The translations under genes and the position numbers were made by a program. Below, piece after piece: positions 1-63,404 of a DNA stretch of 63,404 bases. The notes under the pieces are model-generated. The model ran no database searches and was not told the origin of the DNA. It was given only the letters and a program-made list of their open reading frames with translations. Every line of letters starts with the position of its first letter. The stretch's first letter is position 1. Source of the stretch: Ignavibacteriales bacterium (GTDB lineage: Bacteria; Bacteroidota; Ignavibacteria; Ignavibacteriales; Ignavibacteriaceae); the NCBI GenBank assembly GCA_020061465.1, contig JAGUYG010000042.1, positions 1 to 63,404 of the forward strand, given 5' to 3'.

Positions 1-27
1 AGTCTTCTCTAAAAAGGTATTTTCATT

Positions 28-45
28 TCCAAAGGATCGTTCCGA
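28..45. repeat. 18-bp palindromic microelement
   Basis: The sequence is TCCAAAGGATCGTTCCGA. It is one of about ten related 18-mers in the window with a central GGATC. It lies inside MITE copy 1 at a point where copy 3 reads straight through. Confidence 0.7.
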
Positions 46-65
46 AAAGAAATGTTTCGATTATT

Positions 66-83
66 TCCGAAGGATCCTTTGGA
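66..83. repeat. 18-bp palindromic microelement
   Basis: The sequence is TCCGAAGGATCCTTTGGA, an imperfect palindrome centred on GGATCC. It is the second 18-bp unit within MITE copy 1 and is absent from copy 3. Confidence 0.7.
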
Positions 84-136
84 CAGAATATTCGAATATA
101 AAATTTGCAAATAAGACCTTTTTAGATACGCCTCAT

Positions 137-388
137 TGATAGACTCTTTCTAAAATTTATGGTTCTACTCAAAAATTTTTGAATTCAATTTTTCAGTTTT
201 GATTTCAGACTAAATTCGAAGTCGTTTTAACTTCAGTATGCCTTTTTCTGAGTGTTCTTATTTACTAACAAGTAACAATTTGGTCGTTGTATTGCCTAAT
301 TTTACGTAAATTTGGGCAGTGATTTAGCCAAATTTATGTTAAAGAGATGTGACTGACGGAGTCTTCAACAGAACTGTTATAAAATGCT
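137..388. other. Intergenic, no gene seen
   Basis: The stretch between MITE copy 1 and the end of rmuC is AT-rich. I see no convincing ORF, RNA gene or strong terminator in it. Confidence 0.5.
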
Positions 389-1687
389 TCAACTTTCTTC
401 GCCACCTCTCGCTTCGCTCCTATCTAAAATTGATGGCGGTAAACTTTTAGCTGTTTTCGCTCCAAGCTGTTTAATTTTTTCTACACGACTAATAAGATTG
501 CCACGCCCGTCAGTAAGCTTATTCATTGCTTTATCATAGTTATCTTTAACCGAAATTAAACCCTTGCCGACCGTCAGCAAATCCTCTACAAAAGCGGTAA
601 ACTTATCCAGCATCTCTCCGCTCTGTCTTGCTATTTCCAAAGCATTTCTGTTCTGCTTTTCCTGCCGCCAGATGCTCGATATAGTTCTAAGAGTTGCAAG
701 TAAAGTTGATGGACTAACTATTACTATATTCTGCTCGAATGCATCATTGAAAAGTGAAGCATCGGTTTGCACGGCGAGAGCAAACGCCGGTTCTATTGGC
801 ATAAACATTAGAACAAAATCTAAGCTTTGTATTTGATACAGACTCGGATAATTTTTTCCGCTTAAATTTTTAATGTGAGAGCGAATTGAATTTATATGAT
901 CGCGCAGAGCAGAATGCTTTTCTCTTTCATCATCCGAAGAAATAAATTTTTCGTACCCAACCAATGATACTTTCGAATCAATAATTATATTTTTATTCTC
1001 CGGTAGGTTAATAATAACGTCCGGCTGAAATCTTCTGCCGGATTCGGAAGTAAGACTTTCTTGAACGACATATTCCCTTCCTTTTACAAGTCCGGATTTT
1101 TCCAAAATACTTTCAAGTATGAATTCGCCCCAATTGCCCTGAGTTTTGCTTTGCCCCTTGAGCGCTTCAGTAAGATTTTTCGCTTCTTGTGTTATTTGCT
1201 GGTTCATATCCTTAAGCATTTGAAGCTGCTCTCGTAGTGAAGCATTTCGGCTTATGCTTTCCTTATTGGTCTCTTCAACCTTTTTTTCGAAATCGGAAAT
1301 TTTTTCTTTAAGCGGATTAAGAATTTCATTCAGCTTTTCTCTGTTTTGCTCGGTAAATTTTGTGCTTTTTTCTTCAAATATTTTGTTAGCAAGGTTTTCA
1401 AATTCCTTTGTAAACTTTTGCTGCAGGTCTTCAATCTCAGCTTTTTGTTCGATTAGCTTAGTTTGCAAAAAGGAACTTTCGGATTTGAGCGAGGAGTTTA
1501 TTGTATTTAAGTCAATTACTTTCTGTCTTTCAGAGTTTAGAATATTATCCAGATTTATTTTTTCTCTTTCGAGAATTACACTTCTTTCTTCAACTCTGCC
1601 GATTTCACCTTTATAATTAGAGACAGCAATAAACCAGGCAGCAATTGCGCCAATTATTAATCCTATTATTAAAAAAATAATTTCCAT
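389..1687 (-). CDS. rmuC: DNA recombination protein RmuC
   Basis: This 432-residue protein belongs to the RmuC family, which is linked to limiting DNA rearrangement between inverted repeats. It has one N-terminal membrane segment (about residues 1-20), a long charged coiled coil (about 25-175) and then the conserved nuclease-like core. The core includes QGNWGEFILESILEKSGL, RRFQPDVIINLP and IIIDSKVSLVGYEKF, the last two fitting the PD-(D/E)xK-like region of the family. Its length is typical. The start overlaps the stop of the upstream MazF-like gene by one base, so the three minus-strand genes from 2256 to 389 are probably cotranscribed. The assignment is by family motif; the biochemical function is not directly visible. 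Confidence 0.93.
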   Translation of the reverse strand: MEIIFLIIGLIIGAIAAWFIAVSNYKGEIGRVEERSVILEREKINLDNILNSERQKVIDLNTINSSLKSESSFLQTKLIEQKAEIEDLQQKFTKEFENLANKIFEEKSTKFTEQNREKLNEILNPLKEKISDFEKKVEETNKESISRNASLREQLQMLKDMNQQITQEAKNLTEALKGQSKTQGNWGEFILESILEKSGLVKGREYVVQESLTSESGRRFQPDVIINLPENKNIIIDSKVSLVGYEKFISSDDEREKHSALRDHINSIRSHIKNLSGKNYPSLYQIQSLDFVLMFMPIEPAFALAVQTDASLFNDAFEQNIVIVSPSTLLATLRTISSIWRQEKQNRNALEIARQSGEMLDKFTAFVEDLLTVGKGLISVKDNYDKAMNKLTDGRGNLISRVEKIKQLGAKTAKSLPPSILDRSEARGGEES

Positions 1688-2028
1688 TATAGTCCAAACA
1701 ATAATTTAATCTTAGAATCAACCTCAGTCTGAACGAGGTGTGAGACCTTTCCAATCGAACCGCTTATAAGACTTTCGTGAATAGTCGCAATTTTATCAAT
1801 CCTGATGTAAGATTCAATTTTTAATCCGGTGTTTATGAAATTTTTTTCTTTTGGAGATAGATTAATTGAGAATTTAAAATATGAAGGTATGTTTGAGGAA
1901 GTTATAAACGCAATAATGAGATCTCCAGAGGTATCGCCGTGTGATAATACTAAGCAGGGTTTGCGTTTTGAACTTTCAAGCGATGAAAATGGAAATTTTG
2001 CGAGAATAATTTCACCTTTTTCAAACAT
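1687..2028 (-). CDS. Type II toxin, PemK/MazF family
   Basis: This 113-residue protein starts with the MazF-type motif GEIILAKFPFSSLESSKRKPCLVL, where the family has (G)DI(V/I)LVxFPFtd...KxRPalVl. It continues with LIIAFITSSNIP and ends with a short helical tail. MazF/PemK proteins are usually ribosome-independent mRNA endonucleases. The small partner ORF at 2032-2256 lies three bases upstream, as in toxin-antitoxin pairs. The gene abuts rmuC downstream. It could be a solitary regulator rather than an active toxin; activity cannot be judged from sequence. Confidence 0.8.
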   Translation of the reverse strand: MFEKGEIILAKFPFSSLESSKRKPCLVLSHGDTSGDLIIAFITSSNIPSYFKFSINLSPKEKNFINTGLKIESYIRIDKIATIHESLISGSIGKVSHLVQTEVDSKIKLLFGL

Positions 2029-2031
2029 ATT

Positions 2032-2256
2032 TCAATTTGAAAAATTTTCATTCTTACGGTTTTTCAAAATGTCTTCGTCGCTATACAAATCTGGTTCACT
2101 TTCTAAAAATGAAAAGCTTTCATTCCCATTAAATATTGAAATAGTATTCTCATCCTTTCGGGTTAGAAGAATTGATAGCTGGGCATCCCGAGGAATTTTT
2201 AATCCATCTGGAATTTTTAATAATCCATTTTCGACCTTAACCGGTATAATTCTCAT
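2032..2256 (-). CDS. Probable antitoxin partner of the MazF-like toxin
   Basis: This 74-residue acidic protein has a short N-terminal beta-rich segment (MRIIPVKVENGLLKIPDGL) resembling the AbrB/MazE or DUF104-like antitoxin fold, followed by an acidic, probably disordered tail that could neutralise the toxin. It precedes the MazF-like gene with a three-base spacer. The call rests mainly on gene order and size, because the sequence itself is not a clear match to one antitoxin family. Confidence 0.6.
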   Translation of the reverse strand: MRIIPVKVENGLLKIPDGLKIPRDAQLSILLTRKDENTISIFNGNESFSFLESEPDLYSDEDILKNRKNENFSN

Positions 2257-2312
2257 ATTACATTCCTTTCTTCACTAAAATTAGCAAAATGAATATTTTT
2301 TATCAATAGCTT

Positions 2313-3836
2313 TCATTCCAAACTTCCAACAACTTTTTCAACCTCCTCAAGTATCTCACAAGATTTAACAAGCTCTTTCATTTTGTTGTGATCGGGAAAT
2401 AAAGGACGATCTTCATCGAGAAATTCAACGTGGCGGCGGATAACCTCTTTTGCTTTTGCAACTCCAATTCCGGGATTATGGTTTCTGAAATCGAGCGCTT
2501 GAGCCGCTGCCATAAACTCAATTCCCAAAATTCCATAAGCATTATCGAGGATTTGAGCATTCTTTATTGCAGTATTCATTCCCATTGAAACAAAATCTTC
2601 CTGATCGGCAGCAGCCGGAATCGATTGAATAGATGCAGGCATAGACAAAATTCTCTGCTCAACTATCAGCATATCGGCAGTGTACTGACTAAGCATCAAA
2701 CCGGAAAACATTCCTGCACCTTTGGTTAAAAATGCCGGCAAGCCAACACTCAATGCCGGATTATTTAATCTATTCATCCTTCTTTCAGAAAGAACACTAA
2801 CCATAGTGACTGCGGCGCCAACCATATCCATTGGTAATGAAATAGGGCTGCCTTGAAAGTTTGCACCTGTTAATGTGATGTTATCTTCCGGTATAAATAT
2901 CGGATTATCTCCAACTCCATTCAACTCAATTTCAATTTGCTGTTTTGCAAACGCTGCTGTATCATGAGCAGAGCCGATCACTTGAGGCGTTGAGCGCATT
3001 GAATATGCATCCTGAACTTTCTGTTTTATCTTCCCGGTGAGAAGATCGCTTCCCTCTATACATTTCTTAATTGCATTTGCACTTCGCACTGCGCCGGCAA
3101 AACCGCGCAGCTTATGAAGCCGGACATCGTAAGGTTTCATATTAGCGTGCAGAGCTTCCAGAGTCATTGCAGCCGAAATCTCAGCTTGCTTCAACCAGCG
3201 ATTAATATCATAAAGATGTAACGCACTCATAGCAGTGATAAAGTTGGAACCATTAATCGTAGCAAGTCCATCCCTTGCTTGAAGTCCTGGAATTTTTATT
3301 CCAGCTTTTTCAAAAGCAATATTTGCCGGTAACCTTTCACCTTTATAAAATGCTTCCCCCTCACCCAATAAAACCAATGCAAGCTGAGCCATAGGCGCCA
3401 AATCACCGCATGCACCTACCGAACCCTTTTCGCAGACGACCGGAATAACATCTTTGTTGAGCATCTCAATTAATGTTAATGTTATTTCAGGTCTGCAGCC
3501 TGAATTTCCATGTGCATGAACATTTATTCTGCCGGCAATCGCTCCTCTTACGTACTCTAAAGACATTGGTCCACCAATTCCCGCAGCGTGATTATAAATA
3601 AGATACCTCTGAAATTCTTTTACCTGTTCATCGCTGAGCACAACTTCAGAAAATTCTCCTATGCCTGTGTTTGTTCCATACATAATTTCACGGGCAGCTA
3701 ATTTCTCTTCGAGCATAGTTCGGCATACTTTTATTCTTTCAAGCGCTTCTTTGCTTAATTCTACTTTTTCGTTATAACGGGCAATTCGGACTAACTTTTC
3801 AACAGATAGGTTTGAGCCGTCTAAAACTATCGACAT
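2313..3836 (-). CDS. Aromatic amino acid ammonia-lyase, HutH family, with Ala-Cys-Gly triad
   Basis: This 507-residue protein aligns along its length with histidine ammonia-lyase (L-histidine to urocanate). Residues matching the Pseudomonas putida enzyme in number include Tyr53, His83 and Asn195; NPIF and QED(F)VSMG are also present. The triad that cyclises to the MIO cofactor is normally Ala142-Ser143-Gly144. Here the codons GCA TGC GGT (3405-3413 on the complement) give Ala142-Cys143-Gly144. The residue before His83 is Asn (NHAAGIG) where HAL has Ser, and QEDH of HAL is QEDF. No hutU, hutI or hutG is nearby. The substrate could be histidine or another aromatic or imidazole amino acid, so I leave the symbol blank. 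Confidence 0.85.
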   Translation of the reverse strand: MSIVLDGSNLSVEKLVRIARYNEKVELSKEALERIKVCRTMLEEKLAAREIMYGTNTGIGEFSEVVLSDEQVKEFQRYLIYNHAAGIGGPMSLEYVRGAIAGRINVHAHGNSGCRPEITLTLIEMLNKDVIPVVCEKGSVGACGDLAPMAQLALVLLGEGEAFYKGERLPANIAFEKAGIKIPGLQARDGLATINGSNFITAMSALHLYDINRWLKQAEISAAMTLEALHANMKPYDVRLHKLRGFAGAVRSANAIKKCIEGSDLLTGKIKQKVQDAYSMRSTPQVIGSAHDTAAFAKQQIEIELNGVGDNPIFIPEDNITLTGANFQGSPISLPMDMVGAAVTMVSVLSERRMNRLNNPALSVGLPAFLTKGAGMFSGLMLSQYTADMLIVEQRILSMPASIQSIPAAADQEDFVSMGMNTAIKNAQILDNAYGILGIEFMAAAQALDFRNHNPGIGVAKAKEVIRRHVEFLDEDRPLFPDHNKMKELVKSCEILEEVEKVVGSLE

Positions 3837-3994
3837 TTGTTCTCTCCAAAAGGTGATAAAATTCTTATGTTAAATTTAAGAATTAAGCAGGAGAATTCAG
3901 AAGGACAAAGAGGACAGCTAGATTTCGATTGAAAAGATTTAATGACACACTTTACTTAAAATTTATGAGTCTTCTCTAAAAAGGTATTTTCATT

Positions 3995-4012
3995 TCCAAA
4001 GGATCGTTCCGA
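3995..4012. repeat. 18-bp palindromic microelement
   Basis: The sequence TCCAAAGGATCGTTCCGA is identical to the unit at 28-45 and sits at the same place in MITE copy 2. Confidence 0.7.
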
Positions 4013-4032
4013 AAAGAAATGTTTCGATTATT

Positions 4033-4050
4033 TCCTAAGGATCCTTTGGA
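4033..4050. repeat. 18-bp palindromic microelement
   Basis: The sequence TCCTAAGGATCCTTTGGA differs at one base from the unit at 66-83 and sits at the same place in MITE copy 2. Confidence 0.7.
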
Positions 4051-4291
4051 CAGAATATTCGAATATAAAATTTCCAAATAAGACCTTTTTAGATACGCCT
4101 CATTTATAATTTGTTAATAAACAAGTCGAATGATTGAATGATTAAATGACTGTCCATTTAAACTGTCAGCTAAAGCAGAAGGCAATGGATATAGAAATAT
4201 TCTAATCGCTTCATAATCTTTGAATTTTGGAATTACGTTCGAAAAATCCTTCGGATAATCATGCATCCGGTTTATCGCCGGGCGGGTAACG

Positions 4292-5554
4292 TTACATTCG
4301 AATCAAATTTTTAATCTTATTCGAATTCTCTCGATTCGTTTTGTAAGTAATATGAATAGTGTTATCGTCATATCTTGTAGAAAGAACTTCGGCAAGCGAA
4401 TAAATTTTAGAAGCAATTTTGGAGTTTGAAATTTCGATATCTATTTCTTCCTGAATGAAAGTTTCTTCAATAATCGAACTGAGCTTAGAATAAAGCGAGT
4501 TAATATTAATTCCTCTTAAAGCCGAGATTAAAACGCTTTCGGAGTATTTGTTAAGAACAAAATCGAAGATCGACTTATCAACAATTAGATCGGCTTTATT
4601 AAATACTTTGAGCTGCGTTTTCTTATCACATCCTAATTCTTTCAGAGTCTCATTTACTACTTCGAGGTGTTCTTTGTAATAAGGATGAGAAATATCTATT
4701 ACATGTAAAATTATATCGGCATCTCTAACATCTTTTAAAGTGCTTTTAAATGAAGCAACGAGATGGTGCGGAAGCTTTCTGATGAATCCAACCGTATCGC
4801 TTATCAGCGCTTTCTGATTTTTACCAAGCTCCAGCAATCTCGTAGTTGAATCAAGTGTTGCGAATAATTTATCCTCTGCTAAAACATGAGCCTGTGTGAG
4901 AAGATTGAACAGCGTTGATTTGCCCGCATTAGTATAACCCACAATGGATACAGTTATAAAATTTTTTCTGCCGCTGCTTTGGGTTTCCCGCTGAGATTCT
5001 ATTTTGCTTAACTTTTCTTTTAGATTACTAATCCGTGTCCGGATGATTCGTCTGTCAGTTTCAATCTGAGTTTCGCCGGGACCTTTAGTTCCTATGCCTC
5101 CGTATTGCTTCGATAAGTGTGTCCATGCCCTTGTTAATCGCGGCAGCATATACTGCAGCTGCGCCAATTCTACCTGGGTTTTAGCTTCTTTGGTTTTTGC
5201 ACGGGAGGCAAAAATATCGAGTATCAATCCGCTGCGATCGATAATTTTTTTGTTTATTAATTTTTCAAGATTTCTTAATTGAATTGCCGAGAGGTCATCA
5301 TCAAAAATAATCAGGTCTATGCTGTTGGCTTCAACTAACTCTGCAAGCTGGGCAGCTTTTCCTTTACCTACAAAAAAAACCGGATCTACAGATGCCCGAT
5401 GCTGAACAACTTTGAGGATGGTATTGGCTCCGGCGGTGGATGCAAGCTCTTCAAGTTCATTGAGATGCTCTTCTGTTTCTTCTTTACTAATATCCCCTGT
5501 ATTTAATGCTACTAATATTGTTCTTTCTGGTGTGTTTCTGTTTATTTCTATCAT
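4292..5554 (-). CDS. hflX: GTPase HflX
   Basis: This 420-residue protein is HflX, a ribosome-binding GTPase involved in ribosome splitting or rescue under stress. The N-terminal HflX-specific domain (about 1-190) contains VGKGKAAQL, a DDLSAIQLRNLE stretch and the family signature GGIGTKGPGETQIETDRR. The Obg-type G domain follows with G1 (GYTNAGKSTLFN), G3 (DTVGFIRKLPHHLVASFKST) and G4 (NKAD). Its length is normal. It is monocistronic, between two repeat-bearing or short gaps. Confidence 0.95.
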   Translation of the reverse strand: MIEINRNTPERTILVALNTGDISKEETEEHLNELEELASTAGANTILKVVQHRASVDPVFFVGKGKAAQLAELVEANSIDLIIFDDDLSAIQLRNLEKLINKKIIDRSGLILDIFASRAKTKEAKTQVELAQLQYMLPRLTRAWTHLSKQYGGIGTKGPGETQIETDRRIIRTRISNLKEKLSKIESQRETQSSGRKNFITVSIVGYTNAGKSTLFNLLTQAHVLAEDKLFATLDSTTRLLELGKNQKALISDTVGFIRKLPHHLVASFKSTLKDVRDADIILHVIDISHPYYKEHLEVVNETLKELGCDKKTQLKVFNKADLIVDKSIFDFVLNKYSESVLISALRGININSLYSKLSSIIEETFIQEEIDIEISNSKIASKIYSLAEVLSTRYDDNTIHITYKTNRENSNKIKNLIRM

Positions 5555-5638
5555 ACTTAAAATGTACTTTGCCTCTTATAGTAGATGTAAATTAAATAAA
5601 AAATTATTCTTTGTCAGCAGATATTTTCCGTCATTACG

Positions 5639-7750
5639 CTAACTTGAAGTTACTTCAACTAATTCTTTCTTTGTATTCCTTGCAATCGTCATTTCAATCA
5701 GTGCAAGAAGCAGTGCCGTAATGATGAAGTATTTCCACAATTCAGAACCGAACCTTGCCTTTAAAACCATTTCAACCGGATTTTCATTTTTTCCAATGGC
5801 AACGTGTGTTCCTTTGAAATTTATTTCGGTTAAATATTTTTCAATTTCATCTTTGGGCAGATAAGTTGTTTTCGATTCAACGGGATTTACATTCACCGGG
5901 ATATTTTGTATCAGCACATTTCTGTTAGAGAACTTATAAATTCCTGCTAAAGAAGTTTTTCCATATTGAAAATAATTACTTAAACTCGATTGATCTATGT
6001 TTATTATTTCTTCTCTTGCATCAGGTAATCTTACCTTTAATTGCGGCATATTGTATCCGCTAATATTAACGTTAATCAAATCACCGGTAGTATATTCCTC
6101 TCCATTCAAGTTTTTTGCGGCTAAATAATAAATCGATTTATTTATCAGCGGGACAAAAATACTTTTTACAGGTAAATTTGACCATGCTAATGAAGGCGCG
6201 GAATTAAATAAGAATATTTTCCCCTGCTGAAAATTAAATTCGTTAAGGAAACCGGAACCGTCTAATAACGAAATGATTGTTCTGCCTTTCCCTTCGGTGC
6301 TGTATTGAAAGTATTGAAAAACATCGGGCGATTCGAATTGCTTCTTTTCCTTATCGGAAAAAATATTTTGAAATATTGGATGATTAAAATCCACTTCTCC
6401 AAAAACTACGGATTGTTCGGGATTGTTCGCCGCTCCTATTAAGCTTTTGGGAATAGGTAATCCAAATGCGGAACACACGGACCGAAACTCCTGCAAATTA
6501 TCGTTTTGTGCAGGCATTAAAATCAAACCGCCGCCCCCGCTTAAAAAAGCTTTTAACCTGTCTATGTGATTGTTTTGCGGCGAACCGATTATTATTACCG
6601 CCTTATATTTATTAATATCGAAGGACGAAATTTGATTAAGATTTAACACATCAATTTTAATATCCTGCCTCTCTTCCGATGCTTTTACTGCCAGCTCAAC
6701 ATATTTTGCTTCTTCTCTGTTTGCAGTGAATATAGCAGCCGGTATTGTTTCGGGAACGAAGAAAGAAGCATACCTTTTGTTATCATGGAGAAGTTCATCA
6801 TCTTCAATTTCGGTAAATACATCAATGAAGCCTGTGCTTTTAACCACCGCATCCATCGATAGAATTCTTGATTCACCTTCATTCAGCGTAAAACTTTGCT
6901 GCGAACTTCTTTCTCCATTAATGAATAATGAAACCACTGCATTATTTATAGTCTGGTTAGAATAGTTTGTAACCGTGACACTAAAGTTTACCGGTTTATC
7001 TTTTTCAAAGATTTGCGAATTTACTTTCAAAGCGTCAATGCCGGCATTGAATACATCTTTACCGGAATAATTAAAAGAATAAATCTTCACTTTTTCGTCC
7101 AGCAATTGACTGAGATCTGTTAGTGTCCCCTCTATTCCGAACGACCCTTCCTGGAAATCGGAGAATACATAAATCTCTTTATTAAAATTTTTTGATATGG
7201 CTAAAACCTCTGCTGCTTTTAGTACAGCTTCGTGCAGTGTACCCGTTGAGTATGATAATTCTAAGGAAGATAAAAAGGTTGAAAGCTCCTGTCTATTTTT
7301 AGTAGTTAGGGTTTCCTTATCATTTTTTTCGGAAACAAGAATCAAAGCTGCATCGTCTCCTTCGTTAAGCTGAATCAATAAATCTTTTATAGTTTCCTTT
7401 GCATGGTTGAAATAAGAACCCTGCTGATCTATTACAGACATGCTGAATGTGTCGTCCAATATAAAAACTGCGGTTGTCTTTGCCGCGGAGGTTGTTCCTC
7501 CAATCACCAGCCCTTCAAGCGTTGGGCGTGCAAATGCCGTAACGAATAATAAAATGATCATCACTCTTAAAGCAAGAAGCAGCCACTGCTTCAGCTTTAC
7601 TTTTCTGATTTTATTCTTCTGAAGCTCTTTCAGAAAGGTAAGAGTGCTGAATTCTATCCGCTTAAGTTTTCTTAGATTTAAAAGATGGATCACTACCGGA
7701 ATTGATGCGGCAAGTAAGCCAAAAAGTACTGCTGGATTTAAAAATATCAT
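5639..7750 (-). CDS. BatA-domain / von Willebrand factor A membrane protein
   Basis: This 703-residue protein begins with the BatA N-terminal signature (FLNPAVLFGLLAASIPVVIHLLNLRKLKRIEFST), which makes up the first membrane segment, and has a second membrane segment near residues 57-77. A VWA-like domain follows; its MIDAS-like segment (LDDTFSMS) reads DxTxS rather than the usual DxSxS. The middle is an Ig-like and glutamine-amidotransferase-like region, and a final membrane helix lies near the C-terminus (YFIITALLLALIEMTIA). Such proteins are common in Bacteroidetes, often near MoxR and BatB genes, but neither is present here. Its role is probably in envelope stress or assembly; the exact function is unknown. 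Confidence 0.82.
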   Translation of the reverse strand: MIFLNPAVLFGLLAASIPVVIHLLNLRKLKRIEFSTLTFLKELQKNKIRKVKLKQWLLLALRVMIILLFVTAFARPTLEGLVIGGTTSAAKTTAVFILDDTFSMSVIDQQGSYFNHAKETIKDLLIQLNEGDDAALILVSEKNDKETLTTKNRQELSTFLSSLELSYSTGTLHEAVLKAAEVLAISKNFNKEIYVFSDFQEGSFGIEGTLTDLSQLLDEKVKIYSFNYSGKDVFNAGIDALKVNSQIFEKDKPVNFSVTVTNYSNQTINNAVVSLFINGERSSQQSFTLNEGESRILSMDAVVKSTGFIDVFTEIEDDELLHDNKRYASFFVPETIPAAIFTANREEAKYVELAVKASEERQDIKIDVLNLNQISSFDINKYKAVIIIGSPQNNHIDRLKAFLSGGGGLILMPAQNDNLQEFRSVCSAFGLPIPKSLIGAANNPEQSVVFGEVDFNHPIFQNIFSDKEKKQFESPDVFQYFQYSTEGKGRTIISLLDGSGFLNEFNFQQGKIFLFNSAPSLAWSNLPVKSIFVPLINKSIYYLAAKNLNGEEYTTGDLINVNISGYNMPQLKVRLPDAREEIINIDQSSLSNYFQYGKTSLAGIYKFSNRNVLIQNIPVNVNPVESKTTYLPKDEIEKYLTEINFKGTHVAIGKNENPVEMVLKARFGSELWKYFIITALLLALIEMTIARNTKKELVEVTSS

Positions 7751-8155
7751 TTATAAAAAAAATAATTCTACATTAATAATAATTCAAACTTTTGTTAATC
7801 CTCTGCGAGGATCCTGATTTTAGGCAGCATTAACTTTTCTACCTGCCTGAAGAGTCTGTTGCGCAACTAATATAACAAATCTGAACAATATTCAAATTCA
7901 CTTACCGTCAGTTTTAATTGACGGTTTGAACGATAAATAACTATATAATGGCTTTAGCCGCATTTAGACTATTTGCTTTTCCGTCAGCCTGCCTTCAGCA
8001 GGTAAACAAAAGCAGACGGTAATAAAATTTTCAATTAGTTTAAAGAAATACTACACCCACTTTACTCTTAACTCTGCCTGCATATATGCGGCAATAATAC
8101 CTCTCCACAATTATTGTGTTTTAAATAACTTTTTAGATAACAAATTTTTTCCCTC
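7751..8155. other. Intergenic region with short palindromes
   Basis: No gene is seen in these 405 bases. They contain ATCCTCTGCGAGGAT-like and CCTGC/GCAGG hairpins. The clearest is CCGTCA ... TGACGG at 7905-7924 with an 8-base loop, which could terminate transcription but lacks a T-run. Confidence 0.5.
7905..7924. repeat. Hairpin CCGTCA/TGACGG
   Basis: This perfect 6-bp stem with loop GTTTTAAT lies between two minus-strand genes. It may end the 8797-8156 transcript, but the missing T-tract makes a simple intrinsic terminator uncertain. Confidence 0.4.
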
Positions 8156-8797
8156 CTATTTCAAATACGATCTCAAATCATAAATCGATTCATCAAGCGG
8201 AATTGAGTATAGCCTTACTTTATCGAACCATGCGCTTCCTTTACCATAAACAATACACTTAACTATTACTTTCAATTCCGGGGGTTCCAATGAGTAAGGT
8301 AGATAAGCTTTAACCCATGCATTGTACTCCTCCCAATCGGTTGTTTGCTTAGCTGCATCCGAATAACCGCATATAAGCAAAGAATCTTTGTAATACAACT
8401 CAAGTTCGAATCGTGCTGAATCACAAGCCTGAGTTTTGATAAACCCGAGAAGTGAAAGTTTCTTATCGGCTTCTATATCTTTTACGCATTGATACAAAAA
8501 AGCAACCGAATTTTCATCGCCGCTCGCCATTCCAAAGCTAAAATCACCTTCCCACTTTATTATCGGATCAAACCCGGCTGAAGTATTTCCGATAATTTTT
8601 AGCTGCCAGTCTTTAAGTTCAGATAATTCTTTCTCGAAGGAAGAATTATTGAGAAGATTTTCCACCTTTTCAACTTTATCTAATGAGGTTGTTTCAGGCT
8701 CTTCAAGGCTTTTTTTCTCAAGTAGTCCAAATACAAGAATCAATGCAAGAAAAATTGCTAAAGAAAATATTGACGCTAAGAATATGTTTTTTCTCAC
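8156..8797 (-). CDS. Membrane-anchored hypothetical protein, beta-sandwich-like
   Basis: This 213-residue protein has an N-terminal hydrophobic anchor (residues 5-25, IFLASIFSLAIFLALILVFG) and an extracytoplasmic domain. The domain resembles carbohydrate-binding-module style jelly rolls: LNNSSFEKELSELKDWQL at the start, alternating beta strands, and a terminal WFDKVRLYS motif typical of that fold. No catalytic motif is visible. It is transcribed away from the divergent thioredoxin-like gene at 8930. I do not recognise a specific family, and the fold suggestion is inference. Confidence 0.6.
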   Translation of the reverse strand: MRKNIFLASIFSLAIFLALILVFGLLEKKSLEEPETTSLDKVEKVENLLNNSSFEKELSELKDWQLKIIGNTSAGFDPIIKWEGDFSFGMASGDENSVAFLYQCVKDIEADKKLSLLGFIKTQACDSARFELELYYKDSLLICGYSDAAKQTTDWEEYNAWVKAYLPYSLEPPELKVIVKCIVYGKGSAWFDKVRLYSIPLDESIYDLRSYLK

Positions 8798-8929
8798 AGT
8801 TGCTTATTTTTGCTGCGGCTATTTTTTAATAGTGTACTAGAAATTTTAACTTTAAACTCAAATTCTGAATTTTTATAATTAAATATACAGAAATTTATCG
8901 AGTGCAACTCTAACTTTTTAGGAGACCTA

Positions 8930-10552
8930 ATGAAATCGATTTTAGTATTTGGAGCGTTCTTATATTTTTCTTGTTTTCTGAGCGCACAGGTTATCGTGAA
9001 GGGGAAAGTACTAGGCTATGATTCGTTACCGATGAAAAGAGCCGACGTTGCGGTTAAGGCTTCGCTTGAAGAAAAACCAATGCTCAAAGCCGCTGCCGAT
9101 ACTTCCGGGAAATTTCAGATTACAATCAATCAAACCGGATTCTTTTTTCTCCACTTCACGGGTGTTGATCATAGTCTTTATGAGATACCGATTATTGCCG
9201 ATGGTGCACGTGAAGTATCGCTCGATGTTAAATTAAGCCTGAATCAATATGTTGATAAAATCGAAGGAGTATCAATAATAGGCGATTTTAACGACTTTGA
9301 CTTTAAGTCGGCTGTTAAGATGACTAAAACCGAAGATGGTTTATTCGTCGCTGAATTCCCCACACGCAAAATTAAATTTGCCTATCAACTTTTAGGAATC
9401 GAAAAGAACGGGCGAAGCGTTAACGGAACATTAGCATCCGAATACGAACCTGACGGTGGGGGCGATTATCGCTCGGTTATCTTCACTGAAAAAGGAAAAG
9501 CTGTTGTCACATTCGATCCGGCGTTATTAAAACGCAGCGATGCTAGACCTGAAATAATATTTTATGAAGAAAATTCGTTCGATGAGAGCATTTATAAAAT
9601 TTACAGCGAGAATGTTGAAAGAAGAAAAAAATTCTTCACAGAGTATAATAGAAGCGGCGGAAGAATGCCCAATATCGATTGGACCGTAGATGTACAGCAC
9701 ATAGAAGAGCAATTAAGTACAGAAGAAAATCCTCCTATTAGGAAAATGCTTTATACAAGCTACCTAACTTTGCAGCTGTTTAATTCACCTGCCATTAATG
9801 ACAGTATTGTAGACAACGCTTTCACAGAAATCGAATCCTCATCGTTGTTTTGGTCATACGACCCTCAACTGCTTGGAGTTGTATTTGCAAAAGATAATTT
9901 AAACTATATCCACAGTGTTGTGGAAGAAAATCCCGATCGAAACGTACGCGCTTTCGCATTATTCATGCTCTTATCAGAAGCGCACTATACTGAAAAAGTT
10001 GAGGATGCAAAAAAATATTATACTGCGCTTATGAAAGATTACGGCGATACACAAATAGCTAAAAGCGCAAAGGTGATGAATCCGGTAAGTCCGATTTCAA
10101 AAGGTAATCCTGTTCCCGACTTTAAAATTGAATCGCTGGATAATCCGGATGTAAGATATTCTAAGAATAAGATGCTTGGAAAAATATACCTTATCGATTT
10201 TTGGGCAACCTGGTGCATGCCGTGTATTCAGGAAATGGGAACACTCCATAATGCTTATTCACTTTATAAGGATAAGGGTTTCGAAATACTTAGCATATCT
10301 TTCGACCGAAAACCAGAAGATATAGGAGTATTTCGAAAAGGTGTGTATAAAATGCCATGGCTGCACAGCTTTGCTGAGAAGGGTTTTCAAGATCCAATAG
10401 CCGAACAATTTGAAGTTTATGGAATTCCAAAACCAATTTTAGTTGATTCATCCGGTGGTATTATTGCTGTAGGAAATGAGCTGCGAGGCGAAAATCTTTT
10501 GGCGGTACTGAAGAGTGTTTTTGATGAAGAAGAAAAAACTGAAGAAGAATAA
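8930..10552 (+). CDS. Exported TlpA/ResA-like thioredoxin-fold protein
   Basis: This 540-residue protein has a signal peptide ending near SAQ (residue 20), so it acts outside the cytoplasm. After a carboxypeptidase-regulatory-like beta domain (about 22-105) comes a segment that looks like an AMPK/CBM48-type E-set domain (VSIIGDFNDFDF ... KFAYQLLG, about 115-190), then a helical middle. The C-terminal thioredoxin domain (about 395-530) has the redox motif WATWCMPC near residue 430. Such multidomain TlpA-family proteins in Bacteroidetes are thiol-disulfide reductases of unknown substrate. The start ATG follows a GGAG-type ribosome site (taggagacctaatg). It is apparently monocistronic. Confidence 0.85.
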   Translation: MKSILVFGAFLYFSCFLSAQVIVKGKVLGYDSLPMKRADVAVKASLEEKPMLKAAADTSGKFQITINQTGFFFLHFTGVDHSLYEIPIIADGAREVSLDVKLSLNQYVDKIEGVSIIGDFNDFDFKSAVKMTKTEDGLFVAEFPTRKIKFAYQLLGIEKNGRSVNGTLASEYEPDGGGDYRSVIFTEKGKAVVTFDPALLKRSDARPEIIFYEENSFDESIYKIYSENVERRKKFFTEYNRSGGRMPNIDWTVDVQHIEEQLSTEENPPIRKMLYTSYLTLQLFNSPAINDSIVDNAFTEIESSSLFWSYDPQLLGVVFAKDNLNYIHSVVEENPDRNVRAFALFMLLSEAHYTEKVEDAKKYYTALMKDYGDTQIAKSAKVMNPVSPISKGNPVPDFKIESLDNPDVRYSKNKMLGKIYLIDFWATWCMPCIQEMGTLHNAYSLYKDKGFEILSISFDRKPEDIGVFRKGVYKMPWLHSFAEKGFQDPIAEQFEVYGIPKPILVDSSGGIIAVGNELRGENLLAVLKSVFDEEEKTEEE

Positions 10553-10575
10553 ATGTCAATTAAAGATATAAAGCT

Positions 10576-10625
10576 GTAGAGACGGGGTAACCTGTCCCGA
10601 ATGCTTTCGCATAGGCGTCAACCTT
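10576..10625 (+). repeat. GTAGAGACGGGG-type dispersed repeat, left partner
   Basis: It begins GTAGAGACGGGG, contains TCCCGAATGCTTTCG, and ends GCATAGGCGTCAAC. An inverted copy with the same beginning and end lies at 11856-11901, so the two flank the transposase region. Related palindromes are at 18649-18693 and 48501-48551. Confidence 0.6.
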
Positions 10626-10695
10626 ATTTTTTTATATTGTAAAGCTAACTGTGGTAATTACTTAGGATTAACATAATTTAGAACTATCATAATTC

Positions 10696-10843
10696 ATCCT
10701 CTACGAGGATGTCCAGCTTGTGGGTCGTAAACTTATTCTACAATAATTAAACTTCTACAAAGTTTTTTTAAGTGCTGACCTCGTAGAGGTCGAATTATTG
10801 TAGAAAACAGTTTATATCATTCATCAAATCCTCGTAGAGGATT
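10696..10843. repeat. Three CCTCTACGAGG-type hairpins
   Basis: The hairpins ATCCTCTACGAGGAT (10696-10710), GACCTCGTAGAGGTC (10777-10791) and AATCCTCGTAGAGGATT (10827-10843) are perfect palindromes of the same type in both orientations. They resemble REP-like hairpins and sit just outside the transposase element. Confidence 0.65.
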
Positions 10844-10844
10844 T

Positions 10845-11697
10845 ATAAGAATTTTGGTTCTACCGCTAATTGTGTGAAAGTTGTAAAAAGGTACCATATT
10901 TGTTTAAATAAAAAATCTACATTTTATAAAGGTTTTATGATAGTAAATATTAGTCTCAACCATTACTAAGTGAAAGCCCTGAAAGGGCATTATAACAACA
11001 ACATAGGGTAAAGCCCTATGGTGAACGAAACTTATATCAACTATACTAGCCCTGAAAGGGTGTCATAGCTTATGGGACAATCACTCGTAAAGAATTACAT
11101 CCACATTATATTCAGTACTAAACATAGAGAACCGCTAATATATCAACCGGTGCAGAATGAATTATACAGCTATATAGGTGGAATCTGCAAAGAAATGGAA
11201 TGTTATCCGATAAAAATAGGTGGTTATATAGAGCATATTCATATTCTATGTGCGTTATCAAAGAAAATTGCTTTAATGAAGCTACTGGAAGAAGTTAAAT
11301 CACATTCATCTAAGTGGATGAAAACAAAAGGTACTACACTGAAGAATTTTTACTGGCAGAATGGATACGGAGCGTTTTCAGTAAATCCATCTGAAATTGA
11401 TAAAGTAATAGAATATATAGAAAATCAGAAAGAGCATCACAAAATGAGAACATTTCAGGATGAATACAGAGCATTCTTGAAAAAGTATAAGGTAGAATAT
11501 GATAAACGTTATATATGGGACTAAAGTCTATTCCGCCCTTTCAGGGCCTTTTATTTTCAGATTCTATTTCACAGGGCTTTACCCTGTGTTAATATATTTT
11601 ACCCTTTCAGGGCTGAATGTTTTGGACAACCAGAAAGTTTCATGGTAGGCTGTATGAAATGTTTTCACACAATTGACGGTAGAACCAGAATTTTTAT
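10845..11697 (+). mobile_element. RAYT / IS200-type element bounded by 35-bp inverted arms
   Basis: The left arm (10845-10879) and the complement of the right arm (11663-11697) match at 31 of 35 bases, sharing TGGTTCTACCG and AATTGTGTGAAA. Inside them, mirror-image hairpin sets flank the Y1 transposase gene. Upstream are GCCCTGAAAGGGC (10976-10988), CATAGGGTAAAGCCCTATG (11002-11020) and GCCCTGAAAGGG (11049-11060). Downstream are GCCCTTTCAGGGC (11535-11547), ACAGGGCTTTACCCTGT (11571-11587) and ACCCTTTCAGGGC (11601-11613). The 853-base unit looks like an intact REP/RAYT module. Confidence 0.72.
11072..11524 (+). CDS. Y1 (HUH) transposase, IS200/RAYT type
   Basis: This 150-residue protein is a Y1 single-strand transposase of the IS200/IS605 TnpA fold. 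It carries the metal-binding HUH motif as His55-Ile-His57 (GYIEHIHIL) and the likely nucleophile Tyr115 in EIDKVIEYIENQ. The N-terminal YIHIIFSTKHREPLI is typical. Its length fits IS200 TnpA. No TnpB is present. Its placement between symmetric REP-like hairpins suggests a REP-associated tyrosine transposase that may mobilise those hairpins. The ORF is intact. Confidence 0.9.
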   Translation: MGQSLVKNYIHIIFSTKHREPLIYQPVQNELYSYIGGICKEMECYPIKIGGYIEHIHILCALSKKIALMKLLEEVKSHSSKWMKTKGTTLKNFYWQNGYGAFSVNPSEIDKVIEYIENQKEHHKMRTFQDEYRAFLKKYKVEYDKRYIWD

Positions 11698-11703
11698 TTA
11701 TGG

Positions 11704-11806
11704 ATGAGTCTTCTCTAAAAAGGTATTTTCATTAAAGAAATGTTTCGATTATTCAGAATATTCGAATATAAAATTTCCAAATAAGACCTTTTTAGATACG
11801 CCTCAT
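11704..11806. mobile_element. MITE-like repeat, copy 3 (no 18-bp units)
   Basis: This 103-base copy has the same ends as copies 1 and 2 but lacks both internal 18-bp units. Counting from the shared AGTCTT, copies 1 and 2 are 136 bases and this one is 100, and the difference is exactly two times 18. It is flanked by GG on both sides, which like the TT around copy 2 may be a two-base target duplication. Confidence 0.8.
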
Positions 11807-11855
11807 GGATAATTTTCTAAATAATTTTTCCAAAATTTCATTTGTTCTCTCTTTG

Positions 11856-11901
11856 TTAAGTTGACGCCTATGCGACTTCTTTCGGGATGCTCCGTCTCTA
11901 C
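11856..11901 (-). repeat. GTAGAGACGG-type dispersed repeat, right partner
   Basis: Read on the minus strand it begins GTAGAGACGG and ends TCGCATAGGCGTCAAC, matching the start and end of 10576-10625 in inverted orientation. The interior differs, which suggests that the middle is replaceable. Confidence 0.55.
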
Positions 11902-11946
11902 TTAGAATAATAGTTTCCTAATTTATGATTGTCCTTGAATCTGGGA

Positions 11947-14214
11947 TTAAGACTTCTTACTCTCTGCCGCAATTAAGTTAAGCGCACTACCTGCCTTGAA
12001 CCACTTTATCTGTGCCTCGTTCATAGTATGATTTAACAACGCTTCGTCTGTAGTACCGTCTTTATGTTTTATTATAAGTTTCAATTGCTTTTCGGGCTTA
12101 AGCTCTTTCAAACCGATGATGTCGAATCTGTCACCTTCATTTATTTTATCATAATCCTCAGGATCTGCAAAAGTTAACGGAAGCATTCCTTGCTTCTTCA
12201 AATTGGTTTCATGGATGCGTGCAAAGCTCTTAACGATAATTGCTCTTCCGCCAAGAAATCTTGGTTCCATAGCGGCATGTTCACGGCTTGAACCTTCGCC
12301 GTAATTTTCATCGCCTACTACAACCCAGCCGACTCCTTTTGATTTGTAATAGCGCGCTACTTCAGGCACCGGTTTATATTCATCAGTAAAGATATTCTTT
12401 GTTTTACCCGGCTCATCGGTGAATGCGTTTGCGGCACCTATAAACATATTGTTCGAAATATTATCTAAGTGTCCCCGGTATCGCAGCCATGGACCTGCCA
12501 TTGAGATATGGTCGGTTGTGCATTTACCCTTCGCCTTTAGCAGCAGTGCAAGATCGTAAAGATCATTGCCGTCCCAAGGTTCAAAAGGTGTAAGCAGTTG
12601 AAGCCGCTCGCTGTCAGGACGCACAATCACTTCAACATCGGAGCCGTCTTCGGCAGGCGGAATAAATCCGCTTTCGCCTTCATCAAAACCATTTGGAGGA
12701 AGCTCTTCGCCTTTCGGCGCATCGAGTTTTACTTTTTCACCTTTTTCATTAACAAGTTCATCGGTTAACGGATTGAAAGACAAACGTCCCGCAATTGCCA
12801 AAGCAGTAGTCAATTCGGGGCTTGCAACAAAAGCCAGGGTTTCCGGATTGCCGTCATTTCTCTTTGCAAAATTTCTATTGAAAGAAGTTACGATTGTATT
12901 TCGTTCACCGGTTTTTATATCAATTCTTTTCCACATACCGATGCAAGGACCGCAGGCATTGGCTAAAATTAATCCGCCAAGTTCTGCTAAAGTTTGAAGC
13001 TGACCATCGCGTTCAATAGTAGCACGTACTTGCTCGGAACCGGGGGTGATTGTAAACTGCGAAACAGCTTTCAATCCTTTAGCTAACGCCTGTTTTGCGA
13101 TGCTTGCCGCTCTATCGATATCTTCATAACTTGAATTTGTACAGCTTCCAATCAGTGCTACACTAATTTTATCCGGAAAATCATTCTGACTTACTGCTTC
13201 TTTCATTTTAGATACGGGCCAGGCTTTATCGGGCGTAAAAGGTCCGTTCAAATGCGGTTCAAGTTCGGATAAATTAATTTCAATTACTTGATCGTAATAC
13301 TTTTCAGGATTTTCAAGCACTTCTGCATCGGCTGTTAATTCATCCGCAAGACCTTCGGCTAATGCAGCCACTTCAACGCGTTTAGTAATTCTAAGATACG
13401 CAGCCATTTTTTCATCGAACGGAAAAATAGAAGTAGTGGCACCTATTTCGGCTCCCATATTGCATATAGTTCCTTTTCCGGTACATGAAATAGAATTAGT
13501 ACCTTCGCCGAAATATTCTACGATAGCTCCAGTGCCGCCTTTAACAGTTAAGATTCCAGCAAGTTTAAGAATTACATCTTTGGGTGAGGTCCAGCCGTTC
13601 ATTTTGCCGGTAAGCTTTACTCCAATTAGTTTTGGCCACTTCAATTCCCACGGCATGCCAGCCATTACATCCACTGCATCTGCACCGCCTACACCGATTG
13701 CAATCATTCCCAATCCGCCTGCATTCGGAGTGTGAGAGTCTGTACCGATCATCATTCCTCCGGGGAAGGCATAATTTTCAAGCACTACCTGGTGAATGAT
13801 ACCTGCACCGGGTTTCCAGAAACCGATACCGTATTTTTTTGAAATGCTTTCAAGAAAATCAAACACCTCTTTATTCTCTTCCGATGCCCGTAATAAATCT
13901 TCTTTTGCTCCAACCTGCGCTTGAATTAAATGATCGCAATGAACGGTGGTTGGAACCGCAGTTTGTTTTTTACCGGCTGACATAAATTGGAGAAGCGCCA
14001 TTTGCGCTGTTGCATCTTGCATTGCAACTCTGTCGGGTGACAATTCTGCATAATCTTTTCCTCCGCTAAACTCTTTCAAAGGTGAATTCCAGAGATGAGC
14101 ATAGAGAACTTTCTCGGCATAAGTTAACGGTCGTTTAACGACACCTCTAACCTTACTCAACTTTTCCCGGTAATTGCCGTAAACTTTTTTTATCATGTCC
14201 AAATTTGCTGCCAT
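11947..14214 (-). CDS. acn: Aconitate hydratase, mitochondrial type
   Basis: This 755-residue enzyme converts citrate to isocitrate in the TCA cycle. The [4Fe-4S] ligands are Cys358 ([11 protein letters not shown]), Cys421 and Cys424 ([10 protein letters not shown]), with numbering equal to that of mitochondrial aconitase. Other conserved motifs are [25 protein letters not shown] and, in the swivel domain, [16 protein letters not shown]. The length and the compact architecture place it with the mitochondrial-type family rather than bacterial AcnA or AcnB. It is monocistronic and divergent from the regulator gene at 14511. Confidence 0.95.
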
Positions 14215-14510
14215 TTTAATCCCTCTTTAATCATAAATAATTTGAATTGATTCAAAAATAATAAAACGTGGAGAAATATGCCGATTCATATTAGAATTGA
14301 GAGTAAAATTAGAGTGACATCTCAAAACTACTTTGTGTCTTTATGTCTCTGCCGTAAACATTTTTAGAGATCAACATAACCAGAGATGTAAATCTTCAGC
14401 AAACGAGTAATTCCGTTTCCATAGCGTATTTCACCAAACTCTTTCTTAATTTTAAGCAGAAGAAATTAATGTTCTAATTCAGAGTAAAATTTATTTACGA
14501 GGAACTTTAA

Positions 14511-15881
14511 TTGAACAGCGTATCTATTCTGATTGTCGATGACGAAACAGCATATCTTGAGCTGCTGAAAAGTTTGCTTCTGCAAGAAGGTTTTCAGAAT
14601 GTTATAACCGAAGATAATCCTAAAAACGTTATCGGCATCCTTCAAAAAAGACACATCGATTTGATCATCCTTGATATTTACATGCCGCAAATGAACGGAC
14701 TTGAACTGCTCGAAGAAATATATCTTTACCATCCCGATATACCGGTTATTATGGTTACAGCAGTTGACGATATCGATGTAGCCCTTCAAGCAATAAAATT
14801 AGGCGCATATGAATTTATTACAAAACCACCGGATGCCGATAGATTAGTGCTTACAATTAACCGAGCATTAGACCAAAAGCTGCTCGAATTGGAAAGAGAT
14901 ACGTTACGACAAGCTGCCGTTAAGGGACTGAAACGAAGGCAGTTGTTTGGAGACATCGTTACAAATTCTCCTTTAATGTTAAAAGTATTTGAATTGGTCG
15001 AAATTTTTGCTCCCACAAAAGAAACGGTTTTGATATCCGGCGAGACAGGAACGGGAAAAGATGTAATAGCAAAAAAGATTCACGAGTTGTCCTCACGAAA
15101 AGTGCAGCCGTTTGTTGTTGTCAATTTAGCTTCCATCTCCCCAACGTTGTTCGAAAGCGAGCTGTTCGGACACGTAAAGGGTTCATTTACGGGTGCAACT
15201 GCCGGGAAGGATGGTTTTTTTGAAGCAGCTAACGGCGGCACAATCTTTTTAGATGAGATTGGTGAACTGCCTAAAGAATTGCAGGGTAAACTTTTGAGAG
15301 TAATTCAGTACGGTGAGATTACAAAAATCGGAAATCCCAAACCATTAAAACTCGATATCAGAATAATTGCTGCCTCTAATAAAAACCTGCTAGAAGCCGT
15401 TAACCACAAAGAGTTTCGTGCCGATTTATATTACCGATTAAATCGTGGATTTATTCACCTGCCGCCGCTTAGGGAAAGAGGTGATGATGTAATTGAACTT
15501 GCAAAATATTTTTTGAAGATCGGCAATAAAATTTATAAAAAACACGTCTTCGGTTTTTCCAATGAGGTGTTAGACAATTTAATGCATCATGACTTTCCCG
15601 GAAATGTTCGAGAGTTAGAGAATTTGATTTTAAATGTGGTAGCAAAGTCAAGCGATGAGGAATTTATATCAACCCTTGAAATTCCATCCGCAAAAACTAA
15701 AAAAGAGGTACGACTCAACCCAAAACATGAATTAATTTCTCTCGAAGAAGCCATGAATAATCACATCTTAGACGTATTTAGTCATTCGGGTAACAACATT
15801 CAAAAAGCGGCGGCAATACTGCAAATAAGCGATAGAACATTACAGCGCCGCTTAAAAAATATCCGCGATCAAAAAAAATAA
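14511..15881 (+). CDS. Sigma-54-dependent response regulator, NtrC family
   Basis: This 456-residue protein has a receiver domain (1-120; acidic pocket Asp10/Asp11, phospho-acceptor Asp55 in LIILDIYMPQMNG, and Lys in ITKPPD). A sigma-54 AAA+ domain (about 145-380) follows, with Walker A GETGTGKD, a GSFTGA loop where GAFTGA is usual, and Walker B TIFLDEIGELP. A Fis-type HTH (NNIQKAAAILQISDRTLQRRLKN) ends it. I take the TTG start because GAGGA lies eight bases before it and the protein then begins at the receiver domain. No histidine kinase is adjacent. The pseudopilin-like genes just downstream are possible targets, which is inference. Confidence 0.92.
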   Translation: MNSVSILIVDDETAYLELLKSLLLQEGFQNVITEDNPKNVIGILQKRHIDLIILDIYMPQMNGLELLEEIYLYHPDIPVIMVTAVDDIDVALQAIKLGAYEFITKPPDADRLVLTINRALDQKLLELERDTLRQAAVKGLKRRQLFGDIVTNSPLMLKVFELVEIFAPTKETVLISGETGTGKDVIAKKIHELSSRKVQPFVVVNLASISPTLFESELFGHVKGSFTGATAGKDGFFEAANGGTIFLDEIGELPKELQGKLLRVIQYGEITKIGNPKPLKLDIRIIAASNKNLLEAVNHKEFRADLYYRLNRGFIHLPPLRERGDDVIELAKYFLKIGNKIYKKHVFGFSNEVLDNLMHHDFPGNVRELENLILNVVAKSSDEEFISTLEIPSAKTKKEVRLNPKHELISLEEAMNNHILDVFSHSGNNIQKAAAILQISDRTLQRRLKNIRDQKK

Positions 15882-16042
15882 TGGCGTAAATTCTGACGTC
15901 AAATTTGTCGCTCACGTCATTTCTTTCGTTTTCCATTCAATCCTTTATCGTCAATAAGTCTAATAATCGAAAGCATTTACGGATTGTGGTGGTGGTACAA
16001 TTTATGGGTTGTTAACGGCTACCTAATGAAAACCAAACTATT

Positions 16043-16525
16043 ATGAATATACAATCGATGTTAGCGTTAGGAGGATTGACACTGCTTGCGCTTATTTCAC
16101 TTAGATTTAATACAACTGTCTTAGAAACTTCTACAGTTGAGATAGAGAACAAAGTAGCGCTGACCGCTTTCTCCTTAGCCGACGATATGATTGAAGAAAT
16201 AAAAGTAAAAAGTTTCGATCAAAATACGGTGCAATTCCCTACCACAAATGTATTGAACTTAACCCCGTCAAATTCACTTGGTTCGGAATCGGGGGAAACG
16301 TATCCAAACTATAACGATATTGACGACTATAATAACTTCACAAAAACCATAAGCGCTCCACATGCCGAAGATTATACTATACGCTGTGTAGTTCAGTACG
16401 TTGACGGCAATAATCCGGATAATGTTGTAAGCGATAGAACTTTCTATAAAAAATTAACAGTAACTGTTACAAGCCCTTACTTGCGAGGCGCGGTTGTACT
16501 CTCATATATTTTTACTTTGAAATAA
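16043..16525 (+). CDS. Short membrane-anchored pseudopilin-like protein (first of three)
   Basis: This 160-residue protein has a hydrophobic N-terminal helix (about residues 5-22) followed by a soluble domain (MIEEIKVKSFDQNTVQFPTTN ... YKKLTVTVTSPYLRGAVVLSYIF) resembling minor pseudopilins of the GspI/PilV kind. It lacks the prepilin peptidase site: there is no leader ending in Gly before a hydrophobic stretch with Glu at position +5. It is followed two bases later by a second such gene. Its function is unknown; the similarity is architectural. Confidence 0.6.
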   Translation: MNIQSMLALGGLTLLALISLRFNTTVLETSTVEIENKVALTAFSLADDMIEEIKVKSFDQNTVQFPTTNVLNLTPSNSLGSESGETYPNYNDIDDYNNFTKTISAPHAEDYTIRCVVQYVDGNNPDNVVSDRTFYKKLTVTVTSPYLRGAVVLSYIFTLK

Positions 16526-16527
16526 CA

Positions 16528-17079
16528 ATGAATGTAATCCTCGACTTATTAGGTGCCAGCTTAATTGGCGGAATTGTGATGCTGATGATTTTTAACCTGA
16601 ATATTCATTCTTCATCTTCAAAATTTTATTCCGATTCTAATTTGAGATTGCAGCATCACGCAAAAACTCTTGCCGAAATAATTAACAATGATCTCAGGAA
16701 AATCGGATTTAGATACAACGGCAATCCTTTTATCGAAGCCGAAGAAAAAAAGGTTAGATTTTACAGCGACATTAATTCCGACGGAACTACTAATATTGTT
16801 ACTCTTGCATTATCGGATTCAACAGAAGCTGTGTTTACTGAAAATCCACGAGATAAAATTTATTTACGCATTATCGACAGCGATACGTCAAAAGGACCTT
16901 CACTCGGCTTGGTCGATTTAAAATTTACCTACCGCAATTTATCAGGAGGTATAGTAACATCTCTCGATTCAATTAAATACATTCAAGCTGAAATATGGGT
17001 AGAAACGATTGAACCGGTTGATACTTCTTATCTATTCACTTATTGGGAAATGACAATAAAACCAAGGAATGTAAAATAA
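16528..17079 (+). CDS. Short membrane-anchored pseudopilin-like protein (second of three)
   Basis: This 183-residue protein has an N-terminal membrane helix (residues 5-25, ILDLLGASLIGGIVMLMIFNL) and a heptad-like stretch (LRLQHHAKTLAEIINNDLRKIGFRY). It then has a beta domain, as in PilW/GspJ-type minor pseudopilins (NNDLRKIGFRYNG ... VDLKFTYRNLSGG). No prepilin peptidase motif is visible. Its stop overlaps the start of the next gene (TAATG), indicating translational coupling. Its role is inferred from architecture only. Confidence 0.6.
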   Translation: MNVILDLLGASLIGGIVMLMIFNLNIHSSSSKFYSDSNLRLQHHAKTLAEIINNDLRKIGFRYNGNPFIEAEEKKVRFYSDINSDGTTNIVTLALSDSTEAVFTENPRDKIYLRIIDSDTSKGPSLGLVDLKFTYRNLSGGIVTSLDSIKYIQAEIWVETIEPVDTSYLFTYWEMTIKPRNVK

Positions 17080-18089
17080 TGGGTAAAGGTCTTATCATTA
17101 TAACTCTCGGTGTCTCCATAATCATTGGTTATTTTGCACTGAACCTGAATGCAAATTCGAACAGGGGATTGCAAACCACACTTGATTTTTTCGAAACCAC
17201 TCAAGCAAGATTGATTGCCAATTCCGGCATTGAAATTTATCTTGAAAAGCTGAGAAGAAACAAAAACCTTACCGGCAGCTTTTTAAATAATACTTTAATG
17301 GATGGTTCATTCGATATTCATATTTCAGGAGTCGATTCCCTTATGACTATTTCCGCAGTAGGAAGATATAGAGATAAAATCCATACCAGCATAGTGACGG
17401 CGAGAAGAACTCTTGTAACTATTCCTGATGTCAATTCTGCAATATATGTTTCCTCCGATAATATAGGATTAGATCTAAACGGTAATATCGACATAGATGG
17501 AAACGATCATAACATCGATGGTACTCCGGGTCCGCAGCCTGCCTTACCCGGTATTGCGGTAGACGATCCGGCTGACAGCGCTTTCATCGTTAATTCGTTA
17601 AAACCAAAAATTTCTAATGCAATACTTGGAGCCGGCGGTGCACCCAGCGTAAGAACAGTTGAAGACAATACGGATTGGCTGACACTAACCGAATCATATA
17701 TTTTTGCTGCCGACACTACACTTGTAACGGGAACTTATACCACCGGAACTGTATTGGGTACAGCCGCTAACCCAATTATAACGTATGTAAACGGTAATGT
17801 GGACTTTTCGGGACAGGCAAGCGGCTACGGGGTAATGGTAGTGAACGGCAATTTATCAATGAGCGGTTTGTTTTCATATAAAGGAATAATAATCGCTTAC
17901 GGTCAATCTTCAATTGAAACTAAGACAGTAGGTAACGGCGGTATTTACGGCGCAGCAATTTTTGTGGGGCAAAATGTAAACATCCAGGCAACAGGGAATT
18001 CGCTATTCTATTACAGCAGCCAGGCAATATTATTAGCTCAAAACAATCTTAAGTCTTCGCGATTTGAAATTTTAAGCTGGTGGGAATAA
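17079..18089 (+). CDS. PilX/GspK-like membrane-anchored protein (third of three)
   Basis: I take the ATG at 17079, which overlaps the previous stop, rather than the upstream in-frame ATG at 17043 that would overlap that gene by 37 bases. The 336-residue product has an N-terminal membrane helix (GLIIITLGVSIIIGYFAL) and the helical segment TTQARLIANSGIEIYLEKLRR seen in PilX/GspK proteins. A long beta-rich domain follows (GIYGAAIFVGQNVNIQATGN near the end). The gene order small, J-like, K-like mimics gspI-gspJ-gspK. No secretion ATPase or secretin is nearby. Confidence 0.62.
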   Translation: MGKGLIIITLGVSIIIGYFALNLNANSNRGLQTTLDFFETTQARLIANSGIEIYLEKLRRNKNLTGSFLNNTLMDGSFDIHISGVDSLMTISAVGRYRDKIHTSIVTARRTLVTIPDVNSAIYVSSDNIGLDLNGNIDIDGNDHNIDGTPGPQPALPGIAVDDPADSAFIVNSLKPKISNAILGAGGAPSVRTVEDNTDWLTLTESYIFAADTTLVTGTYTTGTVLGTAANPIITYVNGNVDFSGQASGYGVMVVNGNLSMSGLFSYKGIIIAYGQSSIETKTVGNGGIYGAAIFVGQNVNIQATGNSLFYYSSQAILLAQNNLKSSRFEILSWWE

Positions 18090-18176
18090 GTAAATAGAAT
18101 TAATAATTCACGTTAGGCAGAAATTCTCGTTTATACGAAAAACTCTCCAATGGAGTCGAGACTGTGTAACAACTAA

Positions 18177-18194
18177 TCCATAGGATCCTTTGGA
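18177..18194. repeat. 18-bp palindromic microelement
   Basis: TCCATAGGATCCTTTGGA differs at one base from the MITE-borne units. It sits in non-coding sequence. Confidence 0.65.
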
Positions 18195-18208
18195 AAGATG
18201 TCATTTCG

Positions 18209-18246
18209 CCTGCCTGTTTACATACTAAAGGTATGCTGCAGGCAGG
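18209..18246. repeat. Nested hairpin CCTGCCTG/CAGGCAGG
   Basis: The outer arms CCTGCCTG (18209-18216) and CAGGCAGG (18239-18246) enclose an inner stem CATAC/GTATG (18221-18235). Confidence 0.6.
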
Positions 18247-18328
18247 AAGGAGCGCAGTCCCACTAACCGGGAAGAAATCTAAGCGTAAATGAAGATTTCT
18301 CCCTGCGGTCGATCAAATGATCCTTTGG

Positions 18329-18346
18329 TCTAAAAGATCCTTCGGA
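18329..18346. repeat. 18-bp palindromic microelement (degenerate)
   Basis: TCTAAAAGATCCTTCGGA matches the consensus except in the left half and looks like a decayed copy. A second degenerate unit overlaps it upstream at 18313-18330. Confidence 0.5.
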
Positions 18347-18442
18347 AAATGACAATAGCACTTTTCCGAAGATATTATGGTTAAAATGTCAAAAAAGATC
18401 ATTCTGATTACACAAACTCCAGTCCCTCGGACATCCCTCTCA

Positions 18443-18497
18443 CCCCCTTCTCCCCGCCTGACCGACACTCGGTGGGTAGGTTGGTAAGAGAAGGGGG
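18443..18497. repeat. Nested hairpin CCCCCTTCTC/GAGAAGGGGG
   Basis: A perfect 10-bp stem (18443-18452 with 18488-18497) encloses a second small hairpin ACCGA-CAC-TCGGT at 18461-18473. Such nested stems recur in this window's intergenic islands. Confidence 0.6.
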
Positions 18498-18648
18498 ACG
18501 GGGGGTTGAGTTTGAGTATTTTGCATAAGGTAACTGAAAATTATCTTAGGCAAAAAATTGAACTGCGCGATCAATTGAGGATTTTGTATTGGAATAGAGT
18601 TATCCGAATTCTTTAATTCGATTTTTGAATTTATTCGAAATTAAGTGC

Positions 18649-18693
18649 GTAGAGACGGGGTCGAAACGATCCTCGGACATGCCCCGTCTTTAC
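18649..18693. repeat. GTAGAGACGGGG palindrome split by a 17-bp microelement
   Basis: The outer halves GTAGAGACGGGG (18649-18660) and CATGCCCCGTCTTTAC (18678-18693) form one near-perfect palindrome when joined. Between them lies TCGAAACGATCCTCGGA, whose complement TCCGAGGATCGTTTCGA is the 18-bp consensus minus one A. Confidence 0.65.
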
Positions 18694-18768
18694 AACCTAT
18701 AACATGACATATCTTATATCCAGGAAACAGACTTATACTAATTTTTTCTAAATTCTGCGAAAGGTGAG

Positions 18769-19140
18769 CTAATAAATTTCATTTCGAATGAGAAGCAGAA
18801 CGGCAGATTGAGGCACTACTAAAAATTTTTCCTTCTCAAATTCAATTTCATAAGCTTCTTTTCTTAAGAAGATTGCAATATCCCCTTCTTTTGCCTGCAA
18901 CGGAATATACTTCACTGAGTCTTTAGATTCTTTCCACGGTTCTTCATCTATTGGCGTAGCCATCGGATAACCGGGACCAACCTTTATTATATAACCGCTC
19001 TGTATCTTTTCTTTTTCCGAAACGCCCGGCGGCAGATATAAGCCGCTGACTGTCTTACCGGATTCTTCTTCGGGACGAACTAATATTCTATCTCCGACGA
19101 CGATAAATTTATTTATGTTTTTGATATTGAATTCCATCAT
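18769..19140 (-). CDS. GroES-like co-chaperone family protein
   Basis: This 123-residue protein (from the ATG at 19140) has the Cpn10/GroES beta-barrel pattern: FIVVGDRILVRPEEESGKTVSGLYLPPGVSEKEKIQSGYIIKVGPG, followed by EGDIAIFLRKEAYEIEFEKEKFLVVPQSAVL. It is longer than GroES (about 97 residues), with an insertion around PMATPIDEEPWKESKDS, and stands alone without groEL, so it may be a divergent paralogue rather than the main co-chaperone. A TTG start farther upstream at 19182 is possible, but the ATG at 19140 is closer to the conserved domain. Confidence 0.78.
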   Translation of the reverse strand: MMEFNIKNINKFIVVGDRILVRPEEESGKTVSGLYLPPGVSEKEKIQSGYIIKVGPGYPMATPIDEEPWKESKDSVKYIPLQAKEGDIAIFLRKEAYEIEFEKEKFLVVPQSAVLLLIRNEIY

Positions 19141-19195
19141 GTTCCAAAAATCTGTTGAAATTAAGCTGTGTAAATATATCAAACTATCACTTCAA

Positions 19196-20359
19196 TTAGT
19201 ATTGAATTAGACTGACATTCCTCGTTCTGCTTATTATCCGTTTAACGACTTCCGGATAAATACTGCCTAAATATACACCGGTTTTTCTTAACACCGGGTT
19301 CATTATTATTTTTTGCACTTTCCAAGCCGTTCTAATTCTTCTCTTAAATAAATCGTTCCATTTTTTTACATACATTCTCTGAACTGCTTCTTCAGTTAGC
19401 TTCATTTCCATTTGATATTGAAACAATGATGCTAATAACCGCGCACTTTCCATCGCCATTCCGATTCCGTCGCCGGCTAATGGTGTAATAACTCCAGCAG
19501 AGTCACCTATCATATAAATTCCGTTTTCAATTAAATTTCTTCTGCCAAAAAAAATATTGCCTGTACCGGTAACCGGTTTATTTACAAATTCATTTTCAAA
19601 TCCGGCAGGAAAGAGAAGTCTAAAATTTTTATTGAATTTCATTAATCTTCCGAACTGCTGCTTTGAAGGAATGTTTGCTCTTTTTGTTTCTTCGAGAAAG
19701 CATAGAGCTGCCATACCATTATCGACTACATTCACCCCGCAGTAAATTTTATCCGCCGCATAAATTTTTATTTCATTCGGATGAAATCCGTTAATTTGAT
19801 TTTTATCAATGTGAATTTTAACTCCGTTCATGCCCGATTTGTAATTGATGAAATTCCGTCCTATCAGCTTATCTAATTTGCTCTGCCTTCCCCAAGCAGC
19901 AATCAATTTAGAAACGGTAATACCGTCTTTGAAAGTACACGGATTAGTTTTTATTGAAAGCACAAAAGAATCGGCAATACGATAAATATTTCTAATCTCT
20001 GCAGGTTGGAATATAACCGCACCACTTACTTTAGCCTGTGTTAAAAGAAAATGATCGAAAACCGATCGCCTCAATCCGAAACTTTTAAAGTTTAAAGGGA
20101 CAGTGATTTCTTTAGAGTCGTTGTTAATAAACCTAAAGCGGGTGATATGATTAGGTTTAAGCGTTAAGAATTGTTCAAATAATTCAAGCTCTTGTAAGAT
20201 ATTTGTAACTTCAACTGAGAGAAATTCGCCGCACAATGTATCACGCGGAAAGATTTTTTTTTCAAAAAGACAAACGCTGTAACCGAGACGTGAAAGATAA
20301 ATTGCCGCAGTTGTTCCTGCCGGTCCACCGCCGATTATTCCGAATTCGAAATCAGCCAT
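19196..20359 (-). CDS. FAD-dependent oxidoreductase (geranylgeranyl reductase-like)
   Basis: This 387-residue flavoprotein has a GxGxxG dinucleotide motif (FGIIGGGPAGTTAAIYLSRLGYSVCLFEKK), a CGEFLS segment typical of geranylgeranyl-reductase-like enzymes and the second FAD motif IGDSAGVITPLAGDGIGMAMESARLLA. It is the last gene of a three-gene minus-strand operon with a methyltransferase and a type III polyketide synthase. By analogy with the Streptomyces srsABC genes it may hydroxylate or oxidise the polyketide product. That role is inference. Confidence 0.85.
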   Translation of the reverse strand: MADFEFGIIGGGPAGTTAAIYLSRLGYSVCLFEKKIFPRDTLCGEFLSVEVTNILQELELFEQFLTLKPNHITRFRFINNDSKEITVPLNFKSFGLRRSVFDHFLLTQAKVSGAVIFQPAEIRNIYRIADSFVLSIKTNPCTFKDGITVSKLIAAWGRQSKLDKLIGRNFINYKSGMNGVKIHIDKNQINGFHPNEIKIYAADKIYCGVNVVDNGMAALCFLEETKRANIPSKQQFGRLMKFNKNFRLLFPAGFENEFVNKPVTGTGNIFFGRRNLIENGIYMIGDSAGVITPLAGDGIGMAMESARLLASLFQYQMEMKLTEEAVQRMYVKKWNDLFKRRIRTAWKVQKIIMNPVLRKTGVYLGSIYPEVVKRIISRTRNVSLIQY

Positions 20360-20366
20360 ACTTTAC

Positions 20367-21032
20367 TTAACAATAAATTATTACCAACCATCTGAATGCC
20401 CATTTTTTCTTAATCTCATAGTTAAAGATTTTAAGTTCTTCCAATATCTCAATCAGTTCTTTTTTAACAAATCCTCTTTTTACCGAAAGCGGTGCATCGT
20501 TTTTTACTAACTGATTTTTTGAGAATAGTTTTGTGAGAAACCAAATTCCGATCAAAGCGAAGACCGAGCGTCTTAAATCATTTATGACAATTCCATAATT
20601 GCAGAGAGATTGTAAATTTTTTATCAGCAGTTTTATCTGTACCTCACTTAAGTGATGCATGAACAAAGAAGCATGACATATATCGAAATATTTTTGTTTG
20701 AAGGGAAGATTCAGCGCATCGGCACAAACAACTGCGGTATTGTTTTGTTTGAATAGATACTTACAAACCCGGCTGTTAATATCTAATCCAAAAATTTTTA
20801 AATGATGATTTTTAATGTTCAGAAGACTATCGGAACCGCCGGCTCCTATATCAAGAATTTTTAATCCGAAAGAAGCATTTTTTTTCATTGCTATTTTTTT
20901 TATTCCCGATTCGGAAACAGTTCTTCCTCCCAAATATTTGTTAATAATAGATAGCTCGGTTAAAGCAGAATCAATTCTTTCATCAACAATCGAGAAATCA
21001 TCCATCATTTCCGAAAGGCGGCTTCGTTTCAT
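20367..21032 (-). CDS. Class I SAM-dependent methyltransferase (polyketide operon)
   Basis: I place the start at the ATG at 21032 (MKRSRLSEMMDD), four bases after the polyketide synthase stop; a TTG at 21059 would overlap that gene. The 221-residue protein has the SAM-binding motif ILDIGAGGSDSLLNI, then LKIFGLDINSRVC and the later motif FDICHASLFMHHLSEVQ. It is a small-molecule methyltransferase and, by context, may methylate the product of the adjacent type III synthase. Confidence 0.84.
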   Translation of the reverse strand: MKRSRLSEMMDDFSIVDERIDSALTELSIINKYLGGRTVSESGIKKIAMKKNASFGLKILDIGAGGSDSLLNIKNHHLKIFGLDINSRVCKYLFKQNNTAVVCADALNLPFKQKYFDICHASLFMHHLSEVQIKLLIKNLQSLCNYGIVINDLRRSVFALIGIWFLTKLFSKNQLVKNDAPLSVKRGFVKKELIEILEELKIFNYEIKKKWAFRWLVIIYC

Positions 21033-21036
21033 TGTA

Positions 21037-22125
21037 TTAAGCAACTTTAAATAGCGCAACTTCCATCGTTAAGCCGGGACCAAAGGCAGTGGCACAAAGC
21101 AGTTCATCTCTTTTCAATTCAGCACTGTTCAATATCTCTTTAATTACAAAAAGAATAGAAGCTGAGGACATGTTACCGAAATTTTCAAGCACGGTTCGTG
21201 AGGGGTTCATCTGTTCATCTGTAAGGTTCAAACCTTTTTGAAGTGAGTCCAAAATTGCTCTTCCGCCGGGATGCAATGCCCAATGAGTTATATCTTGCTT
21301 CTTAAATCCGAAATCCGACAGTATTTTATTTAAACGTGGAACGGCTTCTTCTAAAATTATTTTTGGAAGCTCATGTGAAAGTATCATCTCGAAACCAACA
21401 TTTCCAATTTTCCAGTCCATGTATTTATCTGAATTATCGAAGAGAAACGACGCTGTATTAAATAACGCAAGCTTTGGTTTTAATGTTGAAAAAGAAGCAG
21501 AAAACAATGCAGCCGCACATCCGTCGGCAAAAAGCATGTTTGCCAAAATGTTATCCTTTGTCGGCGCGAACTGAACATGCAGACTGCATATTTCAACAGA
21601 AACTAGTAAAATATTTTGTTCATCGCTGCTGCTTTTAAAAGATTCAAATGCCGAATCGAATCCAATAACAGAAGCAGCACAACCCATAAAACCGATATTG
21701 GTTCTCTTTATATCGCGTGATAATTCAAATTCTTCGATAAGATAATAATCAAGACCGGGCGCAAAAAATCCGGTGCAAGATATAGTAATTATTCTACTAA
21801 TCGAATCTTGAGAAATTTTATTGTTCGCAAAAAGATTTGTAACAGCTTCCTTCCCCAATCTTTTAGCCCACTTTTCATATTCGACCATCCTTGTTTTTGT
21901 ATCCGGTATCAATTCAATTAGACCGGCAGAGTAAAATTTTTCTTCGGATGAATCTTCAGCATCGGGAATTACAACTTGCCGCTGCTTAATTCCGGAGTGC
22001 AGTGCAATTGCATCGATAAGTCTTCCAGCAGTAACACTTTCTTTCATACGTTTCTTTAATTCATCTGCTGCACGTTGTTGAGTAATTTTAAATGGAGGGG
22101 AAGCAGTTGCAATATCAATTAACAT
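21037..22125 (-). CDS. Type III polyketide synthase
   Basis: This 362-residue chalcone/stilbene-synthase-like enzyme carries the catalytic triad Cys149 (NIGFMGCAA), His285 (HWALHPGGRAIL) and Asn318 (FGNMSSAS). Bacterial members make alkylresorcinols or alkylpyrones from fatty acyl-CoA and malonyl-CoA. It opens an operon with a methyltransferase and a flavoprotein, the same trio as the srsA-B-C phenolic-lipid operon of Streptomyces. Length and motifs are complete. The product is not predictable beyond a phenolic or pyrone lipid. Confidence 0.93.
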   Translation of the reverse strand: MLIDIATASPPFKITQQRAADELKKRMKESVTAGRLIDAIALHSGIKQRQVVIPDAEDSSEEKFYSAGLIELIPDTKTRMVEYEKWAKRLGKEAVTNLFANNKISQDSISRIITISCTGFFAPGLDYYLIEEFELSRDIKRTNIGFMGCAASVIGFDSAFESFKSSSDEQNILLVSVEICSLHVQFAPTKDNILANMLFADGCAAALFSASFSTLKPKLALFNTASFLFDNSDKYMDWKIGNVGFEMILSHELPKIILEEAVPRLNKILSDFGFKKQDITHWALHPGGRAILDSLQKGLNLTDEQMNPSRTVLENFGNMSSASILFVIKEILNSAELKRDELLCATAFGPGLTMEVALFKVA

Positions 22126-22404
22126 TTTTTGTTTTTTATTTTTGTGTCGAAACTACAAAAAAAATCAATTTAGAGAAAACCATTTCTGCTTGATTGCAGA
22201 TTTTTGTGACGTATGATAATCCGAGGAAAAGCCTTACGGCTGATTCGACAGCTTAAATGAATTAATTTAACTCGTCAATCCATACTTCTGTGTTTTATTT
22301 TCAACATTTTTCATCCACATCCGTGGAATTCGCTTCCTATCTAAAAAATTTAAATTTCCAATTCAAGCTCCATTGAATTAAATTTAACCTAAACAATTAG
22401 TAGA

Positions 22405-23016
22405 ATGATGAGCAGTTTTGAAGGAAATTTTTGGGATGTGAGATACTCCAACGAGGAGTTCATCTACGGAAAAGAACCCAACTCATTCTTCAAGGAACAG
22501 ATTGATAAACTTCAGCCCGGCAAATTATTAATGTTAGGCGAAGGTGAAGGAAGAAACGCTGTTTATGCTGCAAAGAAAGGATGGAGAGTTGACGCGTTTG
22601 ACTTCAGTTCTGCTGCAAAAAAGAAGGCTTTGAACTGGGCTGAACAAAATAATGTTGTGCTGAATTATACTGTATCAAACTTAATAGATTACACTCCTAA
22701 GAATGAATTTTATGATGCTGCCGGATTAATTTTTATTCATCTTAATCCTGAAAACAGTCATATAGTTTTCCATCGTCTCTCAGAGGCTTTAGTACCAAAA
22801 GGAAAAATAATTATGGAAGTGTTTTCAAAAAATCAACTCGGGAAAACATCGGGAGGTCCTCAAGACTTAAGCGTATTGTATTCTGTTGATGAAATAAAGA
22901 ATTACTTTTACCTTTTAAATATCATAAAGTTAGAAGAACGAACTGTTTTATTGAATGAAGGTAAGCATCACGCAGGTGAAGCCTGCGTCATAAGTTTTAT
23001 AGGGGAAAAGAGGTAA
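22405..23016 (+). CDS. SAM-dependent methyltransferase, TehB-like
   Basis: This 203-residue protein opens with FWDVRYSNEEFIYGKEPNSFF, the typical start of TehB-like class I methyltransferases, and has the SAM motif GKLLMLGEGEGRNAVYAAKKGWRVDAFDFS. It lies six bases before the glycosyltransferase at 23023 and is probably cotranscribed with it. The substrate is unknown; TehB relatives act on thiopurines, tellurite or other soft nucleophiles. Confidence 0.82.
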   Translation: MMSSFEGNFWDVRYSNEEFIYGKEPNSFFKEQIDKLQPGKLLMLGEGEGRNAVYAAKKGWRVDAFDFSSAAKKKALNWAEQNNVVLNYTVSNLIDYTPKNEFYDAAGLIFIHLNPENSHIVFHRLSEALVPKGKIIMEVFSKNQLGKTSGGPQDLSVLYSVDEIKNYFYLLNIIKLEERTVLLNEGKHHAGEACVISFIGEKR

Positions 23017-23022
23017 TAATTT

Positions 23023-24297
23023 ATGAAAAAAGTTTTGGTAATAACTTACTTTTGGCCTCCTTCTGGAAAAGCTTCACTTCATCTTCCTTTGAAGATAGTT
23101 AAATATCTTCCGCAGTTTGATTGGACACCGGTAGTACTGACCGTTAAAGAAGATACATTCTCAGATAAGGATGAAAGTCTGCTAAAAGATGTTTCACCCG
23201 ATTTAATAGTAGCAAAAACAAAAACCTTTGAGCCGTTTAACATGTATCGAAAGGCGATAGGAAAAAAAACAGAAGAACCGCTTATTGCATCTGAAACAAT
23301 TTCAAAAGAGAATGAGGGAATGATGCATAAACTTTCTGTATGGATAAGAATGAATTTATTCATTCCGGATGCACGTATCGGCTGGTTCTTTTCCGCGGTT
23401 AAAAAAGGAAAGCAGCTTTTTAAAGAACATAAATTTGATGCGGTGCTATCTTTCGGTCCCCCGCATACAGCACACTTGATCGGAAAATACTTGTCTCGTC
23501 GTTTCAAAGTAAACCACTTTCCCGTGTTTATAGACCCATGGACGGATATAATTTATTACAAAAATTTTAAGAGAAGCAAACCGACGATAATGATCGATAA
23601 CTATTTAGAAAAAAAAGTACTGCAAAATTGTAAGAAAGCTGTTTTCGTTACACAAACTATGGAATCAGATTATTTGAAAAAATATCCTTGGTTAAGCGGT
23701 AAGACATTTGTTTCTTACTGGGGATATAACGAAGAAGATTTTTCCGAAGGATCGTTTCGAGACTCACTCAATTTTTCCACCACGTACGAAGAAGAAACCG
23801 TTGTTCATGCAGGTAATATATTCGATTATCAAAATCCGGTTAACTTTTGGAAGCAGTTGAAACATGAAATAGATAACGGACGAAGAATAAAATTGAAATT
23901 CATCGGGACTGTAAGTCCAGCAATAAAAAAAACAATTTCCGGGGTTGGTCTTGAAAGCCACACAGAATATTCCGGCTTTCTCCCTTATAAAGAAATGTTG
24001 AATGAGTTAGCGAAAGCGACTTATTTATTAGTCTGTGCTACCGAACCGCGGCATCTTCCGGGCAAGCTTTTCGAATACCTTAGAACCGGCAAACCGATTA
24101 TTGCATTCGGAAATGATAACAAAGATGTGAAAGGAATATTGGAGGAATCGAATGCCGGAATGCTTTTCCGATACAACGAATCCGGTAAAGAATTTTTTGA
24201 GCGTGCAGAACAATTTTCTACTGATTTTGATACTGTTAAAAAGTTTGACAGAAAAGAAATAACACGTCTTCTCGCAGAGATGATGTCAAATTCTTAA
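23023..24297 (+). CDS. Glycosyltransferase, GT4-like, carrying an in-frame 18-bp element
   Basis: This 424-residue GT-B protein begins KKVLVITYFWPPSGKASLHLPLKIVKYLPQF, a usual start of family 4 glycosyltransferases, and has the C-terminal donor-site region LLVCATEPRHLPGKLFEYLRTGKPIIAFG. The microelement TCCGAAGGATCGTTTCGA occupies 23743-23760 in exact codon register (codons 241-246) and encodes SEGSFR. Without it the text reads YNEEDF-DSLNF, a natural join. It faces the aminotransferase gene tail to tail with one base between. It probably adds a sugar in surface-glycan synthesis. Confidence 0.85.
   Translation: MKKVLVITYFWPPSGKASLHLPLKIVKYLPQFDWTPVVLTVKEDTFSDKDESLLKDVSPDLIVAKTKTFEPFNMYRKAIGKKTEEPLIASETISKENEGMMHKLSVWIRMNLFIPDARIGWFFSAVKKGKQLFKEHKFDAVLSFGPPHTAHLIGKYLSRRFKVNHFPVFIDPWTDIIYYKNFKRSKPTIMIDNYLEKKVLQNCKKAVFVTQTMESDYLKKYPWLSGKTFVSYWGYNEEDFSEGSFRDSLNFSTTYEEETVVHAGNIFDYQNPVNFWKQLKHEIDNGRRIKLKFIGTVSPAIKKTISGVGLESHTEYSGFLPYKEMLNELAKATYLLVCATEPRHLPGKLFEYLRTGKPIIAFGNDNKDVKGILEESNAGMLFRYNESGKEFFERAEQFSTDFDTVKKFDRKEITRLLAEMMSNS
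23743..23760 (+). repeat. 18-bp palindromic microelement inside a CDS
   Basis: TCCGAAGGATCGTTTCGA lies in frame in the GT4-like gene and translates to SEGSFR. It has the same codon phase as the copy in the glycosyltransferase gene at 30198-30215. Confidence 0.75.
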
Positions 24298-24298
24298 T

Positions 24299-25384
24299 CT
24301 AAAATATATTCATCATTTCAATAACCTTAATAATCTCATCTTCGGTATGACAAAATGAACACGGAAGACTTAAGGTAGTTGCATGAATTTCTTCCGAAAC
24401 CGGAAAATGTTTTTCGATAATTATTCCCTGCATTGCTTTTTGATGATGAGGAGGAATCGGATAATGAATTTCAGTTTTAATATCGTTCTTTAAAAGATAT
24501 TCTCTCAGCTTATCTCGCTTCGGATGCCTTACATTAAAAATATGAAATACATCAAAGTAATCCGGATGAACATTCGGAAGGATAAAATCATTTTTTAAAT
24601 TGTTAAAATACAACTGTGCAAGCTTCCTCTTATGCGAGTTTATAGCATCAAGCATTTTCAGTTTTATTGATAAAAAACCGGCTTGAACTTCATCCAGTCT
24701 GGAATTCAAACCGACAACTTCATTATAATATTTTACATCCGACCCGTAATTACGTAATCGCCTTATTGCTGCTGTTGATTCCGGATTGTTAGTTAAAACT
24801 GCACCGGCGTCACCTAAAGCACCAAGATTTTTTGTGGGATAAAAACTGAATGCAGCAAAATCACCAAAAGTTCCCGTTAATTTGTTTTTATATTTTGCAC
24901 CATGCGATTGTGCACAGTCCTCGATAAGTTTTAAATTATTTTTCTTTGCTATCTCAACTATCGGATCCATTTCACAAGATTTTCCGTAAAGATGTACAAT
25001 CATTATTGCTTTGGTTCTTGCTGATATTTTTTCTTCAATTCTATTCGGGTCAACATTATACGTTTTTATATCAGGCTCTACTAATACAGGGTGAAGATTG
25101 CAGTGCATAACGGCTAAAATTGTTGCTATATAAGTGTTTGACGGTACAATCACTTCACTGCCTTCTTCAAAATTGAAAGCTTTAAGAGATAATATTAACG
25201 CATCAAGTCCCGATGCAACGCCAATGCAATGATTCATTCCAAGATAATTAGCAAATTCGAATTCGAATTTCTTTACGTTATTTCCAAGAATATACCACCC
25301 GCCGGCAAGCGTATCACGAAAACTTTTTTCGAACTTTTCGAAAAAAATTTTGTTTACTTTTGCCAGGTTTTCATATTCGATCAT
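24299..25384 (-). CDS. DegT/DnrJ/EryC1/StrS aminotransferase (FdtB/QdtB-like)
   Basis: This 361-residue PLP-dependent sugar aminotransferase has [29 protein letters not shown], the [14 protein letters not shown] motif and the PLP lysine in [17 protein letters not shown]. Overlapping its start by four bases is a sugar 3,4-ketoisomerase (FdtA/QdtA-like). The pair suggests conversion of dTDP-4-keto-6-deoxyglucose to a 3-amino-3,6-dideoxyhexose such as dTDP-Fuc3N or dTDP-Qui3N. The dTDP-glucose synthesis genes rmlA and rmlB are not in the window. The exact sugar is unresolved. Confidence 0.88.
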
Positions 25385-25746
25385 TCATACGCCTCATAGA
25401 TATAATCGGCAGGATCGAAAGGCGTTGATGCCATCACAAGTAAAACCGCATCGGGAGTAAAGTGATGCATTGTGTGCCAATCGTAGGTTTCGAGCAGCAG
25501 ACATTTGCTTGGATGATCTAATAAAAAATTTTCTTTCTTGGTTCCGTCGAAATTCGAAACTATACAACTGCCGTGAATACAAATTGCAGCCTGCCTTGTG
25601 GTTTTATGCCTGTGTCCTCCGCGAACCGAATCATCTACTCCGTAAATGTAAAAAATTCTTTTTACCTCAAACGGAATTTCTTTTTCAATCACTGTAAGGT
25701 ATCCCCTTTTATCCGAATGCGTAGGCAGAGTAATTAGTTTTGCCAT
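25381..25746 (-). CDS. dTDP-sugar 3,4-ketoisomerase, FdtA/QdtA-like (WxcM-like cupin)
   Basis: This 121-residue single-domain cupin has the FdtA/WxcM pattern [25 protein letters not shown], the conserved [19 protein letters not shown] and [21 protein letters not shown]. FdtA moves the keto group of dTDP-4-keto-6-deoxyglucose from C4 to C3, supplying the substrate of the neighbouring aminotransferase. Its stop overlaps the start of that aminotransferase, which indicates coupling. The isomer made (fuco or quinovo) cannot be read from the sequence by eye. Confidence 0.88.
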
Positions 25747-26759
25747 CAGTTCCTTTCCCGAAAGTATTCGGGATCGTTCCGAAAAAATTTTGATTTGTCG
25801 TAAATGTTATAGCTTGAAAAAAGCTTGCGCCAAATATATAAAATCAGAGTTTTCCAATTAGCTGTGTATTTAGCTGAACCGTGCGGATCAATTGATTGAT
25901 CAAGTTGATATATCCGCTGCTTTATTTCCTCAAGATGATTTATGTAAGGCTTGTAGAAAATTTTCTTTACTTCGTCGGTTAGAATTCTCCTCCCTAACTC
26001 GATCTTATTGTTATCAAAAAACTTTATATAATGAAAATGATATAAGATTACTTCGAATTTTTTACCGGTGCTCTTTTCAGTGCCAATTATTTTTTCATCT
26101 TCCATTTCAAATGAATATTGTTGAACATTCCACGGCGCAACACCTCCGCCCAAATGCTGTAAAACGTGTACTCCATCAAATCTCGAGGTCCAATCATCAA
26201 GGTACATTTGATCGCCGAACTTACCATCTTCATATCGCGCATAACACCATTCAATACAGCGTTTGCGCCACCATCGTAATGCCTTCATTCCATTTTCATC
26301 TTTTTTGAATGTTATGAATTGCACACAGTACTTCCCGCTTTTTTTTGATTTATCATATTGCGGCGTATAGCGGTGTTCGGTAATAAGAATTGATTTATCT
26401 CTTAATTCATCGAAAATAGTTTTCGGGCTTTGATAGAAATATAGATCAGCATCAATATAAGTGCAGTTATCCACATTGAAATTTTCAAGAACATATAAAA
26501 TGGTAGACGAAGTTGACGTCCAGCAATACTCGGCTTTATTTCGTGTTGGTTTTACTTCAAGCAATTCTTCGTCTTCAAACTGAGCTAATGAAATTATTGT
26601 GGTATGAGGAAGATTTAATCTGTTTAGAACGTTGTAACTCGGCTTATCGAATGCAAAGATGTAAAGATGAAAATCATCGCAAACTTTTTTAAGCGATTCA
26701 TACATTGCCAAACCGCGCGAAAGATAGTTCGAGTCGAATAAAGTGCAAAAGTTATACAT
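25746..26759 (-). CDS. Glycosyltransferase (GT-A, GT8-like) with composite palindrome at its 3' end
   Basis: This 337-residue GT-A protein starts NFCTLFDSNYLSRGLAMYESLKK and has the nucleotide-sugar DxD in CTYIDADLYFYQSP and a late HLGGGVAPWN segment, as in GT8-like transferases. Its last residues FRNDPEYFRERN are encoded by a 27-base palindromic unit at 25756-25782; removing it would leave KFLRN and the same stop. It overlaps the methyltransferase upstream and abuts the ketoisomerase downstream, so it belongs to the glycan operon. Confidence 0.78.
   Translation of the reverse strand: MYNFCTLFDSNYLSRGLAMYESLKKVCDDFHLYIFAFDKPSYNVLNRLNLPHTTIISLAQFEDEELLEVKPTRNKAEYCWTSTSSTILYVLENFNVDNCTYIDADLYFYQSPKTIFDELRDKSILITEHRYTPQYDKSKKSGKYCVQFITFKKDENGMKALRWWRKRCIEWCYARYEDGKFGDQMYLDDWTSRFDGVHVLQHLGGGVAPWNVQQYSFEMEDEKIIGTEKSTGKKFEVILYHFHYIKFFDNNKIELGRRILTDEVKKIFYKPYINHLEEIKQRIYQLDQSIDPHGSAKYTANWKTLILYIWRKLFSSYNIYDKSKFFRNDPEYFRERN
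25756..25782 (-). repeat. 27-bp composite palindromic unit in a CDS
   Basis: On the plus strand it is TCCCGAAAGTATTCGGGA followed by TCGTTCCGA, i.e. an 18-bp palindrome plus the right half of the GGATC-type unit. It is in frame and translates to xRNDPEYFRE on the minus strand. A sister copy is at 26771-26797. Confidence 0.65.
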
Positions 26760-27504
26760 CGGTTTTCTTTTCCCGACAGCAGTCGGGATCGTTCCGACTT
26801 GCTAAAATTATGTTGTCAAGATATAAATCATTATTAGAAGGCAATATAAGGGATAGTAAAAGACCGGTGAGTGTTATTGGAGCCATAATGAAAATGACTG
26901 AAGCCTGTTTTATTACTGGAATTTTTCTTGTCATTTCATAGATATATCCATTAAGCAGTTGGAAGATTACTGCTATATTGTTCACACTTTTTAATTGCAA
27001 AAGAATTTCAAAACCGGTTTCTTCAAGCAATGACTTTAATCCGAATGAAGAATACCTTGCATAGTCGTAGGGCTGTTCGTGTTCATCCCAAACGAAAGGA
27101 ACGGTCAACAATAGTTTGCCGTTTAACTTAAGTACGCGATTAATTTCGGATAAAAATTCTTTCGGATTAAAAACATGCTCTAGCACCTGGTTTGTTACCA
27201 CAGAATCGAATTCTTCATCTGCAAAAGGGAAGGTTTTTCCGTCGTAATAAAAATCGGCTTTTTTCTTTTCTAAATCCAAACCGGTGTTAAACTCCAATCC
27301 GACATATTCTGAAGATGCAAAAAGATTCTCGTAAGGTTTGGTACCGCAGCCGGCATCTAAAGTTTTACCGGAAATTTCTTTCCCAAGTTTATCTATAGAT
27401 TTTCTCAACCCATTTCGAGCAATAAAGAAAGGATTAACAAATACACCTAACCAGCTAGGGTGAAATTGCTCTTTTTCAATTCTTTTTTTTATTTTTTTTA
27501 TCAT
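26752..27504 (-). CDS. Class I SAM methyltransferase with composite palindrome at its 3' end
   Basis: This 250-residue methyltransferase has KTLDAGCGTKPYENLF, EYVGLEFN and DSVVTNQVLEHVFNP motifs. Its C-terminal tail SRNDPDCCREKKTDV includes a 27-base palindromic unit (26771-26797) in the same codon phase as the one in the next gene. The unit ends just before the start codon of that gene (26757-26759), so it could also alter translation initiation there. It overlaps the MetW-like gene upstream by four bases. The substrate is unknown, probably a glycan or lipid carrier. Confidence 0.8.
   Translation of the reverse strand: MIKKIKKRIEKEQFHPSWLGVFVNPFFIARNGLRKSIDKLGKEISGKTLDAGCGTKPYENLFASSEYVGLEFNTGLDLEKKKADFYYDGKTFPFADEEFDSVVTNQVLEHVFNPKEFLSEINRVLKLNGKLLLTVPFVWDEHEQPYDYARYSSFGLKSLLEETGFEILLQLKSVNNIAVIFQLLNGYIYEMTRKIPVIKQASVIFIMAPITLTGLLLSLILPSNNDLYLDNIILASRNDPDCCREKKTDV
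26771..26797 (-). repeat. 27-bp composite palindromic unit in a CDS
   Basis: On the plus strand it is TCCCGACAGCAGTCGGGA followed by TCGTTCCGA. It starts at a third codon position, exactly like the copy at 25756-25782, giving SRNDPDCCRE. Confidence 0.65.
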
Positions 27505-28166
27505 CCGCTTTTTTTGAGAAGAATGATTGGGATCTGAAGAAATAGATTAGGTAGCGATTTCATTAAAAAATTCTTTAATATGCTTTTGGATTTGATAACC
27601 TCTACTCGAAATACTTGCAAACCTCCGATAGAATTTACAAGCGCAAAAAAATCATTTAATGAAAGCTGATGAATATGACCTGTACTGTACCATTCATATC
27701 CGAACAGCATTGGTTTGGGCATCCTTCCTTTAAGAAGAAAATCTATTCTGTTTTTATAATAAGCGAAGTTTGGAAAAGAAATGATTTGATATCTTGAAAT
27801 TCGTTTCATTTCTTTAAGAAGTATTTCGGGATACATCACCATTTGTATTGTAACATTGCATATAGAATAATCAAACGAGTTGTCTTCAAACGGAAGCGGT
27901 TCATCAATCTTTGCATGCAGTACATTCAAATCTTTTTTTCTGCATTGTTCAATTCCCGAATCAGATATTTCAACTCCGGCAGTTTGACAATTTTTTTGCT
28001 CACGAAGAAGCTCCAATAGTGATCCGTTGCCGCAGCCTAAATCGATAACCTTTTTATTTGGTTCGACAAGCTGAATTATCACAGGATATTCTTCCCTATC
28101 TGAGTGTAAAAAACCGGAATAGTTATAATTACGGTTATCATTTATTTCGGGATTGTCGATGTTCAC
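27501..28166 (-). CDS. MetW-like SAM methyltransferase
   Basis: This 221-residue protein shows the MetW pattern: KKVIDLGCGNGSLLELLRE, TAGVEISDSGIEQCRKK, SFDYSICNVTIQMVMYPEILLKEM and the ISFPNFAYYKNRIDFLLKGRMPKP segment that is diagnostic of MetW. In proteobacteria MetW works with MetX in methionine synthesis, but no metX is nearby. The glycan context suggests a co-opted role. It overlaps the next methyltransferase by four bases. Confidence 0.8.
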   Translation of the reverse strand: MNIDNPEINDNRNYNYSGFLHSDREEYPVIIQLVEPNKKVIDLGCGNGSLLELLREQKNCQTAGVEISDSGIEQCRKKDLNVLHAKIDEPLPFEDNSFDYSICNVTIQMVMYPEILLKEMKRISRYQIISFPNFAYYKNRIDFLLKGRMPKPMLFGYEWYSTGHIHQLSLNDFFALVNSIGGLQVFRVEVIKSKSILKNFLMKSLPNLFLQIPIILLKKSG

Positions 28167-28327
28167 GTGTGAATGAATTTAATTTTTGATTGACATTGAA
28201 TGGTCAAACCCGAATTGTTTCAACACTATCCTTTGCATAAAAAGTTTCAGATTTAACTTAAAATTAAGTTATTACACTAATTTAATATACCTTTTTACTA
28301 TAACACTTCTTCAATATATCATTTTAA

Positions 28328-29656
28328 TTAATTTATTTTTTTAATGGTAACACCGATCTTATATATATTACTGCTGTCTTCTGAAGCACCACTGTAATAG
28401 ATACGCTCTTCATTTCCAACTTTGATATAATGAGGATATGCAATATCTCCTTTTGCCCAGTTAGAGGCAGTATGGTTTTTTGTAAATATTGGATTCGAAT
28501 TTAATTTAACCCAATTTTTGCCATCCGTGGACGTAGCCATCCCAAATGCCGCGATTTCACCTAATGCATTTCCATAAACCATTTTGAAGTTATTTCCATC
28601 ACGAATAACAGAGGGATGCATAACACCTGTCCCTTCCCAAGCGCGCGTGGGAGTCAGAATTGGATTTCCACCATATCGTACCCAATTTATGCCATCATTA
28701 GAAAATGCCAATCCGATATTATAAGATGGATAATTTCTTCCATAATAATAAAGATAGTATATATCATTAACTTTAATAATTGATGAAGGTATAATTTGAA
28801 ATTCCCAACCCTCCCCTGCATACATAATTGGAAAGGGATGTTTTAACCAATTTATCCCATCTGATGAAAAAGCTAATCCAATGTGCCACTTCTTCATGGC
28901 ATCATCCCACCCGGAGTAATACATTCTATATACGTTGTTTTCTTTTATTACAGGACCTGCGTGCACAGCCCATGAATCCCAATGCTGATATGGTCCGGGA
29001 AATATGACAGGGTAATTTGATTCTCTTCGCCAATTTATTCCGTCATTCGAAACAGCACTTAATACAAACTTAATTCCGTTGTTTACAACACCAGTAAACC
29101 ACATACGATATTGATTGTTATCATAGAATATTTGAGGCTGCATAACCCCTTTATAATCAAAAGAAGTTTTTGCATAATCTATAAGAGGATTATTAATAAA
29201 ATCAGTCCATTGCGACGTTGTAGGTGGAATCATTGATCCCCACGTCACAAATAAGTAAATACCGCCAACGCCGCCACTTACAGGTTGGAGAACTAAATTT
29301 ATATGTGTAATCATTCCAGCTACAACATTGACATCAGTTTCACCAAAAAATATAACTATTCCACTATCATTTAGAGCTTCAACAGTTAGATGCCAGATAC
29401 CTGCGGCTAAATTTTGAAAGGAAATTTCAGCCGTGGAGTCAGATAATAAATTTAAGCTTTCTGATAATACTGGGTATCCCTCTCTTGATAATGTAGCTAT
29501 TATTTGAACAACACTTTGAGGAGCATTCTCTTTATCAATTTTCAAATAGATATAACCCTTCTCACTTACTGAGGGTGGTGCAGTCATATCAGTGCTATCA
29601 CAACTAAAAAAAGTTATTGTTAAGAGAAGAGGAATAATTGTGAAATATTTTTTCAT
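28328..29656 (-). CDS. Lipoprotein with a GH43/GH32-like five-bladed propeller
   Basis: This 442-residue protein has a lipoprotein signal (TITFFSCDS, Cys19), a short Ig-like region to about residue 130, and then repeated blades. The blades show motifs such as YRMWFTGV, YRMYYSGWDD, YLYYYGRNYPSYNIGLAFSNDGINW and ERIYYSGA. The pattern fits the five-bladed beta-propeller of glycoside hydrolase families 43, 32, 68, 117 and 130. No clear catalytic triad can be read by eye, so it may bind or cleave a glycan at the cell surface. It lies inside the glycan region on the same strand. Confidence 0.75.
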   Translation of the reverse strand: MKKYFTIIPLLLTITFFSCDSTDMTAPPSVSEKGYIYLKIDKENAPQSVVQIIATLSREGYPVLSESLNLLSDSTAEISFQNLAAGIWHLTVEALNDSGIVIFFGETDVNVVAGMITHINLVLQPVSGGVGGIYLFVTWGSMIPPTTSQWTDFINNPLIDYAKTSFDYKGVMQPQIFYDNNQYRMWFTGVVNNGIKFVLSAVSNDGINWRRESNYPVIFPGPYQHWDSWAVHAGPVIKENNVYRMYYSGWDDAMKKWHIGLAFSSDGINWLKHPFPIMYAGEGWEFQIIPSSIIKVNDIYYLYYYGRNYPSYNIGLAFSNDGINWVRYGGNPILTPTRAWEGTGVMHPSVIRDGNNFKMVYGNALGEIAAFGMATSTDGKNWVKLNSNPIFTKNHTASNWAKGDIAYPHYIKVGNEERIYYSGASEDSSNIYKIGVTIKKIN

Positions 29657-29762
29657 GGTAAGCTCCTCTAATATCTAGTGATAAGATACTTTTTCGCTGT
29701 TAATTTGATGAAAAATTAATACTTTAACAAGTGCTTTTTAAATGATAATATTCCCACCAAAT

Positions 29763-30707
29763 TTATTTTACCTCATGTACAAACAAATTTTTTCGAAATA
29801 AATTTTTAGCTGCTATAGTTAATTTGTTAAGCACAGAAGGTCTGGTTTTAGTAAAATATTTTTTAATAGCTTCTTTTGCGATTAAATTTTCTAAAATTTC
29901 TATTCGAGTCAAGCTGATTGGTTTTTCAGAAAGCTCAACATCAAATCTCTTTGTAGAAATAAGGTTTGAACCTGAAAGGTCGGCTCCAATATTCTTAACT
30001 AACGATCGACTGGGATACAGAGTAAATTTATTAGTTATGTATGCTGATGCGTGCCATCTTATTGCCCATGAATCAACTTTACCGGCGATTTGCCGTTTGA
30101 GCATTCTTACGTTATTTACTGTACCATCGAGGTCGAACGAGCGCAGAAGATTTTTTCTTTTTAGTTCATCTAACAATTTTCTCCCGTCATGTTCAAATCC
30201 AAAGGATCCTTCGGACAGTTCCCATGCTCTTTTCCATGTTGCCCAGCCCCAGCAATCTGCACCGCGAAGGAAGAATGTTTCCGGAAGCTTTTGCTTAACC
30301 GGATAGACATACCCGTGAATTGAAATTACATCAGGATCGTATTTATACAATTCAAGTGCAGAATTCATATAATTCAAAAAGAAAGGTGACACAACAAGAT
30401 CATCTTCTAAAATTATAAGACTTTCATATAAATTAAGTAATTGGCTTACTCCGCTTATTATTGAATTCGATAGTCCTAAATTTTTATCTCTTTCAAAAAT
30501 TTCTAAAGACTTAAACCCCTTTATTCTTTTAATATATTTCCTAACAGCTTCTACGCTTTTTTCTTCATTAGCATATTTTGGCGCGTCAGAAAAGATGAAT
30601 AAAACAGAATTTACTGATTCTGGGTTGTTCATTAAAGATAAAATGGTCTTTTGGGTGTGCTCTAATCTTTTAAATACAAAAAGTGCGATTGGGGTATTAA
30701 CCATCAT
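29763..30707 (-). CDS. Glycosyltransferase (GT2/GNT-I-like) carrying an in-frame 18-bp element
   Basis: I take the ATG at 30707, one base after the stop of the upstream gene; an ATG at 30728 would overlap it. The 314-residue protein has an N-terminal GT-A start (NTPIALFVFKRLEHTQKTI), an acidic motif LIILEDDLVVSPFFLNYM and FFLRGADCWGWATWKRAWEL. An 18-bp unit (30198-30215, in frame) then encodes SEGSFG. Deleting it leaves RAWELFEHDGRKLLDELKRK, which matches the expected family text. The donor is unknown. Confidence 0.82.
   Translation of the reverse strand: MMVNTPIALFVFKRLEHTQKTILSLMNNPESVNSVLFIFSDAPKYANEEKSVEAVRKYIKRIKGFKSLEIFERDKNLGLSNSIISGVSQLLNLYESLIILEDDLVVSPFFLNYMNSALELYKYDPDVISIHGYVYPVKQKLPETFFLRGADCWGWATWKRAWELSEGSFGFEHDGRKLLDELKRKNLLRSFDLDGTVNNVRMLKRQIAGKVDSWAIRWHASAYITNKFTLYPSRSLVKNIGADLSGSNLISTKRFDVELSEKPISLTRIEILENLIAKEAIKKYFTKTRPSVLNKLTIAAKNLFRKNLFVHEVK
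30198..30215 (-). repeat. 18-bp palindromic microelement inside a CDS
   Basis: The coding-strand sequence is TCCGAAGGATCCTTTGGA, identical to the unit at 66-83, and reads SEGSFG in frame. It starts exactly on a codon boundary, like the copy at 23743-23760. Confidence 0.78.
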
Positions 30708-30708
30708 T

Positions 30709-31338
30709 TTATTTTTTCTTAAAATCAATAATCAGTGATGTATATCTTGGAATTCCATCCAAATTTCTTTCATCATTAATAAAAGACCTTGTAACAAATC
30801 CGTTTGCATCGTTCTTATATCCATTATGAAATTTCCCAAGCTCATCCCAGTATTCAACTGGAAGTGAAATAAAACCATTGTTTTCGAACATAGCCGCTAA
30901 TGTCTTATAATTAAAAAGGTGCTTATGATCAAATGCGCCTTCTCCGGTACCGCCTGGTCTGACCATTTCAATATAATTGTCATCTGGATGATAACCATCA
31001 GGAACAGCAATTCTAATATTGACACTATCCGAGGAGTGCTTATAAAAATTTATGATCATTACTTGTATTTCTTCCTCTGTTAAGTGTTCTAATACATGTT
31101 CTGCCAATACATTATCAATCTTTTTTTTAGAAAAATATTTTCTAAAATGAACTCCTTTTGTAACATCAAGAGTTGTAATATCAGTATTAAACCAACCTTT
31201 CAATTTAACTTTTCCCGCTCCCACTACTAATTTTATACTGTCATTCAACCAAAGATAGGTTTTCCACTGAATTTTCTTAAAGAATCTGATGAGGGGAATG
31301 GATAAATAGTAAATTATACGTTTCAAACGTTTATACAT
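30709..31338 (-). CDS. SAM methyltransferase-like protein
   Basis: This 209-residue protein begins with a basic/hydrophobic N-terminus (YKRLKRIIYYLSIPLIRFFKK) and carries a degenerate SAM motif KLVVGAGKVKLKGWFNTDI and the late motif NVLAEHVLEHLTEEE. These match predicted SAM-dependent methyltransferases common in glycan clusters. It overlaps or abuts its neighbours, so it is part of the same minus-strand operon. The substrate is unknown. Confidence 0.75.
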   Translation of the reverse strand: MYKRLKRIIYYLSIPLIRFFKKIQWKTYLWLNDSIKLVVGAGKVKLKGWFNTDITTLDVTKGVHFRKYFSKKKIDNVLAEHVLEHLTEEEIQVMIINFYKHSSDSVNIRIAVPDGYHPDDNYIEMVRPGGTGEGAFDHKHLFNYKTLAAMFENNGFISLPVEYWDELGKFHNGYKNDANGFVTRSFINDERNLDGIPRYTSLIIDFKKK

Positions 31339-31339
31339 T

Positions 31340-32002
31340 TTATATTCCTAAACAATTATCTCGCTTATAGAAAATAGTCGTACACTTTTTAAATAAAATG
31401 CCTGGGGCAATTCCCCAAAAATCAATGCTCTTGAAATTATTTAGTCTAAGATAAGATATACCCGATCGATATTCCTCTCTCTCTGAATCATCTAACACAA
31501 TAACACCACTTTCAGATAATATTTCAACAGAATTGATGATACAACTATTTCTTTTCTCCCCATCAATAATGATAACATCAAATTTCATATTCAAGTCTGA
31601 TGCTTTTTTAGAATAATTATCCAAATTACTCTCTAAAATAATTTTTACATTCGGCGGAGATATTTGACTTATCTTTTTGTGCCACCTTTCATTATGTTCA
31701 ATTGATACTACAGTCTTTACCCTTTGTGCAAAAAATAAAGTGCTATTACCAGCCCCAAACTCTAAAATCTCTAGATCTTTACTAAGTCTATCACTAATAA
31801 AATCTATAATTGGATAAGTAAACCATGGAATAGGATTATTCTCTTTATCGAGAGCATTATTACTCTTAAATGAATTAAACCAACCTACATCAAGTAAGTA
31901 GCCAGTATACCTTTGTGATACTAAAGCTGAAATTGTTTTCGGTTCAAACAGTAATTTGAAAATAGTATTAATTTTTTCTTTTAGAGGGACTGACACGTTC
32001 AA
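31340..32002 (-). CDS. SAM methyltransferase-like protein
   Basis: This 220-residue protein contains the SAM-type glycine loop DLEILEFGAGNSTLFFAQRVKTVVSIEHNERW and a DVIIDGEKRNSCI motif, consistent with a class I methyltransferase. The gene overlaps the flippase end by 35 bases and looks more AT-rich by eye than its neighbours, possibly a sign of recent acquisition. Its role in glycan modification is inferred from context. Confidence 0.72.
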   Translation of the reverse strand: MNVSVPLKEKINTIFKLLFEPKTISALVSQRYTGYLLDVGWFNSFKSNNALDKENNPIPWFTYPIIDFISDRLSKDLEILEFGAGNSTLFFAQRVKTVVSIEHNERWHKKISQISPPNVKIILESNLDNYSKKASDLNMKFDVIIIDGEKRNSCIINSVEILSESGVIVLDDSEREEYRSGISYLRLNNFKSIDFWGIAPGILFKKCTTIFYKRDNCLGI

Positions 32003-33323
32003 TAACCAACTTAATCAAATTAAAAAATAAGATAGATTTACTCATCATTATTAAATGGGAAAAAGTTTTTTCTGTAAACCCAAAAGCAATTGTAGCTAAT
32101 GTATAAGATACAAAAGTAGCCACCGCAGAACCGATAATACCAAATTTAGGTATTAACCAGAAGTTTAATCCCACATTTGCTACCATCCCTAAAAACGTTC
32201 TATAAAAAGAAAGCTTAGTTAAATTCTCAGCAATCAAATACTGGCTGCTCGCTACTCCTAAAAAAACTGCAACACCTGCCCAAATATAAATAGTTAACAC
32301 CGGTGATGCAGGTGCATATTCCGGTTTATATAAAATATCGATTATGAACCGGGAAAGAAAAGTTGTCGGCAATGCGATAGCAATAGCTATCCATGCTAAC
32401 AAGTCATATAGCTTTTGCATACGATTTAAATAAATTACTTCGCTTTCTTTTTTTGCATTTAATATAGCCGGAAAGAGTGATACGGTTACTATGGTCGGTA
32501 CAAAATACCAAGCCTCGCATAATCTTACCGCCGCCGCATACTGTCCTACTGCTTCATCGCTTAACATTTGCTTTAGCATTACCTGATCTATCTTTACATA
32601 AATTGCAATTACTAAGCCGGATAATATCAGGGGCCATGAATCTTTTAATAAATTCTTTGCTAAAGCAAAATCAAATTTCCAATCAAACAGCTTAAGCTTC
32701 TGCTTCCGGTACATCAATACGAATCCAACAGCTAAGAATAGAAATTCGGCGGAAGTTATAACGGCGAAATAAAGGAGCGGATATTTAAATACTATCAGCA
32801 ATAGCTTAATTATTGAAGATAAAAAGAATGAAGCCGACTGAGCCGCCACAGCGTATTTCGACAAGATCTTAGATTGAAAATAATATTCAATTACATTGAA
32901 TGTTTGAAAAAGTGTTGAAGCAGAAATTATCATCACAAGCAGGCTCGTAAATCCATCATGCTTGGTTAGTATGAGAGCAATGCCGATAAGCAGAATTGTA
33001 AATAATGCACCGGCAACTCGCATCAAAACTGCCGTGCCTAAAAGTGAATCTCTTTTTTCGGGTGTGATCACTAATTCGCGGGTTAAAATTCCCTCCAAGC
33101 CCAATCCGCCAATTACGGAAAATAATCCGACAAAACTTAAAGCATAAGAATACAAACCAAACTGAGCAGCACCTAAATAGTTTGTAATTGAAATTATAAC
33201 GAAGGCACCGACACCTACTCTGAAAACTTTTTCAGCAAATAACCATGAAGTGTTCGCAAAATATTTTTTAAATGCCTCTGAGGTGAAGTCGATTTTAGTT
33301 TGTATGTTCTTATTTTCCTCCAA
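31968..33323 (-). CDS. Oligosaccharide flippase (Wzx/MOP family)
   Basis: This 451-residue integral membrane protein has about 12-14 predicted helices with the MOP-superfamily layout, including YFANTSWLFAEKVFRVGVGAFVIISITNYLG at the N-terminus and FGLYSYALSFVGLFSVIGGLGLEG. It would flip lipid-linked glycans across the inner membrane. It lies between YfhO-like and methyltransferase genes in the glycan operon. No Wzy polymerase is obvious nearby. Confidence 0.85.
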   Translation of the reverse strand: MEENKNIQTKIDFTSEAFKKYFANTSWLFAEKVFRVGVGAFVIISITNYLGAAQFGLYSYALSFVGLFSVIGGLGLEGILTRELVITPEKRDSLLGTAVLMRVAGALFTILLIGIALILTKHDGFTSLLVMIISASTLFQTFNVIEYYFQSKILSKYAVAAQSASFFLSSIIKLLLIVFKYPLLYFAVITSAEFLFLAVGFVLMYRKQKLKLFDWKFDFALAKNLLKDSWPLILSGLVIAIYVKIDQVMLKQMLSDEAVGQYAAAVRLCEAWYFVPTIVTVSLFPAILNAKKESEVIYLNRMQKLYDLLAWIAIAIALPTTFLSRFIIDILYKPEYAPASPVLTIYIWAGVAVFLGVASSQYLIAENLTKLSFYRTFLGMVANVGLNFWLIPKFGIIGSAVATFVSYTLATIAFGFTEKTFSHLIMMSKSILFFNLIKLVIERVSPSKRKN

Positions 33324-33346
33324 CGATTTTTCCGAATGAAGTAATC

Positions 33347-35929
33347 TTAATTAACTTTTGCCGATTTCTTTTTTCGTTCAAAAAATATTCCTGCAATTAG
33401 TCCTATCAATACTAATGAACTCAATATTAGTGAAATATTTTTCGAAATAAAGAAACTCTCCGGAGCGTATTCGAAAACTACTTTGTGTCTTCCTTCAGGA
33501 ACAACAATTCCCATAAAACCATGATTGGTTCTGTGAATTTTAGTCTCATTTTCGTCAATGAAAGCTTTCCATCCCGTTGGAATGTTAAAAATTTTATAAT
33601 CAGCATTGCCGCTGATGAATGTATTCCCGAAGAATAGAAAATTATTTCCGGATGTATTTATATCAAGAATTAGAGAAGCCTCCGTGTAATTTTCTATTTT
33701 GACAAAAGCAGTTGAATCCGGCTTATCGATTTTTAGTTCATCCGTATGAATCACTGCCGTTGATCTTGGATTGACCTTCAATTCTTTTACCATGTTTAAT
33801 GCTTCGATGCTAGGACGGGTAATTACAGTATCTGCAAAATATGCCCGCGGGAGAGCATCATCATTTAGATAAACGATAGTTTTATCACTCCGGTAAATTT
33901 CTGCCAATCCGGGTATTTGCATTTGAGGATCGGCAATAAGATACTTAACATTTGCCATATCCCAGAGAACCGGATTTGCCGGACCAACCACATCCATGTA
34001 ATCTTGATATGAGCGCGGCTTGATGCCGGAGTAACCGTAAAAATCTTCAACTAAAAAGTAAGCATTGAAGTTAGAATTTTGATTGAACGAACCTAGTGAA
34101 CCATCTTGCTTTAAATTAAAAATTCTGAAAGGTTCATGATCGTTTTGAGCCTTTATTACCGAAATGTAATCCGGTTCGTTGAAGAGATTGCTCAACTGAG
34201 GATTATCAACGTACCTCGCACCTCTTCCATCGATACGCCAAAGGTCAATCACAGCAATGAGAATCAGTATCATTAAAAAAGAATCTGCACTTAGCTTTCC
34301 TTTGGAATTTAAATATGCAAGCCAAGACACAGCAGACAAAAACACAAATGCTATAATCAAATCTGTAGTAAACATACCGGCAGTATAATCGGCTAAGGCT
34401 CTGAATTGCTGTGCTAACTGCGGTCGGAATTGGGATATCGAAGCGGCATAATCATTAACTCTACCTATAAACCAATCGCTTAACTGAGCATTAAGTAAAA
34501 TTGAAAGTATTAATGCAGCAGAAAAAACCAACGATGTATTTTTAAGTATTCCGATAAGTTTCGCATCCTTTTCTTTAGTTAAAGAAATTATTTTCATCAA
34601 TCCTAAACCGGCAAGCACCGGAAATGAAAGCTGAACCAGTACCAGAATCATTGACGGTACTCTGAATTTATCAAAGTACGGAAAGTAGTAAAACATCAAA
34701 TCGAACAAGACCGGAAAGTTTTTCCCGAATGAAATTAAAAGCGCAATAAACGAAAGAATGGATAAGTATTGCACCAGCGGTTCCCTCCATCTTGTTACAA
34801 TGGCAAATAAAGCCAGGAAAAAAACAATTACACCCATATACATCGCAACATCAACGAACGGCATCTGACCGAAGTAAGTATTTACTTCGACCTCTTGATT
34901 GTTTGTAAGCGGACCTTTATATGTTGAATTTCCGAATCCATAAAAAGAAGGAACTATAAACGTTAGCACTTCTTCGGGAGAGAATGACCAGTTTGTATGA
35001 TATTCGTAATACTCCGAAGTACTCTGCTCTTCTTTACCGGTTGTTTCCTCGACTATGCTTTTGGTTCCTCTTGTTGAGAAGGGTGTGTATTCATAAACCT
35101 GTGTAAGGTTATCGGCTTGAATTAGAACTGCAACAACCAAAGCACCGATAAAAATAAATGCAGATTTAATTAATCCATTTCTAAGAAATTGATTCTTTAT
35201 CACTAACGAGCGAACGAAATAGTAGATGAAATAAATGGCAACGGCAAAAAGTGTATAGAAAATTATTTGAACATGAAAGCCCTGAATGAATAATTGTAGG
35301 GCGATAATTAAAATCAAGATGTCAATTAACCTAATTTTTTCCTGAAATCTAAGAAGCAATAGGAACAGCAGCGGGTAAATGCATAATGACGTTAGTTTTG
35401 TTACGTGTCCTATAAACAAAAAAACAATTATTCCGGTACTAAGTGAGGTAGTTACCGCAGTAAATAAACTCACAAGAGTATTTTTTGTAAGATGCCTCAT
35501 CAAAAGATATGAAGTAATGCCAAGCAAGATTAAGTAAAATGTCCATTTGGCATAATCTACTCCGAACGGAGCGGAGAAAACTGAACGAACGGCTGTAATT
35601 CCAACCGCAATTAAGTTAAACCATGGAAATTCTGTACTAATAGAGTATGCCGGCATCCCGCAGAAGATGTACGGATTCCACAGCGAAAATCCCTCCCGTT
35701 CTTTTTCGATATACGGCTTAGCACTTTCAATTGCTATTATATCGCCTGATTGAAAAGTTTTCCCTCCGAAATACATAGGACTTAAAAATGCCAGAAACAA
35801 AATGATTATAACAAGAATTACGGCAAGCGGATGAAATTTTTGTGGAATAAAACTATTTAAATCAAAATTCTGAAAGAAACCGCCTTTGGCTTGTTTTCGG
35901 GATGAAGAAACTTTTTTTTCTTTTGCCAT
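33347..35929 (-). CDS. YfhO-family membrane protein
   Basis: This 860-residue protein has a basic cytoplasmic N-terminus, about a dozen membrane helices in the first two thirds (for example HPLAVILVIIILFLAFLSPMYFGGKTFQSGD), and a soluble C-terminal domain before a last helix. The signatures GGKTFQSGDIIA, NPYIFCGMPAYS and PRAYFADT are typical of YfhO. Relatives are polyprenol-dependent glycosyltransferase-like or lipoteichoic acid glycosylation proteins. It is probably a glycosylation enzyme of the cell envelope, but the precise reaction is not established. Confidence 0.85.
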   Translation of the reverse strand: MAKEKKVSSSRKQAKGGFFQNFDLNSFIPQKFHPLAVILVIIILFLAFLSPMYFGGKTFQSGDIIAIESAKPYIEKEREGFSLWNPYIFCGMPAYSISTEFPWFNLIAVGITAVRSVFSAPFGVDYAKWTFYLILLGITSYLLMRHLTKNTLVSLFTAVTTSLSTGIIVFLFIGHVTKLTSLCIYPLLFLLLLRFQEKIRLIDILILIIALQLFIQGFHVQIIFYTLFAVAIYFIYYFVRSLVIKNQFLRNGLIKSAFIFIGALVVAVLIQADNLTQVYEYTPFSTRGTKSIVEETTGKEEQSTSEYYEYHTNWSFSPEEVLTFIVPSFYGFGNSTYKGPLTNNQEVEVNTYFGQMPFVDVAMYMGVIVFFLALFAIVTRWREPLVQYLSILSFIALLISFGKNFPVLFDLMFYYFPYFDKFRVPSMILVLVQLSFPVLAGLGLMKIISLTKEKDAKLIGILKNTSLVFSAALILSILLNAQLSDWFIGRVNDYAASISQFRPQLAQQFRALADYTAGMFTTDLIIAFVFLSAVSWLAYLNSKGKLSADSFLMILILIAVIDLWRIDGRGARYVDNPQLSNLFNEPDYISVIKAQNDHEPFRIFNLKQDGSLGSFNQNSNFNAYFLVEDFYGYSGIKPRSYQDYMDVVGPANPVLWDMANVKYLIADPQMQIPGLAEIYRSDKTIVYLNDDALPRAYFADTVITRPSIEALNMVKELKVNPRSTAVIHTDELKIDKPDSTAFVKIENYTEASLILDINTSGNNFLFFGNTFISGNADYKIFNIPTGWKAFIDENETKIHRTNHGFMGIVVPEGRHKVVFEYAPESFFISKNISLILSSLVLIGLIAGIFFERKKKSAKVN

Positions 35930-36135
35930 ATTATTCCTTACAGTTTAAACATTTGGTGTTTGATTCTTTAAATTAATCAAACTTACCGTTTCAATTTTTA
36001 AATATTTTTCAATATTAATTATTACTGCTTTGTGAAATTTTGTGCCATAGTGTCTTGGCGGCAATGCTTTGGATTTTACCAACAATCCAGCTTTACGAAT
36101 GAAATCTTTTGAAATTTTATGTTAATACACCAAGC

Positions 36136-36945
36136 TTATTTTTTAGCAACAAGATTAATTCCCGAACCAATCTTATTTTCTTTCATAAAATCAATGAACA
36201 TAAAAAGAAGCATCATCGGGGAAGCAATTAAATAATACACAGGTAATATTACAAAAAACAGCTTAGACAAATTTAACAGTATCATCGGATATTTAATTCC
36301 TATCCTCCAGGCAATATCACCCCAGAGACCATAAGTGTATTTCCATTTAAAAATATTAAAGCCTATCGGAATTAACCTCTCCGATAAATCTTCCTTAGAA
36401 TATCCGGCTCTAGCATGTTCACCGATAAAACTTTCCTCACTCTTTTCATGAACGTCGCTTCCGCCAAAAGTTGACGGTGTGTTTATTAGTAAAAAGCCGC
36501 CGGGCTTCAATGCTTTGTAAAAATTTTGAAACACTTTAACATCCTCTTGAATATGTTCCATTACGTCTACACAAATGATTAAGTCGAAACGGGAATTGTG
36601 ATTAATATTTGTTAAATCTTCAATGGCAAACGTAACATTTTTTAAATTTTTAGCCGCGAAAAAATTTTTACAATCGTTTATCCATGCTTGTTTAATATCA
36701 ACAGCATGAACAGTATTAGGTTTTAATTTTTTAGCCGCAAAATAGGTGTATTGACCGAAACCGGTACCGGCGTCATAAATTGAAATTTCCCTTTGATTAA
36801 AAAGTTTTCTCAGATTTTTTAATTCGCTTCGGACGTACCAGCTTCTTAAAAACATGATGTCAAGAATTTTATAGAATAAAACCCGGAGAGACGGAGATTT
36901 ATTAATGATTGAAGCGAAAATATCTTTTATCGGATCGTAATGCAT
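36136..36945 (-). CDS. Class I SAM methyltransferase, membrane-associated
   Basis: This 269-residue protein has the SAM motif ISIYDAGTGFGQYTYFAAKKLKPNTVHAVDI, the later DLIICVDVMEHIQEDVKVFQNFYKALKPGGFLLI and a hydrophobic C-terminal stretch (YPMILLNLSKLFFVILPVYYLIASPMMLLFMFIDF) that may anchor it to the membrane. It belongs to the UbiG/UbiE-like group. It precedes the YfhO-like gene on the same strand; the substrate is unknown. Confidence 0.8.
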   Translation of the reverse strand: MHYDPIKDIFASIINKSPSLRVLFYKILDIMFLRSWYVRSELKNLRKLFNQREISIYDAGTGFGQYTYFAAKKLKPNTVHAVDIKQAWINDCKNFFAAKNLKNVTFAIEDLTNINHNSRFDLIICVDVMEHIQEDVKVFQNFYKALKPGGFLLINTPSTFGGSDVHEKSEESFIGEHARAGYSKEDLSERLIPIGFNIFKWKYTYGLWGDIAWRIGIKYPMILLNLSKLFFVILPVYYLIASPMMLLFMFIDFMKENKIGSGINLVAKK

Positions 36946-37014
36946 ATCCTAATAATTAGGTAAGAAAATGAAATGAGGGATTTATTAAAGCAACAGTCAT
37001 TCTAATATTTGTTT

Positions 37015-38112
37015 TTAGCCACTGTCCTTTACTACGTATTCCTTTTCATCCATTAAATTGTGGACAAGCATTTCGCCTAACAACCCCATCGAAAAAAATT
37101 GAACGCCGACTATAATCAACAGCATACCTAAGAAAAGCATAGGTCTGTTGCTCAAAGGCTGTCCGCTTAACCACAGATAAGTTAAATAACCGTTTACCAA
37201 AATACCTACTAAAAATGACATTGCTCCGAAAAAGCCGAAAAAGTGCATTGGGCGTTTAATATATCTTGTTGCAAAAATTACTGTGATAAGATCGATAAAA
37301 CCTTTGAAGAATCTAGAAATTCCAAACTTAGTTTTGCCATAACGGCGGGGATGATGTTTTACTATAATTTCCGATACTCTGTAGCCCTGCCAGGCTGCCA
37401 GTACTGGAAGATAACGATGAAGTTCACCATAGACTTTAAGGTTTTCAACTACTTCTTTCCGGTATGCTTTTAATCCGCAGTTAAAATCGTGAATTTTTAT
37501 TCCTGTTAAAATCCTGGTAACAAGGTTGAAAAATTTAGATGAATGCTTCTTAACAAATGGATCATGCCTTTTCTTCTTCCATCCGGAAACTAGATCATAC
37601 CCCTCTTCAAGCTTTTTGAGCAAATTAATAATTTCGTGCGGATCGTCTTGAAGATCGGCATCCATCGTAATAACGGCATCGCCTGTAACGTTTTTGAATC
37701 CGACGTGAAGAGCAGCAGATTTTCCGTAGTTCTTTCTAAAACTGATGAATTTAAATCTTTTATCTTGCTTGCAAACTTCCTTTAAAATTTGATGCGATTT
37801 ATCGGTACTTCCATCGTCAATAAAAAGCACCTCAAAAGCTATGTTGATTGGCTTTAGAGCCTTTTTTATTTCATTTATCAGCGGATGGAGTGAATCCTCC
37901 TCATTCAGCAGCGGAATTAAAATAGACACTTTGTTGAACGAAATTCGCTCCTGAGCAGCAAGCTGCTTACTTTTTTGTTTTCGTCGCCTGTTGTAGAACC
38001 ATGGTCTTCTTGCTTTTATCTTTGTTTGAGCGCTTTGAAGCCCCTTTTCTGCTCCCTGTCCCCCGGATGAACCTTGTTTCGTTTGGTTTTCAGCTTGATT
38101 ATTATCTTCCAA
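37015..38112 (-). CDS. Polyprenyl-phosphate glycosyltransferase, GT2 (DPM/ArnC-like)
   Basis: This 365-residue protein has an unusually long basic, Gln/Lys-rich N-terminus (residues 1-58). The GT2 domain follows (SILIPLLNEEDSLHPLI, FIDDGSTDKS, TMDADLQDDPHEI, SGWKKKRHDPFVKKHSSKFFN) and two C-terminal membrane helices (MHFFGFFGAMSFLVGILVNGY and MLFLGMLLIIVGVQFFSMGL). Such enzymes transfer a sugar to undecaprenyl phosphate for export. It opens the minus-strand part of the glycan cluster. Confidence 0.9.
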   Translation of the reverse strand: MEDNNQAENQTKQGSSGGQGAEKGLQSAQTKIKARRPWFYNRRRKQKSKQLAAQERISFNKVSILIPLLNEEDSLHPLINEIKKALKPINIAFEVLFIDDGSTDKSHQILKEVCKQDKRFKFISFRKNYGKSAALHVGFKNVTGDAVITMDADLQDDPHEIINLLKKLEEGYDLVSGWKKKRHDPFVKKHSSKFFNLVTRILTGIKIHDFNCGLKAYRKEVVENLKVYGELHRYLPVLAAWQGYRVSEIIVKHHPRRYGKTKFGISRFFKGFIDLITVIFATRYIKRPMHFFGFFGAMSFLVGILVNGYLTYLWLSGQPLSNRPMLFLGMLLIIVGVQFFSMGLLGEMLVHNLMDEKEYVVKDSG

Positions 38113-38406
38113 GAAAAACTTTCCCTTATTAAAATGATTTGAAAATTAACGGAATATTAACTTAAAAACAATTAGACCACTAGGTGGTTGAGCCATTGCT
38201 GAATTAAGATTGATTGATTCATTGATAAAAGAATGAGACACAATCTACCTCTATTTAATTTTACTTTAACTTACTTCCCTGTCCCTAAATGTGAGAATTC
38301 TAACTTAATATTTTTCAATCTTGACATTTTTGTATAGATTCCATAGGTTTGAAACAGATTTTATAAACAATTTTATTATAAAGAATTATCATAAATCGGG
38401 AGTGAG
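38113..38406. other. Divergent intergenic region before suf
   Basis: This 294-base gap separates the glycan cluster (minus strand) from the suf operon (plus strand). It holds a candidate Bacteroidetes-type promoter at 38321-38351; otherwise nothing is recognised. Confidence 0.5.
38321..38351 (+). promoter_or_regulatory. Candidate Bacteroidetes-type promoter for suf
   Basis: TTG at 38321-38323 and TAGGTTTG at 38344-38351 fit the -33 TTG and -7 TAnnTTTG pattern, with 20 bases between them, 55 bases before the sufB start. This is a pattern match only. Confidence 0.4.
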
Positions 38407-39855
38407 ATGAGTTCGACCGAAGTAACTACGATTGAGCAATTAGCAAAGACCGAATATAAATATGGCTTCGTTACCGAAATTGAATCTGAAAGCTTGCCAA
38501 TCGGGCTGAATGAGGAGATTATCAGAAAAATTTCAGAAATAAAAAAAGAACCTGAGTTTATGCTCGAGTGGAGACTAAAAGCATATAAGCATTGGCTAAC
38601 AATGAAGGAGCCCCACTGGGCTAATCTTCATTATCCTCCAATCGATTATCAGGCTATATCATACTATTCTGCCCCGAAGAAAAAGCCTAAGTATGATAGT
38701 CTTGATGAAGTTGATCCTGAACTAATTGCAGCTTATGAAAAATTGGGAATTTCTTTAGAAGAACAGAAACTGCTTGCCGGTGTTGCCGTGGATGCGGTGT
38801 TTGACAGCGTTTCAGTAGCAACAACGTTCAAGGAAAAATTGGCTGAGCTTGGAATTATATTCTGTTCAATGTCGGAAGCAATTCAAAATTATCCTAACCT
38901 CGTGAAAAAATATTTAGGCAGTGTTGTTCCTTACACCGATAACTTCTTCGCGACTTTAAACTCCGCTGTATTCAGCGATGGCTCATTTGTTTATGTTCCC
39001 AAAGGCGTACGCTGCCCTATGGAACTTTCTACTTACTTTCGAATTAACGCAGCAAATACCGGTCAATTTGAGAGAACTTTAATAATAGCCGAAGAAGGTT
39101 CCTACGTTAGTTATCTTGAGGGTTGTACTGCTCCAATGAGGGATGAGAATCAACTTCATGCAGCAGTAGTTGAATTAATCGCTTTAGATAATGCACAAAT
39201 AAAATACTCAACAGTTCAAAATTGGTATCCGGGAGATGCAAACGGAAAGGGCGGAATTTATAATTTTGTTACCAAGCGAGGTGCATGCAGAGGAGTTAAT
39301 TCAAAAATTTCATGGACACAAGTAGAAACCGGTTCTGCTATAACATGGAAATATCCGAGCTGTATTCTTCAAGGCGATAATTCAATTGGTGAGTTTTATT
39401 CCGTAGCAGTTACAAACAACTATCAGCAGGCTGATACCGGCACAAAAATGATTCACTTAGGAAAGAATACCAGAAGTACGATAATCTCTAAAGGAATTTC
39501 CGCTGGCAGAAGTAATAATAGTTATAGAGGTTTAGTAAAAATATCCCGAAAAGCGGAAGGCGCAAGAAACTTTTCACAGTGCGATTCGCTTCTTTTAGGA
39601 GATAAATGCGGTGCACATACATTCCCCTATCTTGAAATTAATAATCCTACAGCGCAGGTGGAACATGAAGCAACAACTTCTAAGATAGGAGAAGATCAGA
39701 TATTCTACCTAAATCAAAGAGGCATTTCCACCGAGGATGCAATAGGATTGATTGTAAACGGATACTGCAAAGAAGTATTCAAAGAGCTCCCGATGGAGTT
39801 TGCAGTAGAAGCTCAAAAATTATTGAGTATCAGTCTTGAAGGAAGTGTTGGCTGA
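38407..39855 (+). CDS. sufB: Fe-S cluster assembly scaffold SufB
   Basis: This 482-residue protein contains the SufB signatures [81 protein letters not shown] and the C-terminal [25 protein letters not shown]. Its length is typical. SufB forms the scaffold complex with SufC and SufD. It starts an eight-gene plus-strand run (sufB-C-D-S-U, a DUF59 protein, a bacilliredoxin and an Rrf2 regulator). Confidence 0.96.
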
Positions 39856-39944
39856 TTTTTTTCAACAACGGCATTGCTCACAGCATTCGGGGGCATGTGA
39901 GCATGCCAAAACTTTTTATAGAATTATACGAATAAGGAAGAATA

Positions 39945-40718
39945 ATGGAGAAAATGCTCGAAATAAAAAATCTTTATGTAAGTGTTGAAGGAAACGAAAT
40001 ACTTAAAGGAATTAATTTAAGCGTTAATACTGGTGAAGTCCATGCAATTATGGGACCAAATGGTTCAGGCAAAAGCACACTTGCCCAGGTTCTGGCAGGG
40101 AGAGAGGATTATGAGATAACTGCAGGCGAAATATTTTATAAAGGAAAAAATTTGTTGGAAATGGCTCCGGAAGATAGAGCAAGAGAAGGGATCTTTTTAG
40201 CATTCCAATATCCTGTGGAAATTCCCGGCGTTACAAACACCAATTTGCTTAAAACTGCAGTGAATGAAATTAGAAAGTACAACGGTTTGGAATCGATGGA
40301 TGCATTAGAATTTCTTTCTTTCTTAAAAGAAAGGATGAAGCTGGTAGAATTAGATCAATCGCTGCTCAGCCGCGCTGTGAACGAAGGATTTTCAGGCGGC
40401 GAAAAGAAAAAAAACGAAATTTTTCAAATGGCAGTTTTAGAACCTAAACTAGCAGTCCTTGATGAAACCGATTCGGGTTTGGATATAGATGCGCTTCGCA
40501 TCGTTGCAAACGGAGTAAATAAACTTAGGTCAAAAGATAATGCAACTATTGTAGTTACACACTACCAGAGATTACTTAATTACATCATACCGGATTTTGT
40601 TCATGTGTTGTATAATGGAAAGATTGTAACATCCGGCGGTAAAGAGCTTGCATTGGAACTCGAAGAAAAAGGTTATGATTGGGTTAAAGAACACGCAGCA
40701 GAATTAGCAGCCGGTTGA
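39945..40718 (+). CDS. sufC: Fe-S cluster assembly ATPase SufC
   Basis: This 257-residue ABC-type ATPase has Walker A GPNGSGKST, a Q-loop FLAFQYPVEIPGV, the signature NEGFSGGEKKKNEI and Walker B LAVLDETDSGLD, all matching SufC. It supplies ATP-driven conformational change to SufBD. The gene lies 89 bases after sufB; a hairpin-rich spacer (CATTCGGGGGCATGTGAGCATG) precedes it. Confidence 0.96.
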   Translation: MEKMLEIKNLYVSVEGNEILKGINLSVNTGEVHAIMGPNGSGKSTLAQVLAGREDYEITAGEIFYKGKNLLEMAPEDRAREGIFLAFQYPVEIPGVTNTNLLKTAVNEIRKYNGLESMDALEFLSFLKERMKLVELDQSLLSRAVNEGFSGGEKKKNEIFQMAVLEPKLAVLDETDSGLDIDALRIVANGVNKLRSKDNATIVVTHYQRLLNYIIPDFVHVLYNGKIVTSGGKELALELEEKGYDWVKEHAAELAAG

Positions 40719-40749
40719 TTTTAAGTAAGTTGTAATACGGAGATTATTG

Positions 40750-42078
40750 ATGATTGAAAATACATTTGAATTTAAGCATTGGTTTACAGAGAATTTCGAA
40801 CAATTCATAAGCAATTTGAACGGCGAAAGCTGGGAATCCGTTAATTCTTTACGGCGCGAGGCTATGGTTAATTTTTCTAACCTAAGGCTTCCTACGGTCA
40901 AAGATGAGGAGTGGAAGTATACCAACATAACACCTATACTAAAAGAAACATTTAAACCGGTACATGCTAAATCAACTATACCTAAAGACGAAATTGAGAA
41001 ATTTTTATTCGATGATAAGGAAAACATTCTGCTTGTTTTTTTGAACGGTTATTATGTTGAAGAATTATCGCGTTTGAAAGGAGTCCTTAAGGGTGTTCAA
41101 ATCGGCAGCCTCGCCGCGGCGATAAAAGGTAATTCACCACTGATTGCAAAACATCTTGGTAAATATGCCGATTATAAGGAACACATATTCACCGCGCTCA
41201 GTTCAGCATATTCAAGGGATGGCGCAATAATTTTTGTGCCGGCTGGTAAGATTGTTGAATCTCCAATTCACATTCTACATATCAGTGATGCAAGAGAAGA
41301 AAAAATTCTTAATCTGCCAAGAAATCTTTATGTGTTGGGAGAGAATTCTCAGGCATCTATTATCGAACATTTTGTCTCTACGGAAGAAAGCACTTACCTA
41401 ACGAACACTGTAACAGAAATATTTTTAGACCGTAATGCAGTTTTAAATCATGTTAAAATTCAAGAAGAAAGTAAGAAAGCTTTTCACATTGCTCATGTTG
41501 GAGTTGATCAGGAGAGATCAAGCAATTTTGTCTCACATACATTTTTGTTCGGTGCAGAACTGTCGAGGAATGATTATATCACCCGGTTTAATGATGAGGG
41601 CGGTGAATGTACATTAAACGGATTATACCTTATCGATGGAAAACGGTTGTGCGATGTTCATTCAACAATCGATCACGCTATGCCTCATTGTAATAGTCAT
41701 GAACATTTTAAAGGAATTTTAGACGACGAGTCGCGCGGAGTATTTAACGGCAAGGTTTTAGTTCGTAAAGATGCACAAAAGACAAATGCGTTTCAGGAGA
41801 ATAATAATATAATTCTTTCGAAAAGTGCTCTTGTTAATACAAAACCGCAGCTCGAAATTTTTGCCGATGATGTTAAGTGTTCTCATGGTGCTACCATAGG
41901 GCAACTTGACTATGATGCACTATTTTACCTAAAAACAAGAGGTATCGGACATGAAAAAGCAAAGGCAATCTTAATTCATGCATTTGCAAGCGATGTAGTT
42001 AGGTCAGTCACGATAGAGAATAGTAAAAGTCATATCGAGAATATTTTAATCCAGAAGTTTGATAAAAATTTAAATTAA
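40750..42078 (+). CDS. sufD: Fe-S cluster assembly protein SufD
   Basis: This 442-residue protein (ATG at 40750; a TTG lies directly upstream) has the SufD features: a divergent N-terminus ending in LPTVKDEEWKYTNITPI, then the shared beta-helix and the C-terminal CSHGATIGQLDYDALFYLKTRGIGHEKAKAILIHAFASDVV. It pairs with SufB. Length is typical. Confidence 0.94.
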   Translation: MIENTFEFKHWFTENFEQFISNLNGESWESVNSLRREAMVNFSNLRLPTVKDEEWKYTNITPILKETFKPVHAKSTIPKDEIEKFLFDDKENILLVFLNGYYVEELSRLKGVLKGVQIGSLAAAIKGNSPLIAKHLGKYADYKEHIFTALSSAYSRDGAIIFVPAGKIVESPIHILHISDAREEKILNLPRNLYVLGENSQASIIEHFVSTEESTYLTNTVTEIFLDRNAVLNHVKIQEESKKAFHIAHVGVDQERSSNFVSHTFLFGAELSRNDYITRFNDEGGECTLNGLYLIDGKRLCDVHSTIDHAMPHCNSHEHFKGILDDESRGVFNGKVLVRKDAQKTNAFQENNNIILSKSALVNTKPQLEIFADDVKCSHGATIGQLDYDALFYLKTRGIGHEKAKAILIHAFASDVVRSVTIENSKSHIENILIQKFDKNLN

Positions 42079-42086
42079 TATTTGAA

Positions 42087-43340
42087 GTGAATCATAAATT
42101 AAACATAGTAGAAAAGGCTGCCAGCTTTGAGGTCCAAAAAATTCGAGAAGATTTTCCAATTCTCAAACAATTGGTTCGTGGTAAAACTTTATGTTATATC
42201 GATAATGCCGCTACCACCCAAAAACCTATGGTCGTGCTGAATGCTATTGACAATTATTATAAATCTAAAAATTCAAATATTCACCGCGGAGTTCATTTCT
42301 TAAGCGAAGCCGCCACAGCAAGCTTTGAAGCTGCAAGAACAAAAGTAAAAGAATTCATCAACGCAAAGAGTGAAAATGAGATTATTTTTACCAGAGGAAC
42401 TACAGAATCGATTAATCTCGTTGCTTATTCATTCGGAAGAAATAATTTGAACGAAGGAGATGAAATTATAATCTCAACGATGGAACATCATTCCAACATC
42501 GTTCCATGGCAGTTGATTGCTGCCGAGAAAAAGGCTCACTTAAAAATTATTCCCATCAACGATAAAGGTGAATTAATTTTAGAAGAGTTTGAGAAAATAA
42601 TCTCAGAACGAACAAAGTTAGTCTCTATTGTTTACGTATCTAACTCGTTAGGTACTATAAATCCGGTTGAAGAAATTATTTCAAAAGCTCACGCTTACGG
42701 GATACCGGTACTTTTAGATGCCGCACAGGCTGTCTATCATTTACCAATTGATGTTCAAAAATTGGATTGCGATTTTCTTGCATTTTCCGGTCACAAAATT
42801 TACGGACCAACCGGCATAGGAATTCTTTACGGCAAAGAAACGCTGTTAGAGAAAATGCCTCCATTCATGGGCGGCGGTGATATGATTTCAAAAGTAACTT
42901 TTGAGAAGACAACTTATAATTCACTGCCATATAAATTTGAAGCTGGAACCTCCAATATTTGCGGAGGTATAGGGCTTGGCACTGCATTAGACTATGTTTC
43001 ATCAATTGGTTTTGAGAATATCATCCCCCACGAGAATGATTTACTCAATTATGCAACAAATGAATTAAAGCTAATAAACGGACTTAGAATTATAGGTGAA
43101 GCCGACAAAAAAGCAGGCGTTATCTCTTTTGTTTTCAACAACATTCACCCGCATGACGTCGGAACATTTTTAGACTTCGAGGGAGTAGCCATACGAACCG
43201 GACACCACTGCACACAACCTGTAATGGATAGATTTAATATTGCTGCTACCTGCAGAGCATCTTTTGCGATGTATAATACTAAAGAAGAAATCGATATCCT
43301 CGTTAATGCACTCAAAAATGTAACTGAGGTATTCAAATAA
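42087..43340 (+). CDS. sufS: Cysteine desulfurase SufS
   Basis: This 417-residue PLP enzyme (GTG start at 42087) releases sulfur from cysteine. The PLP lysine is Lys237 (FSGHKIYGPTGIGILYG), the active cysteine is Cys375 (IRTGHHCTQPVM), and TMEHHSNIVPWQLIA is the family signature. Its stop overlaps the SufU start (TAATG), consistent with SufS delivering persulfide to SufU. Confidence 0.95.
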   Translation: MNHKLNIVEKAASFEVQKIREDFPILKQLVRGKTLCYIDNAATTQKPMVVLNAIDNYYKSKNSNIHRGVHFLSEAATASFEAARTKVKEFINAKSENEIIFTRGTTESINLVAYSFGRNNLNEGDEIIISTMEHHSNIVPWQLIAAEKKAHLKIIPINDKGELILEEFEKIISERTKLVSIVYVSNSLGTINPVEEIISKAHAYGIPVLLDAAQAVYHLPIDVQKLDCDFLAFSGHKIYGPTGIGILYGKETLLEKMPPFMGGGDMISKVTFEKTTYNSLPYKFEAGTSNICGGIGLGTALDYVSSIGFENIIPHENDLLNYATNELKLINGLRIIGEADKKAGVISFVFNNIHPHDVGTFLDFEGVAIRTGHHCTQPVMDRFNIAATCRASFAMYNTKEEIDILVNALKNVTEVFK

Positions 43341-43795
43341 TGGATAATGAACTTAGGGAATTATATCAACAGGTAATTTTAGATCATAACAAAAGCCCTA
43401 AAAATTTTAAGAAGTTAGAAACTGCCAATCATTCGGCGGAAGGTTATAATCCGTTGTGCGGCGACAGAATAGATATTTATTTAGATATTCAGAACGGAAT
43501 TATTAACGATGTTTCTTTTCAAGGTTCAGGCTGCGCTATTTCCAAAGCTTCTGCTTCTTTGATGACCACAATCCTCAAAGGAAAAACAATAGAGGAAGCC
43601 GAATTGTTATTTGAAAAATTTCATGCGCTGGTAACCGGTAAATTAGAAGCCGGGTATTCACAGAATGAGCTTGGTAAATTAATTGTCTTCGCCGGCGTAA
43701 AGGATTTTCCGGCAAGAGTTAAATGTGCCAGCCTTGCATGGCATACAATGATTTCTGCTTTGAAAGAAGACAACAAACTTGTAACTACTGAATAA
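43340..43795 (+). CDS. sufU: Sulfur-relay protein SufU
   Basis: This 151-residue NifU-like protein has the Zn-binding cysteines Cys40 (YNPLCGDRID), Cys65 (QGSGCAISKASASLM) and Cys129 (VKCASLAW), the pattern of SufU. SufU accepts persulfide from SufS. The gene overlaps sufS by one base. Confidence 0.94.
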   Translation: MDNELRELYQQVILDHNKSPKNFKKLETANHSAEGYNPLCGDRIDIYLDIQNGIINDVSFQGSGCAISKASASLMTTILKGKTIEEAELLFEKFHALVTGKLEAGYSQNELGKLIVFAGVKDFPARVKCASLAWHTMISALKEDNKLVTTE

Positions 43796-43815
43796 ACAAT
43801 TAAAGCGATTATTTT

Positions 43816-44154
43816 ATGTCGAACTTAAACACAGTAGAAAAAATAAATAAACAGGAGCTTGAAGAAAAAATAATCCGGATGCTCAAAACTTGTTACGATC
43901 CGGAAATTCCTGTTGACATTTTCGAATTAGGCTTGATCTATGAAATTCAAATAGATGACGATGCAAATGTATTGGTAAAAATGACTTTGACATCACCGAT
44001 GTGTCCTGTTGCAGGATCTCTTCCGCCTGAAGTTGAACAAAAAATAAACGAAATGCCGGAAGTGAACAGTGCTAAAGTTCAATTAGTTTGGAATCCGCCT
44101 TGGGATAAAGACATGATGTCGGAAGTAGCAAAGTTAGAGCTTGGTTTTATGTAG
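43816..44154 (+). CDS. DUF59/MIP18-family Fe-S assembly factor (SufT-like)
   Basis: This 112-residue protein carries the DUF59 pattern CYDPEIPVDIFELGLIYEI, TLTSPMCPVAGSLPPEVEQKI and VWNPPWDKDMMSEVAKLELG. Members, named SufT or YitW in several genomes, help mature Fe-S proteins. The position directly after sufU supports that role. Its last bases precede a bacilliredoxin-like gene. Confidence 0.9.
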   Translation: MSNLNTVEKINKQELEEKIIRMLKTCYDPEIPVDIFELGLIYEIQIDDDANVLVKMTLTSPMCPVAGSLPPEVEQKINEMPEVNSAKVQLVWNPPWDKDMMSEVAKLELGFM

Positions 44155-44194
44155 ATGGTTATTAAATAAAAACTCAATAAAAAAAGGAGTAAAT

Positions 44195-44728
44195 ATGTTT
44201 AACGTTATTTCGCGTCCGCCTTTATACGATCAGGACGCAGTTCAACCAATGAGAGATGAACTAATTGCAGTTGGATTTAATGAATTGCTCACCCCTCAGG
44301 AAGTAGATGATGTCATCAACACAAAAGATGACAAAACTTTGTTGATTGTAATAAATTCAGTATGCGGGTGTGCTGCCGGCGGTGCCCGCCCGGGAGTATC
44401 TTTAGCCTTACAGAATGATATTATTCCCGATAAGCTTTACACGGTATTTGCCGGTCAGGAAAGAGATGCGGTTGATGAAGTGCGGGAATATATTAAAGAG
44501 TATCCGCCGTCATCACCAAGCATGGCGCTATTTAAGAACGGCGAATTAATTTACTTTATGCAGCGTTATGATGTTGAAGGTAATTCGGCTGAACAGATAG
44601 CAAATGAATTAATAAATGTTTTCAATCAACAGTGCAGCAAAACAGGACCTTCGGTTACCCCCGAACAGTTCGAACAGATAGTTTATGCTAAGAAATGCGG
44701 CTCTAAAATTCCGATGTTCAAAGGATAA
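44195..44728 (+). CDS. Bacilliredoxin, BrxA/BrxB (YphP/YqiW) family
   Basis: I choose the ATG at 44195, preceded by AAGGAG five bases upstream, rather than the in-frame ATG at 44141 inside the previous gene. The 177-residue protein begins MFNVISRPPLYDQDAVQPMRDELIAVGF, which is the family N-terminus, and has the CGC redox motif in INSVCGCAAGGARPGVSLAL. Members remove bacillithiol from proteins in Firmicutes; whether this organism makes bacillithiol is not shown here. Its place in the suf operon suggests thiol redox control of Fe-S assembly. Confidence 0.9.
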   Translation: MFNVISRPPLYDQDAVQPMRDELIAVGFNELLTPQEVDDVINTKDDKTLLIVINSVCGCAAGGARPGVSLALQNDIIPDKLYTVFAGQERDAVDEVREYIKEYPPSSPSMALFKNGELIYFMQRYDVEGNSAEQIANELINVFNQQCSKTGPSVTPEQFEQIVYAKKCGSKIPMFKG

Positions 44729-44767
44729 GAGTTCATTGGTTACTATAAATAATGAAGGTTATATGAA

Positions 44768-45247
44768 ATGAAATTCAGCACACAAGAAGAATACGGACTC
44801 CGCTGTATGATTAGGATTGGTCAAGCCACTGCCCCAAACGGATTAACAATTCCTGAGATAAGTGAAAAAGAAGGGCTTTCGTCGGCAAATGTTGCAAAAA
44901 TTTTGAGGGTGTTACGGCTCGGCGGATTTATCGAAAGCGCTCGCGGTCAAACCGGAGGGTACAAGCTTACCCATCCGCCTGAGGAAGTTGTAATCGGAGA
45001 AGTTCTTGCTGTACTCGGCGGGCGATTATTTGAAGCAGGCTTCTGCGAAGAACATGCGGGCATCGAAAGTATTTGCACACACAGCGTCGATTGTTCAGTT
45101 AGGTCTTTGTGGCGGACAGTTCAATCCTTACTTGATAGCGTGTTAGGAAAAATTACGCTCAAAGATCTTCTCGGTAACGAACAAGAAGTTTCTGATCTTG
45201 TGGTTTCTTTCTCCGAAGAAGCGGAAGAAGCATTTAAAAACAATTAA
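44768..45247 (+). CDS. Rrf2-family transcriptional regulator (IscR-like)
   Basis: This 159-residue protein has the Rrf2 winged-helix start MKFSTQEEYGLRCMIRIG and a recognition helix around SEKEGLSSANVAKILRVLRLGGFIES. Three cysteines (Cys93, Cys103, Cys109) sit where IscR-type regulators bind a [2Fe-2S] cluster. Located at the end of the suf run, it is likely the Fe-S sensor for that operon. It overlaps the next convergent gene's stop by four bases. Confidence 0.92.
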   Translation: MKFSTQEEYGLRCMIRIGQATAPNGLTIPEISEKEGLSSANVAKILRVLRLGGFIESARGQTGGYKLTHPPEEVVIGEVLAVLGGRLFEAGFCEEHAGIESICTHSVDCSVRSLWRTVQSLLDSVLGKITLKDLLGNEQEVSDLVVSFSEEAEEAFKNN

Positions 45248-46749
45248 TTCTTCCGCTTTTTAATTAATCTGAGAATAGGATAATCTTCCCCCACCCTGAT
45301 CAAATCCTTGAAACTTTCATAATGAATTAATCCCAGCATCGATTGAGGTTCAAGAGCCAATATCAGTGTATTGCAGTACAATTGAGATATAGGAACATAA
45401 TGATATTTTTTATCCTGAAGAAAATTTAACTCAATCTCTTTTATCTTTAAATCTGCTAATTGAGTTTCTTCAAGATTGATCGAATCAATTTCTGTTATCT
45501 GATATTTTGTAATTCGATCGTTTGGATTATGTTCATATTCATAAAAAATAATTCGATGTTTTCTCAGCACTTCAAGAACTTTAGCGGTTGATTCCTCATC
45601 ATCCGGAATCAAATAACCATCGGGTTTTTCAACTTTCAAAATCTTTTCAACCAAAGGATGATATTCTTCTACCGTTACTATTGTATCTTGCTTAGAATAC
45701 TTCGAAAACAGCGGTAATGAAAGCGGTTTTTCTCCTCTCACGTGTTCCATCCGTACAACGATCTTTTCTTTTACATTACCTTTCACCAACCTTTCCCTTT
45801 CCGTATTTACCAGGCGCTTAATTTTATCCTTATTTAAACTCACAAATCGAAGTAAGCCAATCATTGCTTCAGCCTGTGCTGCGGTTCTGCGCTCAATATT
45901 TTCTATGGTTCTATCCAGACCATTTTTTCCTTCAAGAATGAACGAAAAGGAATTTAATATACCAAAGCTTTGTCGTCCATCGTTGATATCAACCGTGCTG
46001 TGTCTTATCCTGCTCACGTTGGGTGAACCACCTACAAGGTAATTATGAAACGTATATCCTTTTTCCGTAAGATGATTTTCGATAAAAGGCAAAAATTCCT
46101 TATTGGAAAATTCTTTAATTTTATCCGAAACATTAGGATTTGTTAATAGACCAAATTGTTCGTCAAAATTTTTCAGATAACCGAAAGCTTCCCAATCTTC
46201 GGAATAAGGAAAATATTCGTGCACATCTAATGTTACATGGGGTAAATTTTCATTGAATAAATTGTGCAAAGCGATTGTTTCAGGTTCGGTTAAAATGAGA
46301 TGATTTCGATTTAAATCCATATCGTTAGAATTACGGCGTTGATTTTTTTCCGAACCGTCGGGATTTACCTGTGGGACAATAATCAAATCAATGTTTTCAA
46401 GAAGCGAAGTCAATTCACTACTATTAAACAAGCTCAATAGGTGCAGTGCTCCCTCTTTGCCGGATTGCTCGTTGCCATGCTGCTGTGCAAAGATCATCAT
46501 TTTAATTTTTGATGTATCAACTCCGAATTTTGATGTTGATATTTTTACTGCCGGTATTTTTCTACCTTCAACTGATTGACCGATATATTCGAGAGACATC
46601 AATTGGCTGCCGCCGCAAATTTTTTCCACAAACGAGATTAGCTCTTCGTAGGAAGTGAGTTTATTAAAATCATTTCGTTGTAATGGTGTCTGCGAAAATG
46701 AAATACTTATGCTAATGTGAACTAAAATAATTACTAATATTTTTTTCAT
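45244..46749 (-). CDS. Secreted M14-family zinc carboxypeptidase
   Basis: This 501-residue protein has a signal peptide (residues 1-20) and the M14 core: HGNEQSGKEGALHLL (zinc His and Glu), NPDGSEKNQRRNSNDMDLNRNH and the third zinc ligand in TLDVHEYFPY. It would trim C-terminal residues from peptides outside the cell. The gene lies after an OSBS/NSAR-like enzyme on the same strand. The C-terminal domain (about 370-501) is not recognised. Confidence 0.87.
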   Translation of the reverse strand: MKKILVIILVHISISISFSQTPLQRNDFNKLTSYEELISFVEKICGGSQLMSLEYIGQSVEGRKIPAVKISTSKFGVDTSKIKMMIFAQQHGNEQSGKEGALHLLSLFNSSELTSLLENIDLIIVPQVNPDGSEKNQRRNSNDMDLNRNHLILTEPETIALHNLFNENLPHVTLDVHEYFPYSEDWEAFGYLKNFDEQFGLLTNPNVSDKIKEFSNKEFLPFIENHLTEKGYTFHNYLVGGSPNVSRIRHSTVDINDGRQSFGILNSFSFILEGKNGLDRTIENIERRTAAQAEAMIGLLRFVSLNKDKIKRLVNTERERLVKGNVKEKIVVRMEHVRGEKPLSLPLFSKYSKQDTIVTVEEYHPLVEKILKVEKPDGYLIPDDEESTAKVLEVLRKHRIIFYEYEHNPNDRITKYQITEIDSINLEETQLADLKIKEIELNFLQDKKYHYVPISQLYCNTLILALEPQSMLGLIHYESFKDLIRVGEDYPILRLIKKRKN

Positions 46750-46774
46750 GGCTTAAGACTTTTTATATGATAAA

Positions 46775-47890
46775 TTATTTTTTATTGGAAAGTTCGATCT
46801 TCTGTATAGTAATTTCGTCTAAAAATTTTTCATCTACCTGAACACCCGAACCCGGAGTATTTGGAACCGTTAATGTACCATCGCTGTTAAGTGTAAAAGG
46901 ATTCAAAACAATATCTCTGTGGAAGTATCGGTCATTCGCACTCAAATCGCCCGGTAAAGTAAAGTTTGGAAGGCTTGCCAACGCCGCATTTACCGCTCTG
47001 CCGATACCGGTTTCTAACATTCCACCGCACCATACAGGTATATCACTTTCTTGAGCAAGGTGGTGAATTTTCTTTGCTGCTATCAGACCGCCAACTCTGC
47101 AGGCTTTTATGTTGATTATTCTGCAGGCTTCAAGCTCGATTGCTGTTCGGGCATGTTCGGGTGAAACTATACTTTCATCTAAGCAGACCGGTATTCGTAA
47201 AAGTTTCTGAAGTTTTGAATGTTCATAAATATCGTCGTGAGCTAATGGTTGTTCAATCAAAAGTAAACTGTAATCGTCCAATTTTTTGAGATGTTCGGCA
47301 TCCTTTAACGAATAGATGCTGTTTGCATCAACTTGAAGCGGGATATCTTTCCAAATTGATCGTATTGCTTTCACCGCTTCGATATCCCGGCCGGGTTTAA
47401 TTTTAATTTTTATTCGTCGATAGCCTTCTTTAAGATAACCTTCAACAATTTTCAGAAGCAGATCAATATTTTTCTGAATCCCTATGCTAACTCCGGCAGC
47501 GACTTTCTTTCTCGATCCGCCTAATAATTCACTTAAGCTTTTATTATGAATTCTTCCCCACAAATCCCAAACGGCGAACTCAATTCCTGCCCGTGCAATT
47601 TTATTCCCTCTTACAGGAGAAAATAATTTATCGATATCTTCAGTTGAGCCCACATCTGTCTTCAAGACAAGCGGAACTAATACATCACGCATAACAGCCC
47701 AGGCAGATTCGGTCGTTTCTTCATTATACCAGGGCTCAAGCCCTACGGGTGCTTCGCCCCATCCTATTTCACCTCCCGAGTAAATTTTAACGATGATTCC
47801 ACTGTTTCCTTTTTCTACCCAACCGCTGGTTTTAAAAGGTTTGATGTACGGTAAAAATATTTTTCTTAATTCGATTTTATCGATTGTCAT
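46775..47890 (-). CDS. o-Succinylbenzoate synthase / N-succinylamino acid racemase family
   Basis: This 371-residue enolase-superfamily enzyme has the KxK catalytic motif (RRIKIKIKPGRD), metal ligands in LQVDANSIYSL, LIEQPLAHDDIYEHSKLQ and CLDESIVSPEHARTAI, and the second lysine in INIKACRVGG, then GGMLETGIGRAVNAAL. The pattern is that of the OSBS/NSAR subgroup. MenC would serve menaquinone synthesis, but no other men genes are adjacent, so NSAR activity or both are possible. I therefore leave the symbol blank. Confidence 0.85.
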   Translation of the reverse strand: MTIDKIELRKIFLPYIKPFKTSGWVEKGNSGIIVKIYSGGEIGWGEAPVGLEPWYNEETTESAWAVMRDVLVPLVLKTDVGSTEDIDKLFSPVRGNKIARAGIEFAVWDLWGRIHNKSLSELLGGSRKKVAAGVSIGIQKNIDLLLKIVEGYLKEGYRRIKIKIKPGRDIEAVKAIRSIWKDIPLQVDANSIYSLKDAEHLKKLDDYSLLLIEQPLAHDDIYEHSKLQKLLRIPVCLDESIVSPEHARTAIELEACRIINIKACRVGGLIAAKKIHHLAQESDIPVWCGGMLETGIGRAVNAALASLPNFTLPGDLSANDRYFHRDIVLNPFTLNSDGTLTVPNTPGSGVQVDEKFLDEITIQKIELSNKK

Positions 47891-48181
47891 TGATATTAGA
47901 TTTTAATTTAGCTTAAAAGTGATTTGTAAAATTTATACTGTAACTGTTTTTATTGTAACACAAATTTCTAAAACGAAATCCTACCAGCTACGACATAGTT
48001 ATTTATGTAAGGTAAAATTCTTAAGATTATTTTGGTTATCAACACCTAAAAATAATATCATCCCTCCCGCCTGTCTGCATCAGTTTTTAGTGGCGGGCAG
48101 GTCGGGATTTAACTGATGGGGTATTGTTTTACTAGAATCATACCATCTCTTCGGGATTTTAGTTCTTTTCCCGAAAGCTTT

Positions 48182-48231
48182 TCCTAAGGAACCTTTCCAA
48201 AGGATCGTTCCGACGGTCGGGATCGTTCCGA
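48182..48231. repeat. Tandem 18-bp palindromic microelements
   Basis: Three units lie end to end: TCCTAAGGAACCTTTCCA (48182-48199, overlapping the next), TCCAAAGGATCGTTCCGA (48196-48213) and CGGTCGGGATCGTTCCGA (48214-48231). This is the only tandem array of the 18-mer in the window. Confidence 0.7.
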
Positions 48232-48500
48232 TTAGTTTTAATTCTCCGTGCGAATCAATTAACCTCGAAGAGGTGTAATGATTATATAAAATTATAATAA
48301 GAGAAGTTAAAACCCCAAATGGGTGAAATTATTATCCACAATATTATGCATATTTTTTTTTCATCTTACAAGTGTTATTTCCTTTTTATGTTTCGTTTAT
48401 AATGATTTAATGATGAACAACTTATAGTTTTTAATCGCCTTTAATTTTTGATATTTATGTATAATGATTTGCGTAATGAATAAGTTCGTAATATTACGTT

Positions 48501-48551
48501 GTAGAGACGGGGTAACTTGTCCCGAATGCTTTCGGGATGCCCCGTCTTTAC
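48501..48551. repeat. GTAGAGACGGGG palindrome split by an 18-bp TCCCGA palindrome
   Basis: The outer halves GTAGAGACGGGG and TGCCCCGTCTTTAC match those at 18649-18693. Here the interior holds TAACTTG and the 18-mer TCCCGAATGCTTTCGGGA (48520-48537). The same host palindrome therefore carries different inserts at the same central point in the two copies. Confidence 0.65.
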
Positions 48552-48563
48552 GCTTGCTTAAAT

Positions 48564-50696
48564 TCATTTTAATAATATTGCTTTTCGTACTTCTGAATAA
48601 GATTCAAACTGCAATCGGTAAAAATAAATTCCGCTTGTCAAAGTTGACCCCCTTGGGGAAAGATTCCCCGCGTTAAATTCAACTTCGTAAACTCCGGGAG
48701 ATTTATGTTCGTTAATGAGCGTTGTTATTTCATTTCCTAATACATTGTAAACCTTCAGAGTTACTAGCCTACCCTTTGCCCCTCTGGTTAAAGGATTTAC
48801 CGGAGAAGGAATTAAGAACTTTATTTTTGTACTCGAATTAAACGGATTTGGATAACTTTGGTACAAGTAAAAACTATTCGGAACGTTTTCCTGTTCAATC
48901 GAAGAAGTGTTTGTTACAAATTTTCTTTCCGTCAAAGAATAATCCAAGCTGCTTAAATTGGTTAGCGAGAATCTTATATTATTTATTGCAGCGGCTTGAC
49001 GGGGTCCAACACTGCTTGATGCGCGATATGTTGAAGAGTCGACAAACGTTGATTCTGAAGCATCTACAAGTATAAATGGAAAATTGGAATCACATTTAAT
49101 TGTTTTTAAAGCAGCATTAATAATTATTGAACCGCTGCCGTCAAAATACAATCCAAACCTCAAGCGGTTTCTCATCATTCCCCATAAAACCGATGAAGTG
49201 CGATTCTCATAGTAGCTTGAATTTTCAAAAATCATTGGTTGAAATATCAGATCGTCAAAAAGAGATAGTCCTTCTTTAATCACTAATTTCCCGCGGTAAG
49301 CAGCATAATTATCCCCCGAAGGGTTGTCGATAAAAAACTGCCCTGCAGCCATTCCCATCTCACTTAGAAAAAAGAGCGGCACTGCTTCTGAGTTGATTCT
49401 CGAATATAAATGTTCTGAAATTAAATAATCACTGTTCCGAAGTAATGAAATTATGTCAAGTGAATCTCCTGCAATGATTATTCCTTCAGCATTGATTAGA
49501 GTATCTATTAAGGAGATATCGTTCATATTCGATTCAGTAACGAAGAGATATGAACAAACTACATTAATCGATGATAAATAATTCTTTATCAAAGATGCTT
49601 CGGATGAATAGCCGCTGTGAGTGATAACAACAATATTCTTTATATCATGCTCAGAGATAAAATCATTCAAGTTGGAATTGAGCTGCGAAGAAATTCTGTT
49701 ATCACCGGTAAGAAAGAAATTTGTAACAGGATAATAAGTTATTCTGTCGATATCAACCGGTTTTGCCGAAGCCGGAATTTCATGAATAGATTTAGAAGCG
49801 AAATCATATTTCCATCCGGTTGTAAGAAAATCGCATTTTAAGTTTTCGATATAATAATTGCCTGCCTGATATTCCCCGAATACAGTTCGATCATCAATAT
49901 TAAAAACTGCTACTGCCCCACTGCCCATTACAACTCCGATTCCATCTTTATCTATGCAAATTGCCGTTCGATCATCTAAACCTACTCCAATTAAGTTACG
50001 ATCATTAGTGAATTTAAAGTTATAGAGCATCGAAATTAATCTTCCGAAGCGCCCCCTCTCAGAAAAATGTGTATCGAATAAAATTCCCGGGGTAAGATCG
50101 AGAAAATCGTCATCAAGTGTGATTAAGTGGGTGAAAGGATTTATCAATGCGTCTTTTGGATAGACAGTTCCTTTTTCAGCAGTGAATGAAACATCACCGA
50201 GTATTGCTGCGCCTGCACTTGTGCCGGAAATTACTCCGCCGCTTTGATAAACGAATCTAATTGCTGCTTCTGTTTTAGTTCCCTTCCAATAACGTACGTA
50301 GTTCCATTGGTCGCCCCCCTTTATAAATATTGCGCGGGCTGAAATAATTTCATCATAAACACTTTGCTGATCAGCGGCAGCTTTTGAATCGATTTTTAAG
50401 TTATATGCTTCTGAGGCACCTAAAGAAACAAAATAATTAGGCAGCCAATTAGTAGCATCCGCATAAGATAAAATTATGATTTTACCGCTGCCGGCTTTTT
50501 CAACAATCCATGAATACGGTGCATCGCTCCAATCGTTATAATTTTCGGAACCGCCGCCGATAGCGCAGATATATCCTTGTGCCGGAGTTAAGACTGTAAC
50601 AGAAATGAAAAATATAATGCCGATAATAATTTTACTTAGCTTCTGCTCTTTGCCCGTTTCAATTTTTTTAATAGTATTTCTTTTTTTAAAAAACAT
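48564..50696 (-). CDS. Secreted S51 (cyanophycinase-like) protein with T9SS sorting domain
   Basis: This 710-residue protein has a signal or anchor helix (about 25-42), then an S51 domain with AIFIKGGDQWNYVRYW and the nucleophile elbow GGVISGTSAGAAILGDV. A poorly conserved middle follows, then the C-terminal sorting domain (SYPNPFNSSTKIKFLIPSP ... SGIYFYRLQ). S51 enzymes include cyanophycinase and alpha-aspartyl dipeptidase. Two palindrome-like segments are inserted in frame in the sorting domain (about 48637-48658 and 48768-48797), giving SPRGSTL and NPLTRGAKG. It is the last gene of the nine-gene run starting at 62540. Confidence 0.8.
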   Translation of the reverse strand: MFFKKRNTIKKIETGKEQKLSKIIIGIIFFISVTVLTPAQGYICAIGGGSENYNDWSDAPYSWIVEKAGSGKIIILSYADATNWLPNYFVSLGASEAYNLKIDSKAAADQQSVYDEIISARAIFIKGGDQWNYVRYWKGTKTEAAIRFVYQSGGVISGTSAGAAILGDVSFTAEKGTVYPKDALINPFTHLITLDDDFLDLTPGILFDTHFSERGRFGRLISMLYNFKFTNDRNLIGVGLDDRTAICIDKDGIGVVMGSGAVAVFNIDDRTVFGEYQAGNYYIENLKCDFLTTGWKYDFASKSIHEIPASAKPVDIDRITYYPVTNFFLTGDNRISSQLNSNLNDFISEHDIKNIVVITHSGYSSEASLIKNYLSSINVVCSYLFVTESNMNDISLIDTLINAEGIIIAGDSLDIISLLRNSDYLISEHLYSRINSEAVPLFFLSEMGMAAGQFFIDNPSGDNYAAYRGKLVIKEGLSLFDDLIFQPMIFENSSYYENRTSSVLWGMMRNRLRFGLYFDGSGSIIINAALKTIKCDSNFPFILVDASESTFVDSSTYRASSSVGPRQAAAINNIRFSLTNLSSLDYSLTERKFVTNTSSIEQENVPNSFYLYQSYPNPFNSSTKIKFLIPSPVNPLTRGAKGRLVTLKVYNVLGNEITTLINEHKSPGVYEVEFNAGNLSPRGSTLTSGIYFYRLQFESYSEVRKAILLK

Positions 50697-50699
50697 TTG

Positions 50700-51689
50700 T
50701 TAGAAGCCAAGGTTCACCGAAATTCTGTGTACGCTTGGTAGTATGTCGAAGATGGAGTAAGCGTAATCAAATGCTATCAATGCCCCGGAAAAAGGCAGAT
50801 TAGCTCCCGCACCCAAAGTAAATTTTTCGTCATCGTAATTGTGTTTATAACCGCCTCTTAAGTACAGTCTGTCAAAAAAAGCACATTCAAAGCCGAAGTG
50901 TAATCTTTCGTTGTTATCGTTGGGATGAATAGCGTCGATACCGCCGCGAACTTTAACGAATTCGGTTTGGTAAAGATCAAAGCCAATTCCCACTTGAAAA
51001 TTTAAAGGCAGAGGATAATCAGATGTCTGCAATCTTGCCGGTGTTAAACGGCTCAACGGAAAATTTTCGTCTTTATCATGAATAACATTTAAGTCGGGTC
51101 CGTCAAAACGCAAATCGCCTCCAAAGTTCATCATGCTCATAGCAATCGTTAAGTTTTGAAAGTCGAGACGATATTGTGTTCCGATATCGAATGCAAATCC
51201 ATCTGCAGTTTCATTCCAAATTCTCTGACTTATATATTTAACGGTAACACCTACACTGAATCTATCGGTTAAATACCTTGCATAAGTAATTCCTGCGGCA
51301 AGGTCTTGAGCGTCAAAGAATCTGCCGGTACCGTTCGGCTGCTGTTCGGTTGTAATTTCCATCTTCCCTGTTCCGAATGAAATCAAACTAGCGGCAAAAA
51401 CTCCTGCATCGCCGGCATTATAGACGAGGGAGGCTGCATTTAAATCAAACAATTTGAACCAATCCATATAAGAGAAATGAGCCTGGACTGATTTTATTTT
51501 TACAATTCCCGCTGGATTCCAAAATACTGAAGATGCATCATCGGTAAGCCCCACAACCGCACCTGCCATACCCGCAGATCTGGCGCCTACCGGAATTTGC
51601 AAGAATTGAGCACCCGAAGTGCCGAGATTTGGATTCTGAGCCAATAGGTGTCCGCTTAATATTGCAATCAAAATAAATATCTTTTTCAT
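50700..51689 (-). CDS. PorV/PorQ-family outer-membrane protein
   Basis: This 329-residue protein has a signal peptide and the family start GTSGAQFLQIPVGARSAGMAGAVVGLTDDASSVFWNPAGI, then a beta-barrel. PorV/PorQ proteins belong to the type IX secretion system and help modify or anchor its cargo. Its neighbours with T9SS sorting domains fit that role. The gene follows the 918-residue protein closely. Confidence 0.85.
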   Translation of the reverse strand: MKKIFILIAILSGHLLAQNPNLGTSGAQFLQIPVGARSAGMAGAVVGLTDDASSVFWNPAGIVKIKSVQAHFSYMDWFKLFDLNAASLVYNAGDAGVFAASLISFGTGKMEITTEQQPNGTGRFFDAQDLAAGITYARYLTDRFSVGVTVKYISQRIWNETADGFAFDIGTQYRLDFQNLTIAMSMMNFGGDLRFDGPDLNVIHDKDENFPLSRLTPARLQTSDYPLPLNFQVGIGFDLYQTEFVKVRGGIDAIHPNDNNERLHFGFECAFFDRLYLRGGYKHNYDDEKFTLGAGANLPFSGALIAFDYAYSIFDILPSVHRISVNLGF

Positions 51690-51736
51690 TTTAAGCTCCG
51701 GGTTTGTTCGATTAGGAACAAATGTTTTAAATTCAA

Positions 51737-54493
51737 TTATTTAATTACTGCAAACCGTTCGACGTACTCAATATCAGCAGTTTTAACAACATAGATGTAC
51801 ATACCCGGCGCTATTTCCCTTCCGCCTTCGGCACGCAAATCCCATGTAGCAGTTCCGCTTGTTGATGAGTGGTTAATTGTTTTCACCAAATCCGCATCAA
51901 CAGTAAAAATGTAAATTGTACATTCCGGCGGAAGGTTGATAAATTGTATCTGCCTTAAAGGTTCTCTCCTTAGTTCCCCGAATTCCGGTTCATACAAAGA
52001 AGAAACTATGTAAGGATTCGGAACAACTTTGATTCTCTTTAAATTTTCTGAAATAGATTCTTTACTTACTTTCGAACCTTCAATCTTGAATTGATATTTA
52101 TCCTGGATATTCGGTTCGATTGGCTTTACTGTCTTTAATGAAAACTTATTCCCTTCCGAAGGCGGATTTGCTGAAGGAAATTGAATTCTTCCTGTAACTC
52201 CATGAAAATTAAATGTACTTGAATTATACAGAGTATCGAATTTCGCGATTAAAGCTGTATCTCTAACAGTCAATGAAACAAATCCCCGTTGGTCTGAGGC
52301 TATTCCGTTTCCTTCAATAGTAATAATGTAAAGATTATCTTTTACTAACGATGCGTCACCCACAGAAAATGTAATATCGACATTATCTGTCCCGCCAATT
52401 CTTGAAACTTGATTAATAATTTCCGGGGGATGAAGAGTGAATATTACTCCGTCATTAGTTGCCTGCGGTTTGTTAATTAAAAATGGTCTTGGATTAATTA
52501 CATTTACAGTTTTATTCTTTACTGCAGCAACCGAGAAGTTAACTGTTATCAAGTCTCCTTGTTCGGGCAGAAAATCTTGCGGTGTGTCGGGCTGATCGCT
52601 TAATCTTATTGTAATTCCTGCATTTGTAACCACCACATCCCTTCCGCCGGGCGGATAAGGATAACCGGTTCTTATCACTTCTCCTGTAGTCAAATTGCTC
52701 AAGTCAAAATTTGAAGGTGAAGTGAATGAAATTGCATAGCTATGCGGTTTTGTTCTCGTTGAATCAGTAACAATCACTTCAACACCGGTTTCCAAATTTC
52801 CCTTCTCTTTTCTTGAAGTATAACTAAACTCGATTAGGTATTCGCTGCCGGCAAGACGTTCATCGTCGATAGGATCTATTTTTAATTCATAATTAGATTT
52901 CCCGGTCCCAAGCTTTTCGAATGCTTGCGAAGACACAGGAGACCTGCCCAATGCATCGGATCGTGGAATAACAGAAACTGTGTTTGGTGCATCGAGCGTA
53001 TTTCCGATTGGACTCTCGAGACTTTCTATTAATTCATCCCCGCGGTCAAAGGCAGTAATCGAGTACCAATATTCAAATCCATTAATTACCGTTGTATCTA
53101 CATAGCTGTATTGTATTCCTTTATTTCCACCTACAGAATTTATGATATCATACTCGGCAATTTGGGACCAGGTAATCCCTTTATCGCGGCTTCGGTAAAT
53201 CCGGTAACCTTCAAAGTCGTACTCGCCCGTAAAATTATCCTTACTTAATTCAGCGGAATCGTCCCAATATAAAATTGATTTTTTATCACCGGACATGCCA
53301 AAAAGTTTTGGTCGTGAAGGAGGTTTCGGTAGTTCAAAATTTGCATTGATGGTATTTTGTGCCTGTTCTGCGGCTGCAATCATTTCGGCATAGGTCCATC
53401 CGGCAACAAAAGCAGTAATGAAGGTTAGTGTGTCTCCAACTCTTAAAGTGTAAGGACCGGAAGCAATATTAGCTAACATATCTAATCCGCTTGTAGGGAT
53501 GGTATTCGGATCGTCATAATTTAATTCTGTGTTATTGCCAAGATGAAAATAACGCTGACCAATCGATGAATTATAAAGATTTGGATCGCTGGACATGATA
53601 CCGTAAAGAATTGAATCGACATCTATATCGTCATCATAAAGATTATAGTGCATATCCGTAATTCCGGGTTCAACTCCGTTAACTTCCGGAGTTTTCAAAA
53701 ACATAATTCCGAAGTGTCCTGTTTTTCCTCCGGGCCATTCGTTAGAGATTCCGTCATCGTAGAAGTAAAGGAGATTACGTTCTTTCTCAAAGCCTATTCT
53801 GTCATCTGCATACTCCGGATCACCACCGCTCACGTTGCCAACGTCAATATCGCAGTAAAGATTGAAGTACAACTTTTCGAGGTCTTTACTTCCGACGTTT
53901 GTAATATCATATTTATAAAACAGAATATCTCTCGCAAACTTAACTCCGAAAGCATAACCTGTTTGCGCAACCACCACACCGAGAATATCTTTGGCATTGT
54001 TGCTGTCGCTGTAAACGCAGTAGCTGTCCTGATCAGATAAAATTATCGGATTGCCTTCTTTATCTTTTACAGGCCAGCCAAGCTCCGGATGCCATGTATT
54101 AGGATTATCGCTGAAAGCAATTTGTGCCGAATCGGAATTATGAAAACCGCCTACGGCTTCCCACTCTTCGTTTGTAGTGAAGCGTCCTTGGATTACATTG
54201 CCTGGCACACCCACCATTGGATTCACACGGTAGATGTAATGCATTCCACTGTTGATGGGAAATTCACCGGAAGGTCCTTGTGTGAGTCTTCTTGGATATA
54301 GTTTACCTCTGTTTTCGAAGAATAAACCAATATTACTGGCATTATGTGTTCCGCCTGCACGGTCATTTATTCCGGCGGTTTTATCGAGCGATTCTTCAAA
54401 AATGTTTTTGTCTTTTACTTCTCTGCCCGATTGCGAATTTATGGGCACGGCAACAAACAAAATTGTTAAAACTATTAAGAATAATTTTTTCAT
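51737..54493 (-). CDS. Large exported protein with Fn3 and FlgD-like C-terminus
   Basis: This 918-residue protein has a signal peptide (1-20), a conserved N-terminal half and a fibronectin type III region (FEGYRIYRSRDKGITWSQIAEYDI). The C-terminal FlgD-like sequence (KVVPNPYIVSS ... DLRAEGGREIAPGMYIYVVKTADIEYVERFAVIK) is related to sorting domains of secreted Bacteroidetes proteins. It is likely a cell-surface protein. No enzymatic motif is seen. It is cotranscribed with the TonB receptor and PorV-like genes. Confidence 0.7.
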   Translation of the reverse strand: MKKLFLIVLTILFVAVPINSQSGREVKDKNIFEESLDKTAGINDRAGGTHNASNIGLFFENRGKLYPRRLTQGPSGEFPINSGMHYIYRVNPMVGVPGNVIQGRFTTNEEWEAVGGFHNSDSAQIAFSDNPNTWHPELGWPVKDKEGNPIILSDQDSYCVYSDSNNAKDILGVVVAQTGYAFGVKFARDILFYKYDITNVGSKDLEKLYFNLYCDIDVGNVSGGDPEYADDRIGFEKERNLLYFYDDGISNEWPGGKTGHFGIMFLKTPEVNGVEPGITDMHYNLYDDDIDVDSILYGIMSSDPNLYNSSIGQRYFHLGNNTELNYDDPNTIPTSGLDMLANIASGPYTLRVGDTLTFITAFVAGWTYAEMIAAAEQAQNTINANFELPKPPSRPKLFGMSGDKKSILYWDDSAELSKDNFTGEYDFEGYRIYRSRDKGITWSQIAEYDIINSVGGNKGIQYSYVDTTVINGFEYWYSITAFDRGDELIESLESPIGNTLDAPNTVSVIPRSDALGRSPVSSQAFEKLGTGKSNYELKIDPIDDERLAGSEYLIEFSYTSRKEKGNLETGVEVIVTDSTRTKPHSYAISFTSPSNFDLSNLTTGEVIRTGYPYPPGGRDVVVTNAGITIRLSDQPDTPQDFLPEQGDLITVNFSVAAVKNKTVNVINPRPFLINKPQATNDGVIFTLHPPEIINQVSRIGGTDNVDITFSVGDASLVKDNLYIITIEGNGIASDQRGFVSLTVRDTALIAKFDTLYNSSTFNFHGVTGRIQFPSANPPSEGNKFSLKTVKPIEPNIQDKYQFKIEGSKVSKESISENLKRIKVVPNPYIVSSLYEPEFGELRREPLRQIQFINLPPECTIYIFTVDADLVKTINHSSTSGTATWDLRAEGGREIAPGMYIYVVKTADIEYVERFAVIK

Positions 54494-54543
54494 CTAATAC
54501 CTGCTTAGATTTATTTCTGCTGTTAAATTTTTCATTGCTTTGT

Positions 54544-57000
54544 TTAGAATCTGAATGTTGCACCTAACCTAATTGATCTGGGAGGTCCGTAATTAGACGG
54601 ATCCCTCATATATTCAACTGATCGATTACCTTCAAAAGTAAAATCAGGTTCACCAGTATCTCTGTAAATGTATAGAATATTTCTATAATCGGTAACGTTC
54701 AATATTTCAGCAAATATTCTTAACCTATAATTTCCTGTTACAATAAATTCCTTACCTAACATCAAATCGAGTGAATAGACACCCGGCTGACGCAGTGAGT
54801 TTCTCTCGACAAATCCAACATCTCTACCGCCTGGAGTATAAGGATATCCGGAGCTAGCGCGGAAGATAAAGCTGATGTCCATGTTCTCGAAAATTCTTTT
54901 ACCGAAAAGTTCCGGACCTTCACCGCCGGGAACTGTAAGCGTTCCGGTTGCATTGAAGATATGTGTTTTATCGAAATCTAAAAAGTATAGCAATGTTGAT
55001 TCCTGTGTACCCGGATACTGCTCGGTTTCGGAAGAGGCGCTGCCTTTAGCAACAGAATAAGTATAGGTTAATCCTCCGGCAAAATATTTATCCGGTCGTA
55101 TATCGAGATTTATCTCGAAACCTTTCATATTTGCATAATCCTCATTTACATAAAGAGTGTAACCGGTATAACGCCCGTCGACAAACGGAAAGTAATAACG
55201 TGTACCGATCAAACCCGTAACATCTTTATAGTATGCTGTAACATGTAATGCAATTCTATCGGTAAATTGATGTGCTATACCAACCTCATAAGCAATGGTT
55301 CGCTGTGCATCCAAATCTGGTTGACCGAAGAGAGGTTCTCTTACATTGAGATCGTATTGCTTATTCTCATATAAGAATTGAAACTCAGGGTTCTGGAAAA
55401 AATGTCCGTACGCAAAATGAAGTTTTGTCTTATCAGAAATAGGATGCGCAATACCAATCCGCGGAGAAAGCTGCGACCGCGGTTTAACTGTAATTAGTGA
55501 ACCTTGTATAAGAGGATTTTTTCTGAATTCAATATTCGAGTTGAGATAATCGAATCTCAAGCCAAGATTTAATACGAGGAAGGGCAATTCAATTTTATCT
55601 TGAATGTATGCTGCTGCTTCAAAGGGCTGCGTTTTATAATCGTTTATGTACGGGAAATTTCTCTTAGGATCATAAACGTTGAATAATTTCAGCCAATGTT
55701 TTTTATACGATAAGCCGGCTTTCACTTCATTGAGAGTGCCCAACTGCCAAACCAAATCGGCTTTTATATCTGCGGTCACTGTCCGGCTGTCAATTACTTC
55801 GACAGGATCGGAAAGCTTATAAAACTCAAAACCATTTCCGTACTCGCTAAAGAATTGTCTTTCTGTTGTGGGCAGATAATCTGCAGTGTCTTTGTCTATA
55901 CCGGAGTAATAGCCTTGATTAAAGTAAGAGAGCCTGACATCATAAAATAAATTGTTGGCAATTGTATGCGTTAACGTAATTGAACTTTGCCAGCTATCGG
56001 TTCTTCTTATCAAATATTGTTCGGGAATATATTTGTATGAATGGCTGTAACCCTGCCGGTTTCCTTTACTGCCTCTATTAGAAAAAGTTATCTTTATGTC
56101 GGGAATTGCGTTAGTACTAAGTTTCGAGAAAAAGGTTCTTGCTTTGTTGTAACCAAAAGGAAGATAACTGCCGCGCTTATCCTGTTCGGCTGAAAGAAAG
56201 AACCTAAGATTATTTGTGAACAGAGGACCGCTTAAGCTCCCGTTCATTCTCAGTTCGTGCAAATCGGTGTAACGCTGGATTCCAAATTCACTTGATCGGA
56301 ATTCGAGTTTACCGGCAAGCTTATCCGAACCGTCGCGCGTAACGATATTAACTACGCCGCTTAATGCATTGCCGTATTCGGCGTTGAAGGTTCCGCTCAA
56401 CAGGCTCATCTCTTGAATTGCATCGTTACCCAACTGAGTAGCAAGCCCGCCTAATAATGGATCCTGCACATACATTCCATCGACAAGGTATGCAACTTCG
56501 TTCGATCTTCCGCCGCGCACATGTAAGTTAGAGCCGCTCCCCACCACACCGGCTTGTAAAGCTAATAAGTCAGTAAACGCTGAAACCGGCAGGGCTTCAA
56601 TTTTTTCGCGGGTAAGAACTGCAATAGTGCTTGTTAAGTCCTTTCGTATCAGCGGAGTGGAGGCAGTTACTATCACTTCTTCAACTTCAATGGTTTGAGT
56701 TTTCATCTCAACATCGAGGTTAGTCGTTTGATCGACAACAATTTTTACTTCTTGAATAATAATTGTTTCATAACCTATATAACTAATCTTAACCGAATAA
56801 CTACCCGGTGGTATATTTAAAATTACATATCTTCCGTATATGTCGGTTGCAGAACCTAATACAGTTCCTTCGAGCAAGATATTTACACCTATCAGCGGCT
56901 CTCCTGTTTCTGCATCTATTACCGTGCCTGTAAGTTTTCCTGTGACACCGGCGAACACATTAAATTGAAACACCATTATTAACAAAAGTATCTTTTTCAT
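54544..57000 (-). CDS. TonB-dependent receptor with CarboxypepD_reg-like domain
   Basis: This 818-residue outer-membrane receptor has a signal peptide (about 1-18), an N-terminal regulatory-like beta domain (GKLTGTVIDAETGEPLIGVNILLEG ... IGYETIIIQEV), a plug (ALPVSAFTDLLALQAGVV ... HVRGGRSNEVAYLVDGMYV) and a barrel ending in RLGATFRF. No SusD homologue is adjacent, so it is not a classical SusCD pair. Its ligand is unknown; neighbours suggest peptides or amino-acid polymers. Confidence 0.9.
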   Translation of the reverse strand: MKKILLLIMVFQFNVFAGVTGKLTGTVIDAETGEPLIGVNILLEGTVLGSATDIYGRYVILNIPPGSYSVKISYIGYETIIIQEVKIVVDQTTNLDVEMKTQTIEVEEVIVTASTPLIRKDLTSTIAVLTREKIEALPVSAFTDLLALQAGVVGSGSNLHVRGGRSNEVAYLVDGMYVQDPLLGGLATQLGNDAIQEMSLLSGTFNAEYGNALSGVVNIVTRDGSDKLAGKLEFRSSEFGIQRYTDLHELRMNGSLSGPLFTNNLRFFLSAEQDKRGSYLPFGYNKARTFFSKLSTNAIPDIKITFSNRGSKGNRQGYSHSYKYIPEQYLIRRTDSWQSSITLTHTIANNLFYDVRLSYFNQGYYSGIDKDTADYLPTTERQFFSEYGNGFEFYKLSDPVEVIDSRTVTADIKADLVWQLGTLNEVKAGLSYKKHWLKLFNVYDPKRNFPYINDYKTQPFEAAAYIQDKIELPFLVLNLGLRFDYLNSNIEFRKNPLIQGSLITVKPRSQLSPRIGIAHPISDKTKLHFAYGHFFQNPEFQFLYENKQYDLNVREPLFGQPDLDAQRTIAYEVGIAHQFTDRIALHVTAYYKDVTGLIGTRYYFPFVDGRYTGYTLYVNEDYANMKGFEINLDIRPDKYFAGGLTYTYSVAKGSASSETEQYPGTQESTLLYFLDFDKTHIFNATGTLTVPGGEGPELFGKRIFENMDISFIFRASSGYPYTPGGRDVGFVERNSLRQPGVYSLDLMLGKEFIVTGNYRLRIFAEILNVTDYRNILYIYRDTGEPDFTFEGNRSVEYMRDPSNYGPPRSIRLGATFRF

Positions 57001-57050
57001 ATTGAACCCCGATAAATTTTTATCAAAGCTTAATTTATTTTATATGCCGA

Positions 57051-57911
57051 TTAACCAGGCATAATTTGTTTTTGATCTTCCATTATTTCCATCGATTCTT
57101 TCAAGAACTTTTTTGCTTTAGATTTATTTTTTAGCGCACACTGCGTAGCAATTGCATTTATCAGCACCGATATTGCAGCGAATGAATTGGTAAACAGCAT
57201 ATTCTCACTTTTCACAATAAGATTAACTTTTGAGTAAAATGTAATAGGCGATGCCTCTTTATTTGTTATAGCGATAACATTAAGTTTTCTTTCTGCTGCA
57301 AATTTTGCCGCATCTACAGTCTCAATTGAATATGGCGGAAAAGAAAAAGAGATAATCAAATCATTTTTATCTAGAAATAAAATTTGTTCATGGAACAGGC
57401 TGTAATCATGTTTGAATACCGTTGCATCAATACCTACTTGCGTTAACTGATATGCGAGTAATTCCGCAAGCAGATATGAAATACCTAAGCCGGCAGTATA
57501 TATTTTTTTTGAATTCAGAATTAAGTCGACAGCCCTGTCAAAGTTTTCTCTTTCCATTGCATTCAGGGTATCGTTTATATTTTTGATATCCTGGTTTGCA
57601 ACACTAGTAAGCAAATCATCCTGAATTTTCTTTTTATCGAAGAGAGGAAAGATTTCTTTATTATTCAGCCGGCTTTTGAGCGAATCGGCAATAGCATCGC
57701 GTAATTCGCTAAAGCCGGAAAACCCGGTGCGCTGAGCAAAACGAACTATTGATGCTACACTTGCACCGGTTGCTTCGGAAACTTCCTGCACGTTCAAAAA
57801 AGGTATTTGGTCAAAGTTGTCAATAAAGTATTCCGCAACCTTTTTTTGATTTTTGGGAAGCGAATTATACTTCCTTTGAATTTTATCTTTTATCTCTTTA
57901 TAAAAAGGCAT
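57051..57911 (-). CDS. RpiR/MurR-family transcriptional regulator
   Basis: This 286-residue protein has an N-terminal HTH_6 domain (LPKNQKKVAEYFIDNFDQIPFLNVQEVSEATGASVASIVRFAQRTGFSGFSELRDAI) and a C-terminal SIS domain (NSKKIYTAGLGISYLLAELLAYQL ... NDLIISFSFPPYSIETVDAAKFA). RpiR regulators usually sense phosphosugars. Between the transport and receptor genes it probably regulates this locus. The ligand is unknown. Confidence 0.88.
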   Translation of the reverse strand: MPFYKEIKDKIQRKYNSLPKNQKKVAEYFIDNFDQIPFLNVQEVSEATGASVASIVRFAQRTGFSGFSELRDAIADSLKSRLNNKEIFPLFDKKKIQDDLLTSVANQDIKNINDTLNAMERENFDRAVDLILNSKKIYTAGLGISYLLAELLAYQLTQVGIDATVFKHDYSLFHEQILFLDKNDLIISFSFPPYSIETVDAAKFAAERKLNVIAITNKEASPITFYSKVNLIVKSENMLFTNSFAAISVLINAIATQCALKNKSKAKKFLKESMEIMEDQKQIMPG

Positions 57912-57986
57912 CGTATTAATTTTATTTAATTTTTAAGAACCTTCATACACCACACTATTCTATATGCTAAAACACTATTTAAAATT

Positions 57987-59144
57987 TTACCGCATCAAAA
58001 TCATTTTTCGTGTCGCTTTGAAATCACCTACATTAATTGTATAAAAATAAATTCCGCTTGTCAAAACTGACCCCTTTGGGGAAAAATTACCCGCATCAAA
58101 TTCAACTTCGTAAGTGCCTGGAGATTTTTGCTCGTTTACGAGAGTCGTTATTTCATTTCCTAACACATCGTAAATTTTTAGCATTACAAACCTATCCTTT
58201 ACCCCTCCAAGCAGAGGATCGACCGCAGACGGAATTGAGAATTTTATTCTGGTAGTTGGGTTAAAGGGATTTGGGTAGTTTTGCTCCAGGCTAAACGATA
58301 CCGGGATTTCTAACTGCTTCTCAACGGAGGTAATGGTATTATATTTTGCTTCTGCGGTACTCATTTCGTCTAACATCTCGTTCCGGTCTGCACCAACTGC
58401 TAATGCATAATACACGGTAACCGATTCGCCGTTGTTTAATTCAATTGGATCTTGTGCTGTTATTACAACCGGTCCTTCTTCACCGGAAATATATTCGGGA
58501 TCGATAGTTTCGTGTGTCAGCCAACCGTAATAATTGTTGTCGATACTGTAATTCGAATACCATTCAAACGAAGTTAAACTTTTTAATTCATGCGATAATA
58601 ATTTTAACCCTACATGGTTTTCTTTATGCATATCGATTACTTTATTATCGGCTACATAAGTGATTGTGTCATAGCCGTAAGTACCGTCAATTTGAGTTAT
58701 CACATCCAAACCAATTACTGCATTTATTGTTGAAGCTTCTCTGCTGGTTAAATCAAATTTAAGTAAAAGAAATCCTCCGCCCTGCCAGCCGTAAACCGTC
58801 AGCTTCTCAAGAATATCCGGCGGCTGACTTGAATATGCATTGTTGAAAACTCCCGTAATTTCCATATCACTTAGTGCGGGATTTTCAACCAGTGTTACGC
58901 TTTCTTCCACATCCACATCATTCTGATAATCGAAAACCGCATCAGGAGCAGTTCCGACAAGTATGGAAATTCTTTCAATATTTTTCGGACTTACAACATC
59001 CGGAATATAGACTCTAACTCTACCATACGAGCCGATTATTACACCTAATTTTCCGGTTTCAAACTGAGCTTGAGCAAATACTGATTCATTCACAAATAAT
59101 GTGAAGCAGAGAAACAATGCTGTTAAAAGTATAAGTCTTTTCAT
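57987..59144 (-). CDS. T9SS type A sorting domain-containing exported protein
   Basis: This 385-residue protein has a signal peptide ending near FAQ (residue 24), a beta-rich body, and the sorting domain QNYPNPFNPTTRIKFSIPSAVD ... LKIYDVLGNEITTL ... GIYFYTINVGDFKATRKMILMR. Two in-frame palindrome-like stretches (about 58060-58080 and 58191-58222) encode PKGSVL and PLLGGVK, at the same positions as in the sorting domain of the gene at 48564. Its body resembles parts of the 918-residue protein. Function unknown. Confidence 0.78.
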   Translation of the reverse strand: MKRLILLTALFLCFTLFVNESVFAQAQFETGKLGVIIGSYGRVRVYIPDVVSPKNIERISILVGTAPDAVFDYQNDVDVEESVTLVENPALSDMEITGVFNNAYSSQPPDILEKLTVYGWQGGGFLLLKFDLTSREASTINAVIGLDVITQIDGTYGYDTITYVADNKVIDMHKENHVGLKLLSHELKSLTSFEWYSNYSIDNNYYGWLTHETIDPEYISGEEGPVVITAQDPIELNNGESVTVYYALAVGADRNEMLDEMSTAEAKYNTITSVEKQLEIPVSFSLEQNYPNPFNPTTRIKFSIPSAVDPLLGGVKDRFVMLKIYDVLGNEITTLVNEQKSPGTYEVEFDAGNFSPKGSVLTSGIYFYTINVGDFKATRKMILMR

Positions 59145-59179
59145 TTTACACCTCTTTTATTTAGTTGATAATACGAAAA

Positions 59180-60580
59180 TTAATTCCAGCCTAAAAAGAA
59201 CGGGGGAACAAGCAGCAGCAGACCAAGAATTAAAAAAATAATTTCGAGCGGTAAAATCCACTTAGCCCATTTTTCCCACGGAATTTCGGCAAGGGTAAGA
59301 ACTCCCATTGTAACTGCCGAAGTAGGGATGATCATATTGCTGAAACCATCACCGAACTGAAATGCTAATACCGCTGTTTGCCTGGTAACTCCTACAATAT
59401 CAGCTAACGGAGCCATTATTGGCATAGTTAAAACTGCCTGTCCGCTGCCGGACGGAACAAAAAAATTCAAGAAGGTTTGAACAAAAAACATTGCTTGCGC
59501 TGAAAATACCGGATGCAGCGATGAAACCGGATTGGCAAGAGTATAAAGCAAAGTATCTATAATCTTTCCATCCTGAGATATGATTAAAATCCCTCTGGCT
59601 AATGCAATTATTAAAGCTGTGCCGATCAAATCTTTAGCGCCCTGAATGAATGAATCGGTTATTTCCGATAACTTTAATTTTCCCGCTATGCCAACAAGAA
59701 TTCCGGTAATGATAAAGACAGCCGATATTTCTTCGATCCACCATTCGTAAGCAAGCACACCGAATATTAAAACGATTAATCCCGTAACAAAAACAGAAAT
59801 AACTATTTTATGTGTACGGGATAATCCATCATGATTATCAATATCTTCAAAATTAATTTTCTTCCTTCTTTCCGAGTCTTTTTCATATAGCGGACTTTTG
59901 AACGGATTCTTAGCAATCTTTGAGGCATAAATCATTACAAAAGAAACTGCAACTGCTGTTGTAAATACCCATACAATTATTCTGTATTCAATTCCTGAAA
60001 ATATAGGTAAGCCGGCTATCCCTTGAGCTATTCCGATAGTAAAAGGATTAAGAAATGCGCCGGCAAAACCTGCACCTGCACCAATAAACGGAATTGCTAC
60101 ACCAACAATCGAATCATATCCAAGCATTAAAGAAAGCGGGATGAAAACCAAAATAAAAGGAATTACCTCTTCACTCATACCAAACGTAGCACCTGCAAAT
60201 GAAAATGCAGTCATCAATACAGGGATTAAAAGCACCCTAAGCATTTTCGAATTATTATGTGCTTTCGCGATGCCCATAATTGCCGAGCTTACGGCTTTGG
60301 TTTTTTGAAAAACACCGAAAGCTCCGCCGACAATCAGGACAAATCCAATTATTAGTGAAGCATCAACAAAACCTTTAATGGGTGCCATTAATACATCAGC
60401 GGGATCTTGGGGATTACTTTCAACGTATTTAAAAGAATTTCCCATTACCATTTCTCTTCCGTTTACATTTTCACGTTCATATTCACCACCGGGAATGAAC
60501 CAGGTTAACACCGCAGTTATAAATAATAAAGAAAAAATTATCAAGAATGTATTTGGTGCTTTAAATTTTGATAATTTCAT
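59180..60580 (-). CDS. YfcC-family transporter
   Basis: This 466-residue membrane protein begins with the YfcC start FKAPNTFLIIFSLLFITAVLTWFIPGGEYER and has FAGATFGMSEEVIPFILVFIPLSLMLGYDSIVG, FVPSGSGQAVLTMPIMAPLADIVGVTRQTAVLAFQFGDGFSNMIIPTS. The family includes predicted amino-acid, arginine/ornithine or dicarboxylate carriers. It overlaps the cyanophycinase gene by four bases, so import of cleavage products is a natural role (inference). Confidence 0.88.
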   Translation of the reverse strand: MKLSKFKAPNTFLIIFSLLFITAVLTWFIPGGEYERENVNGREMVMGNSFKYVESNPQDPADVLMAPIKGFVDASLIIGFVLIVGGAFGVFQKTKAVSSAIMGIAKAHNNSKMLRVLLIPVLMTAFSFAGATFGMSEEVIPFILVFIPLSLMLGYDSIVGVAIPFIGAGAGFAGAFLNPFTIGIAQGIAGLPIFSGIEYRIIVWVFTTAVAVSFVMIYASKIAKNPFKSPLYEKDSERRKKINFEDIDNHDGLSRTHKIVISVFVTGLIVLIFGVLAYEWWIEEISAVFIITGILVGIAGKLKLSEITDSFIQGAKDLIGTALIIALARGILIISQDGKIIDTLLYTLANPVSSLHPVFSAQAMFFVQTFLNFFVPSGSGQAVLTMPIMAPLADIVGVTRQTAVLAFQFGDGFSNMIIPTSAVTMGVLTLAEIPWEKWAKWILPLEIIFLILGLLLLVPPFFLGWN

Positions 60581-61443
60581 TTCAATACTTTCCTATTTGA
60601 AATATCATAAGATTGACCAGGTAACAGGATATGAGTCGTTAAATATACTATGCCCAATTTTCCGTTTTCATTTGCATTCGTTGATGAAGAATTAAATGCA
60701 TCAAAAACAATTACCTGGCTTTCTCCCATTACTTCGAAAGTATTGTCAGGTTTAACTTTTATTGCAGTGGCTTCATCAATACCAATTCCGAGTAGAGTAG
60801 GATTTTCTATTACCAAGCTGAGCAGACGGTTTAATCTTTTCCTCATTATAAAATGCTGATCGATTATTGCATCCTTTATAAATCCAAAACCTTCGACAGT
60901 TTCAATATTGTTTGTCTCTATCGTAATGAAAGCAGATGAAGAGTCTTTATTAAGTAACTCATTCCCGGTAATCATAACCTCACTCATCACGGCAGCACCG
61001 GCACTTGTTCCGCTGATTACTCCGCCGTTATTATAAATTTGATGAATGCTCTCTAAAAATTTTGTTCCTAAAAAATCGCTTGTTAATCTGCTTTGGTCAC
61101 CGCCGGAAAAAAAGATGCCTGAAGCTTCTTTTAGCTTATTTAAATTCTCTTCTGAATCGGCATTGGTTCTATTGCACAGTATATAGTCTGAGTTTTTTGC
61201 ACCTAACTCCTTTAACTGATTCACTTGATAAGATGCAGTCTCCTCGGGTTCAGAGCTTGCATTCGGAATTACTACTATTTTTGAATCCTCGCCTCCCGCA
61301 AGACGGATTATTTCTTTCATCATATAATCGGGACGTTTTCCGCCACCGATAATAACGAGGTGACCTTTGCTTTGTGCGAAAATTAATTCGCCAGTAAAAA
61401 TTAGGACTAACAATAAGATTAAATTTTTTATCATGTTGTTCAT
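60577..61443 (-). CDS. Secreted cyanophycinase-like S51 peptidase
   Basis: This 288-residue protein has a signal peptide (ending around residue 23) and the S51 features GHLVIIGGGKRPDYMM, KIVVIPNASSEPEETASYQV, GIFFSGGDQSRLT and the serine elbow NGGVISGTSAGAAVMSEVMI. Cyanophycinases cleave the arginine-aspartate polymer cyanophycin to dipeptides, and extracellular forms exist. The four-base overlap with the YfcC gene and the adjacent peptidase suggest one pathway. The substrate is inferred. Confidence 0.87.
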   Translation of the reverse strand: MNNMIKNLILLLVLIFTGELIFAQSKGHLVIIGGGKRPDYMMKEIIRLAGGEDSKIVVIPNASSEPEETASYQVNQLKELGAKNSDYILCNRTNADSEENLNKLKEASGIFFSGGDQSRLTSDFLGTKFLESIHQIYNNGGVISGTSAGAAVMSEVMITGNELLNKDSSSAFITIETNNIETVEGFGFIKDAIIDQHFIMRKRLNRLLSLVIENPTLLGIGIDEATAIKVKPDNTFEVMGESQVIVFDAFNSSSTNANENGKLGIVYLTTHILLPGQSYDISNRKVLK

Positions 61444-62540
61444 TCATTTAGTTTAATTAGTTGGAATGCTATTTCAGCACTTTTTACGAGGTCTTCGATG
61501 AAAATAAACTCTTCATTTGAATGCGGATTTTGGGCACCAATACCAATATTTACAGATGGAATGCCTTTAGCGTTTAACGAGTTTGCATCGCTTCCGCCTA
61601 AAGAAATATTAGCCTTCGGAACTAAACCAACTTTCTTTAATGCAGTTGAGATATCCATAAAAACTTCTTCGTCATATTCGATTGTATAAGGCATAAAATC
61701 CCACGCAGCACTAAAATCAACAGTTGCTGAATATAATTCGGCTTCACGCGAAAAAAGTTTTTGAAGCTCATTAACCTTTGAAGAAATTATATCCGGATCA
61801 AACGAGCGAATCTCACCTTCGATAATAGTTTTTTCGGGAATCACATTTACTGCCGAGCCTCCGGAAATTTTTCCAATGTTAAGCGTTGTTTCATCATCTA
61901 ACCTGCCCTGCTTAATTTTACTTATCACCAACGAAGCAATTTGAACAGAATTAATCCCTTTTTCAGGTTCGATGCCGCTGTGAGATGCTCTTCCGTTTAT
62001 TACAGCTTTAAATCCCATCGCACCGCAGGCAGAATTAATAAAATTTCCGGGTCTTAAAGAAGAATCAAACACAAAGCCCTTGTTAATATTTCCATTTAAT
62101 AAAAGATTTTTGGAGCCTTCCATGGTAGTTTCTTCACAAGTAGTGAATGCTGCAGTAAAATCTTTAGTGACGTAATTATTTTTAAAAATACTCTCCAACA
62201 CATAAAGCAGAACAGATACACCGGCGCGGTTATCCACTCCGAGAACTGTGTCTGTTTTTGATTTTATAGCGCTATTTTCTATATAGGGAATAACTTTTTT
62301 TGTAGGTCGGGCAGTATCCATGTGAGCAAGCAATACGAAGTCTCCGCCGTTTCCCACCCGGCAAATCAGATTACCGGAATTACCGCCGGAGAAATTGTAA
62401 GATTTATCTTCAGTTATTTGCAAATCGTAACCGTCCAAGAAATCCCGAATGAAATCGGCTACTTTTTTTTCCTTACCGGATAAGGCATCGATTTTAACCA
62501 ATTGAAGGAATATTTCGACTAATCTCGAGGAATCTATCAT
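61440..62540 (-). CDS. M20-family metallopeptidase, PepT-like
   Basis: This 366-residue cytoplasmic enzyme has the M20 metal motifs LLAHMDTARP, VLGVDNRAG and TTCEETTMEGSKNLLL, with GSDANSLNAKGIPSVNIGIG and NPHSNEEFI at the end. The pattern is close to tripeptidase T and relatives. It opens the minus-strand run; its stop overlaps the cyanophycinase-like start by four bases. It may split dipeptides or tripeptides brought in by the YfcC-type carrier (inference). Confidence 0.87.
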   Translation of the reverse strand: MIDSSRLVEIFLQLVKIDALSGKEKKVADFIRDFLDGYDLQITEDKSYNFSGGNSGNLICRVGNGGDFVLLAHMDTARPTKKVIPYIENSAIKSKTDTVLGVDNRAGVSVLLYVLESIFKNNYVTKDFTAAFTTCEETTMEGSKNLLLNGNINKGFVFDSSLRPGNFINSACGAMGFKAVINGRASHSGIEPEKGINSVQIASLVISKIKQGRLDDETTLNIGKISGGSAVNVIPEKTIIEGEIRSFDPDIISSKVNELQKLFSREAELYSATVDFSAAWDFMPYTIEYDEEVFMDISTALKKVGLVPKANISLGGSDANSLNAKGIPSVNIGIGAQNPHSNEEFIFIEDLVKSAEIAFQLIKLNE

Positions 62541-62677
62541 GTAATACTATTTACATTTTAATTGTATTCTGTAATATTTATTACATAAATACAAAAAATA
62601 AATTACTAAGGCAAGAAGAAAAGATACGATACAAAAAATAATGTGCAGTAATAACGGGAATAAAGGAAGGGTGTCCG

Positions 62678-63010
62678 TTAATTTTGTTCTTTTCTGATGT
62701 AACCATGCTTGATTAAAAAATCATTAGAGCGATAAGTTTTAATGGTCACCTCATTTGAACCATTATAACCGGTGGATTCAATTTTTACACCATTAATTTC
62801 TTTTGCTAGCTTAACCACAGCATAAAGTTTATCATTTGCTATCAGTTCATTTTCTAATTTTAACTTCTTCTCGGGAATGTTGGACAAAGCCCAATAAATC
62901 CCTTTTTTAGAATTTTGAAAAGCAATATCAATATCATCTTCTAATTTTTCTTGTGCAAATATCGGAGATGAAAATAGAAGCGATAGAGAAAAGATTAACA
63001 GAGTTTTCAT
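62678..63010 (-). CDS. Small secreted hypothetical protein
   Basis: This 110-residue protein has a clear signal peptide (MKTLLIFSLSLLFSSPIFAQ) and a short mixed alpha/beta domain (KKGIYWALSNIPEKKLKLENELI ... STGYNGSNEVTIKTYRSNDFLIKHGY). I do not recognise a family. It lies 137 bases before the peptidase gene on the same strand. Confidence 0.6.
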   Translation of the reverse strand: MKTLLIFSLSLLFSSPIFAQEKLEDDIDIAFQNSKKGIYWALSNIPEKKLKLENELIANDKLYAVVKLAKEINGVKIESTGYNGSNEVTIKTYRSNDFLIKHGYIRKEQN

Positions 63011-63404
63011 ATTAATCCCTTTAGTTATTGATAGTTATTTATACAGAAGACTGGTTAGCCTGCGGTTAAAGATAATTAAGTAATCTCAAAGAAGAAATAT
63101 GCAGCACTAATTTTCAATATGAATTTTACCAGTGATACAATAAATACGCACGCTTTTAAGGTTGTATTTCCACCCTTTTCAAATCGGGGGTCTAAAATTT
63201 TAAGCTGCTCACAATTAAGAAAAATAGCAGACAATGAGGATACGAAGCTAATCCGGGTTACATTGAATTTACTAACTAATGTTACACAGAATGCCAAACC
63301 TCCGAGGTGGGCTGTAAAATATATGGAAAAAACAAAATTTTTGTTGACCCATTTTTAAATAGTGAACTCTTTGTGTCTTTGAAACTTTGGGGCTATTTTT
63401 TTGC
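63011..63404. other. Intergenic or gene fragment at window end
   Basis: The last 394 bases hold overlapping short ORFs on both strands (63076-63297 minus, 63119-63358 plus). Neither has a recognisable family or ribosome site. A segment near 63172 (CCCTTTTCAAATCGGGGG) is repeat-like. I do not call a gene. Confidence 0.45.

Follow-up and report, generated by a model that had tools for sequence, protein, structure and literature searches.

Copies of an 18-bp element, among them TCCGAAGGATCGTTTCGA inside a gene encoding a GT4-type glycosyltransferase, are scattered through the draft genome of an Ignavibacteriales bacterium (4.21 Mb in 122 contigs). They probably represent a small dispersed element that inserts cleanly, in its asymmetric type next to a short pyrimidine motif, and survives within genes where protein loops accommodate it; its proposed mobiliser is an HUH enzyme. 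At the level of sequence, the comparisons document clean presence or absence of 18 bp, covariation within the stems, a target preference on one side of the element, near-restriction to one genome and absence from all aligned homologues. Recent movement of the element is what we infer from the sequences, as no population polymorphism was seen.

Copies in two glycosyltransferase-like genes

The window, the whole 63,404-nt stretch of DNA that was analysed, has two copies of the element within genes.

23023-24297, plus strand: host gene, GT4-type glycosyltransferase (Glyco_trans_1_4 and Glycos_transf_1 over the Pfam cut-offs)
23743-23760, plus strand: 18-mer element TCCGAAGGATCGTTTCGA in the GT4-like gene, phase 0, SEGSFR
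29763-30728, minus strand: host gene, GNT-I-like protein (weak Pfam match to PF03071, below cut-off)
30198-30215, minus strand: 18-mer element TCCGAAGGATCCTTTGGA in this second glycosyltransferase-like gene, phase 0, SEGSFG

The initial annotation had placed TCCGAAGGATCGTTTCGA in frame at 23743-23760 and read it as SEGSFR, and position, ORF and translation bear this out. The 18-mer starts 720 bases past the ATG of ORF 23023-24297 in exact codon register, and its codons, TCC GAA GGA TCG TTT CGA, specify residues 241-246 of the 424-residue product. The copy at 30198-30215, reported to share this codon phase, does so in ORF 29763-30728.

SEGSFR is not conserved at the GT4 site, being absent there from every relative that could be aligned: 29 of 29 orthologues (50-64% identity) and 13 of 13 named relatives (10 at 56-64% and 3 at 30-32% identity), the latter overlapping partly in genomes with the former. 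Among named relatives, the eleven with 56-63% identity are genomes from metagenomes that carry Bacteroidetes or Ignavibacteria-type labels, and eight more distant ones bear other labels. The earlier suggestion that the protein would read YNEEDF-DSLNF without the insert fits these relatives in that all lack SEGSFR, but the loop varies in length among them and the gap is not exactly six residues, so that the GT4 insertion, taken alone, is the less exact case. In the AlphaFold2 model of the protein, SEGSFR borders the segment modelled with the lowest confidence, with pLDDT values below 50 for residues 247-254 and of 54 for the block 241-250. This prediction supports tolerance of the insert by the GT4 loop, an alternative that had also been raised initially. 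Three GT4 orthologues (L076, L082 and L235) have PLPKE-type residues in the loop where SEGSFR sits, and in L076 and L082 the DNA encoding these residues is a palindrome, CCCCTTCCTAAGGAAGGGG, with one site per genome. PLPKEG in these two relatives was considered as an independent repeat insertion and rejected, as the corresponding 19-mer has a single site in each genome (≤1 mismatch).

In the GNT-I-like protein, SEGSFG corresponds to a six-residue gap in 15 of 15 aligned homologues, these being the best 15 of 23 other matches (three contain one internal stop) from a search in which 22 of 41 genomes had no match. The gap is clearest in the eight closest homologues (44-52% identity), with conserved sequence on both sides. 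The alignments support both in-gene copies being insertions that are absent from the aligned relatives.

Abundance and distribution

The genome-wide search for the 18-mer that had been suggested initially reveals a dispersed family, with 189 copies at ≤2 mismatches, versus 0 for the reversed control, in 1,857,163 bases, a sample that is 44% of the genome and was picked in part because copies were present. The exact TCCGAAGGATCGTTTCGA occurs 3 times in the genome. At ≤3 mismatches, TCCGAAGGATCCTTTGGA gives 216 + 225 strand hits genome-wide versus 0 for the reversed pattern, many sites being counted on both strands because this sequence is nearly palindromic. Within the window there are 8 matches to TCCGAAGGATCGTTTCGA at ≤3 mismatches, versus 0.08 expected from shuffles, and 9 family members when several forms are used for the scan. 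With 1 mismatch allowed, TCCGAAGGATCSTTYSGA has 218 strand hits here; of 40 relatives, 4 have any hit, and none has more than 3. Exact matches to TCCRAAGGATCSTTYSGA number 157 here; of the 163 further genomes searched in the order, 7 have any, with ≤6 strand hits each (109 of the 164 genomes in this set are ≥90% complete and ≤5% contaminated). By these counts, the repeat family is nearly private to this genome.

Filled and empty sites

The remaining copies in the window are intergenic, and four are located in copies of a ~150-nt repeat that is also present in an empty form.

28-45, plus strand: 18-mer element in a ~150-nt intergenic repeat (mismatch scan, repeat comparison)
66-83, plus strand: 18-mer element in the same ~150-nt repeat (mismatch scan, repeat comparison, empty-site query)
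3995-4012, plus strand: 18-mer element in another ~150-nt repeat copy, at 3968-4121 (mismatch scan, repeat comparison, empty-site query)
4033-4050, plus strand: 18-mer element, likewise in the repeat copy at 3968-4121 (mismatch scan, repeat comparison, empty-site query)
11698-11812, plus strand: third ~150-nt repeat copy, with neither 18-mer (two exact empty sites)
18177-18194, plus strand: 18-mer element, intergenic
18329-18346, minus strand: 18-mer element TCCGAAGGATCTTTTAGA, intergenic, second hairpin TCT-TTT-AGA
48196-48213, plus strand: 18-mer element, intergenic, in the loop of a CCCGA..TCGGG hairpin

Direct reading of the sequence places two elements in each of the repeat copies at 1-154 and 3968-4121 and none in the copy at 11698-11812. 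Filled and empty repeats differ by exactly 18 bp, with unambiguous boundaries and no target duplication. In a 1.21-Mb sample of the genome, an ungapped empty site was present elsewhere for 43 of the 94 copies queried, a few of these sites being self-overlaps (e.g. C48:22820, C102:18329), and 51 of the 94 had no empty site in that sample. Indels of 6-60 nt between copies of intergenic repeats have a length of 18 bp at 48 of 101 distinct sites, at least 4 of which, among the part of the 48 that was listed, are another 18-nt palindrome. The next most common length is 9 nt (7 sites), and there are 2 sites with 27 nt, of the same modular build.

The explanation that the family reflects an assembly artefact or chance can point to the draft state of the assembly, with its 122 contigs, and to the several contigs that end in the ~150-nt repeat. 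It is refuted by the 0 hits to the control, the near-private family, the intact ORFs that surround copies and the exact empty sites, and we regard its probability as negligible.

Several neighbouring repeats have a similar appearance. Another 18-nt palindrome (CCACAGAATTCTTTGGGC) is also seen as an indel in intergenic repeats, as are hairpin pairs of 17, 19 and 20 nt (e.g. GTCCAAAGGACTCCTTTGGA). Hairpins of the form TCCCGA-N6-TCGGGA followed by TCGTTCCGA are present in the window at 25750-25782 and 26765-26797, immediately before two minus-strand start codons and overlapping the 3′ ends of the upstream ORFs; these are built from 18 + 9 nt modules in the style of the 18-bp element. A search of the window against Rfam gave no match at the gathering score.

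Structure of the element

The element consists of two tandem 9-nt mini-hairpins, each of the form TCx-NNN-x′GA. With both strands counted, 118 of 243 anchors TCC[GA][AT]AGGA are followed by nine bases that contain a full 3-bp stem, and only 4 of 243 have one in the nine bases beyond this second unit. The stems of the second unit are TCC/GGA (59), TCG/CGA (35), TCA/TGA (11), TGC/GCA (3), TCT/AGA (3) and seven singletons. Complementary x and x′ are present in 34 of the 45 distinct elements whose TC..GA ends are fixed (shuffled mean 14.9, maximum 26 in 5000 shuffles), and the pairs predicted for a single end-to-end 18-bp palindrome are complementary in 21-22 of 45 only. Folding of five of the 18-mers as single-stranded DNA gave stabilities that were not above those of shuffled sequences (z from -0.70 to 0.69), and the structural argument for hairpins is consequently one from covariation alone. 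Direct reading finds no stop codons in the main forms; variants with the TCA/TGA stem have a TGA in phase 0. In one copy (L042), 27 bp (TCCGAAGGA plus TCCCGAAGGCATTCGGGA) are present at the site where others have 18 bp, which suggests that modules can be swapped.

A recognition motif, for instance one for DNA uptake or protein binding, created in place by point mutations and maintained by selection at the DNA or protein level would account for a high copy number nearly private to one genome, and for codons that are almost frozen in the 17 sorting domains described below. Presence and absence are, however, exact 18-bp indels, homologues have a six-residue gap and not a substitution at the site, and the second half of the element varies widely with compensated stems, unlike a fixed word. 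We therefore consider such a motif very improbable.

Insertion site preference

The target rule was derived from the asymmetric type alone, whose orientation is readable. Counted as independent hosts, coding sequences among them, its 65 copies come down to 41. For the symmetric types, independent hosts number just 7, 5 and 2, too few for a judgement. In the 41 hosts, a C is present at -4 in 76%, with most others having a T, as does the GT4 copy; there is a T at -2 in 76%, and G is absent from -2 to -4. On the other side, an A is present at +2 in 71% and a C at +5 in 51%, and the C at -4 is not mirrored by a strong G at +4. The preference holds when intergenic hosts are considered alone, with C at -4 in 17 of 23 (p = 1e-8). 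Five asymmetric copies were found in other genomes of the order, and the 4 of 4 that were viewed are preceded by CTT(T/T/G/C). On the basis of these flanks, the asymmetric type is located 3′ of C-(T/C/A)-T-N, a preference and not a fixed word.

Copies in coding sequences and reading-frame phase

The 189 sampled copies divide into 64 in predicted genes (predicted by our own ORF scoring), 124 that are intergenic and 1 at an edge. Copies are depleted in genes, with 64 of 188 observed versus 163 expected; selection clearly keeps them out.

From the phase shared by the two glycosyltransferase copies, the initial annotation had proposed selection on the reading frame or phase-directed insertion. The full counts appear at first to favour this, as phases 0/1/2 are represented by 39/12/13 of all 64 coding copies and by 33/5/12 of the 50 strict coding copies (p = 3e-6). 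Of these 50, 20 are from one sorting-domain family, nearly all at one site, and 5 are nested in another repeat. The independent 25 that remain, three of them in one gene on C117, are instead spread over phases 0 and 2 (9/4/12, p = 0.14 versus uniform). Compared with the phases predicted from the target (p = 0.05), they have a deficit in phase 1 and not a rise in phase 0. With a 9/4/12 distribution, chance alone gives two copies the same phase about 39% of the time, and a preferred phase is not supported as a sign of selection on the frame. The commonest length outside genes is 18 bp as well. We consider selection on the frame or phase-directed insertion very improbable.

The target preference was considered as the cause of the phase bias and rejected: a flank matrix built from 23 independent intergenic hosts predicts 36/35/29% and explains little. 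Among hairpin pairs, 121 of 140 intergenic and 36 of 37 coding examples have 18 bp (Fisher p = 0.08), and a frame filter on length (18 versus 17, 19 or 20) is therefore not significant. The frame is kept because the element is 18 bp long, as it is outside genes too, and because its main forms are free of stops. Insertion in phase 1 would add hydrophobic and basic residues (RRIVP, GTILW), and insertion in phases 0 and 2 polar ones; ordinary purifying selection can, we infer, explain the deficit in phase 1. In three loci (L187, L212 and L213, on C22, C116 and C118) the 18-mer is located in the loop of a GAGACGGGG..CATGCCCC repeat inside long ORFs, and these nested repeats are translated through, as SERSFG then HA.

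Copies in T9SS-like sorting domains

Seventeen paralogous C-terminal sorting domains share a codon boundary at which TCCGTAGGATCCTTTGGA or a close variant of it is present (e.g. L174:10844-11083). The one carrier tested against the T9SS type A sorting-domain model gave a weak match (20.7 bits, cut-off 23). Pairwise DNA identity among the 17 is 0.99 within the element and 0.62 over 36 bases on either side, and shared residues have identical codons in 98% of cases within the element and in 57% and 51% beside it; the comparison is ungapped, and two members with further inserts lower the right-side value slightly. A 99%-identical copy between 62%-identical flanks is the most surprising result of the analysis. 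The element is absent from 47 other domains of this genome, namely the sampled domains that cover the site and fall within the length limits, and from 32 domains of relatives. Of the 16 exact occurrences of TCCGTAGGATCCTTTGGA in the sample, 15 are in called sorting-domain genes and the sixteenth (C42:52607) is inside a sorting-domain match. Two further sorting domains, L196 (C83:14339) and L222 (C50:11729), have the element elsewhere and in phase 1 (VRRIVPT and VRRIVPI, respectively).

A tree of 97 domains (18 carriers, one with a divergent SAGSLG, 47 other domains of this genome and 32 from relatives) was based on 66 columns and is mostly unresolved. The carriers require 14 changes on this tree (shuffled mean 16.8, with 8 of 500 shuffles as low), and in the AU test a single carrier clade was not rejected (p = 0.126). 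The argument for parallel insertion into the sorting domains accordingly comes from codon identity, since the tree does not reject a single origin. The copies would reflect either repeated entry at the same place after the domains diverged, or very short-patch copying, or a constraint on the DNA.

Short-patch gene conversion or template switching could copy the 18 bp between places with shared microhomology, without a dedicated transposase. It gains from the confinement of TCCGTAGGATCCTTTGGA to sorting domains, as if copied between like contexts, and from the lack of a mobiliser linked to the element. Many unrelated contexts nevertheless share the one-sided target motif, other genera included, and it would be strange in its own right for conversion to stop at 18 bp when the flanks are 62% identical. 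We consider copying of this kind doubtful, while giving it appreciable weight. The fuller form of the transposition reading, in which the element moves as a pair of 9-nt mini-hairpins by means of an HUH enzyme and has entered many times in parallel at one sorting-domain codon boundary and at a second loop, is a tentative proposal that we consider plausible without favouring it.

Candidate mobiliser and proposed mechanism

One gene in the window is a candidate for the mobilising function.

11072-11524, plus strand: IS200/IS605-family Y1 transposase, candidate mobiliser (over the IS200/IS605 cut-off; adjoins the empty ~150-nt repeat)

This transposase gene is located between 35-nt inverted repeats at 10845-10879 and 11663-11697. 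The genome has ten Y1_Tnp matches, this being the one in the window. The element does not consistently flank the Y1 genes; a copy is present within about 1.5 kb at 4 of the 10 Y1 loci. RAYT linkage was considered and rejected, as the copies near these 4 of 10 loci have no pattern.

A Y1-type HUH enzyme is nevertheless proposed, by analogy, because insertion is clean and duplication-free, the target is short and one-sided, the units are hairpins and there are ten Y1_Tnp matches. On this reading, the element enters DNA without target duplication, the asymmetric type 3′ of the short pyrimidine motif C-T/C/A-T-N. It would move as single-stranded hairpin DNA, with an HUH (Y1) transposase, IS200/IS605-like or REP-associated, acting in trans. 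It settles mostly between genes and persists within them where six extra loop residues are harmless. Frame and phase play no part in targeting and are outcomes of the 18-bp length, the stop-free main forms and purifying selection.

Comparison with known elements

Small dispersed repeats (SDR) of cyanobacteria, reportedly described by Elhai et al. in 2008, are said to be very small mobile repeats that insert precisely. The element resembles them as a tiny sequence precisely present or absent at homologous sites, with exact 18-bp empty sites; it is set apart by its 18-bp length, its paired 9-nt mini-hairpins with covarying stems, its C-T-T-N target and its Ignavibacteria-type genome.

Insertion of IS200/IS605 elements leaves no target duplication, and each of their ends has a subterminal hairpin of about 20-25 nt with guide tetranucleotides. 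According to two papers, their insertion is strand-specific at a short target tetranucleotide, with the site chosen through guide tetranucleotides (PMC8266576, PMC6006769). The 18-bp element, in its asymmetric type, likewise inserts 3′ of a short target, here only preferred, without duplication at the window sites, but 18 bp with 3-bp stems are too short for separate left- and right-end hairpins plus guide sequences.

For REPs, published work describes doublets as the replicative unit (PMC3116915), cleavage of single-stranded REP by TnpAREP at CT, and by one TnpAREP also at CA (PMC8266576), and a conserved GTAG (or CGTC) tetranucleotide at one end (PMC3733652, PMC8266576). The element is similarly a short imperfect palindrome, high in copy number and mainly extragenic, in a genome with Y1 genes. 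It differs from REPs and REPINs in its 3-bp stems and 18-bp unit, in the one third of copies that are in genes and in the lack of a consistently flanked Y1 gene. GTAG is present here only inside the GTA-loop variant TCCGTAGGA, and not at the hairpin foot; the main forms end in neither GTAG nor CGTC, and neither word is fixed in their flanks.

Rickettsia palindromic elements, according to one review, are about 150 bp long, palindromic and located in frame in unrelated genes (PMC10969869). The present element is also a palindromic repeat inserted in frame in unrelated genes, but it has 18 bp, uses all three phases and is two thirds intergenic. In kind, the element is closest to cyanobacterial SDRs and to REPs, departing from REPs in the foot motif and the flanked gene. 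In the literature searched, which was accessible in part, we found no description of this 18-bp element, a statement confined to those sources.

Implications

The many filled and empty sites in one genome make this a clear case of 18-bp DNA behaving as mobile. To our knowledge, it ranks with the smallest units of mobile DNA so far proposed. The spread of the smallest bacterial repeats is an old question, and this case opens it to tests that use short oligonucleotides and a single enzyme family. Copies frozen in sorting domains that have diverged require site-specific insertion to have recurred, very short stretches to have been copied from paralogue to paralogue, or the DNA itself to be under constraint. 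For proteins, insertion of 18 bp is a route to the gain of six-residue loop inserts, with the frame kept by the length of the element, and, if parallel insertion into the sorting domains is correct, the same six residues would have been added throughout a set of secreted proteins within a single lineage.
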